In this document: positions 1 through 64,000 of the stretch, one piece after another
Layout: each line of letters starts with the position of its first letter
Position numbering within the stretch: the stretch's first letter is position 1
Assembly: GCF_900111825.1 (NCBI RefSeq)
Contig: NZ_FOJM01000008.1
Coordinates: 62,001-126,000 of the forward strand
Source of the DNA: Pedobacter suwonensis
Lineage (GTDB): Bacteria; Bacteroidota; Bacteroidia; Sphingobacteriales; Sphingobacteriaceae
Length of the DNA stretch: 64,000 bases
Direction: 5' to 3'
Position numbers and translations under genes: made by a program
Notes under the pieces: generated by a model
What the model was told of the DNA's origin: nothing
The model's input: only the letters and a program-made list of their open reading frames with translations
Databases searched by the model: none

Positions 1-121
1 AGGTTATACATACAAAAAAAGCTGCGCTCCATTTTATACTCGAAAAATTGTTCGATAATTTAAGGCAGGTAGTAAAGCCAACCTCAAAAAGGCCGGCAAT
101 AATGAGAATTATCCAGTTCAT
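1..121 (-). CDS. SMR-family exporter, SugE/Gdx-like (3' end outside window)
   Basis: Reading the minus strand from ATG at 121-119 gives 40 residues that run off the window edge without a stop. The protein begins MNWIILIIAGLFEV. A membrane helix with a glutamate at residue 13 matches the SugE/Gdx branch of small multidrug resistance proteins, where this Glu binds guanidinium-type cations in an antiparallel dimer. Family length is about 105 residues, so roughly 60% is missing. It lies downstream of and co-directional with the Crp/Fnr gene. A 7-bp inverted repeat sits 42 bp before its start. Family assignment is good; the substrate (guanidinium or quaternary ammonium) is inference. Confidence 0.75.
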   Translation of the reverse strand, partial: MNWIILIIAGLFEVGFTTCLKLSNNFSSIKWSAAFFVCIT

Positions 122-162
122 GATAAATGTGTTTCTGCAAATTTAAGTCGCGTTGAGCAGGC

Positions 163-179
163 AACATTTTACAAATGTT
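163..179 (-). promoter_or_regulatory. Perfect inverted repeat before the SMR gene
   Basis: The arms AACATTT and AAATGTT are separated by 3 bp. The site lies between the end of the Crp/Fnr gene and the SMR start codon. It could be an operator for the adjacent regulator or a small RNA hairpin. There is no following T-run on the minus strand, which argues against an intrinsic terminator. Confidence 0.35.
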
Positions 180-185
180 AAAAAA

Positions 186-752
186 TCATTGATGTGTCGC
201 CCTTATTCGGCTCAATGTCACCTGTGTTACACCCAGATAGGAAGCAATATGTTTTAAGGCCACTCTTTTAATCAGTTCGGGAGATTGTGCTGCAAATTCA
301 TGGTAACGTAGTGCAGCACCTTTAAAAGCCCGGTCTATGAGTCTCCTTTCCGTTGCAATGAGTTCCTGTTCGGCAATTTTTCGGCCCCAATTGGCTATCT
401 CGATGTTTTGCCTGTAGAGCATAAAGAGATCGGCAAGTTTAATCCTGATTAATGTGCTATTGGTTAAAAGTTCGATATTCTCATAACCGGGACTATTGTT
501 AATATAACTGTTGAACGAAAAAAGAACCGAACCGCTTTCGCCAAACCAAAAGGTAATCTGTTGGTTTTCGCCATCACTATAGGCCCGGGCAATGCCACTT
601 TGAAGTATATAAAAATATGGTTCTACTTTATCAGCATAAATGATTGTGGTACCTTTAGGATATTGTACACACGCCATGTGATGGCTGAGCTCGACCCAAG
701 CATCATTACTTAAAGCGCTAAAAAGTGGTATATCTCTGAGCTGTTCAATCAA
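186..752 (-). CDS. Crp/Fnr-family transcriptional regulator
   Basis: The 188-residue protein has a cyclic-nucleotide-binding-type beta-roll at about residues 10-115 and a C-terminal helix-turn-helix ending VTLSRIRATHQ (about 160-188). This compact architecture is usual for Bacteroidota Crp/Fnr proteins of about 190 residues, most of which lack proven cAMP binding. No cysteine cluster for an Fe-S sensor is visible, so an oxygen-sensing Fnr role is unlikely. A Bacteroidota -7 match lies 18 bp upstream of the start. The downstream SMR exporter is the most obvious candidate target, but that is inference. Confidence 0.88.
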   Translation of the reverse strand: MIEQLRDIPLFSALSNDAWVELSHHMACVQYPKGTTIIYADKVEPYFYILQSGIARAYSDGENQQITFWFGESGSVLFSFNSYINNSPGYENIELLTNSTLIRIKLADLFMLYRQNIEIANWGRKIAEQELIATERRLIDRAFKGAALRYHEFAAQSPELIKRVALKHIASYLGVTQVTLSRIRATHQ

Positions 753-769
753 AATAAGAAGATTTATTA

Positions 770-777
770 CAAAAATA
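770..777 (-). promoter_or_regulatory. Candidate -7 promoter element for the Crp/Fnr gene
   Basis: The minus strand reads TATTTTTG, a full match to the Bacteroidota -7 consensus TAnnTTTG, 18 bp upstream of the start codon. No clear -33 TTTG is seen at the expected spacing. Confidence 0.45.
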
Positions 778-941
778 GAAATGTTTCTAAGTTTGCTGCC
801 TTAGGTTTGGTAATAATAAAGATCTGCTGATTGACTATTTTTTAACCTATAGTGTAACCTGATTAAAAATCATGTAGTCATAATACACAGAACACGGTTC
901 GGTTTAAATAATATCCTATTAACATATTAAAAATTATCATT

Positions 942-1304
942 ATGAGCGGTATATTAGTTCCCATCTCACTTTTTTTAGGCGGATTTGCCATGGCATTTGG
1001 AATCCGTTATTTATCAAACAAGGAGAAAATGGCCATGATTGAGCGTGGAATCAATCCTGGGGTCGGTAAATCGGCACCTAAACCTTATTTGAGTTTAAAG
1101 TTCGGTTTGTTGCTTGTAGGCTTAGGTATTGGCCTGCTCGTGGCCCTTACACTAGTAAGAAATATGTTTAGCGGCGAGATGACAGATGCAGAAACCTCGC
1201 AGGCTGTAGCGGTTTATTTTGGCTGCCTGGGTGTTTTTGGCGGCTTAGGTTTGATTATTTCTTTTGTGGTGGAGAAGAAAGCGATTGAAAAAGATAAATT
1301 CTAG
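942..1304 (+). CDS. DUF6249 small membrane protein
   Basis: The 120-residue protein has three predicted membrane helices (about 4-22, 53-71, 90-110). The first loop, with NKEKMAMIERGINPG, is typical of the DUF6249 family common in Bacteroidota. In this phylum the family often lies beside sigma factors or other membrane proteins. Function is unknown. The beta-lactamase-like gene begins 12 bp downstream on the same strand, so the two are probably co-transcribed. No catalytic motif is visible. Confidence 0.8.
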   Translation: MSGILVPISLFLGGFAMAFGIRYLSNKEKMAMIERGINPGVGKSAPKPYLSLKFGLLLVGLGIGLLVALTLVRNMFSGEMTDAETSQAVAVYFGCLGVFGGLGLIISFVVEKKAIEKDKF

Positions 1305-1316
1305 TCAATTTTAATC

Positions 1317-2414
1317 GTGAAAAGAAAAAATATCAGGGTACTGTGTGGCCTTTTATCCATACTAACCTCCTGCATGTTCTGGCCTGTAGCTACAAATGCC
1401 CAAAAGCTGAATGGTCAGATTGATAGTCTGATCAAGAGGGTAATAACCGATCAGCAGGGACCCGGAGGTGTATTTATGGTTGCTCAGAAAGGAAAAGTTC
1501 TTTATCAAAAAGCTTTTGGCAAAGCCAATATTGAACTTGGGGTAGACCTGGCTCCTGAAGATGTTTTCCAATTGGGCTCTATGACCAAACAGTTTACGGC
1601 AATATCGGTGCTGCTTTTGGAGCAACAGAGTAAATTAAAGGTAAGCGATTCCATTTCAAAATACATACCCGATTATCCAGCTGGAAATAAAATTACGATA
1701 CACCATTTACTTACCCATACTTCGGGAATTAAAGATTTTACCAAAATGAAATCGCTTGCCGGTATTGCCCAAAGGGAAATGACACCTAAAATGATGGTCG
1801 ATTTTTTTAAGGATGAGCCTGTTGACTTTGCTCCAGGAGAGCGTTTTGAATATAATAATTCGGGCTATGTATTGCTAGGCTACCTAATTGAACTCATTTC
1901 TGGTGAACAATATGCAGATTTTATTCAGCATCACATTTTTGATCAGCTCGGTATGAGCCATTCTTATTACGCCAGCGATAGGCAGATCATTAAAAACCGT
2001 GCTTATGGATACCAGAAGAAAGAAAATGCTTATGTAAACAAAACGGCGATTAATTTTAGCGTACCCTTCGCATCGGGGTCTTTAATGTCTACCCTGGCCG
2101 ATCTGTTGAAATGGCAAAATGCACTGATCCAAAATAAACTGTTAAATACAGCAGAAACAAATAAGGCCTTTTCGCCCTATAAATTAAATAACGGTACATT
2201 ATTTAATTATGGTTATGGCTGGCACCTAAAGGTGTTGGAAGGTTTGCCGGTAGCCGCACATGGCGGAAGTATATTTGGGTTCAAAAGCATGGGTGTTTAT
2301 GTGCCTGGTAAAGATATTTATGTGGTTGGGCTTACCAACTGTGATTGTAATTCGCCAACCTTACTTACCGAAAATATAGCGCGCCTGGCGATCATGCATT
2401 TAATTAAAAAGTAA
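1317..2414 (+). CDS. Serine hydrolase, beta-lactamase/class C PBP family
   Basis: This 365-residue protein starts at GTG 1317, 12 bp after the DUF6249 stop. Residues 1-29 form an export signal ending in AxA-type TNAQ. The active-site triad of the serine beta-lactamase fold is complete: SMTK at 88-91 (nucleophile S88, K91), YNN at 179-181, and HGG at 315-317 in place of the usual KTG. The HxG variant is common in class C-like esterases and D-aminopeptidases. These act in the periplasm on peptidoglycan peptides or small esters. True beta-lactam resistance cannot be inferred. No C-terminal extension is present. Confidence 0.88.
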   Translation: MKRKNIRVLCGLLSILTSCMFWPVATNAQKLNGQIDSLIKRVITDQQGPGGVFMVAQKGKVLYQKAFGKANIELGVDLAPEDVFQLGSMTKQFTAISVLLLEQQSKLKVSDSISKYIPDYPAGNKITIHHLLTHTSGIKDFTKMKSLAGIAQREMTPKMMVDFFKDEPVDFAPGERFEYNNSGYVLLGYLIELISGEQYADFIQHHIFDQLGMSHSYYASDRQIIKNRAYGYQKKENAYVNKTAINFSVPFASGSLMSTLADLLKWQNALIQNKLLNTAETNKAFSPYKLNNGTLFNYGYGWHLKVLEGLPVAAHGGSIFGFKSMGVYVPGKDIYVVGLTNCDCNSPTLLTENIARLAIMHLIKK

Positions 2415-2447
2415 CTAAGAACAACTGCCGGCAGTTTAGCTGCTTTC

Positions 2448-2870
2448 CTATTGCGGTTTATTAATAATCGCTACGGTTAGCCTGCTAATGCAGTTCATTT
2501 TACCACGCTCATCGTAAATTTTTATCTCCCAAACGTGGGTTTTGGCTCCTATATGCAGGGGTTTGCAAATGCCTTTAACCAAACCGTTTTTTACCGGCCG
2601 TAAATGGTTGGCATTTACTTCTAAGCCAACAGCAGCGTATTTATCAGGGTTAATGCACATATACGACGCAATACTGCCCAGCGTTTCTGCCAAAACCACC
2701 GAGGCACCACCATGTAAAATGCCGGCAGGCTGGTGTGTACGTTCATCAACGGGCATGGTTCCGGTAATAAAGTCTTCGCCGATTTCGGTAAAGCGGATAT
2801 CGAGCAGTCCGCCTAAATGATTTTTAGGACGGCTGTTCAGCTCATCAACTGTAAAGTTTTTAAACCACAT
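2448..2870 (-). CDS. Hotdog-fold acyl-CoA thioesterase, YdiI/EntH-like
   Basis: The 140-residue protein is a single hotdog domain. The motif ILHGGASVVLAETLGS (residues 51-66) includes the catalytic-type glutamate E62 after HGG, as in the PaaI/YdiI/EntH group of acyl-CoA thioesterases. Some relatives are the DHNA-CoA hydrolase MenI. This window also encodes futalosine-pathway enzymes (mqnD, mqnB), whose route does not use DHNA-CoA, so I do not assign a menaquinone role. Its start overlaps the upstream DinB gene by 11 bp, implying translational coupling. The substrate is unknown. Confidence 0.82.
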   Translation of the reverse strand: MWFKNFTVDELNSRPKNHLGGLLDIRFTEIGEDFITGTMPVDERTHQPAGILHGGASVVLAETLGSIASYMCINPDKYAAVGLEVNANHLRPVKNGLVKGICKPLHIGAKTHVWEIKIYDERGKMNCISRLTVAIINKPQ

Positions 2871-3369
2871 GGTAACGTTCTTTTAAAATAGAAATATGGT
2901 GGATAATGTGGCCACCGGCAATAAACAAAATCGATTTTACATTAATTTCCCTGCCTGAGGCAATACCTTTTCTGTTGAGTTCTTCTTCGTTCAAAGATTT
3001 AAAAAGATATAAGTTAGCGTTACGCAGCGTGATAAACTCTTCGATCAGGTCTTCCAGATCACGTTGGGCAAAGCGGGCATTCAGCACATAGTCATCTTCT
3101 TCGAAACCTGGTAAAGGCTGCTGTTCTTTCCGGGCAAAACAGGTAATGCGGTAAGCAAAAACGCGTTCAGTATCAATAATATGGCCTAACATTTCTTTGA
3201 GCGTCCACTTACCTTCGGCGTAAGCATAATCAGCTTTATCGGCGTTCGCCCTGAACAAAGCCGGAAGGCTTTTGGTCTGATCGCTTAAAATCTCGAAAAT
3301 ATCACCATTAACTTTACTGATGTAGGTTTCGCCCCAGGCGGGATATTCATTAGGCTGTGGTCGGTTCAT
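2860..3369 (-). CDS. DinB-family four-helix protein
   Basis: The 169-residue protein fits the DinB/YfiT-like superfamily of metal-binding four-helix bundles. The putative metal ligands are H63 (in LGHIIDTERV) and H154/H158 (in GGHIIHHIS), the expected spacing for the three-histidine site. Many members act as thiol-dependent S-transferases, and the substrate here is unknown. It is the middle gene of an overlapping trio: its start overlaps the kinase gene by 20 bp and its stop overlaps the thioesterase by 11 bp. All three should share one transcript. Confidence 0.85.
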   Translation of the reverse strand: MNRPQPNEYPAWGETYISKVNGDIFEILSDQTKSLPALFRANADKADYAYAEGKWTLKEMLGHIIDTERVFAYRITCFARKEQQPLPGFEEDDYVLNARFAQRDLEDLIEEFITLRNANLYLFKSLNEEELNRKGIASGREINVKSILFIAGGHIIHHISILKERYHVV

Positions 3370-4558
3370 ATCTTAAGCTGCTTTTTAATATTATTCTAAA
3401 AGTGGTGCCTTTGCCCAGTTCAGATTCTTTTACAAAAATTTCGCCACTGTGGTAATTTTCCACAATCCGTTTGGTAAGCGATAAACCCAGGCCCCAGCCA
3501 CGTTTTCGGGTGGTATAACCAGGTTGAAAAACCGCATCGAACTTAGACCTTGGTATACCTTTTCCGGTATCGCTTACATCTATAAAAACCTGTTCTTTGG
3601 CTAAATTTTCTACAATGTTGATGGAAATTGAACCTTCATTTTCAATGGCGTTCGCTGCATTTTTAAGCAGATTCTCAATTACCCAATCAAACAATGGAAC
3701 GTTCAACATGGCCCGTACCTGTTCATCGCCGGTAATGCTAAATTTAACCTTATCTGATGTACGCACTTTGAAATAACGGATAAAATCACTTACTACGATG
3801 TAAACGGTATGGTCTTCAAGTATAGGTTTTGAGCCGATTTTGGAGAAACGATCGGTTATGATTTCCAATCGCTTAATGTCGTTTTCCATTTCAGCAATCA
3901 GCGGATCATCTTCTGCATCAAATTTAGATTTCATCAGTTCTGTCCAGGCCATAAGTGATGATATCGGTGTACCCAACTGGTGTGCCGTTTCCTTGGCCAA
4001 ACCTACCCAAACATGATCCTGTTCGTCTTTCCGTGCAGAACTGAATGCAGCATAAGCAGTTAAAAGAAAAAGAAAGATAACACCCATCTGGATGTATGGA
4101 AAATACCTCAGCTGAGTTAGAATGAACGAGTCGCGGTAGTAAGCCTTGAATTTCCGGCCAAAAATATTCATTTCGTCAGGCGGATGCTGGGCTTTCATTT
4201 GCCTTAACTGGCGTACAAAATATAAACTATCGTAAGTAAGTTTGGTATCTGCAACAGGGTAATTGGTTTTAGTACTGTCTAAACCAAAAAAAGAAGTAAT
4301 CATTCCGGCAGAATCAATCATGATTACAGGGGTTTTTGTGTTTTTTCTAACGGTTTCTACCACATCGCGGTAATCATCATTATCATAAAGAAACATGGCC
4401 CGTTCCTGGATCCTTACCCAAAGGTGAAACTGGTTTGCCTCTTCACGTTCCATTTTTTTTACAAAAGAATCAGTATAAAACACTGAAGCAATGCCAATTA
4501 AGATGGCAAAAATGAGAAGGAAAAACTTCCAGCGGCGTTTCTTTTGATAAGGATTCAT
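3350..4558 (-). CDS. Membrane sensor histidine kinase
   Basis: The 402-residue kinase has helix 1 at about 11-29, a periplasmic segment of about 120 residues without a recognised domain, and helix 2 at about 152-173. The cytoplasmic H-box is AHQLGTPISSL (phosphoacceptor H193), a Bacteroidota variant of the usual SHELRTP. The ATPase domain has N-box ENLLKNAANAI, G1 DTGKGIP and G2 GWGLGLSL. No response regulator is adjacent. It heads an overlapping operon with DinB and the thioesterase, an unusual context with no clear functional link. The signal is unknown. Confidence 0.9.
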   Translation of the reverse strand: MNPYQKKRRWKFFLLIFAILIGIASVFYTDSFVKKMEREEANQFHLWVRIQERAMFLYDNDDYRDVVETVRKNTKTPVIMIDSAGMITSFFGLDSTKTNYPVADTKLTYDSLYFVRQLRQMKAQHPPDEMNIFGRKFKAYYRDSFILTQLRYFPYIQMGVIFLFLLTAYAAFSSARKDEQDHVWVGLAKETAHQLGTPISSLMAWTELMKSKFDAEDDPLIAEMENDIKRLEIITDRFSKIGSKPILEDHTVYIVVSDFIRYFKVRTSDKVKFSITGDEQVRAMLNVPLFDWVIENLLKNAANAIENEGSISINIVENLAKEQVFIDVSDTGKGIPRSKFDAVFQPGYTTRKRGWGLGLSLTKRIVENYHSGEIFVKESELGKGTTFRIILKSSLRYEPTTA

Positions 4559-4608
4559 GCTTTAGCTAGCCAAATTACAATAACAAAACGAAAAAAACAG
4601 AAAAAACA

Positions 4609-4616
4609 TATCTTTG
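4609..4616 (+). promoter_or_regulatory. Candidate -7 element for gltX
   Basis: TATCTTTG matches the Bacteroidota -7 consensus TAnnTTTG and lies 80 bp before the gltX start, in the divergent gap with the histidine-kinase operon. Confidence 0.5.
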
Positions 4617-4696
4617 TACTGAGCATAGTGCGTTGCGCTTTGAGCATGGATTGCACCATGGCTCTAAGCTAATAACTCCCTGCTCTTTGCTTAATC

Positions 4697-6205
4697 ATGG
4701 ATAAGAAAGTTAGAGTAAGATTTGCCCCAAGCCCAACCGGAGGTTTGCATTTAGGCGGTGTGCGCACTGCCCTGTTTAATTATTTGTTTGCCAAAAAAAA
4801 TAATGGAACTTTTGTACTGAGAGTAGAAGATACCGATCAAAACCGCTTTGTGGAAGGCGCAGAACAATATATTGTAAACTGTTTGAATTGGTGCGGCATT
4901 ACACCAGACGAAAGCCCAGATCATCCAGGGGTTTATGGACCGTACCGCCAAAGCGAACGCAAAGCCAGCTACCGCAAATTTGCAGAACAGTTGATTAGTG
5001 ATGGTTATGCCTACTACGCTTTTGATACCCCTGAAGATTTGGATGCCAAACGCAAAGAGATTCCAAATTTCCAGTATGGGCAGGCCACACGCATGCAGAT
5101 GCGTAATTCTTTAACCCTTACCGTAAGTGAAGTTGAAGAGTTATTGGCTGCTAAAACACCGCATGTTATCCGCATTAAGGTGCCAGGTGATGAAATAGTA
5201 CATTTTAATGATTTGATCCGTGGTGACGTAAGTTTCGAAACGGCTTTGGTTGATGATAAAGTTTTGTTAAAAGCTGATGGAATGCCAACCTATCACCTGG
5301 CCGTTGTGGTTGATGATAAGGCAATGGAAATCAGTCATGCTTTTAGGGGAGAAGAATGGTTACCTTCTGCACCGGTACATATCCTGCTTTGGAAATATTT
5401 AGGTTGGGAAACCGATATGCCGCAATGGGCACACTTGCCTTTGATCTTAAAGCCAGATGGACATGGAAAATTAAGCAAACGCGATGGGGACCGCTTGGGT
5501 TTCCCGGTTTATGCCATGAACTGGACCGATCCTAAAACCGGTGATGTAACCAGGGGATTTAAAGAAATGGGTTTTATGCCCGAAGCTTTCATTAATATGC
5601 TGGCCCTTTTAGGCTGGAATGACGGTACGGATCAGGAACTATTTTCGTTAAAAGAACTGGAAGAAAAATTCTCGATAGAAAGAATTAGTAAAGCAGGCGC
5701 TAAATTCGATTTTGAAAAAGCGAAATGGTATAACCATGAGTGGATTAAAGCGGAGAACGCTGAACGCTTAGCGCCAAGCGTAAAAACGGAGCTCAAAAAT
5801 GCAGGTATTGAAATTAAAGATGATGCTTTTTTACATACTATTATCGACCTGATTAAAGATCGCTGTACTTTATTGCCTGATTTTTTAGCGCAGAGCGGTT
5901 ACTTCTTTGTTTCACCTGCAGAATATGATGTGAATTCAGTTAAACCTAAATGGACAGCTGAAAAGGCTGAGTTCTTTAATAGTTTCGCTGCAGGTTTAAC
6001 CTTAACAGATGCCGGCTCTGCAGAAGCAGCCTTTAAAGTTCTTGCTGAAGAAAAAGGCTTTAAACCCGGAGAATTGATGCTTCCATTCCGTATTATGCTG
6101 GTGGGTGGTAAATTTGGTCCGGGCGTTTTTGATATTGCAGTACTGTTGGGCGTGGCCGAAACTCAGGCAAGAATAGCTAAAGCGATAGCTGTTTTTAACG
6201 CATAA
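4697..6205 (+). CDS. gltX: Glutamate--tRNA ligase
   Basis: This 502-residue class I aminoacyl-tRNA synthetase charges tRNA-Glu. The HIGH-type motif is HLGG within PSPTGGLHLGG (residues 11-21). RVEDTDQNR follows at 42-50, and KLSKR at 258-262 binds ATP. The C-terminal alpha-helical anticodon-binding region ends near 500, the normal family length. It stands alone between divergent genes and is followed by a good intrinsic terminator. With no GlnRS in view I cannot tell whether it is discriminating or also charges tRNA-Gln. Confidence 0.97.
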   Translation: MDKKVRVRFAPSPTGGLHLGGVRTALFNYLFAKKNNGTFVLRVEDTDQNRFVEGAEQYIVNCLNWCGITPDESPDHPGVYGPYRQSERKASYRKFAEQLISDGYAYYAFDTPEDLDAKRKEIPNFQYGQATRMQMRNSLTLTVSEVEELLAAKTPHVIRIKVPGDEIVHFNDLIRGDVSFETALVDDKVLLKADGMPTYHLAVVVDDKAMEISHAFRGEEWLPSAPVHILLWKYLGWETDMPQWAHLPLILKPDGHGKLSKRDGDRLGFPVYAMNWTDPKTGDVTRGFKEMGFMPEAFINMLALLGWNDGTDQELFSLKELEEKFSIERISKAGAKFDFEKAKWYNHEWIKAENAERLAPSVKTELKNAGIEIKDDAFLHTIIDLIKDRCTLLPDFLAQSGYFFVSPAEYDVNSVKPKWTAEKAEFFNSFAAGLTLTDAGSAEAAFKVLAEEKGFKPGELMLPFRIMLVGGKFGPGVFDIAVLLGVAETQARIAKAIAVFNA

Positions 6206-6230
6206 CGCATAATATTGTTAGGTGTATCCA

Positions 6231-6267
6231 GAGAAGTCGAGTTTTTTGAAACTTGACTTCTTTTTTT
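6231..6267 (+). terminator. Intrinsic terminator after gltX
   Basis: GAAGTCGAG pairs with CTTGACTTC around a loop of about 10 nt with one mismatch, followed by seven T residues. It lies 25 bp after the gltX stop. Confidence 0.8.
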
Positions 6268-6443
6268 ATATTCTACAGCAACCTGGCGATGTCTATTAGA
6301 TAAAACCAGTTACTTTGCCCCAATCCAGAAAGCGGACTTCTGTTATCGCCACAACCCCAAAGGATAATCAAAAAAATAATTTATACTTTAGCATAACAAT
6401 TCGCCCACAATTAAGGTTTATTCAGAAAACTAAAAGATAGACT

Positions 6444-7286
6444 ATGCAATGGTTTGGTAAAGGCAGTAATAATGTAGAAGACGGCAGGAGTGGCGGAGGA
6501 GGAAAAACCATCCTCGGCGGTGGTGTAGGTATCATAATTGTGGTGCTAGGCCTGATTTTTGGTAAAGATCTAACCGGCTTGGTGGGCCAGATTCCCGCTA
6601 CCACAGGTACTGAAGAAGTTAAGCAGGGTGTGCCTGCAAACGATCCACAGGCACAGTTTGTAGCAGGTGTGTTAGAATCAACAGAGCAGGTGTGGGATAA
6701 AGAATTTCAGACAATGGGCAGGCAATATGAATATCCTAAGCTTAGGTTGTTTAGAGATGCAGTGCAAACAGCCTGCGGAAATGCCAGCGCTAATGTTGGA
6801 CCATTTTATTGCCCGGGCGACCATAAAGTGTATATCGATTTATCATTTTACGATGATTTAAAGAACCGTTTCGGCGCTGCCGGAGATTTTGCACAAGCTT
6901 ATGTAATTGCGCATGAGGTTGGCCATCATGTTCAGAATTTATTGGGAATTTCGGAGAAACTAGACCAGGCGCGTGGACAGGTTAGCGAAAAGGAGTATAA
7001 CCGCTTATCAGTAAAATTAGAATTGCAGGCCGATTTCTTTGCCGGACTTTGGGCACATCATGCTCAAAACCTTAAAGATTTTAAATTGGAAGAGGGCGAT
7101 ATTGAAGAAGCATTAACAGCCGCCAACGCCATTGGCGATGATAAATTGCAAAAACAGGCTACCGGCGAAGTGAAGCCAGATTCTTTTACCCACGGTACCT
7201 CTGCCCAACGGATGTATTGGTTTAAAAAGGGTTTCGAAACAGGAGATATAAAACAGGGCGATACCTTTAATTCAAATAATTTGTAA
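6444..7286 (+). CDS. YpfJ-family neutral zinc metallopeptidase
   Basis: The 280-residue protein has a glycine-rich cytoplasmic start, one membrane helix (about 23-41) and an extracytoplasmic domain. The zinc-binding motif HEVGH is at residues 157-161, and a downstream ELQAD (193-197) supplies the likely third ligand. This matches the YpfJ/Zn_peptidase family (DUF1025-type). The length is standard. Substrates are not known for the family. It is a single gene between the gltX terminator and the signalling operon. Confidence 0.9.
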   Translation: MQWFGKGSNNVEDGRSGGGGKTILGGGVGIIIVVLGLIFGKDLTGLVGQIPATTGTEEVKQGVPANDPQAQFVAGVLESTEQVWDKEFQTMGRQYEYPKLRLFRDAVQTACGNASANVGPFYCPGDHKVYIDLSFYDDLKNRFGAAGDFAQAYVIAHEVGHHVQNLLGISEKLDQARGQVSEKEYNRLSVKLELQADFFAGLWAHHAQNLKDFKLEEGDIEEALTAANAIGDDKLQKQATGEVKPDSFTHGTSAQRMYWFKKGFETGDIKQGDTFNSNNL

Positions 7287-7315
7287 AAAATTAAAACTTT
7301 TTTAAAACCCGGCTG

Positions 7316-7346
7316 TTTGTTTACAGTTATAGAGATTTTATCTTTA
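7316..7346 (+). promoter_or_regulatory. Candidate promoter of the signalling operon
   Basis: TTTG at 7316-7319 and TATCTTTA at 7339-7346 are separated by 19 bp. This fits the Bacteroidota -33/-7 arrangement with one mismatch in the -7 element. It lies 44 bp upstream of the first gene. Confidence 0.55.
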
Positions 7347-7389
7347 AACCAAACATAATTATCCCGGCTTCTTATTTTTTTTAATCAAG

Positions 7390-8523
7390 ATGATCCTTAT
7401 AGTTGATGACAGGCCAGAAAACCTGATCTCCTTACAGAAAGTACTCCAGGCACACAATTTTGAGGTTGATACCGCATCATCTGGTGAGGAAGCGCTTAAA
7501 AAAGTTTTAAAGAACAACTATGTCCTGATTATTTTAGATGTACAAATGCCAGATATGGACGGCTTCGAGGTAGCTGAAGCTATTTCGGGTTTTAGCAAGG
7601 CAAAAGATACGGCCATCATATTTCTCTCGGCCGTAAATACAGAGTTGAAATTCATTACAAAGGGATATCTTAGCGGTGGATTGGATTATATTACCAAGCC
7701 GGTTGATATTAATGTCCTGCTCCTGAAAATAAAAACGTTTTACCGTATTTACGAACAGAATAGAAAGCTTAATGAGGTGCAGGAAAAGCTGCTTGAAGAA
7801 ATTGAATTCAGAAAGCAGGCAGAACATAAAAAGGACGAATTCATTAGTATTGCCAGCCACGAACTAAAAACACCTTTAACCAGTGTAAAGGGCTATATCC
7901 AGCTACTGCAAAGGAGCCTTAAGAGGGATGATAAAGCTGTTGCGCAAAACCATCTCGAAAAAGCCAGTATCCAGCTCGAAAAGTTGAACGAATTAATTGT
8001 CGATCTGCTCGATATCTCGAAAATCGAAAGCGGAAAGATGAAATTTAATATGAAACCTTTTTGTGCAGATAATATGGTAAATAATGCCATTGAGATGTTG
8101 CAGCAATCTAATCCCGACTTTAAAATCAGCAAACTGGGCCAAACTGATGAAATGATTTTTGGTGATGAAATGCGGCTGGAACAGGTGGTGATTAATTTTA
8201 TTACCAATGCCATTAAATATGCTCCGGGAACCGACCAGGTTAATGTAACCGTGAATATTAAAGATGAGAAACTTTACGTGGCTGTAAAAGATTTTGGTAT
8301 TGGTATTTCAAAAGAACAGCAACAAAAGATTTTTGATAAATTTTATCGGGTAGAAGAAAACAGCAACCGGTTTAACGGTCTGGGGATTGGCTTATACATC
8401 TGTTCAGAAATCATAAACCGCCATGGCGGCACTATAGGTGTAAACAGTGTGCCGGATGAAGGTTCTGAATTTTATTTCATCATTCCGACTACAGAAGAAG
8501 AAATCCTCAAAAATCAAATCTAA
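7390..8523 (+). CDS. Receiver-histidine kinase (REC-HisKA-HATPase)
   Basis: The 377-residue soluble protein starts with a receiver domain (acidic pair D6/D7, phosphoacceptor D50, lysine K103). A coiled-coil linker (about 120-148) leads to the H-box SHELKTPLTS (H157) and a HATPase domain with G1 DFGIGI and G2 GLGIGL. It has no membrane segment or sensor domain, so its input is presumably phosphotransfer onto its own receiver. It opens an operon whose next gene, a large hybrid kinase, begins 19 bp later. This REC-first layout is typical of kinases that act as relays or phosphate sinks. Confidence 0.92.
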   Translation: MILIVDDRPENLISLQKVLQAHNFEVDTASSGEEALKKVLKNNYVLIILDVQMPDMDGFEVAEAISGFSKAKDTAIIFLSAVNTELKFITKGYLSGGLDYITKPVDINVLLLKIKTFYRIYEQNRKLNEVQEKLLEEIEFRKQAEHKKDEFISIASHELKTPLTSVKGYIQLLQRSLKRDDKAVAQNHLEKASIQLEKLNELIVDLLDISKIESGKMKFNMKPFCADNMVNNAIEMLQQSNPDFKISKLGQTDEMIFGDEMRLEQVVINFITNAIKYAPGTDQVNVTVNIKDEKLYVAVKDFGIGISKEQQQKIFDKFYRVEENSNRFNGLGIGLYICSEIINRHGGTIGVNSVPDEGSEFYFIIPTTEEEILKNQI

Positions 8524-8542
8524 TTATCCTTAATCCACATTA

Positions 8543-11500
8543 ATGAAAACAACTCTTAAAAGTAATTTGCGTTTAGGTCTCGGCTTATCGCTCATTATTC
8601 TATTTATCAGTTCCCTGGCTTCTTACATAAGCATTGGCAACCTGATTAAAAGCACTGAACTGGTTAAACGCAGTGATGAGGTAATTTTGAATGCTGAAAG
8701 TATTATATCGTATTTAAAAGATGCCGAAACTGGCCAGCGAGGTTTTTTATTAACAGGAAATAAGGTTTTTTTAACGCCATATTATGGTGCAAGTGATTCG
8801 GCTGCATCACTATTAAAAAAAGTTGAATTTATCACCAGAGACAATCGAGTTCAACAAAAGAATATAGCCGCACTAAAAAATATCCTTTTCAAGCGAATGG
8901 GGATCATTAAATCCACTATAGAAATTAAAACTTTAGGTGGTGCTATTGATCCAACAGTTTTGTTTCAGGGCAAATTTTATATGGATGATGCCAGGGCCAT
9001 TGTAAGCAAAATGGTTGCCGAAGAGAAAAGATTACTGGAAGAAAGAACCAACGAACTGAATAAACTTACCTCATATACGCCCATCCTGATTTTAATTGCG
9101 GCGCTTCTTGCCATTTTGATCACCTTGTTTTTCTACCGGAGGGTATCAATCGACTTTGATGAACGTGTTAAACTTCAGCAGGAAATTGAAGATAAAAAAT
9201 ACGAGATGGAGAAACGCATCGCCGCCATCAAGGAAATTGCGGTTCAGATTTCTAACGGTAATTATGGCGTAAAGCTCGATAATCAAAGCCAGGATGATAT
9301 TGGCGAACTTTCCGAATCGTTGAATACCATGTCATTGTCGTTAAAAAAATCTTTTGATGCATTAGAAGAGAATGAGTGGTTGCAAACGGGGGTAGCCAAC
9401 TTAAACGTGAAAATGGTTGGCGAAAAAGACGTTTTTCATCTGGCAGAAGACATTGTGGAGTTTCTGGCCAATTATACCAATAGCCAGATTGGCGCCATTT
9501 ATTTATTTAAGGATGATGGATACCTGCATTTAAAAGGACAATATGCACTACAGGGGCAAAATTTAGCCCAAACCTTAGAGTTAGGCCAGGGTTTAATTGG
9601 CCAGGCGGTTAAATCTGGCAAGCCCATATTGCTGAATGATGTTCCTCAAAACGAACTAACCATTACGCATGCTACCGGAAAGATTAAACCTGCGCAGGTA
9701 ATCGTATTGCCTATCATTAGAAATGAAATTTCGATAGGAGGGTTAGAACTAGGTACCATTGCTCAATACAGTGAGCTGCAATTGCATTTCCTGAATTTGA
9801 TTTTATCTGATATAGGTACCGCTTTACTCGGTGCACAGAACAGGTTTAAGTTGCAGCAATTGTTAGAGGAAACGCAGGCGCAATCAGAAGAGTTGCAGGT
9901 GCAGCACAACGAGCTGGAAGGTTTAAATGCAGAACTCGAAGCGCAGGCACAGAAACTTCAGGCCAGCGAGGAAGAATTACGTGTACAGCAGGAAGAGCTG
10001 TTGCAGAGTAACCAGGAGCTTGAAGAGAGAAGTAGCTTACTAGAGGAAAAAAATGAACTGATTGAAGAAAGAAATATTGAGATCCAGCAAAAAGCAGAAG
10101 CTTTAGAGCTAAGTACAAGGTATAAATCAGAGTTTCTGGCCAACATGTCGCACGAGTTAAGAACACCGCTCAACTCCATATTGTTGTTATCAAGATTAAT
10201 GGCCGAAAATGAGGCTATGGATCCTGAACATCAGGAATATGCATCGGTTATTCAAAGCTCCGGTCAAGGGCTGTTGAGTTTAATAGACGAAATTTTAGAC
10301 CTTTCTAAAATTGAGGCAGGCAAAATGGAACTCGATCGTACCAATGTTAAGGTTGATGATATCGTTTCCGGTATGCGTTCATTGTTTAATCCCGTGGCCA
10401 GGGATAAAAACCTGAACTTCATTATTGAAAAATCGGCCGCGGTTCCTGAATTTTTCCATACTGATAGAATGCGCTTAGAGCAGATCATTAAAAACCTGCT
10501 TTCAAATGCCATCAAATTCACTACAGCAGGTTCGGTAACCTTAAATGTTAGTACAAATGAAAAATTAGGCGCACTGGTATTTAAAGTTACTGATACCGGT
10601 GTAGGCATTGCACCCGAAAAGCAGGGTATGATATTCGAAGCTTTTCAACAGGCCGATGGTTCCACGCGCCGTAAGTTTGGTGGTACAGGCCTTGGGCTTT
10701 CCATCAGCAGAGAGCTGGCTAAGCTGTTGGGCGGATACATCGATTTAAAGAGTGCAGAAGGCAAAGGAAGTGTTTTTACGCTTACGCTGCCAATTGATAA
10801 AAATAAAGGCTTTGAAGGAGTAGTACCCCAAACCGAGAAACCGGTAACGGCTTTCGAAACTCCGGTAAAAAAAGTAACCCATTTAACGGTTGGAAATATT
10901 CCGCAAGAGATTGAGGATGACCGTAATGATATAGGGCCGGATGATAAAGTGATTTTAATTGTGGAAGACGACACTCCTTTTGCCAAAACACTTTTAGATT
11001 TCACAAGGAAACGAAACTATAAGGGGCTGGTTGCCGTGCGTGGCGACCAGGGCATTGAAATGGCAAAAACATTTAAACCGCTGGCCATTTTGCTTGATAT
11101 CCAACTGCCTGTTAAAGATGGCTGGCAGGTAATGGAGGAGCTTAAATCGGATCCTGATACACGCCCGATTCCGGTGCATATCATGTCTTCTTTGCAGGTA
11201 AAGAAAGAAAGTTTGTTAAAAGGTGCGGTTGATTTTATCAATAAACCTTTTGCGTTTGAACACATGCAAGAGATATTTTCAAAACTTGAGCACGCTTTAA
11301 CCCGTTATCCTAAAAAAGTCCTTATTGTAGAAGAAAATGAACAGCATGCCAAGGCACTAAGTTATTTTCTAAGCAATTTCAATATCCAAACGGAGATAGT
11401 TAACCAGGTAAACGAAGGCGTTTCTGCTTTGCATAAGCCAGAGGTCAACTGTGTGATTCTGGATATGGGCATTCCAGATAAACATGCTTACGAAACACTT

Positions 11501-12127
11501 GAAGTGGTTAAGCAAACGCCTGGCCTGGAAAATTTGCCTATTATCATTTTTACCGGCAAAAACCTGTCAAAAGGTGAGGAAAACCGGATCAAACAATATG
11601 CTGATTCAATCGTGGTAAAAACGGCGCATTCCTATCAGCGTATTTTGGATGAGGCTGGCCTGTTTCTTCATTTGGTAGAAGAAAAAAGTAAAGATAAAAA
11701 TAAAGCCCCTAAAAAGTTTTCTGAACTGCAGGATGTACTGGTTGGTAAAACCGTTCTGATCGCGGATGATGATGTGCGTAATATATTTTCCTTAACCAAA
11801 ATGTTAGAGCAGCACCAGATGAAAGTGGTAGCGGCCATCGATGGAAAAGAAGCCCTTAAACTTTTAAATGAAAATCCTGAAATTGATGTAGTTCTAATGG
11901 ATATGATGATGCCGGAAATGGATGGTTACGAAACCACGACAGCCATCAGGCAGAATATCAAATACCGCAACCTGCCAATTTTAGCCGTTACCGCAAAGGC
12001 GATGATGGGTGATCGTGAAAAATGCATTGCTGCCGGTGCATCCGATTACATCAGCAAACCGGTAGATATGGATCAGTTGATATCGTTATTAAGGGTTTGG
12101 CTATACGAAAATCATCATACATCATAA
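8543..12127 (+). CDS. Large hybrid sensor kinase: CHASE3-HAMP-GAF-HK-REC-REC-REC
   Basis: The 1194-residue protein has helix 1 (about 11-31), a CHASE3-type extracytoplasmic domain with DAETGQRGFLLTG, helix 2 (about 178-197), HAMP, GAF (about 290-435), a Glu/Gln-rich coiled coil (about 440-530), H-box SHELRTPLNS (H537), HATPase with G1 DTGVGIAPEK and G2 GGTGLGLSI, then three receivers with candidate aspartates D852, D974 and D1120. Receiver 2 is degenerate: its acidic pocket reads VEEN and its lysine lacks the following proline. This layout resembles kinases that couple to CheR/CheB-like proteins in non-flagellated Bacteroidota. The extracytoplasmic signal is unknown. Confidence 0.93.
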   Translation: MKTTLKSNLRLGLGLSLIILFISSLASYISIGNLIKSTELVKRSDEVILNAESIISYLKDAETGQRGFLLTGNKVFLTPYYGASDSAASLLKKVEFITRDNRVQQKNIAALKNILFKRMGIIKSTIEIKTLGGAIDPTVLFQGKFYMDDARAIVSKMVAEEKRLLEERTNELNKLTSYTPILILIAALLAILITLFFYRRVSIDFDERVKLQQEIEDKKYEMEKRIAAIKEIAVQISNGNYGVKLDNQSQDDIGELSESLNTMSLSLKKSFDALEENEWLQTGVANLNVKMVGEKDVFHLAEDIVEFLANYTNSQIGAIYLFKDDGYLHLKGQYALQGQNLAQTLELGQGLIGQAVKSGKPILLNDVPQNELTITHATGKIKPAQVIVLPIIRNEISIGGLELGTIAQYSELQLHFLNLILSDIGTALLGAQNRFKLQQLLEETQAQSEELQVQHNELEGLNAELEAQAQKLQASEEELRVQQEELLQSNQELEERSSLLEEKNELIEERNIEIQQKAEALELSTRYKSEFLANMSHELRTPLNSILLLSRLMAENEAMDPEHQEYASVIQSSGQGLLSLIDEILDLSKIEAGKMELDRTNVKVDDIVSGMRSLFNPVARDKNLNFIIEKSAAVPEFFHTDRMRLEQIIKNLLSNAIKFTTAGSVTLNVSTNEKLGALVFKVTDTGVGIAPEKQGMIFEAFQQADGSTRRKFGGTGLGLSISRELAKLLGGYIDLKSAEGKGSVFTLTLPIDKNKGFEGVVPQTEKPVTAFETPVKKVTHLTVGNIPQEIEDDRNDIGPDDKVILIVEDDTPFAKTLLDFTRKRNYKGLVAVRGDQGIEMAKTFKPLAILLDIQLPVKDGWQVMEELKSDPDTRPIPVHIMSSLQVKKESLLKGAVDFINKPFAFEHMQEIFSKLEHALTRYPKKVLIVEENEQHAKALSYFLSNFNIQTEIVNQVNEGVSALHKPEVNCVILDMGIPDKHAYETLEVVKQTPGLENLPIIIFTGKNLSKGEENRIKQYADSIVVKTAHSYQRILDEAGLFLHLVEEKSKDKNKAPKKFSELQDVLVGKTVLIADDDVRNIFSLTKMLEQHQMKVVAAIDGKEALKLLNENPEIDVVLMDMMMPEMDGYETTTAIRQNIKYRNLPILAVTAKAMMGDREKCIAAGASDYISKPVDMDQLISLLRVWLYENHHTS

Positions 12128-12139
12128 ACCATTGTAAAT

Positions 12140-12511
12140 ATGCCTCAAAAATTAATTCTCATCATTGATGATGATAACCGAAACATTTTTGCTTTAAAAG
12201 CTGTTTTAAAGGCCAAAGGTTTTGAATGTTTATCTGCAATAAGTGCGCAGGATGGCTTTTCCGTTTTAGAGAAGCATGATCATGTGGACATTGTGTTAAT
12301 GGATATGATGATGCCGGATATGGATGGTTATCAGGCAATTGCAGTCATGAAAAAATCAGCTAAAATGAAGGATATACCTGTATTGGCAGTAACTGCTCAG
12401 GCCATGGTTGGCGATAAAGAGCGCTGCCTGAGTGCGGGTGCATCAGGTTATGTTTCCAAACCGATAAACGTTGACGAATTATTAAAGCAAATAGAAAATT
12501 TTACGAAATAG
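12140..12511 (+). CDS. Single-domain response regulator
   Basis: The 123-residue protein is a receiver only, with acidic cluster DDD at 10-12, phosphoacceptor D55 in LMDMMMPDMDGYQ, a T/A pair in VTAQAM, and the KP motif. It closely resembles the third receiver of the preceding hybrid kinase (shared VLMDMMMPxMDGY and VTAxAMxGDxEKC/RC stretches), suggesting duplication of that domain. With no output domain, it probably carries phosphate between partners or binds a target directly. It lies 12 bp after the kinase and 3 bp before CheR. Confidence 0.92.
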   Translation: MPQKLILIIDDDNRNIFALKAVLKAKGFECLSAISAQDGFSVLEKHDHVDIVLMDMMMPDMDGYQAIAVMKKSAKMKDIPVLAVTAQAMVGDKERCLSAGASGYVSKPINVDELLKQIENFTK

Positions 12512-12514
12512 CAG

Positions 12515-13333
12515 GTGATAAGTGATGTGATAGATAACGAACAGGTAGAAATCCTGTTGAATGATGTTTTGGAAAATCATGGTTACGATTTTCTGGAATA
12601 CTCTCCTGCATCAATAAAAAGAAGGATTATACGCCTTTACGGTCTGGATAATTTTGTAAGTTTCGCCGAATTTCGTTATACAGTTAAAACGGATAAACAA
12701 TACTTTAAGCGTTTTTTGGAAGAAATCACGGTTAATGTTACCGAAATGTTCCGCGATCCATCTTTTTACAAATCACTACGTAATGATGTATTGCCTGTGC
12801 TGGGCACCTATCCGTTTATCCGGATCTGGGTTGCCGGTTGTTCTACCGGTGAAGAAGCTTATTCGCTGGCTATTGTTCTAAAAGAACTTAATTTACTGCA
12901 TAAATCGCTTATTTACGCTACAGATATCAATCCATCTGTTTTAGAAAAGGCAAAAAAAGGCATGTTTCCTTTAAGTTATCTGAAACAGTATTCTGAAAAT
13001 TACCTGCAGTCAGGAGGCTTAAAAGATTTCTCGGCTTATTATACGGCTAACTACTCGTTGGCAAAATTTGATGAAAGTTTAAGTAGTAAGATGATCTTTT
13101 CTACACATAACCTGGTATCAGATCATTCTTTTAATGAGTTTCAACTCATTTTATGTAGAAATGTATTAATCTATTTTGATAAGGGGTTACAACATAAAGT
13201 TTTCAACCTATTCGACAGCAGTATCGAGAAATTGGGCTATCTTGCTCTTGGAAGTAAAGAAAGTTTGGAATTTTGGCCAAAGGCAAGAGAATATAAAAGG
13301 GTTAAAATGGAGAAAATATGGCGCAAACTATAG
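12515..13333 (+). CDS. cheR: CheR-type protein-glutamate methyltransferase
   Basis: The 272-residue protein has an N-terminal CheR_N-like helical domain, the signature NVTEMFRDP (74-82) and the SAM-binding loop IWVAGCSTGEEAYS (104-117). The GTG start at 12515 lies 3 bp after the preceding stop and gives the expected N-terminus. CheR enzymes methylate receptor glutamates, but no methyl-accepting chemotaxis receptor is in the window. The likely substrate is a coiled coil, possibly the Glu-rich coiled coil of the upstream hybrid kinase, which is inference. It overlaps cheB by 16 bp. Confidence 0.92.
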   Translation: MISDVIDNEQVEILLNDVLENHGYDFLEYSPASIKRRIIRLYGLDNFVSFAEFRYTVKTDKQYFKRFLEEITVNVTEMFRDPSFYKSLRNDVLPVLGTYPFIRIWVAGCSTGEEAYSLAIVLKELNLLHKSLIYATDINPSVLEKAKKGMFPLSYLKQYSENYLQSGGLKDFSAYYTANYSLAKFDESLSSKMIFSTHNLVSDHSFNEFQLILCRNVLIYFDKGLQHKVFNLFDSSIEKLGYLALGSKESLEFWPKAREYKRVKMEKIWRKL

Positions 13334-13902
13334 ACTCTGCATCTTGTGAGGCATTGATTATTGGAGGCTCAGCCGGTAGTTTAGATGTTTTGCTCGAAAT
13401 TTTTCCGGCATTACGGAAAGATATCCGTTTTCCTATTGTATTGGTGGTTCACCGTAAGCCAAGTAACGAATCTCTTTTAACCGATTTATTGAAATCGCGT
13501 ACTACGTTGGCCGTTGGCGAAGCGGAAGAAAAGGAGTTTTTAGCACCTGGTAAGGTTTTTATCGCGCCGGCGGATTATCATATGCTGATAGAAGAGGATC
13601 GGAGTATATCTTTGGATTATTCTGAAAAGATTAATTATTCCAGGCCATCTATTGATGTCACCTTTCAGGCTGCAGCTGAGGTTTTTAAAGAAAAATTAGT
13701 CTGTATATTGCTTTCAGGATCTAATTCAGATGGGGTAGAAGGATTAAAATGCGTAAATAGTTTTGGCGGTAAAGTGGTTATACAGAATCCTGATACGGCC
13801 ATCATGCCATATATGCCACAGCAGGCGGCGCTAAATGTGGTTCCAAATATAATATTAGATAGCCGCGATATGGCTGATTATATAAATAAATTAAATGATT
13901 AA
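13318..13902 (+). CDS. cheB: CheB-type methylesterase domain without receiver
   Basis: The 194-residue protein contains only the CheB catalytic domain. IIGGSAGSLDVL (14-25) carries the nucleophile serine S18, VVHRKPS supplies the histidine, and LLSGSNSDGVEG the aspartate. Classical CheB carries an N-terminal receiver that gates the active site. Here that receiver is absent and separate receivers flank the gene, so regulation may work in trans. Its ATG lies inside cheR (16-bp overlap), implying coupled translation. Confidence 0.92.
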   Translation: MAQTIDSASCEALIIGGSAGSLDVLLEIFPALRKDIRFPIVLVVHRKPSNESLLTDLLKSRTTLAVGEAEEKEFLAPGKVFIAPADYHMLIEEDRSISLDYSEKINYSRPSIDVTFQAAAEVFKEKLVCILLSGSNSDGVEGLKCVNSFGGKVVIQNPDTAIMPYMPQQAALNVVPNIILDSRDMADYINKLND

Positions 13903-13920
13903 TAACTTTCGGAGGTTAAA

Positions 13921-14286
13921 ATGATAGTTGCAAAAAAAGTATTTGTTTTTGATGATAATAGGGACATCCTTGATCTCTGTACATTTATTTTGGAAGATGC
14001 CGGGTATGAAATAAAAACATCCGAAAGCGCCAATAATATAGAAGAACAGGTAGCGGCCTATATGCCTGATTTAATTTTCATGGATAACTGGTTACCTGAT
14101 CTGGGAGGAATACAGGCTACCAGGGCATTAAAAAGTCATCCTGATTTAAAACATATTCCGGTAATTTATTTTTCGGCCAATAATGATATATCTTCCTTAG
14201 CCGATGAAGCTGGTGCAGATAGTTACCTTTCAAAACCATTTGATATTGCTGCATTAGAAGAAATTGTGAAAAAACATTTGAGTTAA
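13921..14286 (+). CDS. Single-domain response regulator
   Basis: This 121-residue receiver has D11/D12, phosphoacceptor D55 in FMDNWLPDLGG, and SKPFD at the C-terminal lysine. It is the last gene of the signalling operon, 18 bp after cheB. A clear GGAGG Shine-Dalgarno sequence lies at 13911-13915, which is unusual for this phylum and suggests strong independent translation initiation. There is no output domain. It is less like the other lone receiver than that one is like the hybrid kinase's third receiver. Confidence 0.92.
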   Translation: MIVAKKVFVFDDNRDILDLCTFILEDAGYEIKTSESANNIEEQVAAYMPDLIFMDNWLPDLGGIQATRALKSHPDLKHIPVIYFSANNDISSLADEAGADSYLSKPFDIAALEEIVKKHLS

Positions 14287-14292
14287 GCCTTG

Positions 14293-14397
14293 TTAACCAC
14301 AAAGGCTGCAAAAGAAAGTTGCAAAGGTCGCTAAGTAATCTGTTTTTATAATGCTTAGCGTTCTCTGCGTAGAAACTACGCGTTCTTTGCGGTTAAA
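14293..14397. repeat. Dispersed inverted-repeat element (TTAACCGCAAAG family), copy 1
   Basis: The ends are TTAACCaCAAAG at 14293-14304 and CTTTGCGGTTAA at 14385-14396, near-perfect reverse complements. Inside is a second pair (GCTAAG/CTTAGC). It fills the gap between convergent genes and could fold as a long hairpin ending both transcripts. The same terminal motif recurs near 28868 and 40055. Confidence 0.6.
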
Positions 14398-14403
14398 ACA
14401 TAT

Positions 14404-15360
14404 TTAAGCCTTCCCCCAAATCCTGGTATTCAGATCCAGTTCCTTAACAATATCATACATAAATTTTATGGTGGTAATGTCATTGTTTAAGGCTTCGGCA
14501 TTAATTAAAGATTTAAAAACCGGGGCTTCAAAATAATTACGGTTCAAAGGGAAAGCGATATACATCCTCGATTCGATGAATGATAAACTAATATCATATT
14601 TGGTTTGATGATTGAGGTTTAAGATACGTTCCATCAGTGCCGGTGTTAATATATAGCGCGCCTCTACCTGGTCAGAACCATAAGTGATGAAAGTTTTGTC
14701 AAAATCAGAATTTTCCAGCTTTACCACATCGTTTCCACCGAAAGAGAACACATTTTTTGAAAACCAGGCCCCTAGTGCATTGGCAAAGCCCTTGGGGCGT
14801 ACTATGGTTATGCCGTTGAAGTTTTTGTTAAAATCAGCAGCAAATATAATTCCTCTAAAAATGTCGTGCCACTCCGTTCGCGTTCCGTTTTTGGTTTGGG
14901 TGACCGTTTTATATTCAGCATGTACCTCGGCAAAGTAAAACCGGGTTCTATCCGCACATCCGGTTACGAGATCCTCTGTTTTATAACGGTCAGGCTCTTG
15001 GGTAAATAATTGAGTGTACATAAACTCCGAAGCTGCTATTCCCTGGTAAGGACTAATTGACAAGCTTTCGTCTAAAAATTTAAGTGCAGCGCCAATTACA
15101 TTGGTTTTATATTCATTTCGGTAAGCTGTTAAAGAATCGTTGATTTTAAACAACAGAACGCTGCCATATATTAAAGGGATTAAACCAATAATTACACCAG
15201 GAACAGGAAAGCCCAGCACAAAACCTAAAAAACAAATTAAAATACCTGCTGCAATAAAAATATAGCCTCTGGTTTGGGTAGCAGCAATTCTTTTGCGTGT
15301 TACCTCCATAGTAGCCAACACTTGTTGTAAAGCTACATTATTTGCTATATCGAACAACAT
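14404..15360 (-). CDS. DUF3137 membrane protein
   Basis: The 318-residue protein has two closely spaced N-terminal membrane helices (about 32-50 and 51-72), and the rest is probably cytoplasmic. The architecture and the position directly after LemA match DUF3137, which accompanies LemA in many bacteria. Its start overlaps the LemA stop by one base (TAATG arrangement), so the pair is translationally coupled. Function is not established; LemA/DUF3137 loci are often tied to membrane or envelope processes. The family name is assigned from pattern and context. Confidence 0.75.
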   Translation of the reverse strand: MLFDIANNVALQQVLATMEVTRKRIAATQTRGYIFIAAGILICFLGFVLGFPVPGVIIGLIPLIYGSVLLFKINDSLTAYRNEYKTNVIGAALKFLDESLSISPYQGIAASEFMYTQLFTQEPDRYKTEDLVTGCADRTRFYFAEVHAEYKTVTQTKNGTRTEWHDIFRGIIFAADFNKNFNGITIVRPKGFANALGAWFSKNVFSFGGNDVVKLENSDFDKTFITYGSDQVEARYILTPALMERILNLNHQTKYDISLSFIESRMYIAFPLNRNYFEAPVFKSLINAEALNNDITTIKFMYDIVKELDLNTRIWGKA

Positions 15361-15917
15361 TAATGATTAAAGAGTTCTTTTGCACTAATGTTTTTGCGCT
15401 CTTCAGCTGCGGTTTCCAAAACTGGAATCGGATGAAAGTTTAACATCCCGGCAAACAAATTGCCCGGAAACATCATAATCGAATTATTGTAATCGGTTAC
15501 TGAAGCATTATAGGTTCTTCTGGCAGCGGCGATCTGTTCTTCGCTCTCGGTCCAGGTGGTTTGCAGGTTAATAAAATTGGTGTTGGCCTTTAAATCCGGG
15601 TAATTTTCAACGTTTACCATTAAGCCTCTTACATTGCTGCTTAATTGCGCATCTAAATCTGCTTTTTCGGCGTTGCTGATATTCGCAGCTCCTGCCTTCG
15701 CTCTCAGTTCGACTATTTTGGTTAAAGTTCCCTGCTCATAAGTTGTGTACTGTTTTACCACTTCAACAAGGTTTGGAATAAGGTCGAAACGTTTTTTTAG
15801 CATGACATCAATGGCCGAGAAAGCATTTGTTACCTGGTTTTTCTTCCCGATAAGTGAATTGTAAGAAAAAATTCCAGTAAGAAAGATAAATCCGATAATA
15901 ACGAGGGCAATAATCAT
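15360..15917 (-). CDS. lemA: LemA-family protein
   Basis: The 185-residue protein starts with a membrane helix (about 2-19), then the family-typical NSLIGKKNQVTNAFSAIDV and KRFDLIPNLVEVVKQY. A helical domain follows, with the conserved segment NYPDLKANTNF at about residues 107-117. LemA proteins are short membrane-anchored helical bundles of unknown biochemical role, about 185-200 residues long as here. The gene is coupled to DUF3137 by a one-base overlap and lies 50 bp upstream (in gene order) of no further co-directional gene except the AsmA-like pair behind it. Confidence 0.92.
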   Translation of the reverse strand: MIIALVIIGFIFLTGIFSYNSLIGKKNQVTNAFSAIDVMLKKRFDLIPNLVEVVKQYTTYEQGTLTKIVELRAKAGAANISNAEKADLDAQLSSNVRGLMVNVENYPDLKANTNFINLQTTWTESEEQIAAARRTYNASVTDYNNSIMMFPGNLFAGMLNFHPIPVLETAAEERKNISAKELFNH

Positions 15918-15967
15918 AATTTTAGTTTAAGGTTTAGAGCATAAATATAAAAAAAGGTTACAACATG

Positions 15968-17782
15968 TTATCGCTTTTCATTTTGCTCGCGTTCCCGTTT
16001 TATCCTTCGCTCTAACCGTTTTTGTTTCCTTTTTAAATGATTGGCTCGCATGGCCTTGAAATTTGCAATATGTTCACGTACTTCATTTTGCTTTTCTTCG
16101 GTAATTCCTATACTGTATTTTATACCAGTAAAAAGGCCCTTCCAGATCATGTGGAAGAAAGAAGCATTGGATGGCCGGCTGTAATTTACATTTACAGGTA
16201 CCAGCTTGCCGTCTGCACCGGGATTTTCAGATTTGATAATTAAGGCATTGGCTAAAAAAGAAAGAAAACCGCGCGTTACCAGGTGATCCTTTTCGGGATC
16301 GTTTTTCATCAGGGCAACAGAAAGGTCGTAATAAGAGAATGCTACCGTTCCTTTTGTACCCGAATCGTTTGCTTTAAAATTGAATTTCAACTGATCTACA
16401 CTGCCGCGGTTAATGCGAACCAGGCCGAGGGGTTTGGTAATCTGGTTTAAAATCCTTGCATTAAAATTGTGTAAAACCCCGCGGTAGGAAAATGCACCAT
16501 CTTTGGCAGTAAGGTTGAACATAAAATTTACGTCAAGTTTTCCCTGGCCAAATAAATATGTATTTAAGTTAACTTCCATAATTGGGTTTATGGCCTTAAT
16601 ATTATCCAGGTTGGTGGCATTTTTAATAATTCCTGAGGTATTTTCAAAACTGATACGTCCTCTTTGGTTACTTTCACTGTTAAAAACTGAATAATTGATA
16701 TTTACATCTTTCAACTGGATTTTCTGTACCAGTATAGGCGCCCTTAAAAGCTGCAAAAGCTGATGTGGAAATTTACCGATTTTATTTTCCTGCGGCTTAG
16801 ATGGGAGTCCATTTTGGTTAAAAACAGATACAGAGCCATTAGCAATGGCCATTTCTTTTGCCCAAAGCTCCTGCTTACTAATGTACAGCGGCAGGTCTAT
16901 GCCGTTGAGCATGATATCACGCATGGCAATGTCAAAACGTTCCCTTGCATAACCCGCAATTTTGCCGAATTTCATTTCATCATAAAGCGGAACCAATGCA
17001 AAGCTATTTATCCTTAATTTACCCGTTGTAGCCCTAAAATCAAGCTGATCAAGCTTAATGTCGTACATTTTATCAGGTGTATGATAAACATAGTTATTTA
17101 AGTTGATCACAATATCTTTCAACAGGTAAAATCGGCTGGGGTCGTCAGCAGAGGTAGAGTCAACCAGTAAATCCGTTAGCGTAATGTTAAGGTCGTCAAT
17201 ATTAAAAGGGACTGAATTTGGTATGTTTTTGTTTACATATTTAAAGCTTATGTCTTTAAAACGAATGGTTTTGATGCTAAATTCCTTCAGGTTTTTGGAA
17301 ATGATATCATAAGGCGATTTAATGGGTCTTGGTGCCCGCCCCTCGTTAAAATCAAATTGCTGATTAACCATGACTACTTCAGGCTTATCAAATATAATTT
17401 CTTCCAGCTGCAGTTTTTTTTCGCGGTACAAGGTTAAGGGGTGGAAGCGTTTTACCACCAGCTTTTTTAAAGAAACCGTATATAAATTGTTTGGCGCTCT
17501 TTTTAAGGCGATAAGTTGCCTGAACCGATTGGTGTCAGGCGTTATTCTTACGTTTTGTAAAGTAGCATTCCCCGTAAAAACGTTTGTAGATACTTTGGTA
17601 AAGGTGATGGTATATAAACTATCAGTTGATTTATAAAGCAGTGTTTTTATCCTGTCTGTTAAAATGGGACGGGACTTTACATTTAGCAACCAGGCTATAC
17701 CAGCAAGCACGATAAAAATACCGATTAGTGTACACGTAACCCATTTAAAAACTTTGTAACGGTATCTTTTGGTATCAGGCAT
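15968..17782 (-). CDS. AsmA-like single-pass envelope protein, paralogue 2
   Basis: The 604-residue protein has a basic N-terminus, one membrane helix (about 14-34) and a long extracytoplasmic region rich in alternating beta-type segments, ending in a strongly basic tail (KRKQKRLERR). Layout and beta-rich periodicity resemble AsmA/TAM-type proteins that bridge the periplasm, but I see no decisive motif. It is a clear paralogue of the next gene upstream: both contain GFLSFLAN near residue 505 and a MWK/IWK-GIK segment near the C-terminus. The two genes are 66 bp apart. Function is unknown. Confidence 0.6.
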   Translation of the reverse strand: MPDTKRYRYKVFKWVTCTLIGIFIVLAGIAWLLNVKSRPILTDRIKTLLYKSTDSLYTITFTKVSTNVFTGNATLQNVRITPDTNRFRQLIALKRAPNNLYTVSLKKLVVKRFHPLTLYREKKLQLEEIIFDKPEVVMVNQQFDFNEGRAPRPIKSPYDIISKNLKEFSIKTIRFKDISFKYVNKNIPNSVPFNIDDLNITLTDLLVDSTSADDPSRFYLLKDIVINLNNYVYHTPDKMYDIKLDQLDFRATTGKLRINSFALVPLYDEMKFGKIAGYARERFDIAMRDIMLNGIDLPLYISKQELWAKEMAIANGSVSVFNQNGLPSKPQENKIGKFPHQLLQLLRAPILVQKIQLKDVNINYSVFNSESNQRGRISFENTSGIIKNATNLDNIKAINPIMEVNLNTYLFGQGKLDVNFMFNLTAKDGAFSYRGVLHNFNARILNQITKPLGLVRINRGSVDQLKFNFKANDSGTKGTVAFSYYDLSVALMKNDPEKDHLVTRGFLSFLANALIIKSENPGADGKLVPVNVNYSRPSNASFFHMIWKGLFTGIKYSIGITEEKQNEVREHIANFKAMRANHLKRKQKRLERRIKREREQNEKR

Positions 17783-17848
17783 TAAAAAAAGAGAGATAGT
17801 GTTTTATCAGCAATATACGGTATAAACATATATTTGAAAAACGTAAGA

Positions 17849-19636
17849 TCAATTTTTTTCCCTGCGGGCTTTTCTTGCAGCTTTTCTGTCGGCCCTTTTT
17901 TGCTCCCTTATTTTTTTAGCTATTACTTTTTGCTGTTTTACAGGGTTCTTTTCAGGCACAATGCCGACACCTACAATATCCTTTATGCCTACAAACACGG
18001 TTTTCCACATCAGGTTAAAAAAGGAGGCAGAGTTGATCCTGGTATTCGTCATGCTGGCTGTTCTCGCTGCTTCGCCTTTTTGTGGATTTTCATCTTTAAC
18101 CAAAATGGTATTGGCCAGGAAAGACAAAAAGCCTTTTTCCTTAGTTCCCTCACCATCAATATTGTCTGATAGTAGCTTTACTTTCAGATTGGTGTACAGC
18201 ATGTTCATGGTACCTGTTGCCGATCTTAAATTTCCCTGGGCCTTAAAATCAACATGCTGTATGTTACCGCTTTCTATTTCTACCAAACCCAGTGCTTTGG
18301 ATAATGGATTTAAATTTTTCATGTCAAATTTACCCAAGCTACCGCTATAGGTAAAAGCGCCATTGTTATCGGTTAAGTTGAAATCGATGTTTACGTCCAG
18401 CCTGCCTGTACTCATTAAAAGTGTATTCAAATCCGCCAGCGCATGGTTATTTTTGCTCAATTGCGAACTGTCATTGGTCACATTTAAAATATTTCCGTTT
18501 AGTGCTTTAAAGGTTACTGCTCCGGTTTTTTTACTCGCGGGATTAAACTCGGCGTATTTAACATCAATTTTTTTCAGCCTTACCGTATCGATCAGTACAG
18601 GCATGTTTAGTCTCTTCAGCGCCATGTGTGGATAGTTGCGGCCTTTATCAAAACCTGGTGGCGGCGGCGATTCGCGGCTCATAAACACTTCAACGTTGGC
18701 GGGTCCAATCCTTAACGATTTGGCATATAATTTTTGGTCGGTATTCAGGCCAATAAAGTCTACGCCATTAAATTCTACCTGATCAAAGCTTAAATTATAT
18801 CGGTCTTTCTGGACCTTGTATTTTTTTGCAAAAGTTAGTTCATTATATAATGGTATAAGTTTAAATCCTTTAACCATTATCTTTTTCGATGAGGTAGAGC
18901 CTTTAACGGTATCTACTTTCATGGTGTACATTTTATCTTTCGTTACCGATTTATAACCTGCAATCTGGAATGATACATCTTTTGTATAGTAAAACCGTGT
19001 GGTATCATTTCCTGAGAGCGAATCCAGTAAAAAATCATTGATATTAATATCCAGGTGTTTGATCGAATTTTTGGTTTTTGTAGAAGCGGTTTTGTTGATG
19101 TAATCGAAATCTGCATCTACAATTTTGATGCTTTTTACGTGTACGGATCTAAAGTTTTGAGAAAGCTGTTCATAAAGTGATTTTTCGTCTTTTATACTGT
19201 CGGTTTTTTTGGTTACCTTATTAAAAGACATATTGATAGATGGTTTTTGTAAAAGGATTTCATTTACCTCGATGCGCTTTTTAAAGTAAGCGGTTAGTAT
19301 GCCAACACGGCTAATCTGTAGTTTCTTTAACCTGAGTTCGAAAACATGCGCAGGGGCCAGTTGTTTTTTCTTCAGGCTGTCAAAAACCGATTCATCTGGT
19401 ATTAGTGTAACATCGCGCAGGGCCATGCTGCCCGTAATCACGTTTAAGTTAATGCTTTTAAAATCTATCCGATATAGGTGATGGGAACCATTATAAACAC
19501 CGGCTTTAATTTTTTCAGTCAATATCGGCTTCCATCGGGCGCTTAGGAACATGGCACCAAATGCAACTATCAAAATCAATATGCCGAATATGCTTCCTAT
19601 CCAGGCCCAAATTTTACTTTTATGCTGCGCTGTCAT
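17849..19636 (-). CDS. AsmA-like single-pass envelope protein, paralogue 1
   Basis: The 595-residue protein has one membrane helix (about 8-30), a beta-rich extracytoplasmic body and a basic C-terminal tail (RADRKAARKARREK). It shares layout and motifs with the next gene downstream, including GFLSFLANTILVKDENP versus GFLSFLANALIIKSENP. The pair therefore arose by tandem duplication, though divergence is considerable. The family resembles AsmA-type lipid-transport or outer-membrane-biogenesis proteins in architecture only, and a profile search would be needed to confirm. Upstream lies the tandem-repeat region. Confidence 0.6.
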   Translation of the reverse strand: MTAQHKSKIWAWIGSIFGILILIVAFGAMFLSARWKPILTEKIKAGVYNGSHHLYRIDFKSINLNVITGSMALRDVTLIPDESVFDSLKKKQLAPAHVFELRLKKLQISRVGILTAYFKKRIEVNEILLQKPSINMSFNKVTKKTDSIKDEKSLYEQLSQNFRSVHVKSIKIVDADFDYINKTASTKTKNSIKHLDININDFLLDSLSGNDTTRFYYTKDVSFQIAGYKSVTKDKMYTMKVDTVKGSTSSKKIMVKGFKLIPLYNELTFAKKYKVQKDRYNLSFDQVEFNGVDFIGLNTDQKLYAKSLRIGPANVEVFMSRESPPPPGFDKGRNYPHMALKRLNMPVLIDTVRLKKIDVKYAEFNPASKKTGAVTFKALNGNILNVTNDSSQLSKNNHALADLNTLLMSTGRLDVNIDFNLTDNNGAFTYSGSLGKFDMKNLNPLSKALGLVEIESGNIQHVDFKAQGNLRSATGTMNMLYTNLKVKLLSDNIDGEGTKEKGFLSFLANTILVKDENPQKGEAARTASMTNTRINSASFFNLMWKTVFVGIKDIVGVGIVPEKNPVKQQKVIAKKIREQKRADRKAARKARREKN

Positions 19637-19741
19637 TTATTGTGGCTTATCGATACGTAACAGCTGGGAGCGCGAAAGGTTTTTTCTTGTTAAGATCCAA
19701 AGGAAAAAGATAAAGTGGAATGTTCCTTATTAAATGGTTTT

Positions 19742-20570
19742 GAAGCGCAAGTATCGCGTAAGTAACATCGTTTGTTCCTTTGCTTCGCTTGTACGCTTTG
19801 GCCGTCGTACCTCCCGGCCTGCAGGGTACCGCTTCGCCAAGGGCTAAGATCGTTAGGGCAGTGGAAGGGAAACCCGTCATAGTAGCAGGGGCAGTTGTTA
19901 GCTAAACCCGACCGTAGCGGGATGCCACAATTTTTTCAATTGGGGCAGAAGCGGGGGCGGGGCTGCATTCTGCGATTGACACCGAAGCCTCCATTTCCAA
20001 AAATATTTTATTCGTTTCATTAGAGACTATTACTTTTTTTGAAGCGCAAGGATCGTAAGCAACATCGATTGTTCCTTTGCTACGCTTTTACGCTTTGGCC
20101 GTCGTACCTCCCGGCCTTCAGGATACCGCTTCGCCAAGGGCTAGGATCGCTGGGGGCAGTGGAGGGGAAACCCGTCATAGTAGCGAGGGCAGCTGTTAGC
20201 TAAACCCGACCGTAGCGGATGCCACAATTTTTTCAATTGGGGCAGAAGAGGGGGCGGGGCTGCAGTCTTCGATTGACACCGAAGCCTCCATTTCCAAAAA
20301 TATTTTATTCGTTTCATTAGAGGCTATCAATTTTTTGAAGCGCAAGGACTATGTAAGCAACATCGTTTGTTCCTTTGCTTATACGCTTTGGCCGTCGTAC
20401 CTCTCGGCCTTCAGGGTACCGCTTCGCCAAGGGCTAGGATCGTTTGGGCAGTGGTTTAAAATTTTTCATAGGAGCAGAAGCGGGGCTGCATCCTGCCATT
20501 GACCTCGAAGCCGCCATTTCCAAAAAACACACGCTAACGCGTTTTATCAGAAATTATCAATTTTTTTATG
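19742..20570. repeat. Three tandem repeats of about 297 bp
   Basis: Units start with GAAGCGCAAG at 19742, 20041 and 20337 (lengths 299 and 296; the third is internally deleted and ends near 20570). Shared blocks are CGCTTTGGCCGTCGTACCTC, TACCGCTTCGCCAAGGGCTA, GCTAAACCCGACCGTAGCGG, GCGGGGCTGCA and CCATTTCCAAAAA. The units look more GC-rich than the surroundings. No believable gene lies inside: the longest minus-strand frame (19647-19880) is not conserved between units. A shorter related copy is at 34639-34742. The whole gap from 19637 to 20702 otherwise holds only the miaB promoter. Confidence 0.85.
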
Positions 20571-20645
20571 CTTGGTAGCGGATTATAATCCCGACCGGCC
20601 TGTTCTTCATAATCGTACTGTAAGAATTTAAACTAAATATGTCAA

Positions 20646-20678
20646 ATTGTCACTTTTAATTTTATTTATGTATTTTTG
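20646..20678 (+). promoter_or_regulatory. Candidate miaB promoter
   Basis: TATTTTTG at 20671-20678 is a full match to the -7 element TAnnTTTG. ATTG at 20646-20649, 21 bp upstream, is a plausible -33 element. The start codon is 24 bp downstream. Confidence 0.6.
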
Positions 20679-20702
20679 CAATCCCCAAAATGTTTTTAAA
20701 TA

Positions 20703-22118
20703 ATGATTGATTTACAAGTACAGGATAAAACGCATGATGAAGCCAGACAAGGTGAAGCTTTAATTTTAGATACACCGGTTAAAGCTGATGCCCGTAAATT
20801 ATATATCGAAAGTTACGGTTGTGCCATGAATTTTGCTGATAGCGAAATCGTGGCCTCTATTTTATCGGAAACTGGATTTGAAACCACAGGGGATTATCAC
20901 CAGGCTGATGTAATTTTTATCAATACTTGCTCTATCCGTGAAAATGCAGAAACCAGGGTCAGAAACCGGCTATCTCAGTTTGGTGTTGAGAAGCGCCGTA
21001 ACCCAAAATTAATTGTTGGGGTTTTGGGCTGCATGGCCGAGCGTTTGAAATCTAAATTTCTGGAAGAGGAACGTTTGGTTGATGTAGTGGTTGGGCCAGA
21101 TGCTTACCGCGATCTGCCTAACTTAATTGAGCAGGTAGAAAGCGGGCACAAAGCTGTAAACGTTTTATTATCGCGTGAAGAAACTTATGCTGATATCAGT
21201 CCGGTTCGGTTAAACAGCAACGGAATAACCGCTTTTATTTCCATTACCCGTGGTTGTAATAATATGTGTTCTTTCTGCGTGGTGCCTTTTACCCGTGGCC
21301 GCGAACGTAGCCGTGATGCGCATTCTATTGTAGAAGAAGCAAAGGCCTTATTTGAGGCAGGTTACCGGGAGGTTACGCTTTTAGGCCAAAATGTAGATTC
21401 TTATACCTGGACCTCGGAAGATGGCACTGAAACGGTTAATTTTGCACAGCTTTTGGAGCAAACGGCATTGGTTAGTCCGGATTTAAGGGTGCGTTTCTCT
21501 ACTTCACATCCAAAAGATATTACCGATGAGGTTTTATATACCATTGCCAAATACGATAATATCTGTAACTATATCCACTTGCCTGTTCAATCGGGAAATA
21601 CCCGCATATTGGAACTCATGAACAGAACTTACACCCGCGAATGGTATATCAATCGTATTGATGCCATCCGCAACATTATTCCGGGTTGTGCAATTTCTAC
21701 TGATATCATTGCCGGTTTTTGTACAGAGACGGAAGAAGAGCACCAGGAAACCCTTAGCATGATGGATTATGTGCAATATGATTTTGCTTATAATTTCACC
21801 TACTCTGAAAGACCGGGGACTTTAGCCGCCCGTAAACTGGAAGATGATATTCCGGAAGAAGTGAAAAAACGCCGTCTGGCCGAAATTTTAGCCAAACAAC
21901 AGGCACATTCATTAATGCGTTTGCAAGAATGGGTAGGGAAAACCATTCGGGTTTTGATTGAAGGAACTTCAAAAAAATCTGATCTGGATTATTGCGGAAG
22001 GGGAGATAGCGGAGCAATGGCCATTTTTCCTGCCATTGAAGGCGTTAAACCAGGTGATTATGCAAATGTATATATCGAAAAATGTACATCTGCTACGTTA
22101 ATCGGTAAAATAGTCTAA
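20703..22118 (+). CDS. miaB: tRNA-2-methylthio-N6-dimethylallyladenosine synthase
   Basis: MiaB adds the methylthio group to i6A37 of tRNAs. The 471-residue protein has the N-terminal UPF0004 cluster cysteines C40, C76 and C110, the radical-SAM motif CNNMCSFC (C185, C189, C192), and a C-terminal TRAM domain from about 400. The signatures [12 protein letters not shown] and [12 protein letters not shown] distinguish MiaB from RimO and MtaB. The length is usual. It is followed after 71 bp by a sigma-54 activator and the lptE-secG genes. Confidence 0.96.
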
Positions 22119-22189
22119 AAAAGGTGAAGGGTGGAAGGTTTAAGGGCGTAAGGTCTCATATCTTATATCTCAATACTCAAATCTAAAGA

Positions 22190-23437
22190 ATGGATACACA
22201 AAATATTAAGCAGCGTTTCGGTATTATTGGTAACTCGCCATTATTAAACCGTGCCATAGATATAGCAAGCCAGGTAGCACCAACTGATATGTCGGTGTTA
22301 ATCACCGGCGAAAGTGGTAGCGGTAAAGAGGTGTTCTCGCAGATTATCCATCAAATGAGTGCGCGTAAGCATGGTACTTTTATCGCGGTAAACTGCGGTG
22401 CCATCCCCGAGGGCACAATAGATTCTGAACTTTTTGGTCATGAAAAAGGATCGTTTACCGGTGCGCATGAAGCCCGTAAAGGATATTTTGAGGTGGCCAA
22501 TGGCGGAACCATCTTTTTAGACGAGGTTGCGGAGCTGCCTTTAGGTACACAGGCCCGTTTATTGCGTATTTTAGAAAGCGGCGAATACTTACGGGTAGGT
22601 TCTTCTAAAGTGCAGAAAACAGATGTTCGCATCATCGCTGCCACTAATGTGGATGTATACAACCGCGTTAAAAATGGAAAGTTCCGTGAGGATTTATATT
22701 ACAGGTTAAATACAGTTCCATTGCGCATACCGGCTTTGCAGGAACGTAAGGAAGATATTTACTTATTATTCAGAAAATTTGCAGCTGATTTTAGCGACAA
22801 ATACCGTAGCCCGGCATTACACCTGGAGCCGGATGCCATTCAGGTCTTAACCAATTACAGCTGGCCGGGTAATGTCCGGCAGTTAAAGAACATTGCTGAG
22901 CAGATCTGTGTGTTAGAAAAAGATCGGAATGTAAGTGGCCAGGCCATTTTGAACTATATCCCGAACGAAGCCGGCAGTAATTTGCCAATGGCAATCAATT
23001 CGCAATCCAAAGAAGATTTTACAGAAAGAGATATTCTGTATAAGGTTCTTTTTGATATGAAAAAGGATATGGTTGAGCTTAAAAAATTGGTTGCCGAAAT
23101 TATTCAGCATGGTGGAAACACTGCATCGGTTTTGGCAGATAACCCGCAGTATATCAATCAGCTGTACCGTGATGTAGAATTGCCTGTCGGACAAGAGCAT
23201 GCCTTTACCATTCAGCATCCTGCACCAGGCAATAGCAACGTAAACAACAATAATAACGCTGATTATTTTGCACACGACGCCGAAGAGGTAGAAGAGTCTT
23301 TGTCGCTGGTGGATAAAGAATCAGACCTGATTAAAAAAGCGTTAAAAAAACATAAGGGTAAACGTAAGTTTGCTGCACAGGAATTGGGTATTTCAGAACG
23401 GACCTTGTATAGGAAGATCAAGGAATTAAACCTGTAA
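22190..23437 (+). CDS. Sigma-54-interacting AAA+ transcriptional activator
   Basis: The 415-residue protein has an AAA+ domain from its N-terminus: Walker A GESGSGKE (40-47), the sigma-54 contact loop GSFTGA (87-92, standard GAFTGA with A to S), and Walker B GGTIFLDEVAEL (105-116). A linker and a C-terminal Fis-type helix-turn-helix (KGKRKFAAQELGISERTLYRKIKEL) follow. It lacks an N-terminal receiver or ligand domain, so activity would depend on expression or a partner. Asn-rich residues lie near 348-354. This gene-lptE-TPR-secG order is probably one operon. Confidence 0.93.
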   Translation: MDTQNIKQRFGIIGNSPLLNRAIDIASQVAPTDMSVLITGESGSGKEVFSQIIHQMSARKHGTFIAVNCGAIPEGTIDSELFGHEKGSFTGAHEARKGYFEVANGGTIFLDEVAELPLGTQARLLRILESGEYLRVGSSKVQKTDVRIIAATNVDVYNRVKNGKFREDLYYRLNTVPLRIPALQERKEDIYLLFRKFAADFSDKYRSPALHLEPDAIQVLTNYSWPGNVRQLKNIAEQICVLEKDRNVSGQAILNYIPNEAGSNLPMAINSQSKEDFTERDILYKVLFDMKKDMVELKKLVAEIIQHGGNTASVLADNPQYINQLYRDVELPVGQEHAFTIQHPAPGNSNVNNNNNADYFAHDAEEVEESLSLVDKESDLIKKALKKHKGKRKFAAQELGISERTLYRKIKELNL

Positions 23438-23500
23438 TTAATCGCTTGTGTAAGTTTTCTCTAAAGCACGTTTCTCAAAAAACAGACAACTTTTTCGGTA

Positions 23501-24016
23501 ATGATGAAAATTAAAATATTTGCTTTAATACTACTTACGTCGGTTTTTAGCGCGTGCTCTTATAAATTCAGTGGAGCATCTACAACAGGATTAAAAACGG
23601 TGGTTGTTCGGGTATTTGAAAATAACGCGCCTTTAGTGGTACCAACTTTAAGTAACCAGATTACGGAATCGTTAAAAAGCCGGATCCGTAACCAGACCAA
23701 ACTGATTATTTCTCCGACAGGTGAGGGAGACGCATCCTTTGAAGGCAGGATAACAGGTTATGATATTAAACCGGTTGCACTTCAAAATAGTGCCACGCCT
23801 ACTGCAGGTGCAAACAGATTAACCATTACCGTTTCTGTAAAATATAAGAATAATATAAAAGAGCACGAAAAAGAGAGTTTTGAAGAGAGCTTTACCAAAT
23901 ATTTTGATTTTCCGGTTAACGGGGCACCCATCCAAACCTTATTGCCAGGAGCTATCGAAAATATCAACAAACAATTATCAGAAGATATTTTTAACCGTGC
24001 ATTTGCACAGTGGTAA
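23501..24016 (+). CDS. lptE: LptE-family LPS-assembly lipoprotein
   Basis: The 171-residue protein has a lipoprotein signal ending LLTSVFSAC, with the lipid-modified cysteine at residue 19, followed by SYKFSGAST, the typical Bacteroidota LptE start. LptE plugs the LptD barrel to place lipopolysaccharide on the outer surface. Sequence conservation is low in this family, so the call rests on the N-terminus, the length and the neighbourhood (sigma-54 activator before, TPR-like and secG after), which recurs in this phylum as far as I know. Confidence 0.82.
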   Translation: MMKIKIFALILLTSVFSACSYKFSGASTTGLKTVVVRVFENNAPLVVPTLSNQITESLKSRIRNQTKLIISPTGEGDASFEGRITGYDIKPVALQNSATPTAGANRLTITVSVKYKNNIKEHEKESFEESFTKYFDFPVNGAPIQTLLPGAIENINKQLSEDIFNRAFAQW

Positions 24017-24090
24017 ATAAAGCAGCACTCGAAAAGACAAATTTTTCAAAACCCGTTTACATTTTTTTAACTTAGCGGCAAACCCCGATA

Positions 24091-25152
24091 ATGGATAACA
24101 AAAGGCTACTGGCAGATTTAATTGCGCAACCTGGAAAGGTTAGGCCAGAGCATGCATCCATGTTACAGGAGATGGTTCGGCAATTTCCATATGCACAACC
24201 CATTCATTTACTTTTAGCCAAGGCCAATGCCTCATTTATTCCAAAGGCCGCATTATATGGTCAGGGACACGTATTGTTTCATGTACTTAATATGGTTCCG
24301 GTTGAAGAGGCAGGACTGGAAGAGAAAGCTGATATTGATGTTCCGGTTACCGAACCTAAGCAAGATGAGCAGGAAGTTTTAACGCAGGCAACTGAATTTA
24401 CTGATAGCATATTAGTTGCAAATCAGGAGGTAAATATAGAAACACCGGACAACCTGCCAGGTACGCACAGGCATTTGATGGATTTGCCATCAGATAACGA
24501 TTCTTTTATCGAAAGTGTGTCGGCTATTGATTTTTTTGCCTTTGAGCAGAAATTAAGTACCGATGTAGTCGGCGCTGCGCCGGAAATTGAAACGGTAGTA
24601 CCAGATGAGCCGGAAAGGAATTTTGTTTCTCAGTATAATGATGATAAGCTTCCATATACTTTTTTATGGTGGTTGGCTAAAACCCGTAAAGAGCATGAGC
24701 AGATTTTTCAGCCTTATGCACACCCTAATGCTACTCATAATAATAACAAACCGCAGCCGCAAAATAAGCCAAATCAGGGAGGTGCTGAATTCCAGCAACA
24801 GTATGTAGAGCACATTTTTCATATTCAAACCCCATTTGAGGTAGCCGATCATTTGGCTGAATATCCTGCTGCTGAAGTTAAAGATGCAAAGGGCGCCAAA
24901 ATTATTGAGAAATTCTTAAAAGAAGATCCAACCATCAAGCCGCCTAAGCCCGAACAGATTGATAATGAAAATAAGGCCAAGAAAAGTGCAGAGGACAATT
25001 ATGACCTTGTTTCAGAGACTTTAGCTAAAATTTATATCGAGCAAATGCTTTATCACAAAGCCATAGATACTTATAAAAAATTAAGTTTGAAATATCCGGA
25101 AAAAAGCCGTTACTTTGCCGACCTTATCCAATCTATAGAAAAGAAATTTTAA
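24091..25152 (+). CDS. Conserved protein with C-terminal TPR-like repeat
   Basis: The 353-residue soluble protein has no signal peptide. The N-terminal 65 residues are helical (a segment containing FPYAQPIHLLLAKA), the middle is long, acidic and low-complexity (about 75-240, with NNNKPQPQNKPNQ), and the C-terminus (about 300-350) contains LAKIYIEQMLYHKAIDTYKK, a tetratricopeptide-like helix pair. Function is unknown. It lies between lptE and secG with a 14-bp gap to secG, so it may assist envelope export, which is inference only. Confidence 0.75.
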   Translation: MDNKRLLADLIAQPGKVRPEHASMLQEMVRQFPYAQPIHLLLAKANASFIPKAALYGQGHVLFHVLNMVPVEEAGLEEKADIDVPVTEPKQDEQEVLTQATEFTDSILVANQEVNIETPDNLPGTHRHLMDLPSDNDSFIESVSAIDFFAFEQKLSTDVVGAAPEIETVVPDEPERNFVSQYNDDKLPYTFLWWLAKTRKEHEQIFQPYAHPNATHNNNKPQPQNKPNQGGAEFQQQYVEHIFHIQTPFEVADHLAEYPAAEVKDAKGAKIIEKFLKEDPTIKPPKPEQIDNENKAKKSAEDNYDLVSETLAKIYIEQMLYHKAIDTYKKLSLKYPEKSRYFADLIQSIEKKF

Positions 25153-25166
25153 AATATAATATTACC

Positions 25167-25529
25167 ATGGTAACCTTTTTAATCATTTTATTAATTATTG
25201 CGTGTGTAGCCTTAGGCTTATTTGTTTTGGTACAAAATCCTAAAGGTGGCGGTTTAGCTACAGGCGGTGGGACCAGTAACATGTTTGGTGTACAACGTAC
25301 TGGCGATGTTTTGGAAAAAGGATCGTGGGTACTGTTGACCCTGATTGTGGTGTTAACCCTGGCCGTTACTACAATTGCCAAAACCAGCGGTGGCAGTGCT
25401 GCCGTAGGAAACTCAGCTATTCAGGAGCGTTTAGATAAAACACCATCACCTTCTCCAATCGGTGGCAATTTAAACAGCACTCAACCGGCAACTTCAACTC
25501 CGGCTAAAACCGACTCGACTAAGAAATAG
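25167..25529 (+). CDS. secG: Preprotein translocase subunit SecG
   Basis: The 120-residue protein has two membrane helices (about 3-20 and 51-70) joined by the conserved loop VQNPKGGGLATGGG, including the PKG-Gly motif of SecG. A Ser/Thr/Pro-rich tail follows (about 85-120), longer than in Proteobacteria but usual in Bacteroidota. SecG supports protein translocation with SecYE. It is the last gene of the miaB-side cluster and is followed by an intrinsic terminator. Confidence 0.95.
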   Translation: MVTFLIILLIIACVALGLFVLVQNPKGGGLATGGGTSNMFGVQRTGDVLEKGSWVLLTLIVVLTLAVTTIAKTSGGSAAVGNSAIQERLDKTPSPSPIGGNLNSTQPATSTPAKTDSTKK

Positions 25530-25551
25530 GTAATACTTATCCATATTTTAC

Positions 25552-25581
25552 AAAGCTTTCCTCAAAAGGGAAAGCTTTTTG
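25552..25581 (+). terminator. Intrinsic terminator after secG
   Basis: AAAGCTTTCC pairs with GGAAAGCTTT around a loop of about 7 nt, followed by a T-run. It lies 22 bp after the stop. Confidence 0.85.
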
Positions 25582-25859
25582 CATTTTAATGGTGCTGTTT
25601 CATAGATATAGATTGTCATCCAGAAGAATAAGTTATTGTATAAAAAATATAAATGACATTAGCATTAATGGGAATAAACCTCTCCGCAATGACGACTTTT
25701 TAGGGAGTCTGTCAATGATAGCCTGTCGAAGAAACTGTTAAATGTCATGCAAAAGCGTTTCGGCAAGCTCGAAGTAACAAGTTCGAATGGAATCACAACT
25801 TATGGTACAGCCTATTGTGTTTTTAGAATTCCGTAAAATGAATGAATAGCCTCTGCCTC
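25582..25859. other. Intergenic stretch with decayed repeat fragments
   Basis: No gene is supported between the secG terminator and the kinase promoter. Pieces resemble the dispersed intergenic repeat seen at 35873-35957, for example CGCAATGACG near 25686, and a phrase around CAAGCTCGAAGTAACAAG near 25770. These look like remnants of intergenic palindromes rather than coding sequence. Confidence 0.5.
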
Positions 25860-25877
25860 TTAACACACATTTAACAT
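25860..25877 (+). promoter_or_regulatory. Candidate Pho box before the PhoR-like kinase
   Basis: TTAACA occurs at 25860-25865 and 25871-25876, direct repeats one helical turn (11 bp) apart. This is the geometry of the PhoP/PhoB box (B. subtilis consensus TT-A/T/C-A-C/T-A with about 5-bp spacing). A weak -7-like TAAATTG lies at 25887-25893, 5 bp before the start codon, so the actual transcription start is unclear. The same arrangement precedes the phosphate-transport genes. Confidence 0.5.
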
Positions 25878-25897
25878 AAAAAGCTTTAAATTGCCGC

Positions 25898-26923
25898 ATG
25901 AAATTAAGTGTGCTGGTTTTATTTACTGCGCTTGCTGTAGGCCTTTCTATAGGAATGGTTAATTTTTACTTTCAGCATAGCCTGTATTATATGGCCATTT
26001 CTTTTGGCGTATCGTTTTTGTGTAGTTTTTTAGTTTTTTATTATCTGCTGGAGAAATACATTTACACTAAAATTAAACTCATCTACAAACTAATCCATAA
26101 CCTTAAACTGGGCAAAGATTTAAAAGATGCGCTTGGTGAGTATGTGAGTTCCGATCCGATTAATGATGTAGAGCAGGAAGTAAAGGAATGGGCAGGCGCA
26201 AAGAAAAAAGAAATCGATTTATTAAAAAAACAAGAGCAGTTTAGAAGAGAGTTTCTTTCGAATGTTTCGCATGAGTTTAAAACCCCGCTTTTTGCCATTC
26301 AAGGTTATATCGAAACTTTACAGGATTGCCTTGTAGATGATCCCGATCAGGCCGTTTTATTTCTGAAGAAAGCAGAGAACAATGTAGAAAGATTGAGTTA
26401 TCTGATTAATGATCTGGATGTTATTTCAAAGCTGGAAACGGGAGAGTCGCCAATTAACTTCCAAAAATTCGATTTTGTACAACTGGCGAAAGAGGTAATG
26501 GAAAACCTTGAAGACCGTGCCAAAGCAAAAAAAATTAAACTGTTTTTTAAAGAAAAGTATACTGCCATCACACCGGTTTCTGCTGACCGCGAGAAGATCA
26601 GGCAGGTGTTGATTAACTTAATGGTCAATAGCATTAAGTATGGTATTGATGGAGGTGAAACCGCCATTAAAATTTTCGAGCTGCATGACCAGGTTTTGAT
26701 CGAAGTAACCGATAATGGTATTGGTATAGAAGAAAAACACCTATCGCGCCTGTTTGAACGTTTTTACCGCATTGATACCCACCGGGCGAGAGAAGTTGGC
26801 GGTACCGGTTTAGGTCTGGCTATTGTAAAACATATTTTGGAAGCTCACCAACAAACCATTTCGGTGAGAAGTACGCCAGGTATTGGAACCACCTTTGCCT
26901 TTACATTACAAAAGGGCGGGTAG
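25898..26923 (+). CDS. PhoR-like sensor histidine kinase
   Basis: The 341-residue protein has two closely spaced N-terminal membrane helices (about 3-20 and 31-50) with almost no periplasmic loop, a short linker, H-box [17 protein letters not shown] (H125), and a HATPase with G1 DNGIGI and G2 GGTGLGLAI. The minimal sensor region resembles PhoR-type kinases that take their signal from membrane or transport partners. It sits 224 bp upstream of the DUF47-PiT phosphate genes, and both carry matching candidate Pho boxes. No response regulator is adjacent, so its partner is elsewhere. Confidence 0.88.
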
Positions 26924-26982
26924 ATTTAGCATCCTTTTATTTCGATAACTGATGATAGAGGGGCAAAATGCGCATGTAATAG

Positions 26983-27027
26983 CTCGCTGATGGCTTAAAT
27001 GTTGTTTAATTATTCATGATCAGCGAG
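26983..27027 (+). other. Hairpin after the PhoR-like kinase
   Basis: CTCGCTGAT (26983-26991) and ATCAGCGAG (27019-27027) form a perfect 9-bp stem with a 27-nt loop. No T-run follows, so it may be a weak terminator or an mRNA-stabilising structure. Confidence 0.4.
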
Positions 27028-27094
27028 TTAAAAGCTACACAAACAAGCTACCTCGGCAGAAACAATGTTGTAATTCGTTAATATAATTAATAAA

Positions 27095-27128
27095 TTAACA
27101 TTAACTTAACATTGGGCTTGTAGCTTTG
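27095..27128 (+). promoter_or_regulatory. Candidate Pho box and promoter before DUF47-PiT
   Basis: Direct repeats TTAACAT at 27095-27101 and 27106-27112 (11-bp period) end 8 bp before TAGCTTTG (27121-27128), a full -7 match. The repeats occupy the -33 region, as expected for an activator that replaces -33 contacts. The start codon is 20 bp beyond the -7 element. Confidence 0.55.
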
Positions 27129-27147
27129 CAACATATTAAAAATTAAC

Positions 27148-27789
27148 ATGAACAATATTTTTAAGTTCTTTACACCTCAGGACAAAAAGTTTCATCCGCT
27201 TTTCGAACAAGCTGGTAGCAATGCATTAAAAATTGCTGAAACCCTTTTAGAAATGGTTAGCACGGGTGATGCGGAAAGCAGAAAAACAATTTTTAAAGAA
27301 ATTGAACGCTTAGAGCATGTAGGTGATGATATTACCCATTCCATTTTTCTTGAACTGAGCAGGAACTTTATTACACCATTTGATAGAGAAGATATTCATG
27401 CATTGGCTACTGCCGTAGATGATGTTGCCGACTATATTTATGGTACTGCAAACCGCATGCAGATGTATAACATGATTGCCATTAATGAGCCGATTGTTAA
27501 AATTGCAGAGCTTTTGGTAGAAATGTGTACCGATATTGACAAAGCCATTAAAGAGTTACGCAGTTTTAAAAACATTCGTGTTATTGCTGATGCCTGTATC
27601 CGTATTAACAGTGGCGAAAACCAGGCCGATTATGTATTTACATTAGCCGTGGCCCGTTTATTCGAATACGAAACCAATGCGATTGAATTAATTAAACAAA
27701 AAGAGGTTTTACAAACGATCGAAAAAGCGACAGATAAGTGTGAGGATGTAGCGAATGTGCTTGAAACGATCTTGGTTAAAAACGCTTAA
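27148..27789 (+). CDS. DUF47 (PhoU-like) phosphate-transport regulator
   Basis: The 213-residue all-helical protein belongs to the DUF47/PhoU_div family. The conserved repeat ExxGDDITH (E51-HVGDDITHS) and the segment DREDIHALATAVDDVADYIYG carry the acidic motifs that bind metal clusters in PhoU folds. Family members pair with PiT transporters and modulate phosphate uptake. The pit gene starts 12 bp later, so the two form an operon. The upstream candidate Pho box suggests phosphate-starvation control. Confidence 0.92.
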   Translation: MNNIFKFFTPQDKKFHPLFEQAGSNALKIAETLLEMVSTGDAESRKTIFKEIERLEHVGDDITHSIFLELSRNFITPFDREDIHALATAVDDVADYIYGTANRMQMYNMIAINEPIVKIAELLVEMCTDIDKAIKELRSFKNIRVIADACIRINSGENQADYVFTLAVARLFEYETNAIELIKQKEVLQTIEKATDKCEDVANVLETILVKNA

Positions 27790-27801
27790 TAAAAAACAAA
27801 C

Positions 27802-28812
27802 ATGGTAACTACCTTATTGGTTGTTGTTGTAATTCTGGCTATTGCTTTCGATTATATTAACGGCTTTCACGATGCCGCCAACTCGATTGCAACCATTGTT
27901 TCTACAAAAGTACTTACGCCTTTCCAGGCTGTTTTATGGGCTGCGTTATTCAATTTCGCTGCTTATTTTTATTTTACCGACCACAAAGTGGCCAATACAG
28001 TTGCTAAAACGGTTATTGAAAACTACATTACACTACATGTAATCTTTGCAGGTTTACTGGCAGCTATTATGTGGAACCTGTTAACCTGGTGGTACGGTAT
28101 CCCTTCCAGCTCATCGCATACCCTAATTGGTGGTTTTGCGGGCGCCGGAATGACACATGCTTTACTTACAGGTGCAAGCCCGCTTGATGCGGTAAATATG
28201 CAATATGTGATTAAAATTGTATCATTTATTGTTTTGGCACCAATCATCGGTATGATAATTTCGGTTATATTAACACTGATCATTATCAACATCTGTCGTT
28301 ATGCAAAGCCGGCAACGGCCGAGAAATGGTTTAAACGCCTGCAATTGTTATCTTCTGCAGCATTAAGTTTTTTCCATGGCGGTAACGATGCGCAAAAAGT
28401 TATGGGTATCATTGCCACCGCTTTAATTGCTTCTAAAGTAATTCCTGATTTCGAAGCAATGCCCGCATGGGTGCCAATTGCCTGTTATTCGGCAATATCA
28501 TTAGGTACCATGAGCGGTGGATGGAAAATCGTGAAGACGATGGGATCGAAAATTACCAAGGTAACAGCACTGGAAGGTGTCGCAGCCGAAGGTGCCGGTG
28601 CGGTAACTTTGGGTATCACCGAGCATTTCGGGATTCCGGTTTCCACTACACATACCATTACCGGGTCAATTGTAGGGGTAGGTGTGGTAAAAAGTGTTTC
28701 TGCAGTACGTTGGGGGGTAACCATCAACTTAATCTGGGCCTGGATTTTGACCATTCCGGTTTCGGCTACATTGGCAGCCATTATCTATGCAGTGATTTAT
28801 TACTTAAAATAA
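27802..28812 (+). CDS. pit: PiT-family inorganic phosphate transporter
   Basis: The 336-residue membrane protein has about ten helices. Both PiT signatures are present: DYINGFHDAANSIATIVST (17-35) and SFFHGGNDAQKVMGIIA in the second half, the inverted duplication that forms the phosphate pathway. Two further PSSSSHT/PVSTTHT loops (about 100 and 275) are also diagnostic. It imports phosphate with H+ or Na+. Operon with DUF47 and a candidate Pho box are in line with this role. A terminator follows. Confidence 0.95.
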   Translation: MVTTLLVVVVILAIAFDYINGFHDAANSIATIVSTKVLTPFQAVLWAALFNFAAYFYFTDHKVANTVAKTVIENYITLHVIFAGLLAAIMWNLLTWWYGIPSSSSHTLIGGFAGAGMTHALLTGASPLDAVNMQYVIKIVSFIVLAPIIGMIISVILTLIIINICRYAKPATAEKWFKRLQLLSSAALSFFHGGNDAQKVMGIIATALIASKVIPDFEAMPAWVPIACYSAISLGTMSGGWKIVKTMGSKITKVTALEGVAAEGAGAVTLGITEHFGIPVSTTHTITGSIVGVGVVKSVSAVRWGVTINLIWAWILTIPVSATLAAIIYAVIYYLK

Positions 28813-28836
28813 AAAGAAAATTATCAATATCATAAG

Positions 28837-28867
28837 AGACCAGGGCATTAGCTTTGGTCTTTTTTTG
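28837..28867 (+). terminator. Intrinsic terminator after pit
   Basis: AGACCA (28837-28842) pairs with TGGTCT (28855-28860) and is followed by seven T residues, 25 bp after the stop. Confidence 0.8.
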
Positions 28868-29056
28868 TTTAACCGCAAAGTGCGCGAAGTTTTTCGCAAA
28901 GAGTTTAAGGCGTAAGGTAATAGGAGAATAAGAACAGCGTTTCTCCTTATTTAGCTGCGATAGAATTAATGAACAATTTCTAATGACACTGAGTGCAACA
29001 AAGGATCTTTTAACCATGCTTTTATCATTCATTAAAAGATTTGCTTCGCAGTGTCG
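28868..29056. repeat. Two intergenic repeat pieces
   Basis: TTTAACCGCAAAG at 28868-28880 is a half-copy of the family seen at 14293 and 40055. A separate imperfect palindrome follows, with arms at 28985-29013 and 29032-29055, both built on GACACTG...TCTTTTAA. The gap between pit and the PaiB-like gene holds no supported gene; a 95-residue minus-strand frame there consists largely of these repeats. Confidence 0.55.
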
Positions 29057-29120
29057 ACGGTTCTTCACTGCGTTCAGAATGACAGTTGGGTTTGCTATCC
29101 GGCGCTAAAAGGTAAAAAAA

Positions 29121-29735
29121 TTACAAATTCCGCTTCATTTCCTTCGCTACTTCTTTCGCAATCAGATCTTCACTTTTTTCCAGGTTTGCTATGATACTTT
29201 CCTGATTTTTTGTTGAGTGGTTCTGGCTCATTTTAAAAACATGGTCGATCTGCTGTACTAAAACTTCAAATCCTGTAATTGCTTTTAAATGCTTCTGGAT
29301 ATATGCTTCATCCATTTTATTAAATGCAGCAGGACTTGTTTCAGGGTTTTCATACTGATCTGTTAATCCTTTGACCATCTGGTAAGTTTCTTCCGAATCC
29401 ATGAGTCTGATCTTGCCTTTGGCCTGAACCGTTTTATAATTCCAGGTAGATACTGAAGCAGGTTTTTCGTAAACTGAAGCACTGATATAAGCATGCATAC
29501 CGGTAAAAACAGCCATTACATTTGGATTTTGCTCAAAGGCCCTACAATGATCGGTTTTGGTCATGATGTGGCCGGTAAGTTTGATCGAATAACCATTACT
29601 TACGGTTTGAACCGGTACCTGCGTAACTACCGGATACTCGCCATCAAAACCAATTAATGTGATAAAGTTATTTTGTTGCATAAATTCAAGAATTTCGTCT
29701 TGATTCCCTGCTTTTGAATAGGATGTTTTGTACAT
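29121..29735 (-). CDS. PaiB-like FMN-binding split-barrel protein
   Basis: The 204-residue protein resembles the PaiB/FMN-binding negative transcriptional regulator family. The N-terminal DEILEFMQQNNFITLIGFDGEYPVVTQVPV and the later VFTGMHAYISASVYEKPASVSTWNY are family-like (the pattern P-x-x-V-S-T-W-N-Y is characteristic). In Bacillus PaiB represses sporulation and degradative-enzyme genes with PaiA, but no PaiA-type acetyltransferase lies next to it here. It may equally act as a flavin oxidoreductase. It stands alone. Confidence 0.82.
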   Translation of the reverse strand: MYKTSYSKAGNQDEILEFMQQNNFITLIGFDGEYPVVTQVPVQTVSNGYSIKLTGHIMTKTDHCRAFEQNPNVMAVFTGMHAYISASVYEKPASVSTWNYKTVQAKGKIRLMDSEETYQMVKGLTDQYENPETSPAAFNKMDEAYIQKHLKAITGFEVLVQQIDHVFKMSQNHSTKNQESIIANLEKSEDLIAKEVAKEMKRNL

Positions 29736-29847
29736 AAGTTGTAATTTTTATCAAAGAGGCAATTGAGCTTAACGTCTGAAATCGAGGGGCTTTAATCGTA
29801 ATTACTCCCATCTCCGTTACCTCTGTGTACCCGATGGTTGAAGGGAC

Positions 29848-31152
29848 TTAGAACTTAACGCTGATCTCTACCGAATCCGTACCTTTTTTAGGCAATACCC
29901 AATCCGGACCTTCATGAATCAACCGTTTAGCTTCTGCATCAGCTTTTTTATTCAGCGATTTTATGACCGTGATGTTGGTTGGCCTTCCGTTGCTTTTAAC
30001 TTTGAAACTCAAAATCACAAATTGCTCCGGTCCTTTAGGATTATAAAGTTTATTGTTGTGTACTAAGTACTGGTTATAGTTAACGGTAGAAACCGGAATG
30101 GGCTTCGTAATCTCATCGGCCGATTTTCCATCCAGGTTTTGTTCTGCACGCAACGTAATTTTTGGCGCGGCAATGTTTTCTTTTTTACGTCCGTTCGAAC
30201 CTGTAATCAACGCAATCTCATTCAATGATTTATCGCCACTCAATGCATTTCGGATCGCATTAGGATCTTGCAGACCAGCTACAGGTAATTCCTTAAAGCC
30301 GATAGCATTAATCAGTAAGTCTTTATCTTTAGCATTGCTGTCAGCAGGTAAATAAAAATAGCCTTTGGCATCAGTAGCCGTTACATTTTTAGAACCGGCT
30401 AACTTTACCACTGCTCCCTGAACAGGCTGTCCGTCACTTTGGTTTACCACATTACCACTAAATGCAATTTTGTTCGAGCCTATTGCCGGTTCTGCTGCCA
30501 ACGCAACCTCATTTAACATCACTCCGCCCGATTTGTAATCGTTAAGGCTTACACGGCTCATTGCTTTTGTGCGACTATTATCAGATGCGATTTTGGCCGC
30601 TTTTACTTCGGTAACCTGCTGTTCTGCAGGTGCTATCATAGTGTTTCTTTTAGTATTTTTTGCCAGATCTCCTGTTTTTGCCGCTGTTATCGCTGTATCA
30701 ATCAAGGTTGATTTTTTCGCGTTTTGCATAACGATTTCTTCTTTAGCTTTTGTTTGGTTAGCAGCAATACTTGTCGCACTATCTAAGTGAACCATTACCC
30801 CTTCTTTTTTATGTGCAGCGAGTTCTGCATTCCTGCGATTGGTTTCGCGCATAAAGAATAAAATACTTACTGCAATAAAAGCTACAGTTGCGGTTGCTGC
30901 GATACTTAATCTTTGGGTGGTGATGCCCCAAAGCTTGCGCTTTACAGGTTTTTCTGATACACGATCATACAGTTGTTTTTGTAAAATAGAAAGCGTTTGC
31001 TTGCGTTTTGGCGATTGCTTTAGGCCTTCCAACGCCTCGGCAACAAAAGGATCGTCCAGTGCCTGTTTTTCTACAAAATGCATAGCCTTGGCATCAAGTT
31101 TACCATCCAGGTAATCTTCCAGTAAATCAATATCTAACCAATCGTTATTCAC
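29848..31152 (-). CDS. Anti-sigma candidate with carboxypeptidase-like and TonB C-terminal domains
   Basis: In this 434-residue protein the N-terminal 75 residues are acidic and helical, as in cytoplasmic anti-sigma regions (LLEDYLDGKLD). One membrane helix lies at about 87-106. The extracytoplasmic part has a low-complexity stalk, a carboxypeptidase-D regulatory-like beta domain (about 230-295, GNVVNQSDGQPVQGAVVKLAG), and a TonB-C-like domain at the end (about 365-434). It overlaps the upstream ECF sigma gene by 8 bp. A membrane anti-sigma factor whose periplasmic end looks like a TonB partner suggests signalling from an outer-membrane receptor, which is inference. Confidence 0.78.
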   Translation of the reverse strand: MNNDWLDIDLLEDYLDGKLDAKAMHFVEKQALDDPFVAEALEGLKQSPKRKQTLSILQKQLYDRVSEKPVKRKLWGITTQRLSIAATATVAFIAVSILFFMRETNRRNAELAAHKKEGVMVHLDSATSIAANQTKAKEEIVMQNAKKSTLIDTAITAAKTGDLAKNTKRNTMIAPAEQQVTEVKAAKIASDNSRTKAMSRVSLNDYKSGGVMLNEVALAAEPAIGSNKIAFSGNVVNQSDGQPVQGAVVKLAGSKNVTATDAKGYFYLPADSNAKDKDLLINAIGFKELPVAGLQDPNAIRNALSGDKSLNEIALITGSNGRKKENIAAPKITLRAEQNLDGKSADEITKPIPVSTVNYNQYLVHNNKLYNPKGPEQFVILSFKVKSNGRPTNITVIKSLNKKADAEAKRLIHEGPDWVLPKKGTDSVEISVKF

Positions 31153-31723
31153 TACTGTTTTTCTCTATACAAATCTTTAAATTCCGCTTGCCATTTTGGA
31201 TGTAACTCTTCACTTTAAGCATATCGTAACCCGTAATATCGGCTACTTCTTTATAGCATTTTTCTTGTAAATAAAATAAATCTACGCTTTTTCGCTGTTC
31301 TTCAGGCAAAGTTTCCATACACTTTTCCATAACGGTAAGCTGCGTTTCTTTTGTGTTGTCAATATCAAGATGCACAAAATCAGTATTTTCCACAAAAGTA
31401 TCGTCTATGGAAACATTATTTTGCTTTGCCGATTTTCGTAAAGCCATTAAACAATGGTTGCGCGTTAACACATGAAGCCAGCTCTTAAAGTTCTGTACTT
31501 CATGTACTTTTAACTTTGTTACCAGTTCTTCAAAAATCTGCATCACCGCATCCTTGCTTTGCTCTTCATCTTTAAAGTAGTTTAGGCAAACCCCGAACAC
31601 CAAATGCATATACTTATTGTAAAGCGTACCCAACGCGTCCAAATTGCCCGTATTTTTATAATCGGCAATTAATTTGGCATCGTCGTGCTGGGCATTTCCA
31701 GCTGTGTTTTTTATAAACCTCAA
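31145..31723 (-). CDS. ECF-type RNA polymerase sigma factor
   Basis: The 192-residue protein has sigma region 2 (about 22-90, with KDAVMQIFEELVTKL and FKSWLHVLTRNHCL) and region 4 (about 130-185, LPEEQRKSVDLFYLQEKCYKEVADITG). There is no signal for regions 1.1 or 3. It precedes and overlaps the membrane anti-sigma candidate by 8 bp, the standard sigma/anti-sigma arrangement. The divergent VWA gene starts 103 bp away and may be a target, which is inference. Confidence 0.93.
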   Translation of the reverse strand: MRFIKNTAGNAQHDDAKLIADYKNTGNLDALGTLYNKYMHLVFGVCLNYFKDEEQSKDAVMQIFEELVTKLKVHEVQNFKSWLHVLTRNHCLMALRKSAKQNNVSIDDTFVENTDFVHLDIDNTKETQLTVMEKCMETLPEEQRKSVDLFYLQEKCYKEVADITGYDMLKVKSYIQNGKRNLKICIEKNSSE

Positions 31724-31825
31724 AAATGGTCGCTATTTCGAATTATCTTCCAAGTATAAAAAATATTTCTGAGTATCGATATGGAAAACCCTGAAGAACT
31801 ACATCATCCTTAAAAAATTAAGACT

Positions 31826-33726
31826 ATGAAAAAGCTTCTATTCTCTCTTATTGCAATTTTTTTGATGATGAGTTTCAAACAGTTTGATGGCCGAACGATT
31901 ACCGGTGTAATTACTGATGCAACATCTGTTTTACCGGGGGCATCAATTACTACGAATTATAGTAAACGGGTGGTTACCGCCGATTTGAAAGGCAGATACA
32001 GCATCCAGGTAACCGAGAAAGATACGGAGCTCAAGATCTCATACATTGGTTATAAGCCCCAAACCATAAAAATTGGAAAACGCAAAACGATAAACATCAT
32101 AATGGTTGCAGATACTACTACTTTAAATGAGGTAGCGGTTGTTGGTTATGGAATGCAACCAAAAAGTATGATGACATCATCTGTTGCTGTACTTTCCAAT
32201 CAGTATTTAGCCGGAAGAGTTGCGGGAGTAATGGTTTCGAATGGGCAAAAAGGTATGGTGTACAGAAGCGAAGAAAGTTATAAAGGTATTGCTGAAAATA
32301 CCTTCCATAAACCAAAAAACGACCCATTGTCTACCTTTTCAATTGATGTTGACGCGGCATCGTATAGCAATGTCAGGCGGTTCATCAACGGAGGTAGCCT
32401 GCCCGAAACGGATGCGGTTAGGATTGAGGAAATGATCAACTATTTTGATTACGACTATGAGCAACCAAAAGGCAAAGATCCTGTTCATATCATCACCGAA
32501 ATGGCCCCTGCGCCCTGGAACAACACACATAAACTGGTGCAAATTGGTTTACAGGCTAAAACTGTTGCGACTGAAAAGTTACCGGCATCCAATTTAGTTT
32601 TTCTGATTGATGTTTCCGGTTCGATGAATGCGGCTAATAAACTGCCCTTATTGGTTTCCTCATTCAAATTACTAACAGATCAGCTTAGAGAAGAAGATAA
32701 AGTTGCAATTGTGGTTTATGCCGGAAATTCTGGCGTGGTTTTACCTGCAACACATGGAAATGAAAAAATCAGGATTAAAGATGCCCTTGATAAATTAAGC
32801 GCTGGCGGTTCTACTGCCGGTGGACAGGGCATTGAACTTGCCTATAAAATTGCTTCAGAAAACTTTATTAAAGGTGGAAACAACCGGGTAATTTTAGCTA
32901 CCGATGGTGACTTTAATGTTGGGGCAAGCAGTGATTCGGACATGGAAAAACTGATTGAAAGCAAGAGAAAAAGCGGTGTGTTTTTAACCGTTTTGGGTTA
33001 CGGTATGGGTAACTATAAGGATAGTAAATGGAAATACTTGCCGATAAAGGAAACGGTAATTACGCCTACATCGGTAATTTAACTGAAGCACGAAAAGTAT
33101 TGGTAAATGAGTTTGGCGGAACCTTATTTACAGTAGCCAAAGATGTTAAATTGCAAATTGAATTTAATCCGACTGAGGTTCAGGCCTACCGTTTAATTGG
33201 ATATGAAAACAGGATCCTTGCTAAAGAAGATTTTAATAACGATGAAAAGGACGCCGGCGAAATAGGCTCAGGCCATAGTGTTACTGCACTTTACGAAATT
33301 ATTCCGACAGGAGTTAAAGACAGCTTTACAACAAGTGTAGACGATTTGAAATATCAAAAAATAACGCCGTCAAACACCCGCAACTCAAATGAACTGCTTA
33401 CCATTAAACTTCGTTATAAAGAACCTTCCGGTGGTAGAAGTAAGTTATTGATGAAAGCAGTAACCACCAATACATCAGGTATTGATTCAACAAGCGATAA
33501 TTTCAGGTTTGCTGCTGCAGTTGCCGAATTTGGTATGATTTTAAAAGGTTCAGCATTCAAACAAAAGGCTAGTTTTGAGCAGGTAATCGCTTTGGCAGAA
33601 ACAGCAAAAGGTAAAGACAAAGAGGGCTATCGCTCAGAATTTTTAAGCATAGTAAAATCTGCGAAATTAATGGCCAAAGATTTGCTAAGCATAAAAGATA
33701 AACTCATCATGAATGAAAAAAATTAA
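31826..33726 (+). pseudogene. VWA protein of the YfbK type with SusC-like leader, broken by a one-base frameshift
   Basis: Frame 1 (31826-33082) encodes a signal peptide, a carboxypeptidase-like domain ending NEVAVVGYGMQPKSM (as in SusC/TonB-receptor leaders), the von Willebrand N-terminal region, and a VWA domain with MIDAS DVSGS at 262-266. It ends shortly after VLGYGMGNYKDSK. Frame 2 (33028-33726) continues exactly where expected: MEILADKGNGNYAYIGNLTEARKVLVNEFGG. Restoring one A in AGTAAATGG at 33024-33031 joins the frames into a protein of about 633 residues, the family length. It may be a real null allele or a sequencing error. The intact part suggests an outer-envelope adhesion or surface protein. 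Confidence 0.88.
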
Positions 33727-34474
33727 TGTCGTATCTGCAGCCCTGGTATTAATATTATTAACAAGCCTAAATGCTGGCGCACAGATTAAACTGAGCGATA
33801 TATTTAAAAAGGTTACCGGGAAGCAAGGTACCACAACAGCCGCTACCGGAACACCATCCACTTTCGAAATCGGACAGGGAATTAAAGAAGCGTTACAGAT
33901 CGGTGTTTCTGCCGGTGCAGACAGGCTTTCGGTTAAAGATGGCTTTTTGGGCAATCTGGCCGTTAAAATACTGATGCCTCCTGAAGCGCAAAAGATTGAA
34001 AGAACATTGCGTAGCATAGGTTTGAACAAACTGTGTGATAATGTGATTGTAAGTTTAAACCGTGCTGCTGAAGATGCCGCTACCGAAGCAAAACCTGTTT
34101 TTATATCGGCCATTAAACAGATGACCTTAACCGATGCAACCAATATTCTTTTGGGTAGCAAAGATGCAGCCACCGAATATTTTAAAAGGGTAACGACTAC
34201 TCAATTAATGCAGAAGTTTAGCCCGATTGTCGCGACAAGCTTAAATAAAGTAAATGCCACTAAATATTATAGTGATTTAACAACGCAATACAATCGCTTA
34301 CCCTTAGTAAAGCCGGTTAATACTAACTTAACCGAATATGTTACGCAAAAAGCGATTGATGGCTTGTTTGTAGAAATAGCGAAAGAAGAGTTGAAAATCA
34401 GAGGTAACCTTAGTTCAAGAAGTACCACACTGCTCCAAAAGGTATTTGGATACGCAGACAGGAAAAAGAATTAG
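33713..34474 (+). CDS. DUF4197 exported protein
   Basis: The 253-residue protein starts with a signal peptide (about 1-23, ending AGAQ). The helical body has segments such as IKEALQIGVSAGADRLS and the motif LLGSKDAATEYFKRVTTTQL, typical of DUF4197. No catalytic motif is known for the family. The start overlaps the end of the VWA reading frame by 14 bp, so it is normally co-translated with it. The frameshift upstream could reduce its expression by polarity. Confidence 0.85.
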   Translation: MKKINVVSAALVLILLTSLNAGAQIKLSDIFKKVTGKQGTTTAATGTPSTFEIGQGIKEALQIGVSAGADRLSVKDGFLGNLAVKILMPPEAQKIERTLRSIGLNKLCDNVIVSLNRAAEDAATEAKPVFISAIKQMTLTDATNILLGSKDAATEYFKRVTTTQLMQKFSPIVATSLNKVNATKYYSDLTTQYNRLPLVKPVNTNLTEYVTQKAIDGLFVEIAKEELKIRGNLSSRSTTLLQKVFGYADRKKN

Positions 34475-34521
34475 TTTATTTATAGGCCTTAACCTAATGT
34501 GGAGACCAATCAAGGGGGACT

Positions 34522-34545
34522 GTGGTCCGTGGGGACACGGACCAC
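34522..34545. repeat. Perfect 10-bp inverted repeat
   Basis: GTGGTCCGTG (34522-34531), loop GGGA, CACGGACCAC (34536-34545). Part of the motif recurs downstream as ACGGACCACGG near 34575. It has no T-run and lies between convergent transcription end and a following sigma gene. It could be an operator-like dyad or a repeat fragment. Confidence 0.5.
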
Positions 34546-34638
34546 GGCGAGAAATTAGTTTGGTTTTTCGTACGGATACGGACCACGGCAGGTGGTTTTT
34601 TGGATTTTAATAGTTCTAGCGCGTACCTACTTTGTGCC

Positions 34639-34742
34639 TAAACCCGATTGGCGGGGAAAGTTCCCGATTTTTCATCGGGACTTGTACCAAAAGCGGGGCT
34701 GCAGTCCGCCAAGAACATCATCCTTTCATTTCCAAAAAAACA
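34639..34742. repeat. Dispersed copy related to the 297-bp tandem repeat
   Basis: The blocks CTAAACCCGA, AAGCGGGGCTGCA and CATTTCCAAAAA appear in the same order and similar spacing as in the units at 19742-20570. An additional dyad TCCCGAT/ATCGGGA sits at 34662-34680. The gap 34475-34879 holds no supported gene; short plus-strand frames within it consist of this repeat. Confidence 0.6.
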
Positions 34743-34879
34743 ATAAATCTAATCCTTGTGCGTATGTACATCTTAATCTTTTCAAGTATAAGCAGCTCCG
34801 ATACCACGCTTGAAAAAATAAAGAAAATTTAAAGTAATATTGAGTTTCATCCGTTTACTGGATTATCAAGCGAAATTTA

Positions 34880-35431
34880 GTGCCAACAAACGAACCTCAA
34901 AATATCATTTCAACGGTTGCCAATTATGGTAAGCGCTTATTTAGTTTTATCCGCGGCCGGGTGAATACGGATGAGGATGCAGAAGATATTTTACAGGATG
35001 TTTGGTTTCAACTCAGCAATCAGCCAGAAGCTGGAGCCATTGAGCAGATTAGCGGTTGGCTGTATCGGGTAGCGAGAAATAAGATTACCGATAAATACCG
35101 CAAGCAAAAGGAAGAATCGTTAGAAGACTTTAGCTTTGAAGGTGAAGACGGCGAAATTAATTTTAAAGAAATTTTACTGGCGGAGGCTTACTCGCCGGAG
35201 GAAGAAAGTTTAAAGAAGCTGTTCTGGGACCAATTGTTTTTGGCTCTGCAAGAATTACCCGAAAATCAGCGCTATGTATTTGTTCAGAATGAATTGGAGG
35301 AACGTACTTTTCAGGAACTGGCCGATGAAAGCGGCGAAAACATCAAAACATTAATATCAAGAAAAGGTTATGCGGTAAAACACCTGCGTAACCGTTTACA
35401 AAATTTATATCAGGAGTTTATTAACTATTAA
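34880..35431 (+). CDS. ECF-type RNA polymerase sigma factor
   Basis: The 183-residue protein begins at GTG 34880. Region 2 (about 15-85) contains DEDAEDILQDVWFQL and GWLYRVARNKITDKYRK, and region 4 (about 118-178) contains LPENQRYVFVQNELEERTFQELADESGENIKTLISRK. A small membrane protein follows 10 bp later in place of a classical anti-sigma factor, so regulation may differ from the other ECF pair in this window. The likely regulon is unknown. Confidence 0.92.
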   Translation: MPTNEPQNIISTVANYGKRLFSFIRGRVNTDEDAEDILQDVWFQLSNQPEAGAIEQISGWLYRVARNKITDKYRKQKEESLEDFSFEGEDGEINFKEILLAEAYSPEEESLKKLFWDQLFLALQELPENQRYVFVQNELEERTFQELADESGENIKTLISRKGYAVKHLRNRLQNLYQEFINY

Positions 35432-35441
35432 ATTTACAGAC

Positions 35442-35792
35442 ATGATGAATAGAAATTTTAATCGTGGTAAGAAATTCATGTTCTTTTTCCCTGTAGCGGT
35501 GCTAATTGCAGCCATTCTGGGCTATGTAGTTATGTATTTGTGGAACTCGATTTTGCCGGAAGTTGCCCACACGGGGCGATTGAGTTATTGGCAGGCCCTC
35601 GGTTTGCTTGTGCTTTGCAGAATCCTGTTCGGAAATTTTAATAAAGGAGGACACCGGGGAGGCGGCTTCCGTGAGCGTGCGCAAAAGATGCGTGCTAAAT
35701 GGGATTCGATGAACGAAGAGGAACGGGCAAAATTTAAAGATGAGTATAAGCGGAGATGTGGCGGATGGGGCCACCACCGCAATAAAGAATAG
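35442..35792 (+). CDS. Small two-helix membrane protein after ECF sigma
   Basis: The 116-residue protein has two membrane helices (about 12-33 and 48-65), then a basic and acidic cytoplasmic tail with a Gly-rich patch, a helix (RERAQKMRAKWDSMNEEERAKFKDEYKRR) and a His-containing C-terminus CGGWGHHRNKE. No zinc-finger anti-sigma motif is visible. Its position after an ECF sigma factor suggests it modulates that factor, which is inference. A strong terminator follows. Confidence 0.72.
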   Translation: MMNRNFNRGKKFMFFFPVAVLIAAILGYVVMYLWNSILPEVAHTGRLSYWQALGLLVLCRILFGNFNKGGHRGGGFRERAQKMRAKWDSMNEEERAKFKDEYKRRCGGWGHHRNKE

Positions 35793-35797
35793 TTTGA

Positions 35798-35825
35798 AAG
35801 CCTCGAAATAAATTCGGGGCTTTTG
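35798..35825 (+). terminator. Intrinsic terminator
   Basis: AAGCCTCGAA (35798-35807) pairs with TTCGGGGCTT (35813-35822) including one G-T pair around a 5-nt loop, followed by a T-run. Confidence 0.8.
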
Positions 35826-35872
35826 TTTTATTATCGTTATGGAAGGTATTAACAGATCTCATAAGAATGGTC

Positions 35873-35957
35873 GTCATTGAGAGGAGGAACGACGAAGCAA
35901 TCCTAAAACCATCGGTATTTGCCAGTGCATTAAGATTGCTTCGTACCTCGCAATGAC
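35873..35957. repeat. Intergenic palindrome, GTCATTG...GCAATC type
   Basis: The left arm at 35873-35903 (GTCATTGaGAGG...CGAAGCAATC) and right arm at 35934-35957 (GATTGCTTCGtaCCTCGCAATGAC) are reverse complements with small differences. A T-run follows the right arm. Similar pieces occur at about 25686 and 54539. The gap 35793-36252 has no supported gene except a doubtful 24-codon frame at its end. Confidence 0.65.
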
Positions 35958-36181
35958 GGCTTTTTTCTATTTGTTGGTGTCTTTCCGACCAACGAGTTAA
36001 TCTGCTAAAAAGATCCTTCATCACATTCCGGATGACAAATAAAAAAATCAAAATAATTTAAAGTAAAAACAAAGCTGCTCCGTCTTCCTAAATAATTAAC
36101 CAAAACAACAGTATTTGTATATCAAATTGCTTAACGTGAATTGGTTACAACGTTTGATAATTATAATAAAATGAAACCATC

Positions 36182-36256
36182 ATGAATTTCAAAAGCCAGA
36201 ATAACCAGAAAAATCATGATAGCTTGATCACAAATAAAAACATATACAGCAGATGA
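36182..36256 (+). CDS. Possible 24-codon leader peptide
   Basis: An ATG at 36182 opens a 24-residue frame (MNFKSQNNQKNHDSLITNK...) whose TGA overlaps the next gene's ATG as ATGA. That overlap is a hallmark of translational coupling. The peptide is hydrophilic with no recognised motif, and it may be chance. Confidence 0.3.
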   Translation: MNFKSQNNQKNHDSLITNKNIYSR

Positions 36257-36519
36257 AAAAAATATTAAAAACGATAGGATTCGGGATATTACTTGGAGCA
36301 GTTGCTTTCTTCACCCCATTTGTGTTTAAATTTATATTGGCTATTATGCTGATCGGTCTAATGTTCAGGACATTTGCCAGTAGAAGACGCCATTATTTCC
36401 ACAGCCGATATAACGGTTTCGAGAATCATTACAGTCCGATTGTGCCAATCGATAACCAGTGGTACAGGCCAAATGTACAAGGTAACGGAATAGTTAACCA
36501 CATTAACATAAATGATTAA
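36253..36519 (+). CDS. Small membrane protein of unknown function
   Basis: The 88-residue protein has one or two membrane-spanning segments at about 6-42 (containing GAVAFFTPFVFKFILAIMLIGLMF), then a basic linker RRRHYFHSRYNG and a polar tail with VNHININD. No known family is recognised. It opens a tight run of small genes: the next starts 5 bp later, followed by the glycosyltransferase fragment and Hsp20, all on the plus strand. This suggests a stress-induced operon, by context only. Confidence 0.6.
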   Translation: MKKILKTIGFGILLGAVAFFTPFVFKFILAIMLIGLMFRTFASRRRHYFHSRYNGFENHYSPIVPIDNQWYRPNVQGNGIVNHININD

Positions 36520-36524
36520 CCGCC

Positions 36525-36755
36525 ATGAGAACATTTAGAATATTACTGGCATTGGCTGTTGCCGCAGGAACTTTTTACAGCTTAAATGCACTGGCTGTTC
36601 AATATGGGTACCGAGATCGGTTAGATTTTAAAAACAGGCATTACCATGGGGATTGTAATCACGGGCAACACAGCAAGCGTAGCTTCAGCCATCATCGCAT
36701 GCCAATGGCCGATACCATTGTCCCGACAGATAGTACAAACAATTTAGATAGATAA
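36525..36755 (+). CDS. Small exported His-rich protein
   Basis: The 76-residue protein has an N-terminal hydrophobic segment (about 4-27) that looks like an uncleaved signal or anchor, then a polar region with many histidines (RHYHGDCNHGQHSKRSFSHHRMP, about 38-60) and a cysteine. Such clusters can bind metal ions, but nothing here proves it. It belongs to the same tight operon and is followed after 4 bp by the glycosyltransferase fragment. Confidence 0.6.
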   Translation: MRTFRILLALAVAAGTFYSLNALAVQYGYRDRLDFKNRHYHGDCNHGQHSKRSFSHHRMPMADTIVPTDSTNNLDR

Positions 36756-36759
36756 GCTG

Positions 36760-37149
36760 ATGTCAAAAATACTTTTTTTAAGCGATCCATCTCAAGCCGA
36801 TGTTAGTCCGATTTTGGGTATGGCAAATGAAATGGTTACTAAGGGAGAGCAAGTCACTTTCTTCAGTTCAGATGAATTTAAGGAACCTATAGAACAAATC
36901 GGCGCAGACTTTAAGGCATATAATCGGGAGTTGAATTTTTTTCGGGCAGGGCGGACTCTTAATGAAGAAAAACCCAAATCAGGATTGATCAGTGCATTGC
37001 TGGAACCGATGAAATTTATTGATGACATTTTGGTTCAGTTAAGGGGTTTGAAATTTGATTATGCCGTTTTCTCACCCTCTTATCCCTATGCAAATATCAT
37101 TACACAGTTGTTGGATATCCCGAAAACAGAACAGATAGCCTACCATTAA
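36760..37149 (+). CDS. N-terminal fragment of an MGT-type glycosyltransferase
   Basis: The 129-residue protein begins SKILFLSDPSQADVSPILGMANEMVTKGEQVTFFSS, the N-terminal Rossmann half of macrolide-type (GT1/UGT) glycosyltransferases, which are about 390-430 residues long. Here the frame stops at TAA 37147-37149 after about 30% of that length. The C-terminal donor-nucleotide domain is not visible in any frame before Hsp20. It may be a remnant or a repurposed single domain. The start ATG is well spaced from the preceding gene and the coding frame is clean, so expression is possible. Confidence 0.65.
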   Translation: MSKILFLSDPSQADVSPILGMANEMVTKGEQVTFFSSDEFKEPIEQIGADFKAYNRELNFFRAGRTLNEEKPKSGLISALLEPMKFIDDILVQLRGLKFDYAVFSPSYPYANIITQLLDIPKTEQIAYH

Positions 37150-37202
37150 GATTGGCTCAGGCCGACGAATTAACAGAATAATAAACAATTAAAATAAATA
37201 AA

Positions 37203-37655
37203 ATGTACAACGAACATAGATGCCATTCAGGCAAGATGCATGGCCGTTTTGGCCGGGGAGCTGGCAGGTTTAGCGGACACTTTGGTGGTCCATTTAGTCA
37301 TCACAAACATAGCATGTTTGATCAGGGCTTTAGAAAGGTGCCTGCCAATATAGAAGAAACCGAAAGTAGCTTTATTATTGAGCTTTTTGCGCCTGCTTTG
37401 GTAAAAGAAAACTTAAAGGTAGTAACCAAGGATGACATATTGACCATTTCTTACCAACCTAAAGAAGATGCTGATTCCAGTAAAAAGTATAGTCGTAGAG
37501 AATATAGCAACGGCACTTTCGAAAGGGCTTTCAGCTTAAACAGAAAAGTTTTGGTCGAAAATATCTCGGCCGGTTACACTGATGGAATTTTAAAGGTTAC
37601 CCTACCTAAAAACCCCGAAACGAATACACCAGAGAAAGATATTCTGGTAGACTAA
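37203..37655 (+). CDS. Small heat-shock protein Hsp20/alpha-crystallin
   Basis: The 150-residue protein has a Gly/His-rich N-terminal arm (HGRFGRGAGRFSGHFGG), an alpha-crystallin domain (about 45-140) with the diagnostic DGILKVTLPK (A/GxLxVxxPK) near the end, and a short tail EKDILVD. It holds unfolding proteins in solution. It ends the small-gene run that starts at 36253 with a 53-bp gap before it. A likely terminator follows. Confidence 0.92.
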   Translation: MYNEHRCHSGKMHGRFGRGAGRFSGHFGGPFSHHKHSMFDQGFRKVPANIEETESSFIIELFAPALVKENLKVVTKDDILTISYQPKEDADSSKKYSRREYSNGTFERAFSLNRKVLVENISAGYTDGILKVTLPKNPETNTPEKDILVD

Positions 37656-37675
37656 GTTTCGTCTATTATAATTTC

Positions 37676-37712
37676 AGGCCCCGATTGTTTAGCGCAGTTG
37701 GGGCTATTTTGT
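37676..37712 (+). terminator. Probable terminator after hsp20
   Basis: GCCCC (37678-37682) pairs with GGGGC (37700-37704), with G-T extensions and a loop of about 17 nt, followed by a T-rich run. Confidence 0.55.
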
Positions 37713-37839
37713 TTGCTGAAACAGAGATAAGAAATTACCAGATCATGCCTGGTTGTAATTAAGAAAGCAGAAATTAAATGTAGGTTTGTTATTGGCGGTA
37801 TTTTAAGGTACTTTTGCTAAAAGACATAAACACAATAGA

Positions 37840-39060
37840 TTGAATTTTAACGACTTTAATTTCAACCCCGATTTATACGAAGGCTTAATGGCCATGGGGT
37901 ATAAAAGCGCTACTCCAATACAAGAACAGGCCATTCCGGTAATTTTAGATCATCATGATCTGATTGCCTGCGCGCAAACGGGTACAGGAAAAACGGCCAG
38001 CTACCTCTTGCCCGTAATGGATAAAATCAGTAAAGCTGCTGTTAGACACAACAATACCTTAATTTTGGCGCCAACCAGGGAACTTGCACAACAAATTGAT
38101 TTACAGGTAGAAGCCTTGGCCTATTTTACCAATATCAGTTCATTGGCGGTTTATGGTGGAGGAGATGGTATTGCTTACGAACAGCAAAAACGCTCGATGC
38201 GCGAAGGTGTAGATATTATTATTGCCACTCCGGGTAGGTTAATGGCACATCTATCTTCAGGTGTATTAAAACTGGAACATTTACAGCATTTGATTTTGGA
38301 TGAAGCAGATAGGATGTTGGATATGGGCTTTTACGATGATATTATCCGCATCATTAGCTATCTGCCCAAGAAAAGGCAAACGCTTTTGTTCTCCGCTACC
38401 ATGGCACCGAAGATAAGGACCATGGCAGGCAAGATATTGCACGAACCGAAACAGATTACCATTTCAATTGCTAAACCTGCTGAAGGGATTGACCAACAAG
38501 CCTATAACATTCATGATCAGCAAAAACAGGCTTTATTAACGGAAATTTTCAAAAGCGACCAATACAAGAGCAGTATTATTTTCGCCTCCACAAAAGAAAA
38601 GGTAAAGGCCTTGTATAAGGCTTTTAAGGGTTTAGGCATTAAGGCTGAAGCTTTTCACTCCGATTTGGGGCAAAAAGAACGCGAAGATATTCTCCTGGCC
38701 TTTAAAAACCGTAGATTGCCTATTTTGATCGGAACGGATGTATTGTCGCGCGGAATTGATGTAGAGGGAATCGATCTGGTGATCAATTATGATGTTCCTG
38801 GAGATCCTGCAGATTACGTACACCGCATAGGCCGTACCGCAAGAGCGGCAACAAAAGGTACAGCCATTACGTTGGTTAACGGAAGGGACAAGCGCAAGTT
38901 TGATAATATCGAAAAGTTAATTGAGAAAGCGGTTCCGCGTATGCCACTGCCAGAAAGTATAGCTGCTATGGAAATTACACATGTAGAGGAAAAAAAAACG
39001 CCTCATAAAGGAAAGAAAAAGGTTTGGCACAAAAAGAAAAAGCCGAAACCCTCAGTTTAA
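37840..39060 (+). CDS. DEAD-box ATP-dependent RNA helicase
   Basis: The 406-residue protein has Q motif, Walker A AQTGTGKTA (45-53), DEAD at 154-157, SAT at 185-187, and HRIGRTARA in domain 2. It ends in a lysine-rich tail. The TTG start at 37840 is chosen because MNFNDFNFNP is the usual N-terminus and no ATG fits upstream. It resembles RhlE-type helicases that act in ribosome assembly or cold adaptation. Transcription ends at the clear terminator downstream. Confidence 0.95.
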   Translation: MNFNDFNFNPDLYEGLMAMGYKSATPIQEQAIPVILDHHDLIACAQTGTGKTASYLLPVMDKISKAAVRHNNTLILAPTRELAQQIDLQVEALAYFTNISSLAVYGGGDGIAYEQQKRSMREGVDIIIATPGRLMAHLSSGVLKLEHLQHLILDEADRMLDMGFYDDIIRIISYLPKKRQTLLFSATMAPKIRTMAGKILHEPKQITISIAKPAEGIDQQAYNIHDQQKQALLTEIFKSDQYKSSIIFASTKEKVKALYKAFKGLGIKAEAFHSDLGQKEREDILLAFKNRRLPILIGTDVLSRGIDVEGIDLVINYDVPGDPADYVHRIGRTARAATKGTAITLVNGRDKRKFDNIEKLIEKAVPRMPLPESIAAMEITHVEEKKTPHKGKKKVWHKKKKPKPSV

Positions 39061-39067
39061 AGTATCT

Positions 39068-39103
39068 AAAACGCCATAAGACTGTTCTTATTGGCGTTTT
39101 TCT
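39068..39103 (+). terminator. Strong terminator after the DEAD-box gene
   Basis: AAAACGCCATAAGA (39068-39081) pairs with TCTTATTGGCGTTTT (39086-39100, one bulged T) around loop CTGT, and a T-rich run follows. The next promoter begins 10 bp further on. Confidence 0.85.
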
Positions 39104-39112
39104 TTTATAGAT

Positions 39113-39120
39113 TATCTTTG
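39113..39120 (+). promoter_or_regulatory. -7 element for the AEC transporter
   Basis: TATCTTTG matches TAnnTTTG and lies 9 bp before the start codon, so the transcript is nearly leaderless. TTGG at 39091 is a possible -33 element. Confidence 0.5.
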
Positions 39121-39129
39121 CGCTATTAA

Positions 39130-40041
39130 ATGGCAAATTTTATTCTTATCGGTTTATGCATTTTGGCGGGCATTCTTTTCAGAAAAAGTAAATCGTTGCC
39201 CAAAGATGCACACAAAGGCATCAATGCCTGGATTATTTACGTTGCGCTGCCAGCAGTTTCATTCAAATACCTGCCACACATTGCCTGGACTAAGGACCTG
39301 CTTTTTCCAGCTTTGGCTCCGGTTTGTATCTGGCTATTCGGATGGTTATTCATCACCGTTTACAGCCACATCCGGAACATCAGCAAAGCAAGCTCCGGAG
39401 GTTTAAAATTAACCAGTTCTTTAAGCAATACTTCATTTGTGGGTTTCCCTTTAATTGTAGCCTATTTTAGTGAAAAGGAATTGGGTATCGCCATTATCTG
39501 CGATCAGGTTACTTTTACGCTGCTATCTACCATCGGCATTATTGTAGCCATCCGGTCGTCACAAAATCAAGAATTAAGTGCAAAAATGGTATTGAAAAAG
39601 GTATTAACCTTTCCGCCGCTTATTGGCTGTGTGCTGGCGCTAACGCTGCCGGGTTTCATAGATATTACTTCATTAGATCCATTATTCGAAAAACTAGCGG
39701 CTACAGTTGGCCCACTGGCTTTATTTTCAATAGGTTTACAGTTAAAGTTTGGAGGTTGGTTTAGTGAATGGAAGCATATTGGTTTTGCTTTATTATATAA
39801 ACTGATTTTAGCTCCTTTGGTGGTGATGCTGGTTGCGATAATTTTAGGAATGAGTGGCACCATTACCAGAATAACTATTTTCGAGATGGCCATGCCAACA
39901 TTGTTAACCGCAGGGGTGGTAGCCGATCAGTATAACCTAAATCCAAAACTTTCCAATTTAGTAGTGGGGATCGGCATATTGCTTTCCTTTATTACCACGG
40001 GTTTATGGTGGATGGTACTCACTTATTCGGGGCTGGTATAA
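39130..40041 (+). CDS. AEC-family transporter
   Basis: The 303-residue membrane protein has about ten predicted helices in two inverted halves and no signal peptide. The patterns LTSSLSNTSFVGFPLIVAYF and MAMPTLLTAGVVADQYNLNP match the auxin-efflux-carrier (AEC) family, which exports malate or related acids in bacteria. The substrate here cannot be told. It is a single gene between two terminators. Confidence 0.88.
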   Translation: MANFILIGLCILAGILFRKSKSLPKDAHKGINAWIIYVALPAVSFKYLPHIAWTKDLLFPALAPVCIWLFGWLFITVYSHIRNISKASSGGLKLTSSLSNTSFVGFPLIVAYFSEKELGIAIICDQVTFTLLSTIGIIVAIRSSQNQELSAKMVLKKVLTFPPLIGCVLALTLPGFIDITSLDPLFEKLAATVGPLALFSIGLQLKFGGWFSEWKHIGFALLYKLILAPLVVMLVAIILGMSGTITRITIFEMAMPTLLTAGVVADQYNLNPKLSNLVVGIGILLSFITTGLWWMVLTYSGLV

Positions 40042-40052
40042 ATTTATCTGGT

Positions 40053-40327
40053 TTTTAACCGCAAAGTTTGCAAAGAAATACGCTGAGAACGCGAAGTTAA
40101 TTTGGTTTATCTGGTAAGTTGAAGATTTGCGACGGAAACACAGATTAACACCGAATATTGGAGGTGCCGATGCAACAGAAAAATCGTCTCGACAGAACCG
40201 CAGAGGAGTGGAGAGCCTACCCGGTGGTAGATTGCTTTGCTCCAAACGACCTTGCGGAAGACGCCAAGTGCCCAATGCTTAGTCCGTTGCGCCCTTTGCG
40301 AAAAACATCGCGCCCTTTGCGGTTTAA
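40053..40327. repeat. Dispersed inverted-repeat element (TTAACCGCAAAG family), copy 3
   Basis: TTTTAACCGCAAAG at 40053-40066 faces CTTTGCGGTTTAA at 40315-40327, so a 275-bp block is bounded by inverted copies of one motif. No gene is supported inside; two overlapping minus-strand frames there do not look like protein families. The gap 40042-40330 is otherwise empty. Confidence 0.55.
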
Positions 40328-40330
40328 CTA

Positions 40331-40364
40331 AATAAAAAAGCCGCAAGATTTCTCCAGCGGCTTC
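40331..40364 (-). terminator. Terminator for the C1 peptidase gene
   Basis: On the minus strand GAAGCCGC pairs with GCGGCTTT around TGGAGAAATCTT, followed by a T-run. Confidence 0.8.
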
Positions 40365-40383
40365 TCCAATAGTTTAAGTTTAA

Positions 40384-41577
40384 CTACAAAGCTAATTTCT
40401 TGGCAATTGCAGATGGCATACCTGCTTTGTTTAATAAAATTGCTGTTGTTTTATATTTCACATAGTTTTTAGTTACGTATAAATATCCTTTGTAATCGTT
40501 GCTGGCACCCCAGGAGTTTTTAACGATATAATATTCTTTTCCGGTCTGATCTTTAGCTAAGCCAACAATGTGCATACCATGATCATCAGTTGTTTGATAG
40601 TTATCGAAAGCAAGCTGACGGTTTTCCTGCGTAATTTCCATCTCCGGTTGCGGACCATTAAACATTTCTGCTTTTTGTTTTGCAGTCATTTCAGCAAAAG
40701 GCGTTTGCGGTACAAAGGCTACACCATTTTTCCAGCTGAAGTTTTTTTCGCTAACATCTGTAGCCCAGGCTACTGTATAACCACCTTTCAAAGCGTTATC
40801 AATAATGTCTGTTAGCTCATTCACTTTTACATTATAAACCTGATCAAAAGACCAGTTATCAGGAACCAATAGGGTAAATTTGCTATAAAAAGGATGGTCA
40901 TTGAATGATGAAAGTTCTACATAGTTATCTGGATTTAAGCCCACCACTTCCTGAGCGAAAGTTTTTGGGGTGTACTTTTTGCCATTATAAGTAAAGTTTT
41001 CTGGCACAGCGCCTAAATAAGCATCAATTACGCCTGTATAAGCTTTTAACCAGTTTGGTGTCAACTCGCCGTTTGCATTTTTTACAACAGCTTCTAAAAC
41101 GCCTTTTTCAATATCGCCAAGTTCTGCAGTTTTATTGATTTTAGTACCATAGTTTAACCCGGTGTATACCTCTTGTGGAACTGCACCATATTTTCTGTAC
41201 ATGTTGATTACATCGTGCAAAGCACCGCCATCTCCTAATGAAACCGCACCATGCATGCGCACGTAATTTTTACCTTTTTCTACATAAGCATTACGTGCCG
41301 AAAAAAGCGGAGATAGGGTTACAGGCTGCTTGCCTGCTTTGATCATTTCTGATTCTAAAAAAGAGTTGGTAGAATAGCTCCAGCAAGTACCTGAAGATCC
41401 CTGATTTTGAACCGGGGTATTGGCCAGGTTAATTACTTCTGTAAATTTAAAAGAAGCTGCACTGTTTTCACTTTGGTTGTTTTTTAACGAATTAACGAGA
41501 TTGTCTTGCGCATAAGTCGCCGATATAGATAACGACAAAGCCAAACCAATCACACTGATTTTGGTGTAGTTGATCAT
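40384..41577 (-). CDS. Secreted C1-family cysteine peptidase, bleomycin-hydrolase type
   Basis: The 397-residue protein has a signal peptide (about 1-24, ending AQ) that makes it extracytoplasmic, unlike cytoplasmic PepC. The papain-type active site is intact: QGSSGTCWSYS with nucleophile C65, HGMHIVGLA with H335, and VKNSWGASNDYKGY with N353. The insertions fit the BleH/PepC branch, which trims peptides. Bacteroidota use such secreted peptidases in peptide scavenging. It has its own terminator. Substrate specificity is unknown. Confidence 0.9.
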   Translation of the reverse strand: MINYTKISVIGLALSLSISATYAQDNLVNSLKNNQSENSAASFKFTEVINLANTPVQNQGSSGTCWSYSTNSFLESEMIKAGKQPVTLSPLFSARNAYVEKGKNYVRMHGAVSLGDGGALHDVINMYRKYGAVPQEVYTGLNYGTKINKTAELGDIEKGVLEAVVKNANGELTPNWLKAYTGVIDAYLGAVPENFTYNGKKYTPKTFAQEVVGLNPDNYVELSSFNDHPFYSKFTLLVPDNWSFDQVYNVKVNELTDIIDNALKGGYTVAWATDVSEKNFSWKNGVAFVPQTPFAEMTAKQKAEMFNGPQPEMEITQENRQLAFDNYQTTDDHGMHIVGLAKDQTGKEYYIVKNSWGASNDYKGYLYVTKNYVKYKTTAILLNKAGMPSAIAKKLAL

Positions 41578-41688
41578 TTTTTATGAATAATTAATAATTG
41601 AGCGAATGTAAAAATACTTGTCGATTTAGTACCAAGAGTTTTTGTAATAAATCAATAACATCGGTCATTTTATTGCAACAATGTTGAA

Positions 41689-43116
41689 TTAACATTCTGG
41701 TAAACTGATTGGGATGTTCGTTGCTAACCCGCCATCAGAGGTTTCTTTGTATTTCGCATTCATATCTAAGGCCGTTTCCCACATGGTGTTTACTACGGCA
41801 TCTAAACTTACCTTTGCCTTGTCAGGATTACTTTGTAGTGCCAATTGGCTGGCGGTAATTGCTTTAATGGCTCCCATGGTATTTCTTTCGATGCAAGGAA
41901 TCTGTACCAGACCTCCAATCGGATCGCAGGTTAAGCCCAGGTGGTGTTCCATAGCAATTTCTGCAGCCATTAAGACCTGACGTTGCGAACCGCCTAAACA
42001 CTCAGTTAGGGCTGCCGCAGCCATGGCGGAAGAAACGCCGATTTCGGCCTGACATCCACCCATAGCGGCTGAAATTGTTGCCCCTTTTTTGAAAATACTA
42101 CCAATTTCTGAAGCACAGGCAACAAACTGGATGATTTTTTCTTCGCTATAACCATCGCAAAAGGTGATGAAATATTGTAATACCGCAGGGATTACACCCG
42201 CGGCACCATTGGTAGGAGCGGTTACTACACGGCCAAACGAAGCATTTTCTTCATTAACGGCTAATGCAAAACAGCTTACCCAATCTAAAATATAATTAAA
42301 GCCGTTTCCACCTTTTCTGATGGCTGTTACCCAGCCTGTATAATCTGAATATTCATTTTTGCCAATTAATCGCTTATTTAGTGGAAATGCCCGTCTGGCT
42401 ACGTTTAAGCCTCCCGGTAAAAATCCTGTGGTATGGCATCCACGATAAATACAGTCGCGCATTACGGTAAAGTGCTGTAAAATGCCTTTTTTTGTCTCCG
42501 CTTCGGTACGCCAGGCCAGTTCGTTTTCCATCACAATTTCGCTCACCTTTAAACCGGTAGATAAACACCAATGTAAAAGATCTTTTGCTTTATCTACAGG
42601 AAAGGGAAGGTCTACCTGGACTTTTTTGCTATTGTCTTCGCCTTCTTTTACCACAAAACCACCGCCAATGGAGTAATAGGTTTCTGAAAAAGCTTTTCCA
42701 TCTGTTAAAAACGCCTGAAAAGTAACGGCATTGGGGTGAAATGGTAAACTTTCGGCAAAGAGAAAAAGCAGATCGTTATCGTAATCAAAATCAATAATTA
42801 ATTGATCAGCAAGATTTAATTTTTTATCTCTTTGGATACTTTCGAAGGTAGGGCTAACCGCATCCACATCAAAAGTTACCGGATCTGCGCCTGTTAATCC
42901 CAATAAAATGGCAACATCGGTTCCATGACCTTTGCCTGTTTTGGCTAAAGAACCATACAGCAATATTTTGATGCCTTCAACATTGTTAATCAGGTTGTGC
43001 TGTGTAAGGGAAGCTGTAAATTGCTGGGCAGCCCGCCACGGGCCTAAAGTATGCGAACTGGATGGTCCGATACCAATTTTAAAAATATCGAAAACCGAGA
43101 TTTGTTCCTTGATCAT
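41689..43116 (-). CDS. sdaA: L-serine ammonia-lyase (single chain)
   Basis: The 475-residue protein fuses the beta domain ([19 protein letters not shown]) and the alpha domain with Fe-S cysteines in [14 protein letters not shown] and PCIERN. It converts L-serine to pyruvate and ammonia through a [4Fe-4S] cluster. The single-chain form is usual in Bacteroidota. A full -7 match lies 18 bp upstream of the start. Confidence 0.95.
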
Positions 43117-43133
43117 GATGAAAGTTAGTTATA

Positions 43134-43141
43134 CAAAGCTA
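43134..43141 (-). promoter_or_regulatory. -7 element for sdaA
   Basis: The minus strand reads TAGCTTTG, a full TAnnTTTG match, 18 bp before the start codon. Confidence 0.55.
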
Positions 43142-43200
43142 TGATTGTTTATGATTTCGGCTAAATTTATTTTAGGCTGAAAAACGAAAATGTTATATTA

Positions 43201-43532
43201 GTGCAATCTAATCCCAACGCGCCAAAAATGGACTTCAACTATCATGCTCGGGAAATCTACCTAGGCTATTGTCGTGCCAGCTCAGGTAAAAGATTTGCTG
43301 ATGATGTCATCGACCTGATTATTTCTACATTTTTCTTTTTGGTATTGACATCTGTATCGGAATTCTTTTGTCTGGAACTTTAGATGGAATCAATGATCTT
43401 GTAAACCGGTTGGTTGTGATGGTTTATTATGGCTTTGTAATGTGTTTAACAGAAGCTGTTTCACGTGGATCAATCCGAAAACTTAGTACAGGAGCCAAAG
43501 CCGTAAACTTAGATATTAGCTGTTTGACTCAC
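43201..43532 (+). pseudogene. Decayed RDD-family membrane protein
   Basis: In frame 1, GTG 43201 reads to ASSGKRFADDVIDLIISTF, a typical RDD-domain start (R-F-x-D-x-x-I-D) and first helix, then stops at 43381-43383. In the other frame the sequence continues as GIDICIGILLSG...VYYGFVMCLTEAVSRGSIRKLSTGAKAVNLD, the second helix and the GK-type motif with G to R change. A one-base indel in the T-rich tract near 43331-43345 explains the split. The C-terminal part beyond the motif is missing because the 3' end of mgtC lies there on the other strand. The RDD assignment is from pattern only. Confidence 0.55.
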
Positions 43533-44192
43533 TTAAAAATCAAACTCAATAATATCTTCATCTTTAAGCATTCGCTCTACAAATTTCTGGTGGTTTTGCG
43601 GTGTGCCGGTAGCCGTCCAGTTTCCGGTAATAATATTGTTTACCAGCTGATGCTTGCCACGTTGGGGTTTCAGTTTGCTTTCCCTAAAAACTTCTTCGTA
43701 ACTTTCTAAATCGCCGTGTGTATGTTGTTTTTTAACAATACGGTAAATCCTTTTGGTAAAGCGCCGGTCGCCAATTTCTTCTAAAAAAGGGAAGATGATC
43801 AAAGCCAGCATCACCACGGCGGTAACACCAATGGCTTGTTCATAATAACCAGAACCTACTGCCATGCCAATGGCGGCCACGATCCAGATGATACAGGCTG
43901 TGGTAAGGCCTTTAACGCGGTTTTCTTCCTTAAAAATTACGCCAGCACCAAGAAAGCCAATGCCTGTAACAATATTCGAAGCAATCCTATCTTGGCTGGT
44001 AGGGCCTATTTTGATGGATAAAATAGTAAAAAGGGTTGCGCCTAAACCAATCATCATCATGGTTTTTAATCCGGCAGACTTACTTCTGTATTCGCGTTCT
44101 GCTCCAATTATACCGCAAAGTAGAGTTGCCAATAAAAATTTATTGATTTCACTTTGGGTAATGAAATGGTTTTGATCTATAATTTCATTCAT
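43533..44192 (-). CDS. MgtC/SapB-family membrane protein
   Basis: The 219-residue protein has four to five membrane helices in its first 140 residues, with the MgtC signature LLCGIIGAEREYRSKSAGLKTMMMIGLGATLFTIL and GLTTACIIWIVAAIGMAVGSGYY. The C-terminal cytoplasmic domain has an ACT-like look. In Salmonella MgtC affects F-type ATPase and survival at low Mg2+, while SapB is less studied. The role here is unknown. It follows the PorP-like gene with a 23-bp gap, both minus strand. Confidence 0.9.
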   Translation of the reverse strand: MNEIIDQNHFITQSEINKFLLATLLCGIIGAEREYRSKSAGLKTMMMIGLGATLFTILSIKIGPTSQDRIASNIVTGIGFLGAGVIFKEENRVKGLTTACIIWIVAAIGMAVGSGYYEQAIGVTAVVMLALIIFPFLEEIGDRRFTKRIYRIVKKQHTHGDLESYEEVFRESKLKPQRGKHQLVNNIITGNWTATGTPQNHQKFVERMLKDEDIIEFDF

Positions 44193-44215
44193 CGCCTTTT
44201 GTTATCAACGGCAAA

Positions 44216-45229
44216 TTAATAAAAATCAAAACATCTCAGTCCGTTTGCGCGGCCACCGTTTGAACTATTTGGAAAATATTTTTCGTAACCTACACCAATT
44301 TCGGATGTTCCCCCTGTATTGCTATAATTAATTTTTGAAGTTGTAGCATCGTGGCTGATGCCTAACCTGAATTTTTCACCATTGGTTCTGCGGTTAAAAA
44401 TATCGAAGATTACCGAAAATACAATTGCATCATTTCCGTTCGAACTGCCATCATTGCGGTACCAGATGCCTGCATTTATACTTGCATACTTATATTGCAT
44501 GCCCGCGCTAAACGATTTAATGTTACCTTGTTTATAAGCAATAATAGATGGGATAAGGTAATTTCCATCCCGGTCGTACTCATCCGGCACCAAGGTTAAT
44601 TTGTAACTTAAATTACCCGATATGCGCATGGGTAACTTAGCCTGAAAACCAGATAAAGATTCATCCGGACGATTAAGGTGATGCATGGCTAATCCCATCA
44701 TGAATTTTCCGACCACGAGATTGGCGCCCGCGTTTGAATCGAAATAATATCGGCTATCTACACTTGGCCTTTCTGCACCCGAAATACTGCCCGGAATATA
44801 GCCAATGACATCTATCTGATCGCCAAACACGAGTTTATCCCAATTTAGCTTTTGGTTGGTAATGCCTGCCTGTAGTCCAAATGATAGGGCAAAATCGTCT
44901 CCTCCGATGATATAGGAATAGCTTAAGGCAATGTTGTTCTTCACCAGGTAGGCGGTTCCTTCGCTGCTGCGGTTAAAAATAATTCCAACACCACTGTTTA
45001 GGCTACTCAGGTTAAGATCTCCGGAAGCAGACATGTATGAATAATCACTGGCCAAGCCTGTCCACTGGTTACGGTAAAGCGCATTAAACCTGATGTCGCC
45101 TTCAAACTGGCCTGTAAGTGCCGGATTTAAGTAAATTGGCGCATTGTAAAACTGTGAGTAAATATGGTCTTGTGCCCGCGAAACAATTGGCAGTAACCAA
45201 AATAAAATTATGATTATCCTTCTCCTCAT
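44216..45229 (-). CDS. PorP/SprF-family outer-membrane protein of the type IX secretion system
   Basis: The 337-residue protein has a signal peptide (about 1-20, ending SRAQ) followed by DHIYSQFYNAPIYLNPALTGQFEGD, the signature start of the PorP/SprF family. The rest is a beta-barrel pattern that ends in RCFDFY. Such proteins work with a cell-surface adhesin that carries the type B C-terminal signal, helping it cross or attach to the outer membrane. The gene begins 3 bp after the adhesin ends, an arrangement repeated in this phylum. Confidence 0.93.
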   Translation of the reverse strand: MRRRIIIILFWLLPIVSRAQDHIYSQFYNAPIYLNPALTGQFEGDIRFNALYRNQWTGLASDYSYMSASGDLNLSSLNSGVGIIFNRSSEGTAYLVKNNIALSYSYIIGGDDFALSFGLQAGITNQKLNWDKLVFGDQIDVIGYIPGSISGAERPSVDSRYYFDSNAGANLVVGKFMMGLAMHHLNRPDESLSGFQAKLPMRISGNLSYKLTLVPDEYDRDGNYLIPSIIAYKQGNIKSFSAGMQYKYASINAGIWYRNDGSSNGNDAIVFSVIFDIFNRRTNGEKFRLGISHDATTSKINYSNTGGTSEIGVGYEKYFPNSSNGGRANGLRCFDFY

Positions 45230-45232
45230 TAT

Positions 45233-48200
45233 CTATCTGATTAAATATATTACACCTGTTTTTTTCGGAGGAGATGAATCGTGGCTTATGCCTCTCCAAT
45301 CGCTTCCATTAATAAATTTTACGTCAACTTTCCAATAATAAATACCCTGCGGCTGATCCTCGCCTTTATAAGTTCCATCCCAACCTTCTATAGGGGCGCC
45401 ATCATCCAGTTTGCTTGTTTCCCAGATTAACTTGCCCCATTTATTGAAAATAGACATGTTCCATTCTTTAATGCCACGACCTTTGGCCATAAAGGTTTTA
45501 ATTTCATTTTTAGCGCTCGCCGGCATAAAAGAGTTGGGAATACTTAAGTTGCCAGGTACACTAATAATCCTTACTGATTGAAATGTATTAGCTGAGCAGT
45601 TTTCCTTATTTAATACTTTTAAGGTTACGGTATAAGTACCTTCATTGGCATAAGTATGGTTAGGGTTTTGCAAGGTAGATGTAGTCCCATCGCCAAAAGA
45701 CCATTCCCAGCTTACCGCTCCTGTACTGGTATCTTTAAAGCCAAAGCTATAGTTTGGAGCGGAAAGTTCATTGCCTGGAACCACTGCGAATGTAGCAACA
45801 GGAGGAGCTACAAGCTGAATATAATCAGCCAAGCTTAATGTGTTTTGGCATCGCTGGCTGTTTATTGCGGTAAGGGTAACTTTATAGTTTACGCCTGAGC
45901 CCGTGTAAGTGTGTTGAGGCTCAAAATCTGTTGAAGTTGGCGAACCATCACCAAAATCCCATACATAGGCAACTGCGCCAACGCTGGTATTTTTAAATTT
46001 AACGGTAAGATTAGAACAGCTAATTGTGTTATCGGCCATAAAACCAGCAGTTGGTTGTGGCAGGATTGTAACGGTTTCGCTTATTGAGCTTTTTGAGCAG
46101 TCGTTTTCTGCATCTAATCTAATGGTGTATTTCCCGGGCTTGTCGAAAGTTTTTGGAAAAACACCTGTAGTATTCGAATACGCTGTGCTGATTTCGCCCG
46201 TATCGTCATTCGTAAATGTGTAGGTAAAATTGCTAGCGCCGCGTGTATTATTGATGAAGTTAACGGTAAATGGTACGCAACCAACCTTCTCGTTACCGTT
46301 TACTACGAGTCCTGGAGTGATATCATTCGGTGAAACCCTGATGATTACTGGGATTGCGTTTGCCTCGCCGCAACTGCTTTTAGCGGTCATGGTTACCGTA
46401 AAATCTTTTACTACAAGCGTTTTGAAGGTATGACTTATTGTTCTTCTATCTGTTAGGGGGCCTGACGAAGTGCCATCACCGAAATCGTAGGTATATGTTG
46501 TGCCTGCACTTTCCGGGCTGTTATTTACAAAGGTAACAAGGAGATCAGCGCATCCTCTTGTTTTATCAGGCGAGAATATGGCAACAGGTTTAGCATGTAC
46601 AATAACCGTTGCGGATGTAACCACAGCCGGACCGCATGGTAAGGTTGTGGTTAGCGTAATTTTATAGGTTTTATCTTTCCCGGTTGGGTCAGCCAGAAAA
46701 GTTATTGCTGCAGGTTGCGCGAGGTTAGAAGATTGTCCATTACCAAAATCCCAGGCATAGGTGGCACTATTAAGCGGACTGGTGGTATTGGTAAAAGTAA
46801 CGCTAAGAGGTCCGCAACCTTCTGTTACGCTTTGTGTAAACGCTGGGGTAACAACAGGAAAAGTGCTGAATATCTCGCTTTTTTCATCTGAAGTACAACC
46901 CAGGCTACTGGTAACAACAAGTTTTATGGTCACACTTTCGTTGCCATTTGCAATGGTATAACCTGGAAATGTTGGCCCTACTCCGATTTGTACATTATTG
47001 GCAAACCAGGTATAAGTACTGTTTCTATCAGGATATAAGGTTGCAGCAATATTGTTAGCGTCGAGTTTAAAAGGAGCACAACCTGTTTTAGTATTGTAGG
47101 TTATTTCGGCTTTTGCATTTGGGTTTACCGTTATCTTAATTTGGTTGCTTAAAATGTTGCTACAAACCCCACTGGCTACCGATCGGCGATAATAAATGCT
47201 CACTGTTGGTGTTGGCGGGGTAAAGTTTATACTGTTAGCGCCCAGTACATCGCTCCAGGCAGTTCCATTTAGGCTTGATTGCCATTGATAGGTGTAAGTT
47301 CCGCTACCGCCGCTGGGTGTAGAGCCTGTTAAAGTTGCAGCAGCTGTGCCTACACAAATATTTTGATCGGCAGAAATGGTATTGTTGGTTAGCCCTGGCA
47401 AAACGGTAACCTGTACCGAATTGCTGATCGAAGTACAAATGGTGCTGTTAACCAATCTCCTGAAATAGGTAGAAACTGTGGCCGTTGTGGTTAAGTCCTT
47501 ATTAACAGCCGATGGGATGTTGGTCCATGTATTGCCTTCGGCACTGCTTTGCCATTGGTAGGCAAATGTTCCTGTACCTCCGGTTGGTTTATCGCCAGTA
47601 ATAGTGATGGTTTGTTCGGCACAAACCGGAGCTGCAGATGCGGAAATGTTATTGGTAACCGGCGAATAATAAGTGATGACTACATCATCGGTAGAAGGGG
47701 GGCAACCACCAAAACCAGTAATGGTCCATCTGAAAGTATAGGTCTGACCAGGTACAAGGCCAGTAACAGCGGTATTTCTAAGTGTAGGCTCAATGATGGT
47801 GACACCAGTTTGTGCTGACACCAGTGTCCACATTCCGCTGTTAGGTAAAGGATCGTTGCCGTTTAATGTGATGCCATTGCCGCTGCACAAGCTTTGGTCT
47901 GAGCCAGCGTTCGCTGCAACTGTGCCAGGATTAACCGTGATGGTAGTTACCGTTGATACGGCTTCTGCACAACTGCCACTTTGTACTACCGCGCGATACT
48001 GCGTAGTAGTGGAAAGGTTAGAAAATACATAGGGATTTGCATTTGAAGTAATGGTCGACCAGTTTGTCCCATTATCTATGGAGCTTTCCCAGCGGATAAT
48101 GTTGCCAACCTGCCCGTTTAAATTGATATTTCCACCGTTTGCACCCGCACACACATTTACATCGCCTGTTGTTGTGCCACCAACACTGATTGGATTTACG

Positions 48201-51200
48201 GTAATCTGTACATCATCGCTTGATGTGGAGCAATTGGCATCGCTTATCGTCCATTTTAAAGTATAGCTGTTTCCAGCCTGTAATCCCGAGATTGTTGTAT
48301 TATGCTGCGTGTCATCAGCGAATGTTACGGTTGTTGGCGCAGAAACCACGGTCCATTTACCTGTTCCCACTACCGGACTGTTTCCTTTTAAGGCGTAAGA
48401 TGTCGCATTGCATACCGCTTCATCCGGGCCTGCATTGGCTAGTGTTGCATTGGGTAAAACAGTAATGGTAATGGTTGTGGGTGTGCCGGGACAGCCGTTT
48501 GTAGATATTGGGCTGATGGTATAAGTTACTGTACCTGATGTTGTACCCGAATTGGTTAAAATATCATTAATCCCGGTATCTGCAGATGCCGTGGCTCTGT
48601 CGCTATTACCCGTTATTGCACCTGTCACTGTACTGGTATAGGTATAATTAATGTCTGCTAGATTTGCTGATAAAGTGATGGCAGATGAAGTGCCATTACA
48701 GATTGTTGATTTTGCTGCTGTTGCGGTCGCAATAGGATTTGGTTTAATTACAACGAGCAGTGAAAAAGGTGTGCCATTGCATCCGTCCAAATGAGGTGTG
48801 ATGGTATAGGTAACGTTGGCATCTGCATTGATATCGTTATTAGTCAATACATCATTAATATCACCTGTTCCGGTTGTAGTCGTGTAGCCTGTGGCAGATG
48901 CTGTTCCTGTGGCCGTCCAGGTATAGGTAACACCTGGAACTGCGGAGGTTGGGGTATAAGCCACGCTATTCCCTGTACAAATGGTTTTGCTTGCACTACT
49001 TGTTAAGCTGATATCTGGTTTGATTTTTAAGATGATCTCATCATCGATCTGGTTGCACGGAGCAGCCAATGCGGTGGTAACCCTTAATGTTAGGGTAACC
49101 ATACCAGCTGCTTTTTCGGCAGCAGTAGGGGTGTAGGTTGCATTCAGGTCGTTTCTACCTGGATTAAATCTACCTTCACCCCCAATCCATGTTTGTGTGG
49201 TTGTAGTTCCGTTTATGGTGCCGCTTAAAGTAAAGCTTGGATCATTAAAGCAGATGTTTTGATCCGGTCCCGCTTTAACTTCAGGTGCCGTACTGAAAGT
49301 TAATACCTGGATATCTTCGGCTGTGCCACAGTTGTTTTTATGAACAACTTTTACCGTATAGGTATCATAGCTGTCAAATTTTATCGATGGGTACTTTGAA
49401 TTGGCAGTTGTATTGTCAGTAAAGCTATAGGTTCCTGTTCCAGAAGGAACAACCGTCCAGGTATAAGTATCGGGTAGATCTTGTGTGGTACCTGTAAGTA
49501 ACGTTTGGGTTGGTCCTGTTGTGGTATTGTTAAAATTGTAAGTGGCCAGGTTGCAGAGCGTAATATCGGGCGAAAGTGTAGCCTTTGGACTTTCGTTTAC
49601 TACAACAGTTTGTGGCGGGCTGGTAATTAGTCCGCATGATGGAGTAGCGGTGCTTAAGGTGATGGAATATGTCCCTGCCGTAGGAAAGCTGAATACAGGT
49701 TCTTTGCTTGCAGCACTTGTGCCCCCTACAAAATCTACAGCTGGGCTGACAGACCAGGAATATGTGTTAGCGGCGTCGCAGATATTATCGAAAATTGAAA
49801 GATCAGTTGCTTTTAATGTTGTTCCGGCACAAATTGTATTTGATGGCAAACTGAAATCGGGCTTTGGCGGATCTTGGATGCAGATTTTCATTTCTGCAGG
49901 ATCGGCGTCGCATTCACCGGTGATATTCTTTGACTCCAATCGGATAACATACTCGCCATGACTGGAGAAAACATATTGAAAGTTGAATGATTTTGGTCTG
50001 TCTGCCGCTTTAAGTACACCATCTACATACCAGTTGTAGGTAACATTATTCGGTGCGCAGGCTGCGGTATTGGTGTTTGGGTTTTCGCCCAAAACAGATG
50101 TATTGGTAAATACAATATTGGCATTGGTGCAACCCGGGCGAGTAAAGGTAAAGGAGTTTACTGGTTTTGTTACTACTTTGGCCGAAGAAGAAACTGGTGT
50201 GCCCATCGTTGGACAAAATGCGTTTGATACCTTAATGGATACATCAAAAGCATTATAAATTGTTCCCGAGCTGGAGCTGGAGACACTGCCGCATGAGGAG
50301 CGTTTGTAAAGGTGTTCAACTAAGCCGTTATTGTTAATGATTTCGCAGAGCGTATACGTTGTAGTGGTTTGATCTCCCCATGCAATTGTATAAATATCAC
50401 CCGGGTAGTTGTTTTGTATACCCGAGGCAGAAGTTACATCAACGTTAAATTTAAAAGTAGCTGATGGAAGGCATAATACATTATTCCCTGAGTTGGCAAA
50501 AGCCGTAATCGCTTTGTTATTGATCAAAAGATAAGCCTTTGTAGCAACCGTTCCATCGGGCATTACCGCTTTTGTATAAATGGTATAATGTGATTGCTGA
50601 GCGGTAAAAGATTGTAAAGGTGTAGCAAAAGAAATAGTAGCTGATGTAGAGCCAGTCATTTCGTCGGTAACTGTTGCGGTTACCGAAGTGTTTGCAGTAG
50701 ATTCATTGTTGAGGGAAAAAGTATTATTCGCTCTGCTGGTACAGTTTCCGAATGTCTCATTATTCACATTCTCATTTAATAGTGTAGAGGTTAATTTTGC
50801 TTCTACAGCTGCCCCCGCCTTCACTTCAAAAGGCGAAGATTGCACACTTACTGTAGCAGGGATGGTTGTTTTTACCCGAACCCGGTAACCTGTACCCGGT
50901 GTTAGGCTGTTAGGAAGCAATCCGTTTATGTAAGTGCTGTAAAAGCCCGCGTAATTGCCTATAAGGGTTTCTGTAGCGAAATTTCCATTCTGATCTGATA
51001 AGTAGAGCTGGAACTGATTGCCTTGTGATATGCAGCTTGTTGGTACTTTAAACGGAACAGCAATGGTGCTGCCTGGGGTATATGGTCCCGGATCTACCAG
51101 GCCAATGCTTACCTGAGCTAAAACGTTCGACGTGAGTAAAAATGTCCAAAAAAATAGGACAAAAGAAAACCACTTCCTTTTACAACGAATCTTCATAGAC

Positions 51201-51202
51201 AT
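45233..51202 (-). CDS. Giant PKD-domain adhesin with gliding-motility-type C-terminal signal
   Basis: The 1989-residue protein has a signal peptide (1-29, ending VLAQ; the start may be Met3 at 51196). The body is a string of Ig/PKD-like beta domains: paired repeats around 930-1130 (DEAVCN.../DQSLCS... each followed by W-T-V/L-V-S-A), two Y-x-W-Q-S-S repeats around 1180-1350, and true PKD domains with WDFGNG, YDFGDG, VWDFGDG and WSFGDG near 1480, 1570, 1748 and 1836. The last 100 residues (NSFMPAS...FNKWGKLIWE...GVIYLIR) are the gliding-motility-associated C-terminal (type B) T9SS signal. It is probably a surface adhesin or gliding filament, exported with the adjacent PorP/SprF. Confidence 0.93.
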   Translation of the reverse strand: MSMKIRCKRKWFSFVLFFWTFLLTSNVLAQVSIGLVDPGPYTPGSTIAVPFKVPTSCISQGNQFQLYLSDQNGNFATETLIGNYAGFYSTYINGLLPNSLTPGTGYRVRVKTTIPATVSVQSSPFEVKAGAAVEAKLTSTLLNENVNNETFGNCTSRANNTFSLNNESTANTSVTATVTDEMTGSTSATISFATPLQSFTAQQSHYTIYTKAVMPDGTVATKAYLLINNKAITAFANSGNNVLCLPSATFKFNVDVTSASGIQNNYPGDIYTIAWGDQTTTTYTLCEIINNNGLVEHLYKRSSCGSVSSSSSGTIYNAFDVSIKVSNAFCPTMGTPVSSSAKVVTKPVNSFTFTRPGCTNANIVFTNTSVLGENPNTNTAACAPNNVTYNWYVDGVLKAADRPKSFNFQYVFSSHGEYVIRLESKNITGECDADPAEMKICIQDPPKPDFSLPSNTICAGTTLKATDLSIFDNICDAANTYSWSVSPAVDFVGGTSAASKEPVFSFPTAGTYSITLSTATPSCGLITSPPQTVVVNESPKATLSPDITLCNLATYNFNNTTTGPTQTLLTGTTQDLPDTYTWTVVPSGTGTYSFTDNTTANSKYPSIKFDSYDTYTVKVVHKNNCGTAEDIQVLTFSTAPEVKAGPDQNICFNDPSFTLSGTINGTTTTQTWIGGEGRFNPGRNDLNATYTPTAAEKAAGMVTLTLRVTTALAAPCNQIDDEIILKIKPDISLTSSASKTICTGNSVAYTPTSAVPGVTYTWTATGTASATGYTTTTGTGDINDVLTNNDINADANVTYTITPHLDGCNGTPFSLLVVIKPNPIATATAAKSTICNGTSSAITLSANLADINYTYTSTVTGAITGNSDRATASADTGINDILTNSGTTSGTVTYTISPISTNGCPGTPTTITITVLPNATLANAGPDEAVCNATSYALKGNSPVVGTGKWTVVSAPTTVTFADDTQHNTTISGLQAGNSYTLKWTISDANCSTSSDDVQITVNPISVGGTTTGDVNVCAGANGGNINLNGQVGNIIRWESSIDNGTNWSTITSNANPYVFSNLSTTTQYRAVVQSGSCAEAVSTVTTITVNPGTVAANAGSDQSLCSGNGITLNGNDPLPNSGMWTLVSAQTGVTIIEPTLRNTAVTGLVPGQTYTFRWTITGFGGCPPSTDDVVITYYSPVTNNISASAAPVCAEQTITITGDKPTGGTGTFAYQWQSSAEGNTWTNIPSAVNKDLTTTATVSTYFRRLVNSTICTSISNSVQVTVLPGLTNNTISADQNICVGTAAATLTGSTPSGGSGTYTYQWQSSLNGTAWSDVLGANSINFTPPTPTVSIYYRRSVASGVCSNILSNQIKITVNPNAKAEITYNTKTGCAPFKLDANNIAATLYPDRNSTYTWFANNVQIGVGPTFPGYTIANGNESVTIKLVVTSSLGCTSDEKSEIFSTFPVVTPAFTQSVTEGCGPLSVTFTNTTSPLNSATYAWDFGNGQSSNLAQPAAITFLADPTGKDKTYKITLTTTLPCGPAVVTSATVIVHAKPVAIFSPDKTRGCADLLVTFVNNSPESAGTTYTYDFGDGTSSGPLTDRRTISHTFKTLVVKDFTVTMTAKSSCGEANAIPVIIRVSPNDITPGLVVNGNEKVGCVPFTVNFINNTRGASNFTYTFTNDDTGEISTAYSNTTGVFPKTFDKPGKYTIRLDAENDCSKSSISETVTILPQPTAGFMADNTISCSNLTVKFKNTSVGAVAYVWDFGDGSPTSTDFEPQHTYTGSGVNYKVTLTAINSQRCQNTLSLADYIQLVAPPVATFAVVPGNELSAPNYSFGFKDTSTGAVSWEWSFGDGTTSTLQNPNHTYANEGTYTVTLKVLNKENCSANTFQSVRIISVPGNLSIPNSFMPASAKNEIKTFMAKGRGIKEWNMSIFNKWGKLIWETSKLDDGAPIEGWDGTYKGEDQPQGIYYWKVDVKFINGSDWRGISHDSSPPKKTGVIYLIR

Positions 51203-51420
51203 TTAATAATAAGGATTGATTTTTATTGCGTTCCGGGGGGATTCATTAATTACCTGATTTAATCAATATCAGAAATGAGTACTAGGCCTAAGACACATCA
51301 ATAAATATTCGCTTTAAAGTACGTAGTTTTTGGCTTACATCGCCAAAATTTTACACCAAAAATACTAAACTTGTAGATGAAGGAATGATAAAGCTTCTTT
51401 ATGATATAATAAGGCATAAA

Positions 51421-51457
51421 AAAAACCCTCAGGTAATTATACCTTGAGGGTTTTTTT
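51421..51457 (-). terminator. Terminator after groEL (bidirectional)
   Basis: AAAACCCTCAGGT (51422-51434) pairs with ACCTTGAGGGTTTT (51441-51454) around AATTAT. T-runs on both strands allow it to end groEL. The gap 51203-51489 holds nothing else that I can identify. Confidence 0.85.
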
Positions 51458-51489
51458 ACACGAAATTATTTCGCTGCGATAGAATGGTA

Positions 51490-53124
51490 TTACATCATAC
51501 CACCCATGCCGCCGCCGCCCATTGGAGGCATTGGAGCACCACCTTCTTCAGGTTCATCTGCTAAAACAACTTCTGTAGTTAATAACATGGCTGCAATTGA
51601 TGCTGCATTTTCTAAAGCTACACGGCTTACTTTGGTTGGGTCGATAACACCAGCGCCAATTAAGTTTTCGTAAGCACCGGTACGTGCATTATAACCAAAA
51701 TCAGCAGTACCTTCCTTAACTTTTTGTACTACGATTGAACCTTCAATACCTGCGTTTTCGCAAATTTGACGTAATGGTTCTTCAATAGCACGGCGGATAA
51801 TCTGAATACCTGTGTTTTCGTCTTCGTTAACACCTTTTAAATCAGCGATAGAAGCTACGGCGCGGATGAAAGCTACACCGCCACCTGCAACAATACCTTC
51901 TTCTACAGCCGCACGGGTTGCATGTAAAGCATCATCAACACGATCTTTTTTCTCTTTCATTTCAACCTCACTGGCTGCACCAACATAAAGAACTGCAACA
52001 CCGCCAGCTAATTTAGCTAAACGCTCCTGTAATTTTTCTTTATCGTAGTCAGATGTAGTGGTTTCGATTTGCGCTTTAATCTGGTTAACACGTGCTTTAA
52101 TATCGTCTGTGTTGCCTGAACCGTTAATTACAGTCGTATTGTCTTTATCAACAACAACTTTTTCTGCAGAACCTAAGTAAGTTAAATCAGCGTTTTCTAA
52201 TTTGTAACCTCTTTCTTCAGAAATAACAGTACCTCCGGTTAAGATCGCGATGTCTTCTAACATTGCTTTTCTTCTGTCGCCAAATCCCGGAGCTTTAACA
52301 GCCACAACTTTTAATGACCCACGGATTTTGTTTACTACCAATGTAGCTAAAGCTTCTCCATCTAAATCTTCTGAAATGATTACTAATGGTTTACCTGTTT
52401 GAACAGTTTTTTCTAAAACCGGCAACAATTCTTTCATGTTGCTGATTTTTTTATCGTAGATTAAAATGTAAGGACTGTCTAATTCAGCTTCCATTTTATC
52501 TGCATTGGTAACAAAGTATGGAGATAAGTAACCTCTGTCAAACTGCATACCTTCTACCGTTTTAACCTCAGTTTCAGTACCTTTTGCTTCTTCAACGGTG
52601 ATTACACCATCTTTACCAACTTTACCCATTGCTTCAGCAATTAAAGCACCGATTACTTCATCATTGTTAGCAGAAATAGACGCAACCTGTTTGATTTTGT
52701 TATTGTCTTCGCCAACTGTTTGTGATTGTGTTTTTAAGTTTTCTACAACAGCAGCAACGGCTTTATCGATCCCACGTTTTAAATCCATTGGGTTTGCACC
52801 GGCGGCTACGTTTTTAATACCAGTAGTAATAATTGCCTGAGCCAACACAGTTGCTGTAGTAGTACCATCACCCGCAATATCAGCTGTTTTAGATGCTACT
52901 TCTTTAACCATTTGAGCCCCCATGTTCTCAACCGCATCTTTCAATTCGATTTCTTTCGCCACCGTAACACCATCTTTGGTAATTGCTGGTGATCCGAATT
53001 TTTTATCGATAATTACGTTACGTCCTTTTGGACCTAAGGTTACTTTTACTGCATTTGCAAGAATATCAACACCTCTTTTCAGGGCGTCGCGTGCTTCTAC
53101 GTTATATTTTACTTGTTTAGACAT
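51490..53124 (-). CDS. groEL: Chaperonin GroEL
   Basis: The 544-residue 60-kDa chaperonin forms the double-ring folding chamber. The N-terminal [12 protein letters not shown] and the ATP site [11 protein letters not shown] are intact. The C-terminus is the Gly-Met-rich tail (GGGGMGGMM). It lies 104 bp after groES in the same operon. An imperfect palindrome sits between the two genes. No CIRCE element is visible. Confidence 0.99.
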
Positions 53125-53194
53125 TTTAAATTTTGTTTTTAAAGTTTTAATGTTGGAAGGTTGAAATGTTTCAATCCATCCGATTTATACAACA

Positions 53195-53215
53195 TTGTAA
53201 CATTTAACGTTACAA
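53195..53215 (-). repeat. Inverted repeat between groES and groEL
   Basis: TTGTAAC (53195-53201) and GTTACAA (53209-53215) are separated by 7 bp in the intercistronic gap. A hairpin here could set relative groES/groEL levels. Related phrases (GTTGTAAAGTT, AACTTT...CCTTACAAC) recur at 62440-62500. Confidence 0.45.
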
Positions 53216-53228
53216 CATTTCAATTGAT

Positions 53229-53519
53229 CTACCCAACAACAGCGTAAATATCAGTTTCGCGCATGATCAGGTAATCTTTACCTTCATAAGGGAACTCTGT
53301 ACCACCATATTTACCATAAATTACAACATCGCCAACTTTTACGCTCGCTTTTTTACCTTCAGAATCTTCTTCAGAAACAGAAACTACAGTTCCTTTAGAT
53401 GGTTTTTCTTTTGCAGTATCAGGGATATACAAACCTGATGCAGTTTTTTCTTCAGCTGCAGCCGGTTCAACGATTACTCTGTTCGAACTGCCAGCAATTG
53501 GTTTAAGGTTTAACGCCAT
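53229..53519 (-). CDS. groES: Co-chaperonin GroES
   Basis: The 96-residue protein caps the GroEL ring. It has the mobile loop region (EEKTASGLYIPDTAKEKPSKGTV) and the roof/barrel motif VGDVVIYGKYGGTEF. The length is normal. It leads the operon. Upstream, the minus strand carries TGACAGTTTGG about 90 bp before the start, but I could not match it to a known heat-shock promoter. Confidence 0.98.
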   Translation of the reverse strand: MALNLKPIAGSSNRVIVEPAAAEEKTASGLYIPDTAKEKPSKGTVVSVSEEDSEGKKASVKVGDVVIYGKYGGTEFPYEGKDYLIMRETDIYAVVG

Positions 53520-53752
53520 AACTTTTATTATTTTTTATTTTGATTTGAATTTTAACTATGCATACAATTAACACTTTTTATGCCAAGTGATTTTCAGGGA
53601 CAAATTTTCACCAAACTGTCAATCTTTTCATGCTAATGGTTTGTGGGTGTGTCAGCATGGCAGTTTGTTACTGCTTTTGGCTAATCTGTTTGTTCAATGA
53701 GGCCGGAGATCACGCATTGCGTAAATCGGTATTAATGATAGTAGAATCCTAA

Positions 53753-54514
53753 CTATAGTTCCTTTTCAGTTAAATATTTCCAATACCTTTTGGGTACGTG
53801 CTGAACATGAAGTTTAGTATTTTTACGGGCTACAATATTGGCGCTTTTGAAATAATCTTTCCAGAGTGTTGCATACAAAGCTTCGCTATCATCCATTAAA
53901 ATTGATGCCGGACTCTGTTTGTTTATTCCATTGGTAAAACTGATCGTAATTTCTTCAACCGAGGTTAAATTATAATGCAAACCATATTTCCGTTTTAAAT
54001 CATAAATAACCCATTGCTGGTCGGCATACCGGTTCTTAAAATGATTGGATATTAAAGGTAGCACATTAAAATCAGGGTCGATACCTGCATAAAATATACC
54101 ATCTCCGGTTTTCTGAAAGCGGATAAAGGCCTCCATCCGGTGTTTTTCCCGTTCTACGCTTTTAGCACATTTAGAAAGGGCAATGATATGCTCAATTCCA
54201 TAATTGCTTTCTGCGCCTGAAGCATGGTTAAAAATGTAAATTGAAAATTGAAAAAGATGATTGTAAGCTTCGGGAATTTCGGATAGATAGCTGCAATAAA
54301 ATTTGCGGAGCCAGTCTTTCTTTAACTTTTTCTGAAGTCCGGCCCAAACACGATCGGCCTTGGCTCCATCGGTAATTACCGTAAAACTTTCTGCAAAAGC
54401 TTCCGGCTGGAACATTTCGGTGGATTTGAGCATCACTTTGCCTGGTTTGCGTTCAAACCATTCAAAAACGGCTGTTAAAAGTCCTTGTAGCGAACCATCA
54501 AAAATGTAGGTCAT
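53753..54514 (-). CDS. TIGR03915/DUF4130 putative DNA-metabolism protein
   Basis: The 253-residue protein matches TIGR03915 by pattern: YIFDGSLQGLLTAVFEWFERK at the start, REKHRMEAFIRFQK in the middle and DPDFNVLPLISNHFKNRYADQQWVIYD (about 159-185). The family nearly always pairs with the TIGR03916 radical-SAM protein, as here. A repair or base-modification role has been proposed for the pair, and no reaction has been shown as far as I know. It lies 171 bp after its partner, with an intergenic repeat fragment between them. Confidence 0.9.
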   Translation of the reverse strand: MTYIFDGSLQGLLTAVFEWFERKPGKVMLKSTEMFQPEAFAESFTVITDGAKADRVWAGLQKKLKKDWLRKFYCSYLSEIPEAYNHLFQFSIYIFNHASGAESNYGIEHIIALSKCAKSVEREKHRMEAFIRFQKTGDGIFYAGIDPDFNVLPLISNHFKNRYADQQWVIYDLKRKYGLHYNLTSVEEITISFTNGINKQSPASILMDDSEALYATLWKDYFKSANIVARKNTKLHVQHVPKRYWKYLTEKEL

Positions 54515-54685
54515 ATTTTATTTACAGGTTTTACATCAGTCGTCATTCCAGCGCAAGCGGGAATATTAGTGCAGCAATAGCTTTAAGATTATTGATAAGT
54601 ATTCCCTTGTTTCAAAGGCATTCAGGATCACTCCGTGTTCCCGATCAAGTTGGGCCTGGTGCATCTCCCTTAGCGGACAGTGCAA
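54515..54685. repeat. Intergenic repeat fragment between the radical-SAM and DUF4130 genes
   Basis: CGTCATTCCAGCGCAAGCGGGAA near 54541 belongs to a widespread intergenic family, seen here in shorter forms elsewhere. No promoter or gene is evident. Confidence 0.45.
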
Positions 54686-55963
54686 TTAAAACAAAATCAT
54701 CTGGTTGCTATCGGTTTTTAGATATTTACTTTTGCTTTCGGCCAGAATAAAAGCCTTGATCTGCGTACCTTGATAATCTTTTAACTGATAAGGGCTATCA
54801 GAGCAAACAATAAAGTGTTTGGCTTTATTGTAGGCTATGCCTATTTTCCTGAGCTGATCAATCCTGAGTTTACCAAATTTACGCGCCTGTACAATTTTCT
54901 TTGCCGACATTACGCCGATTCCAGGCACCCGCAGTATCATTTTATAATCAGCGGTGTTGATATCTACCGGAAAATGTTGCATGTTTCTGATTGCCCAGCT
55001 TAATTTTGGATCAATATCAATATCAAGGTTAGGATTGGCATCGTTTAAAATTTCCTGTACTTTAAACCCGTAAAAACGCATCAGCCAATCGGTTTGATAC
55101 AAACGGTTTTCCCGTAACAACGGTGGTTGGGTACCCATTATAGGCATTCTGGTATCGTTGCTGATGGGTACATAACCGGAATAGTATATCCGTCTTAAAG
55201 AAAAATTTTTGTAAAAGGCATTAGCTGTATACATAATGTCTTTATCACTTTCCGGTGTGGCGCCAATAACCATTTGGGTGCTTTGCCCTGCAGGTACAAA
55301 TTTTGGGATATGTTTGATCAGTTTTTTATCTGCTGAAAACTGGGAGATCTGTTTTTGCACAAAGTCGAGTGGTTTAATTACGTCTGCATGGTTTTTTTCA
55401 GGGGCCAGAAGTTTTAGCCCGGCTTCGGTAGGCATTTCGAGATTGATGCTCATCCGGTCGGCATACAAACCCGCTTCTTTAATTAATTCATCACTGGCGC
55501 CGGGAATGGTTTTTAAATGGATGTAACCATTATAATTTTGCTCTAAACGTAGCTTTTTTACCACTAAAAGCAGTCGTTCCATGGTAAAATCGGCATTTTT
55601 AAAAATCCCTGAACTTAAAAACAAGCCCTCTATATAGTTGCGGCGATAAAAATTCATAGTCAGTTCCACCACTTCATCTACGGTAAAAGCCGCACGCTTT
55701 ATATCATTACTTTTACGTGAAACGCAAAATAAACAATCGTAAATGCAGTGGTTAGTGAGCAGGATTTTTAAGAGCGAAACACATCTGCCATCTTCTGTGT
55801 AGGTATGGCAAATGCCCGAACTGTGGCTGTCTCCGAGTCCTTTGCTGTCATTTTTTCTCGTGCCGCCGCTTGATGAACAGGAAACATCATATTTAGCAGC
55901 GTCGGCAAGAATATTTAATTTTTCACGGATACGATCAAACATAGGGATATATTTTACTAACAA
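54686..55963 (-). CDS. TIGR03916 radical-SAM DNA modification/repair candidate
   Basis: The 425-residue protein is a radical-SAM enzyme with the CxxxCxxC cluster motif CIYDCLFC (C73, C77, C80), preceded by CSSSGG. The C-terminal part has a helix-hairpin-helix motif ILRVPGIGVMSAKKIVQARKFG (about 343-364), a DNA-binding element. The likely start is Met8 (55942), which matches the family N-terminus; the upstream Met is also possible. Together with DUF4130 it forms a conserved two-gene unit of unproven function in DNA metabolism. Confidence 0.9.
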   Translation of the reverse strand: MLVKYIPMFDRIREKLNILADAAKYDVSCSSSGGTRKNDSKGLGDSHSSGICHTYTEDGRCVSLLKILLTNHCIYDCLFCVSRKSNDIKRAAFTVDEVVELTMNFYRRNYIEGLFLSSGIFKNADFTMERLLLVVKKLRLEQNYNGYIHLKTIPGASDELIKEAGLYADRMSINLEMPTEAGLKLLAPEKNHADVIKPLDFVQKQISQFSADKKLIKHIPKFVPAGQSTQMVIGATPESDKDIMYTANAFYKNFSLRRIYYSGYVPISNDTRMPIMGTQPPLLRENRLYQTDWLMRFYGFKVQEILNDANPNLDIDIDPKLSWAIRNMQHFPVDINTADYKMILRVPGIGVMSAKKIVQARKFGKLRIDQLRKIGIAYNKAKHFIVCSDSPYQLKDYQGTQIKAFILAESKSKYLKTDSNQMILF

Positions 55964-56044
55964 AGATAGTCTAAATAACTAAAAATATTAGTAAATAAAT
56001 TAGTTTAATCCATTCGAATAGGGAATAATCGTATGCAGTTAATG

Positions 56045-56689
56045 TTATTTACCTTCCCATTCTTTGTAAAAGTGTTCCAGGTAAAGTAGCATAAAATCGT
56101 GTCTTTCTGTTGCCATTGCTTTTCCTGCTCCGGTGTTCATCAGATCTTTTAATAAAAGCAGTTTTTCATAAAAGTGGTTAATGGTTGGTGCGGTGGTATT
56201 TTTATAGCTTTCCTTATTGAGGTGTTTTTCCGGTAAAATTGCAGGGTCGTAAAGCACCCTGTTTTTAAATCCTCCATAGGTAAAAGCCCTGGCGATACCG
56301 ATAGCCCCTATGGCATCTAAACGGTCTGCATCCTGTACAATTTGCAATTCTCTTGAAGTAAAACCTGCACCATCAAAACTATTTTTGAACGACATGTTCT
56401 GGATAATTAGTTTAACATGCGCAATTATATCAGCATCAATATCAATCGATGACAGGAATGATGCAGCCATGTTCGGTCCAAGTTCCTCATCACCATTATT
56501 GAATTTAGGATCAGCAATATCATGCAGTAAGGCGGCGAAACAAACTACAAGTTCATCGCCATTTTCCTGTTGATTAATAGTTTGCGCAGTTTTGAAAACA
56601 CGCTCAATATGAAACCAATCGTGACCTGCTTCGGCATTGGCCAATGTTTTTTTTACAAAGTCGATGGTTTTTTGAATGGAGACCTGCAT
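56045..56689 (-). CDS. HD-domain phosphohydrolase
   Basis: The 214-residue protein has an HD-type metal site: AGHDWFHIERV (H23, D24, H27), LLHDIADPKF (H56, D57) and a later IVQDADRLDAIGAIG. The layout is that of the YedJ/YfbR-like HD hydrolases, which act on nucleotides or other phosphate esters. The substrate is unknown. It lies 82 bp from the radical-SAM gene on the same strand, and a functional link is possible but not shown. Confidence 0.88.
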   Translation of the reverse strand: MQVSIQKTIDFVKKTLANAEAGHDWFHIERVFKTAQTINQQENGDELVVCFAALLHDIADPKFNNGDEELGPNMAASFLSSIDIDADIIAHVKLIIQNMSFKNSFDGAGFTSRELQIVQDADRLDAIGAIGIARAFTYGGFKNRVLYDPAILPEKHLNKESYKNTTAPTINHFYEKLLLLKDLMNTGAGKAMATERHDFMLLYLEHFYKEWEGK

Positions 56690-56759
56690 AGTTGAAATTT
56701 TGCTCCAAAGGTATTGGAATTATCTGCAGGGCACAAGAAATGATATCAACAGCAACAGT

Positions 56760-57035
56760 TTAGCTTGCTGTTCTTTTCTCGTCATCAGCAATGATTTTTA
56801 TCAAGTCACCGTGGTTTAAGGTCAATAAATGTGCTACATCAACTTCCAAAATGGCTGCAATCTGAAATAAACGGTCGATAGTTAATTTGCTATAACCGAG
56901 CTCAATTTTGCTGTAAGCATTTTGGGATATTTTTAGTTTTGCTGCCAGATAATCTTGAGTGTAATCTCTGTATTCTCTAATTTTTCTAATATTCCCCGCA
57001 ACATTCCTTGTTTTTAAAGCTAATACATCTTCCAT
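56760..57035 (-). CDS. XRE-family helix-turn-helix protein
   Basis: The 91-residue protein has a HTH_3 domain (about 12-68, YTQDYLAAKLKISQNAYSKIELG) and a short C-terminal region. It has no effector domain. No toxin-antitoxin partner is adjacent. The 292-bp gap upstream (57036-57327) contains no other gene that I can support. The regulator may act on itself or on the HD gene downstream. Confidence 0.85.
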   Translation of the reverse strand: MEDVLALKTRNVAGNIRKIREYRDYTQDYLAAKLKISQNAYSKIELGYSKLTIDRLFQIAAILEVDVAHLLTLNHGDLIKIIADDEKRTAS

Positions 57036-57327
57036 AAATCGGATAAATTTTTAATATTTTTACTTATGTACGAAAGTTTTACTCCTATAGATTTTAAGAG
57101 CATAACTTTTAGCGCATTTAAGAATTACACGTAAAGGGGATGAATTGTATTGGTAACAAAGTCAGGCGTAAAATGTTTGGTGTTTACTTTAGCCAGGGGT
57201 TAGATTTTGTAAAAGTTAGTCTTCTTTAAATTGCAGAAGCCGGATGAAGCAGTATGATAATAAAAGATAGGAGGTGAGAAGCGGTCAACAAATTAAGGAA
57301 AGCTAAAGATTAAGTTTTCATGAAGGA

Positions 57328-57831
57328 CTAATATAGGCCCCAGTCATCTTCAAACTCATCTTTTTCAAAATATTTAACCCACTCTATAAAAAGTAGACGA
57401 AATTTTTCAATTTCGTCTAAAACGATGTCTTTATATTCCGGGGTACATATTTCAAACATGTCTGCGGCTCTTACCTGGGTTTCCAGTTCACGGCAGTTGG
57501 TTCTGATGATAGAGGCATTCTCCATCCTCAAAATATACATGTCTGCACCTTCTGCACCAACAATTTTGGGGCATAACATCATGGCATTTTGCATAATCAG
57601 GTTAGCAGTCATTTCCGCCATTTCTCCCTCAAGTGTTTCGCAGAACAGGGCAGCATATTTGTAAAGGGCTCTGGCCTGGTTGTACAGGCTTTTTGCCCTG
57701 GTCACTTTCAACCTAACCTTTTCAGCATCATCGCTTGAAAGGCTTTCATCCGCCTCATCGTCCCGGCCAAATCGGCTAAAATGTTCCCATTCGGGCATAT
57801 GATCCATGTCATCAAATTCCATACTTGTCAA
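57328..57831 (-). CDS. Conserved hypothetical protein
   Basis: The 167-residue acidic, helical protein has no signal or membrane segment. It begins with an Asp/Glu-rich region (about 4-35), followed by helices containing VTRAKSLYNQARALYKYAALFCETLEGEMAEM and ends EFEDDWGLY. I recognise no family. The composition is that of a small cytoplasmic protein. It lies between the THUMP methyltransferase (53 bp) and a regulator, all minus strand. Confidence 0.65.
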   Translation of the reverse strand: MTSMEFDDMDHMPEWEHFSRFGRDDEADESLSSDDAEKVRLKVTRAKSLYNQARALYKYAALFCETLEGEMAEMTANLIMQNAMMLCPKIVGAEGADMYILRMENASIIRTNCRELETQVRAADMFEICTPEYKDIVLDEIEKFRLLFIEWVKYFEKDEFEDDWGLY

Positions 57832-57884
57832 ATTTCTGCGTTGATACGTAACAAAGCGTAATATATTAATTTCCAGTAAAAAGG

Positions 57885-59066
57885 CTATGCATCGGTTAAC
57901 GGTGCCCTGCGAGATCCTTCATATAATTCATATTCTAATAAACGGCAATCTAATTTACCGTTATAAAATTCAATTTTTTTAGCCGCTTTTAACCCAATTT
58001 TTTTTGCAAGATCAGGATTTCCGGTGAAAATATAACCAGCGTAGCCCTTACATTTTGTCTTCATAAAATCACCCATACGTTTATAGGTCAGTTCCAACTT
58101 ACTGTGCACACCTAAACGTTCACCATATTCGGGGTTAAAAATAACAACACCTTTGCCATCTTCAGGAACAGGCGTTAATTCAAAATCGCAGACCTGAAAT
58201 TCAATTAATGTGTCAACACCTGCTGTTTTTGCATTTCTGCGCGTCACTTCTACCGCATCTTCCGACAAATCGGAAGCTACAATTTTGAAATCAACGCTTT
58301 TAATTACCTGATTTTTTAGGATTCTGCGTTCAGCAAAAAAAACTTCCTCATCATAACCCAATATGTGCATAAAGCCATAATTCATGCGGTATAAGCCAGG
58401 AGCGCGGTTGGTGGCCAAAAGAGCGGCTTCAATAGCTAAGGTACCTGATCCGCACATGGGGTTTATAAATGCTGATTTTTTATCCCATTTAGTTGCTAAA
58501 ATAACTCCGGCAGCCAGTGCCTCTAACATCGGGGCTTTCCCTGGTATTTTCCGATAACCATGTTTGGCAAGGGTTTCGCCAGATGTATCCATAAATACAT
58601 CAGCATCAGCATCTTTCCAATATAAATGCACAACGGTTTTATTGGCGTCCGATCCTGAGTTCGGACGAATGCCCTTTTTCGCTTTCATGCGGTCTACAAT
58701 TGCGTCCTTAACCTTTAGGTTTGCAAAAAGTGGTGTAGTAATATTTGGGTTATCAACATTTGAGGTTACGGAAAAATAACCCGAAAAATCAATCAGTTCT
58801 TCCCATTCAATGGCTGCAATTTCATTATAGAGATCATCTGGAGTAACAGCTTTGAAACTTTTTATGGCATATAGAATCTGGCTGGCGCAGCGCAGGTTCA
58901 GATTTAGTTTAATACACTCTGTAAGGGTGATATTGAGTTCAACGCCGGTAGCAAAAGACCGCTCAATGGTGTAGCCTAAAGCCGTAACTTCTTCTTGTAA
59001 GTAGGGCGAAAGGCGCTTATTGCAGGTAATAATTACCTTGCTTTTATTGTGGAAAACTTGCATCAT
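57885..59066 (-). CDS. THUMP-domain class I RNA methyltransferase, RlmL/TrmN-like
   Basis: The 393-residue protein has an N-terminal ferredoxin-like/THUMP region (about 1-160) and a Rossmann methyltransferase domain with motif I FINPMCGSGTLAIEAAL (200-216). The catalytic motif IV reads NPEYGER (311-317), where N2-guanine RNA methyltransferases of this group usually have NPPYG. The enzyme probably methylates guanine N2 in rRNA or tRNA. The Pro-to-Glu change is unusual. It has divergent neighbours upstream (DUF3127). Confidence 0.88.
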   Translation of the reverse strand: MMQVFHNKSKVIITCNKRLSPYLQEEVTALGYTIERSFATGVELNITLTECIKLNLNLRCASQILYAIKSFKAVTPDDLYNEIAAIEWEELIDFSGYFSVTSNVDNPNITTPLFANLKVKDAIVDRMKAKKGIRPNSGSDANKTVVHLYWKDADADVFMDTSGETLAKHGYRKIPGKAPMLEALAAGVILATKWDKKSAFINPMCGSGTLAIEAALLATNRAPGLYRMNYGFMHILGYDEEVFFAERRILKNQVIKSVDFKIVASDLSEDAVEVTRRNAKTAGVDTLIEFQVCDFELTPVPEDGKGVVIFNPEYGERLGVHSKLELTYKRMGDFMKTKCKGYAGYIFTGNPDLAKKIGLKAAKKIEFYNGKLDCRLLEYELYEGSRRAPLTDA

Positions 59067-59134
59067 AATATATGCGAAGTTATCAATAAAATTATAGAGA
59101 TTTGATGTTTATAGTACATTAAGTAGTATTAGTT

Positions 59135-59500
59135 ATGGAAATTAAAGGAAAAGTACACGAAGTAGGTGCCACGCAACAGATAAGTGAAACGTTTAAAAAA
59201 CGTGATTTAATAGTAGAATACGCAGAAAATCCAACATACCCAGAATATATCCGTTTTGAGGCTTTACAAGATAAAACTGCATTATTAGATACATTTAAAG
59301 CAGGCGATGAGGTTGAGGTTTTCTTTAATTTACGTGGTCGTCCCTGGACAGATAAAACGGGTAAAACATCATATTTTAACAGTCTGGTTATTTGGCGTAT
59401 CAATGCAGTTGCGGCAGGCGCTCCGGCAGCTACGCCAGCTTATGCAGCTCCGGTTGATGTAAGCAATGCTCCGGGAGAAGATGATGATTTGCCTTTCTAA
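59135..59500 (+). CDS. DUF3127 protein with SSB-like acidic C-terminal tip
   Basis: The 121-residue protein is a beta-rich single domain (about 1-92) with the segments GKVHEVGATQQISETFKKRD and FNLRGRPWTDKTGKTSYFNSL, typical of DUF3127. Both look like an OB-fold of the single-strand-binding type. A Pro/Ala linker ends in GEDDDLPF, nearly the DDDIPF tip with which bacterial SSB recruits repair proteins. This strongly suggests a nucleic-acid-binding role that uses SSB-tip partners, which is inference from motif. A terminator follows 35 bp after the stop. Confidence 0.85.
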   Translation: MEIKGKVHEVGATQQISETFKKRDLIVEYAENPTYPEYIRFEALQDKTALLDTFKAGDEVEVFFNLRGRPWTDKTGKTSYFNSLVIWRINAVAAGAPAATPAYAAPVDVSNAPGEDDDLPF

Positions 59501-59535
59501 ATAAAGATTCTTTTTTAAGCAAACAATTTTGAACC

Positions 59536-59565
59536 ATGCCGAGGCTTAGCTTCGGCATTTTTTTT
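59536..59565 (+). terminator. Intrinsic terminator after DUF3127 gene
   Basis: ATGCCGA (59536-59542) pairs with TCGGCAT (59552-59558) around a 9-nt loop, followed by a T-run. Confidence 0.85.
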
Positions 59566-59670
59566 GACCCGCCAGGCTTCCGAAGTTTATATGCCCCATC
59601 CCGGATAAACATCGGAAGTCTTCCCGCTGTTAAAATATGTTAAAAACAAACACTTCGCTCTACTAATCAG

Positions 59671-59678
59671 TATTTTTG
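59671..59678 (+). promoter_or_regulatory. -7 element for the kinase-regulator operon
   Basis: TATTTTTG is a full TAnnTTTG match, 63 bp before the kinase start codon. Confidence 0.45.
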
Positions 59679-59741
59679 ATATCTGTTTAAATTTAAGAAG
59701 ATTATGCCCGGTTTTTTTGTTTTTAAAAACCGATCTGGTTT

Positions 59742-61562
59742 ATGAAGAAAAGAAGTTTTTGGCTAATTACGGTTTTAATGACGGTTGCGCTGCTTGGGGT
59801 ATTCGTAATGCAATTGTATTACATACGGGAATCGTATAAACTCAAATCACAGCTTTTTGATGAACAGGTAAATCAAACATTAACGTCGGTTGTAAATAAA
59901 CTACAGCGTAGAAATGTTGCCGACCACTTAAACCGCAAAGACGCTGAAAATAAGTTAAAGCAGTTGCAGGACTCCAGACAGCGTGCACTGGATATTAAGG
60001 ATTTACGGCAACAGTATGCGCAGGAAGCAGAACTGCGGCAGGCGGAGCGCGAAAACCAGATTGAGAGCTACCTGAACCAACAGGACAGTATTATCCGGGT
60101 ATCTTATCGTGCGCCAAATGTAATTTCTGAACGGGAATATACCTCATTAAGTTCGGAAAACGGCGATAAACTGGATTTGCAGATGGATGCCATCATTGAC
60201 ATTAAGAGCCTGATCTTGAAAGGTTATAGTATGCGTACCAAACCTTTTACCGCACCACCCAAAACATTTGAGTTTAAAAGTCTGCAGAGTTTACCTGATA
60301 CATTGAGATATCTGGTTTTTGATCCGAGGGATGGTAGCCCGGGTTTTGCAAACGTTCCAAAAATTCCGAACGATTTACAGAAAAAATTTCAACGTGAGGA
60401 TGAAATTGAACGTAAAAAATTGGCGCTTAAAATTGCAGCGCTAGGTAAGGATACTTTCTCGTATACCCGTTCAAGTGTAGTTGAGGATGTATCCAAAGAA
60501 ATGCAGGAAACCAATGTGCCTATTTATAAACGCATTAATTTTAGCGCTTTGGGCCGTCTATTAAAACAGGAACTCTTAGCCAATAACATTACGTTAGTGC
60601 CTTCTTACCGGATTTCGCTTGCCCGGAAAGATTCGACCATTTTTATGATGGCATCTCATGTTAAAGGAGCGTTTTTGCCGGAAAATACGTATAAAACGCC
60701 TTTGTTCGGAAATGATATTTTTCGCGATCCCGGCATGCTAGTCGTCAGTTTTCCAAACAAAAATTCAGCTATTATCGCTAATCTGAGTGCTACGCTTGCA
60801 TCGTCAATTGGTTTGTTGCTGGTGCTGGTTTTCATCTTTTCTTATACCCTTTATGCTATTTTGAAGCAGAAGAAACTGTCGGAAATGAAAACGGATTTCA
60901 TTAATAACATGACGCATGAGTTTAAAACGCCTGTAGCAACGATTATGATTGCCAGTGAGGCCTTAAAAGATCCGGAAGTGACAGAAGATAAGGCACGGTT
61001 GAAACGTTTGGCCGGGATCATTTATGATGAGAATGTTCGCCTGGGAAGCCATATTGAGCGTGTTTTAAGCATTGCCCGCTTAGAGAAGGGAGAGCTTAAA
61101 ATGGAGAATACAGAAGTAGACGTAAACGACTTGATTGTGATTGTATTGGATAGCATGGAGTTGCAGCTACAGAAAAGGAATGCCATAATTAATGTGCATA
61201 CCGATGCAGAAAATGCTGTTGTATATGGTGATGAGCTTCACTTATCTAACGTCATTTATAACCTGATTGATAATGCGAACAAATACAGTCGTGATACCCC
61301 TGAGATTACCATTACTACCCGTAATGCCGGTAAGAATTTAGTTATCGAAATAGCGGATAAAGGCATTGGCATGACCAAAGAGCAGTCAAAAAGGATTTTT
61401 GATCAGTTTTATAGGGTGCCAACCGGTAATTTACATGATGTTAAAGGCTTTGGCCTGGGTTTAAATTATGTTCACGATATTATTAAAAAACTGAACGGGA
61501 CGGTTAAGGTTAGTAGTGAAAAGGATAAAGGAACAACGTTCGAAATATCTTTACCTTTATAA
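59742..61562 (+). CDS. Membrane sensor histidine kinase
   Basis: The 606-residue protein has helix 1 (about 6-26), a long extracytoplasmic region (about 27-345) with a charged coiled-coil part and no known sensor domain, helix 2 (about 349-371), H-box NNMTHEFKTPVATIMIA (H near 390), and a HATPase with G1 DKGIGM and G2 GFGLGLNY. It precedes the OmpR-type regulator by 159 bp, and the two form a standard two-component pair. The ligand is unknown. Confidence 0.92.
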   Translation: MKKRSFWLITVLMTVALLGVFVMQLYYIRESYKLKSQLFDEQVNQTLTSVVNKLQRRNVADHLNRKDAENKLKQLQDSRQRALDIKDLRQQYAQEAELRQAERENQIESYLNQQDSIIRVSYRAPNVISEREYTSLSSENGDKLDLQMDAIIDIKSLILKGYSMRTKPFTAPPKTFEFKSLQSLPDTLRYLVFDPRDGSPGFANVPKIPNDLQKKFQREDEIERKKLALKIAALGKDTFSYTRSSVVEDVSKEMQETNVPIYKRINFSALGRLLKQELLANNITLVPSYRISLARKDSTIFMMASHVKGAFLPENTYKTPLFGNDIFRDPGMLVVSFPNKNSAIIANLSATLASSIGLLLVLVFIFSYTLYAILKQKKLSEMKTDFINNMTHEFKTPVATIMIASEALKDPEVTEDKARLKRLAGIIYDENVRLGSHIERVLSIARLEKGELKMENTEVDVNDLIVIVLDSMELQLQKRNAIINVHTDAENAVVYGDELHLSNVIYNLIDNANKYSRDTPEITITTRNAGKNLVIEIADKGIGMTKEQSKRIFDQFYRVPTGNLHDVKGFGLGLNYVHDIIKKLNGTVKVSSEKDKGTTFEISLPL

Positions 61563-61721
61563 CACAGAGATGTTGATACGAAGGCCAAGTTTATCGGTAC
61601 AGCAAAAATGAAGGAGGCTATATAGTGGCGTATTGATCTGATCATGATGGTAAAACGATCACATATCCTTAATCGAATACTAATTTGGCTTTAAAGCCAT
61701 TTATGTAATAAACACAAGAAA

Positions 61722-62417
61722 ATGAAAAAAATACTTCTGGTAGAAGACGACCCAAATTTAGGTTTATTGTTACAAGACTATCTGCAGCTGAAAGGTAAGT
61801 TTGATGTGGTGCTTTGTACTGATGGGGAAGATGGATTAAAAGCATTTAATAAGCAGAGTTTTGACTTATGCATTCTGGACGTGATGATGCCTAAAAAAGA
61901 TGGCTTTACCTTGGGTAAAGATATTAGAAAGGTAAACACACAGGTGCCTATTATTTTTGCAACGGCAAAAACGATGTTAGAAGATAAATCTGCTGCTTAT
62001 GATTTAGGTGGAGATGATTACATTACCAAGCCTTTTCGGATTGAGGAGCTTTTATTGCGCATTAACGCGATGTTTAAGCGGATAGCAAATAAAACAGATA
62101 ACAATGATGAGGTGGCCGAAACGCAGTTTTCTATTGGTCGGTATCATTTCGATTATACCACTCAGATTATCACCGATAATGATCATCAGCAAAAACTATC
62201 TACAAAAGAGGCTGAGCTTTTACGGCTATTGTGTTTGAAAAAGAATACCGTTTTAACCCGTGAGGAAGCCCTGTTAAGCATTTGGCACGATGACAATTAC
62301 TTTAACGGAAGAAGCATGGATGTATTTTTAAGTAAACTGCGTAAGTATCTCAAGGCCGATCCTTCGGTTGAAATTATTAATGTACACGGAAAAGGTTATA
62401 AGTTGTTGGTAAGTTAG
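61722..62417 (+). CDS. OmpR/PhoB-type response regulator
   Basis: The 231-residue protein has a receiver (about 4-118; acidic pair E8-D9-D10, phosphoacceptor near residue 53 in LCILDVMMPKKDGF, K in ITKPFR) and a winged-helix DNA-binding domain (about 135-230; STKEAELLRLLCLKKNTVLTREEALLSIW). It is partner to the upstream kinase. The target genes are unknown. It could also serve the orphan PhoR-like kinase at 25898, but the adjacent kinase makes that less likely. Confidence 0.95.
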   Translation: MKKILLVEDDPNLGLLLQDYLQLKGKFDVVLCTDGEDGLKAFNKQSFDLCILDVMMPKKDGFTLGKDIRKVNTQVPIIFATAKTMLEDKSAAYDLGGDDYITKPFRIEELLLRINAMFKRIANKTDNNDEVAETQFSIGRYHFDYTTQIITDNDHQQKLSTKEAELLRLLCLKKNTVLTREEALLSIWHDDNYFNGRSMDVFLSKLRKYLKADPSVEIINVHGKGYKLLVS

Positions 62418-62511
62418 ATCGTTGTTAAATGTTGGAATGTTGTAAAGTTAACATGTTCCTGGCGCCAAAATCAACTTTCCAAACATTAAACCTTACAACT
62501 TTTTACTCCTC

Positions 62512-63360
62512 TTAAATATACAGGGTCTCCTGAATAGCCGGAATGATGCCGCGTTCCTGTGCCAGTTTAAACAAGGTATCAACTGCTTTACGGCCTTCTT
62601 CGCCAAGGTTGATGCTGTATTTATTTACATACAGTTCGATGTGTTTGTACATCACGCTTTCTTCCATGGCCTGCGCATGCTGGCGGATAAAATCGATAGC
62701 TGATTTTGGATGGGCAAAAGCAAACTCAACGGATTGGCGGATCAGGCGGTTAACTTTTAGCTGTACCTCGCGGTCTAAATTGCGATTAATCACAATTCCC
62801 CCTAATGGAATAGCGCAACCGGTAAGTTTTTCCCAATAATCACCCAGATCAACAATCCTGGTCAAACCCTTGTCCTGATAGGTAAACCTGTTTTCGTGGA
62901 TGATCAGGCCTAAATCAATCTGCTCATTAATCAAGGCTGATTCAATCTCTGAAAACACAAGTTCTTGTTTGTTTTGCAAGTGTGGATAGGCAATCCCCAA
63001 TAAGAAATTGGCGGTAGTATATTTTCCGGGTATCCCGATTTTGAGTTTATTGTTTGGCGTTTGGAGTTGAGGGTCATCTGGACCTTCAAACTGTTTTTTG
63101 CTGATCAATAAGGGGCCGACACCGAAGCCCAGGGCGCTACCGGCATCTAATAAAGCATACTGATTAGCTACGTAGGCAAATGCATGGAAACTTAACTTGG
63201 TAATATCTAATTCGCTCCTAAGTGCCTTTTGGTTTAGGGTTTCAACATCATCATAGTAAACCTCAAATGTTAATCCCTCCGTATCAATTTTATGGTGAAT
63301 GAGCGCATCGAAAATAAATGTATCGTTAGGGCAGGGAGAAAATCCAAGTGTAAGTTTCAT
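62512..63360 (-). CDS. mqnD: 1,4-dihydroxy-6-naphthoate synthase
   Basis: The 282-residue protein begins MKLTLGFSPCPNDTFIFDAL, the MqnD signature (SPCPNDTF). The periplasmic-binding-protein-like fold converts cyclic dehypoxanthinyl futalosine to dihydroxynaphthoate in the futalosine menaquinone route. The length is usual. It is followed upstream on the same strand by mqnB (118-bp gap). The pathway identification is firm because the next gene is futalosine hydrolase. Confidence 0.94.
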   Translation of the reverse strand: MKLTLGFSPCPNDTFIFDALIHHKIDTEGLTFEVYYDDVETLNQKALRSELDITKLSFHAFAYVANQYALLDAGSALGFGVGPLLISKKQFEGPDDPQLQTPNNKLKIGIPGKYTTANFLLGIAYPHLQNKQELVFSEIESALINEQIDLGLIIHENRFTYQDKGLTRIVDLGDYWEKLTGCAIPLGGIVINRNLDREVQLKVNRLIRQSVEFAFAHPKSAIDFIRQHAQAMEESVMYKHIELYVNKYSINLGEEGRKAVDTLFKLAQERGIIPAIQETLYI

Positions 63361-63478
63361 CTATTTATTTTTTTGTTTTCAGTTGTTAGATGGAGCCTTT
63401 TACAATTAAAATAATTATTTTAATTGTGTCGGGTTCATAAACCAAAATTAAGTACTGCGGTAAACTAATTGGTCATAA

Positions 63479-64000
63479 TCAGTTCATTTCTCCAATAAAC
63501 GCGATGGCCCAGTCGTTTAAGTTCTTGATGGCCAAACCAATTTTCCAGTTGTCTTTATTTCTCGGCTCTACATAATTAGAGATGCTTCTGATCTGCAAAC
63601 TTTTAATATTTAATTGTTTACAGGCATAAAAAACAGCGGCGCCTTCCATGCTTTCAGTAGTTGGATTTAACCGGTTTATCAAATTTTTAATGCTTTTCTC
63701 ACTTCCCGTTACACAGTTTACGGTAATGCCGCTAACAGTGGGCAGGTTAATGTTCTCTGCTGTTGTTGAAGTGTAGTGGTTTTCCCCAAAACCTAAATCT
63801 ACGATGGTCAGAAATTCATCTTCATTCTCCGCACCCAATTCAGCAAAAGTATCTTCAGTAATATTTAGTACGGTACCTAAGGCGATATCACGGTCGAAGC
63901 TGCCGGCGATGCCTAAATTAACCACCAGGCTATATTTAGATGAAAGATATCTTCCCAGGGCAAAGGCTGTTGCTACCATTCCAACTCCGGTAATCAGCAG
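63479..64000 (-). CDS. mqnB: Futalosine hydrolase (5' end outside window)
   Basis: The minus-strand frame runs off the window edge in frame (LLITGVGMVATAFALGRYL at the visible N-side). 174 residues are visible, against about 200-230 in the family. Features are the nucleosidase-fold GIAGSF motif, EDTFAELGAENEDEF, and MEGAAVFYACKQ (E-x-A-A type). The enzyme removes hypoxanthine from futalosine. The start codon lies beyond 64000; the ATG at 63979 is internal. Confidence 0.92.
   Translation of the reverse strand: MLITGVGMVATAFALGRYLSSKYSLVVNLGIAGSFDRDIALGTVLNITEDTFAELGAENEDEFLTIVDLGFGENHYTSTTAENINLPTVSGITVNCVTGSEKSIKNLINRLNPTTESMEGAAVFYACKQLNIKSLQIRSISNYVEPRNKDNWKIGLAIKNLNDWAIAFIGEMN

Follow-up and report, generated by a model that had tools for sequence, protein, structure and literature searches.

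Within a 64-kb stretch of the Pedobacter suwonensis genome (hereafter the window), a direct repeat of TTAACA at 27095 precedes the genes for a DUF47 protein and a PiT phosphate transporter (Table 1). By its geometry and its place this element is of the PHO-box kind, a predicted operator. We propose that it serves a PhoB-family response regulator, most likely the one encoded at G000:C40:22801-23487 (L131), that the histidine kinase encoded at 25898 is the kinase of that regulator, and that activation occurs at low phosphate. We put the probability of this proposal as a whole at roughly 75%. A second copy of the repeat precedes the kinase gene, and a single phosphate-starvation system, lacking the usual sensing parts, probably controls both DUF47-PiT and the kinase.

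We infer that phosphate shortage would lead the phosphorylated regulator to bind the two 11-bp units head-to-tail, where a -33 element would lie. Once bound, it would bring polymerase to TAGCTTTG and the level of DUF47-PiT would rise. Kinase levels would be raised in the same manner through the weaker copy at 25860.

Table 1. Coordinates of the elements and genes discussed (positions of the window unless a locus is named).
Feature	Position	Strand	Remarks
Box before the kinase, TTAACA-N5-TTAACA, TTAACACACATTTAACA	25860..25876	+	Exact; conserved only within the genus
Weak -7-like 8-mer, TTAAATTG	25886..25893	+	9 bp downstream of the kinase box
PhoR/PnpS-like histidine kinase, 341 aa	25898..26923	+	HisKA + HATPase_c; two hydrophobic stretches
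Box before DUF47-PiT, TTAACATTAACTTAACA	27095..27111	+	Exact; footprint across relatives
-7 element, TAGCTTTG	27121..27128	+	9 bp downstream of the DUF47 box
DUF47 (PhoU_div) protein, 213 aa	27148..27789	+	Pfam PF01865, 83.6 bits (cut-off 24.4)
PiT phosphate transporter, 336 aa	27802..28812	+	Pfam PF01384, 301 bits (cut-off 33.7)
Candidate sRNA copy	L435:574-654 (near G000:C21:232739)		One-mismatch box
Candidate sRNA copy	L436:627-706 (near G000:C39:177992)		One-mismatch box

The box in the window and in the genome

Exact TTAACA-N5-TTAACA occurred only at the two tabulated sites when both strands of the window were searched, and each repeat was co-oriented with the gene downstream. The preliminary description had reported two such direct repeats with an 11-bp period, and this was borne out: both were exact, while dinucleotide-preserving shuffles of the window contained 0.055 exact boxes on average and two boxes in none of 200. 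Promoters of Bacteroidota have a -7 element with the consensus TAnnTTTG. The 8-mer behind the DUF47 box matches this consensus in full; the element stands as first described, and its distance from the second half-site, given as 8 bp, is corrected to 9 bp (27112-27120). Two mismatches to the consensus separate TTAAATTG from it, so that the kinase site is without a full -7 element. At both sites the geometry is, as claimed, that of the Pho box, which the available text of a review defines as a pair of 11-nt direct repeats in which seven positions per unit are conserved and four less so (PMC4415409).

We counted the motif in the 5.8-Mb P. suwonensis genome (99.96% complete, with the window on contig C23) by pattern search, using the reversed motif as control. 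Exact boxes numbered 13. With at most one mismatch, there were 138 boxes (67 + 71) versus 73 (35 + 38) for the reversed motif; the bare motif is thus about two-fold enriched, yet not rare. Reading the downstream genes revealed a plain phosphate link behind three of the 13 exact sites: the kinase, DUF47-PiT, and a polyphosphate kinase gene identified by Pfam (PP_kinase_N), which lies 73 bp downstream of its box (L010; G000:C27:94564-94580, minus strand). The other ten lacked such a link, one of them (L007) lying inside a gene. A mismatch-free box followed after 9 bp by a -7 element was found once in the genome, upstream of DUF47; allowing up to three mismatches, this arrangement occurred 57 times versus 23 for the reversed form. 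The preliminary description would be refuted by a motif as common before unrelated genes as before phosphate genes; for the bare box this is partly so, ten of its 13 exact sites lying elsewhere. The same is not true of the box combined with a -7 element.

Conservation upstream of DUF47-PiT

The DUF47 and PiT genes are adjacent, and their products scored above the Pfam cut-offs; the DUF47 protein fell below the separate TIGR00153 cut-off (62.1 vs 104.3). An uncultured Pedobacter encodes a protein 100% identical to it, and the homologues in several named species of the genus are 99% identical. Across 30 loci of the family, the box and -7 element were mostly kept while the flanks had diverged, which argues that the 27095 box is more than chance.

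The 250 bp upstream of DUF47 were searched, with the reversed motif and shuffles as controls. The exact box was present at all 20 loci of the genus, at 14 of 16 loci from other genera of Sphingobacteriaceae, and at 22 of 60 from other families of the class, these 60 coming, for the most part, from the better-scoring of 113 genomes outside the family that had a DUF47 match. With one mismatch allowed, the last figure rose to 37 of 60, leaving 23 loci without a box. The reversed motif gave no exact match and, at up to one mismatch, 0, 0, and 2 matches in the three groups; shuffled upstream regions contained at most 0.04 exact boxes on average. At 80 named DUF47 loci, mostly from Pedobacter and including some genomes already in the other counts, the box was exact in 75 and within one mismatch in 79, and a -7 element with 0 or 1 mismatch lay 9 bp from it in 77.

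A composite pattern (box, 7-12 bp, TAnnTTTG) was then searched in 151 family genomes. Among the matches listed there were 139 composites, 111 of them upstream of DUF47, corresponding to 111 of the 141 listed genomes with a DUF47 entry. The reversed composite had no match in the 151 genomes. In other families (L195-L216, L274-L313), the -7 element lay mostly 19-20 bp from the DUF47 box: this spacing was seen in 16 of the 28 other-family boxes with a -7 element at up to one mismatch, and 9 bp in one. Relative to Sphingobacteriaceae, the shift is about one 11-bp unit. The repeat unit over 37 outgroup boxes was (C)TTAACATTRNC. These data suggest a sequence rule for phosphate-starvation promoters in Bacteroidota, namely TTAACATTRNC twice with TAnnTTTG 9 or ~20 bp further on.

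The same box before pst operons

Sphingobacteriaceae genomes that have Pst offered a second set of phosphate genes. We searched 300 bp upstream of each operon on the operon's strand, with first genes picked by eye, and counted 18 loci after leaving out 2 of 20 that ended at contig ends. The box was exact at seven and within one mismatch at 11, versus a background of 8 in 1272 windows. At the same stringency, the reversed motif was absent from this strand at all 18 loci and occurred at one of them on the opposite strand. Seven loci had no box within one mismatch on the operon's strand, and six had a box on the other strand, one of which (L155) is the box of a neighboring DUF47 gene; in that genome (G077) one cluster holds the kinase, the pst operon, the box, DUF47, and PiT. 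Two pst loci (L153, L156) have three half-sites in register.

The box is commoner before genes for phosphate acquisition (DUF47, pst) than elsewhere, though ten of the 13 exact P. suwonensis sites lie elsewhere. Because it also precedes the pst operons of relatives, naming this predicted operator a Pho box is well supported. The main point of the preliminary description, a shared Pho-box-type operator before DUF47-PiT, is supported by the footprint, the pst boxes, and the composite counts; the remainder of that interpretation is plausible.

The kinase and its box

A membrane anchor is followed in the kinase by HisKA and HATPase_c domains, a PhoR-type architecture. Pfam gave only these two domains, and no sensor domain was found. 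Its scores lie below the curated PhoR/PnpS cut-offs (TIGR02966, 235/334.2; NF046044, 257/400; NF053855, 170/500). For NF053855, the Bacteroidota PhoR model, no P. suwonensis kinase exceeded the cut-off, and the highest score among 54 was that of the window kinase. The gene lies directly upstream of DUF47 in 126 of 140 family genomes, at distances of 65-634 bp where the two are adjacent.

The kinase box looks like a genus-level feature. Among 20 genus loci it was exact in eight; allowing one mismatch raised the count to 14, and allowing two, to 17. Its half-sites were kept while the 5-bp spacers varied. At ten loci of other genera it was never exact and was within one mismatch once. Just 5' of the box, the stretch 25610-25850 is very different among close relatives (L061-L065), with the box kept, and may hold an intergenic repeat insertion.

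Autoregulation of the kinase, predicted in the preliminary description, is consistent with the counts within the genus and at odds with those from other genera. A table in the portion available of a Flavobacterium johnsoniae study lists, as unlabelled figures, 0.76 with 0.056 for phoR and 3.06 with 9e-20 for phoB (PMC8115612), which weakens the case for kinase autoregulation. It is possible, if doubtful, that the DUF47 box works alone, the kinase box being decayed or fortuitous and the kinase not autoregulated: the incomplete -7 at 25886 and the exact matches in only 8 of 20 genus loci and none elsewhere would fit this, while half-sites kept across differing spacers, 14 of 20 genus boxes within one mismatch, and the full -7 element 9 bp from the kinase box of a genus relative (L075) argue for a working kinase box.

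Phosphate sensing and the direction of control

Canonical Pst-PhoU signaling, with PstA and PhoU present, was not found in the genus. Of 151 family genomes, 43 had a PstA match above the cut-off, whereas the 20 genomes of the genus had none. Among 60 genomes of the genus, one contained PhoU: G468, whose assembly has about 500 contigs and which is not P. suwonensis. Nine family genomes had no DUF47 match; six of these (G007, G017, G023, G024, G032, and G039) had PstA-type matches with E values of 1e-50 or better, and the other three were 76-83% complete. The system around the box is a variant, with a split kinase-regulator pair, a kinase in which no sensor domain was found, and no Pst-PhoU.

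With no Pst, nearly no PhoU, and such a kinase, DUF47-PiT might itself supply the phosphate signal. Our tentative proposal, plausible rather than probable, is that in Pst-free Bacteroidota DUF47 and PiT replaced Pst-PhoU as phosphate sensor for a sensorless PhoR-like kinase, and that the regulon also drives a family of small RNAs through the box, 9 bp, and TAnnTTTG. If true, it would account for the move of the kinase away from its regulator to a place directly before DUF47. The locus also makes it a testable question how a PhoR-type kinase senses phosphate without Pst and PhoU.

The same element could be a PhoB operator from which PhoB, once bound, represses DUF47-PiT under low phosphate. Such control is reported, in the text available, for Sinorhizobium meliloti, where Pi starvation represses orfA-pit and the Pho box lies near the start codon (PMC3131613). 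Here the DUF47 start lies 53 bp downstream of its box. We consider repression unlikely. It would cut the importer at low Pi, since DUF47-PiT stands without Pst in the genus, and the 9 bp fixed between box and -7 element at 77 of 80 named loci is what an activator would need. In Bacteroides fragilis, as far as the accessible text goes, deletion of phoB showed pst, polyphosphate kinase, and a 'phosphate/sulphate permease' to be PhoB-dependent, phoR and phoB were more than 10-fold up at low Pi, and PhoB binds the pstC promoter (PMC3547664). These results favor activation over repression of the orfA-pit type.

A probable split kinase-regulator pair

The window kinase has no PhoB-type regulator adjacent in P. 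suwonensis. The best PhoB-like regulator of the genome, L131, has receiver and winged-helix output domains, no adjacent kinase, and pseudouridine-synthase-like and thioredoxin-like neighbors (named by eye). Its two best NCBIfam models are both PhoB, and it falls below the curated PhoB cut-offs (TIGR02154, 226.6/296.2; NF053854, 219.7/270). As both proteins miss curated cut-offs, we do not class them as members of PhoR and PhoB; they may act like them.

Among the matches listed, 70 of 85 genomes from outside the family have their best matches for the window kinase and for L131 side by side on one strand, with the regulator first. Searched back against six P. suwonensis kinases and ten regulators, these matches agreed in 19 of 20 cases each, counting L235 (with a stop within the match) and L260 as misses. 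We therefore rejected the kinase as a true orphan in favor of a split pair; orphan, the term of the preliminary description, applies to its position alone. The order thioredoxin-like gene, regulator, kinase recurs in other families (L314, L315, L323) and in two other genera of Sphingobacteriaceae (G004 and G007; L324, L326), which suggests that the L131 site is the same place, there occupied by the kinase. Gene clusters from other families, with names assigned by eye, run box-DUF47-PiT-regulator-kinase (L316), pst-box-DUF47-PiT-regulator (L317), and porin-like gene, box, DUF47, PiT, kinase (L321, L322). The analysis thereby names the likely partner in a split two-component system, and the best reading is of a Pho regulon in which the PhoR-like kinase has relocated next to DUF47-PiT.

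Another OmpR-family regulator, WalR- or RprY-like and unconnected with phosphate, might bind the box instead. WalK also gives the kinase a good score (228 bits), and the regulator matches YycF at 202 bits and RprY at 148 bits; many box sites precede genes without a phosphate link. Given that the box sits before pst operons and DUF47-PiT and that PhoB models rank top for the regulator, we judge this improbable. Chance matches in AT-rich DNA, which 13 exact boxes in the genome and 73 reversed-motif sites might suggest, are very improbable as the source of the boxes in view of the shuffles and the footprints across relatives, and for the 27095 box the footprint refutes chance, an argument that does not extend to single other sites.

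On balance, a PhoB operator is favored by the DUF47 footprint, the pst boxes, the 11-bp period with its TTAACAT core, the adjacency in 70 of 85 genomes, the PhoB models that rank best for L131, and the B. fragilis data. Against it stand the curated cut-offs missed by kinase and L131, the pst loci that are boxless or have a box on the other strand, the ten exact boxes elsewhere, the 23 boxless other-family DUF47 loci, and the lack of an exact kinase box outside the genus.

Other genes behind the box and a candidate small RNA

Beyond DUF47, a one-mismatch composite in P. suwonensis (L164) lies upstream of a HAD-type hydrolase gene. Across the family, 28 composites were not before DUF47, of which 27 were read (G150:C131 was left out). 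Six of these lay before a candidate sRNA and six before a conserved leader; TonB-receptor-like genes followed six, sigma-factor-like genes three, phosphoesterases identified by Pfam two, a YncE-like protein with only a weak Pfam match one, and others the remaining three. Receptor and sigma labels were assigned by eye. The TonB-receptor-like genes behind box and -7 element (L409, L410, L411, L413, L421, L433) come from several family genomes, three of the six being one gene in three relatives. They recall the low-Pi-induced receptors that the available text reports for Flavobacterium (PMC8115612).

The candidate sRNA, ~80 nt long, was found in eight copies in seven Pedobacter genomes, each behind box, 9 bp, and TAnnTTTG; two are in P. 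suwonensis (Table 1) and the others in relatives (L418, L420, L423, L426, L427, L429). Its layout comprises a hairpin whose loop region contains TTTGGTTAG, sequence common to the copies near GTTTAGGTTAG, and an intrinsic terminator. Five terminator pairs had changed on both sides, and no pair of the first hairpin had done so. A second conserved composite, with 11 bp from box to -7 element, precedes a conserved leader without a long ORF (L434; G000:C21:114825-114860, minus strand; relatives L419, L422, L425, L428, L430), and a GAF-type sensor gene lies ~0.5 kb downstream in L434 and L430. In Rfam, nine loci with the candidate sRNA or this second site gave no match above the gathering score; the match of lowest E value was RefA9 on L434 (41.3 of 49 bits, E 0.003). 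We found no Pedobacter small RNA tied to phosphate starvation in the open-licence literature.

Comparison with known systems

The open-licence literature has PhoB studies from Bacteroidota; in the portions of it available, we found no box sequence for the phylum. Nor did it yield TTAACA linked to PhoP or a Pho box, or a Bacteroidetes Pho-box reconstruction. The predicted operator resembles the PHO box of PhoB/PhoP, as far as the text available describes it, in its 11-nt direct repeats and its place before phosphate-uptake genes (PMC4415409). It differs in its core, TTAACAT here versus CTGTCAT in Escherichia coli, and in being placed against the Bacteroidota -7 element, at 9 bp in Sphingobacteriaceae and mostly 19-20 bp in other families.

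The PhoR-PhoB pair of B. fragilis is also from Bacteroidota, and the PhoB-dependent set given in the accessible text includes pst and polyphosphate kinase genes and a phosphate/sulphate permease (PMC3547664). There, phoR and phoB have consecutive locus numbers and Pst is present, whereas in P. suwonensis the kinase and regulator genes lie at separate places and there is no Pst. At 583 positions, the Bacteroidota PhoR model is also longer than the kinase, with its 341 aa. The S. meliloti orfA-pit, as described in the available text, is likewise a PiT-type operon with a Pho box, set apart by its repression on Pi starvation and by a box just upstream of the start codon (PMC3131613). F. johnsoniae, by the available part of its report, offers a Pho regulon from the same phylum in strains described as lacking PstSABC, as here; its phoBR genes form one operon, whereas kinase and regulator lie apart in P. 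suwonensis (PMC8115612).
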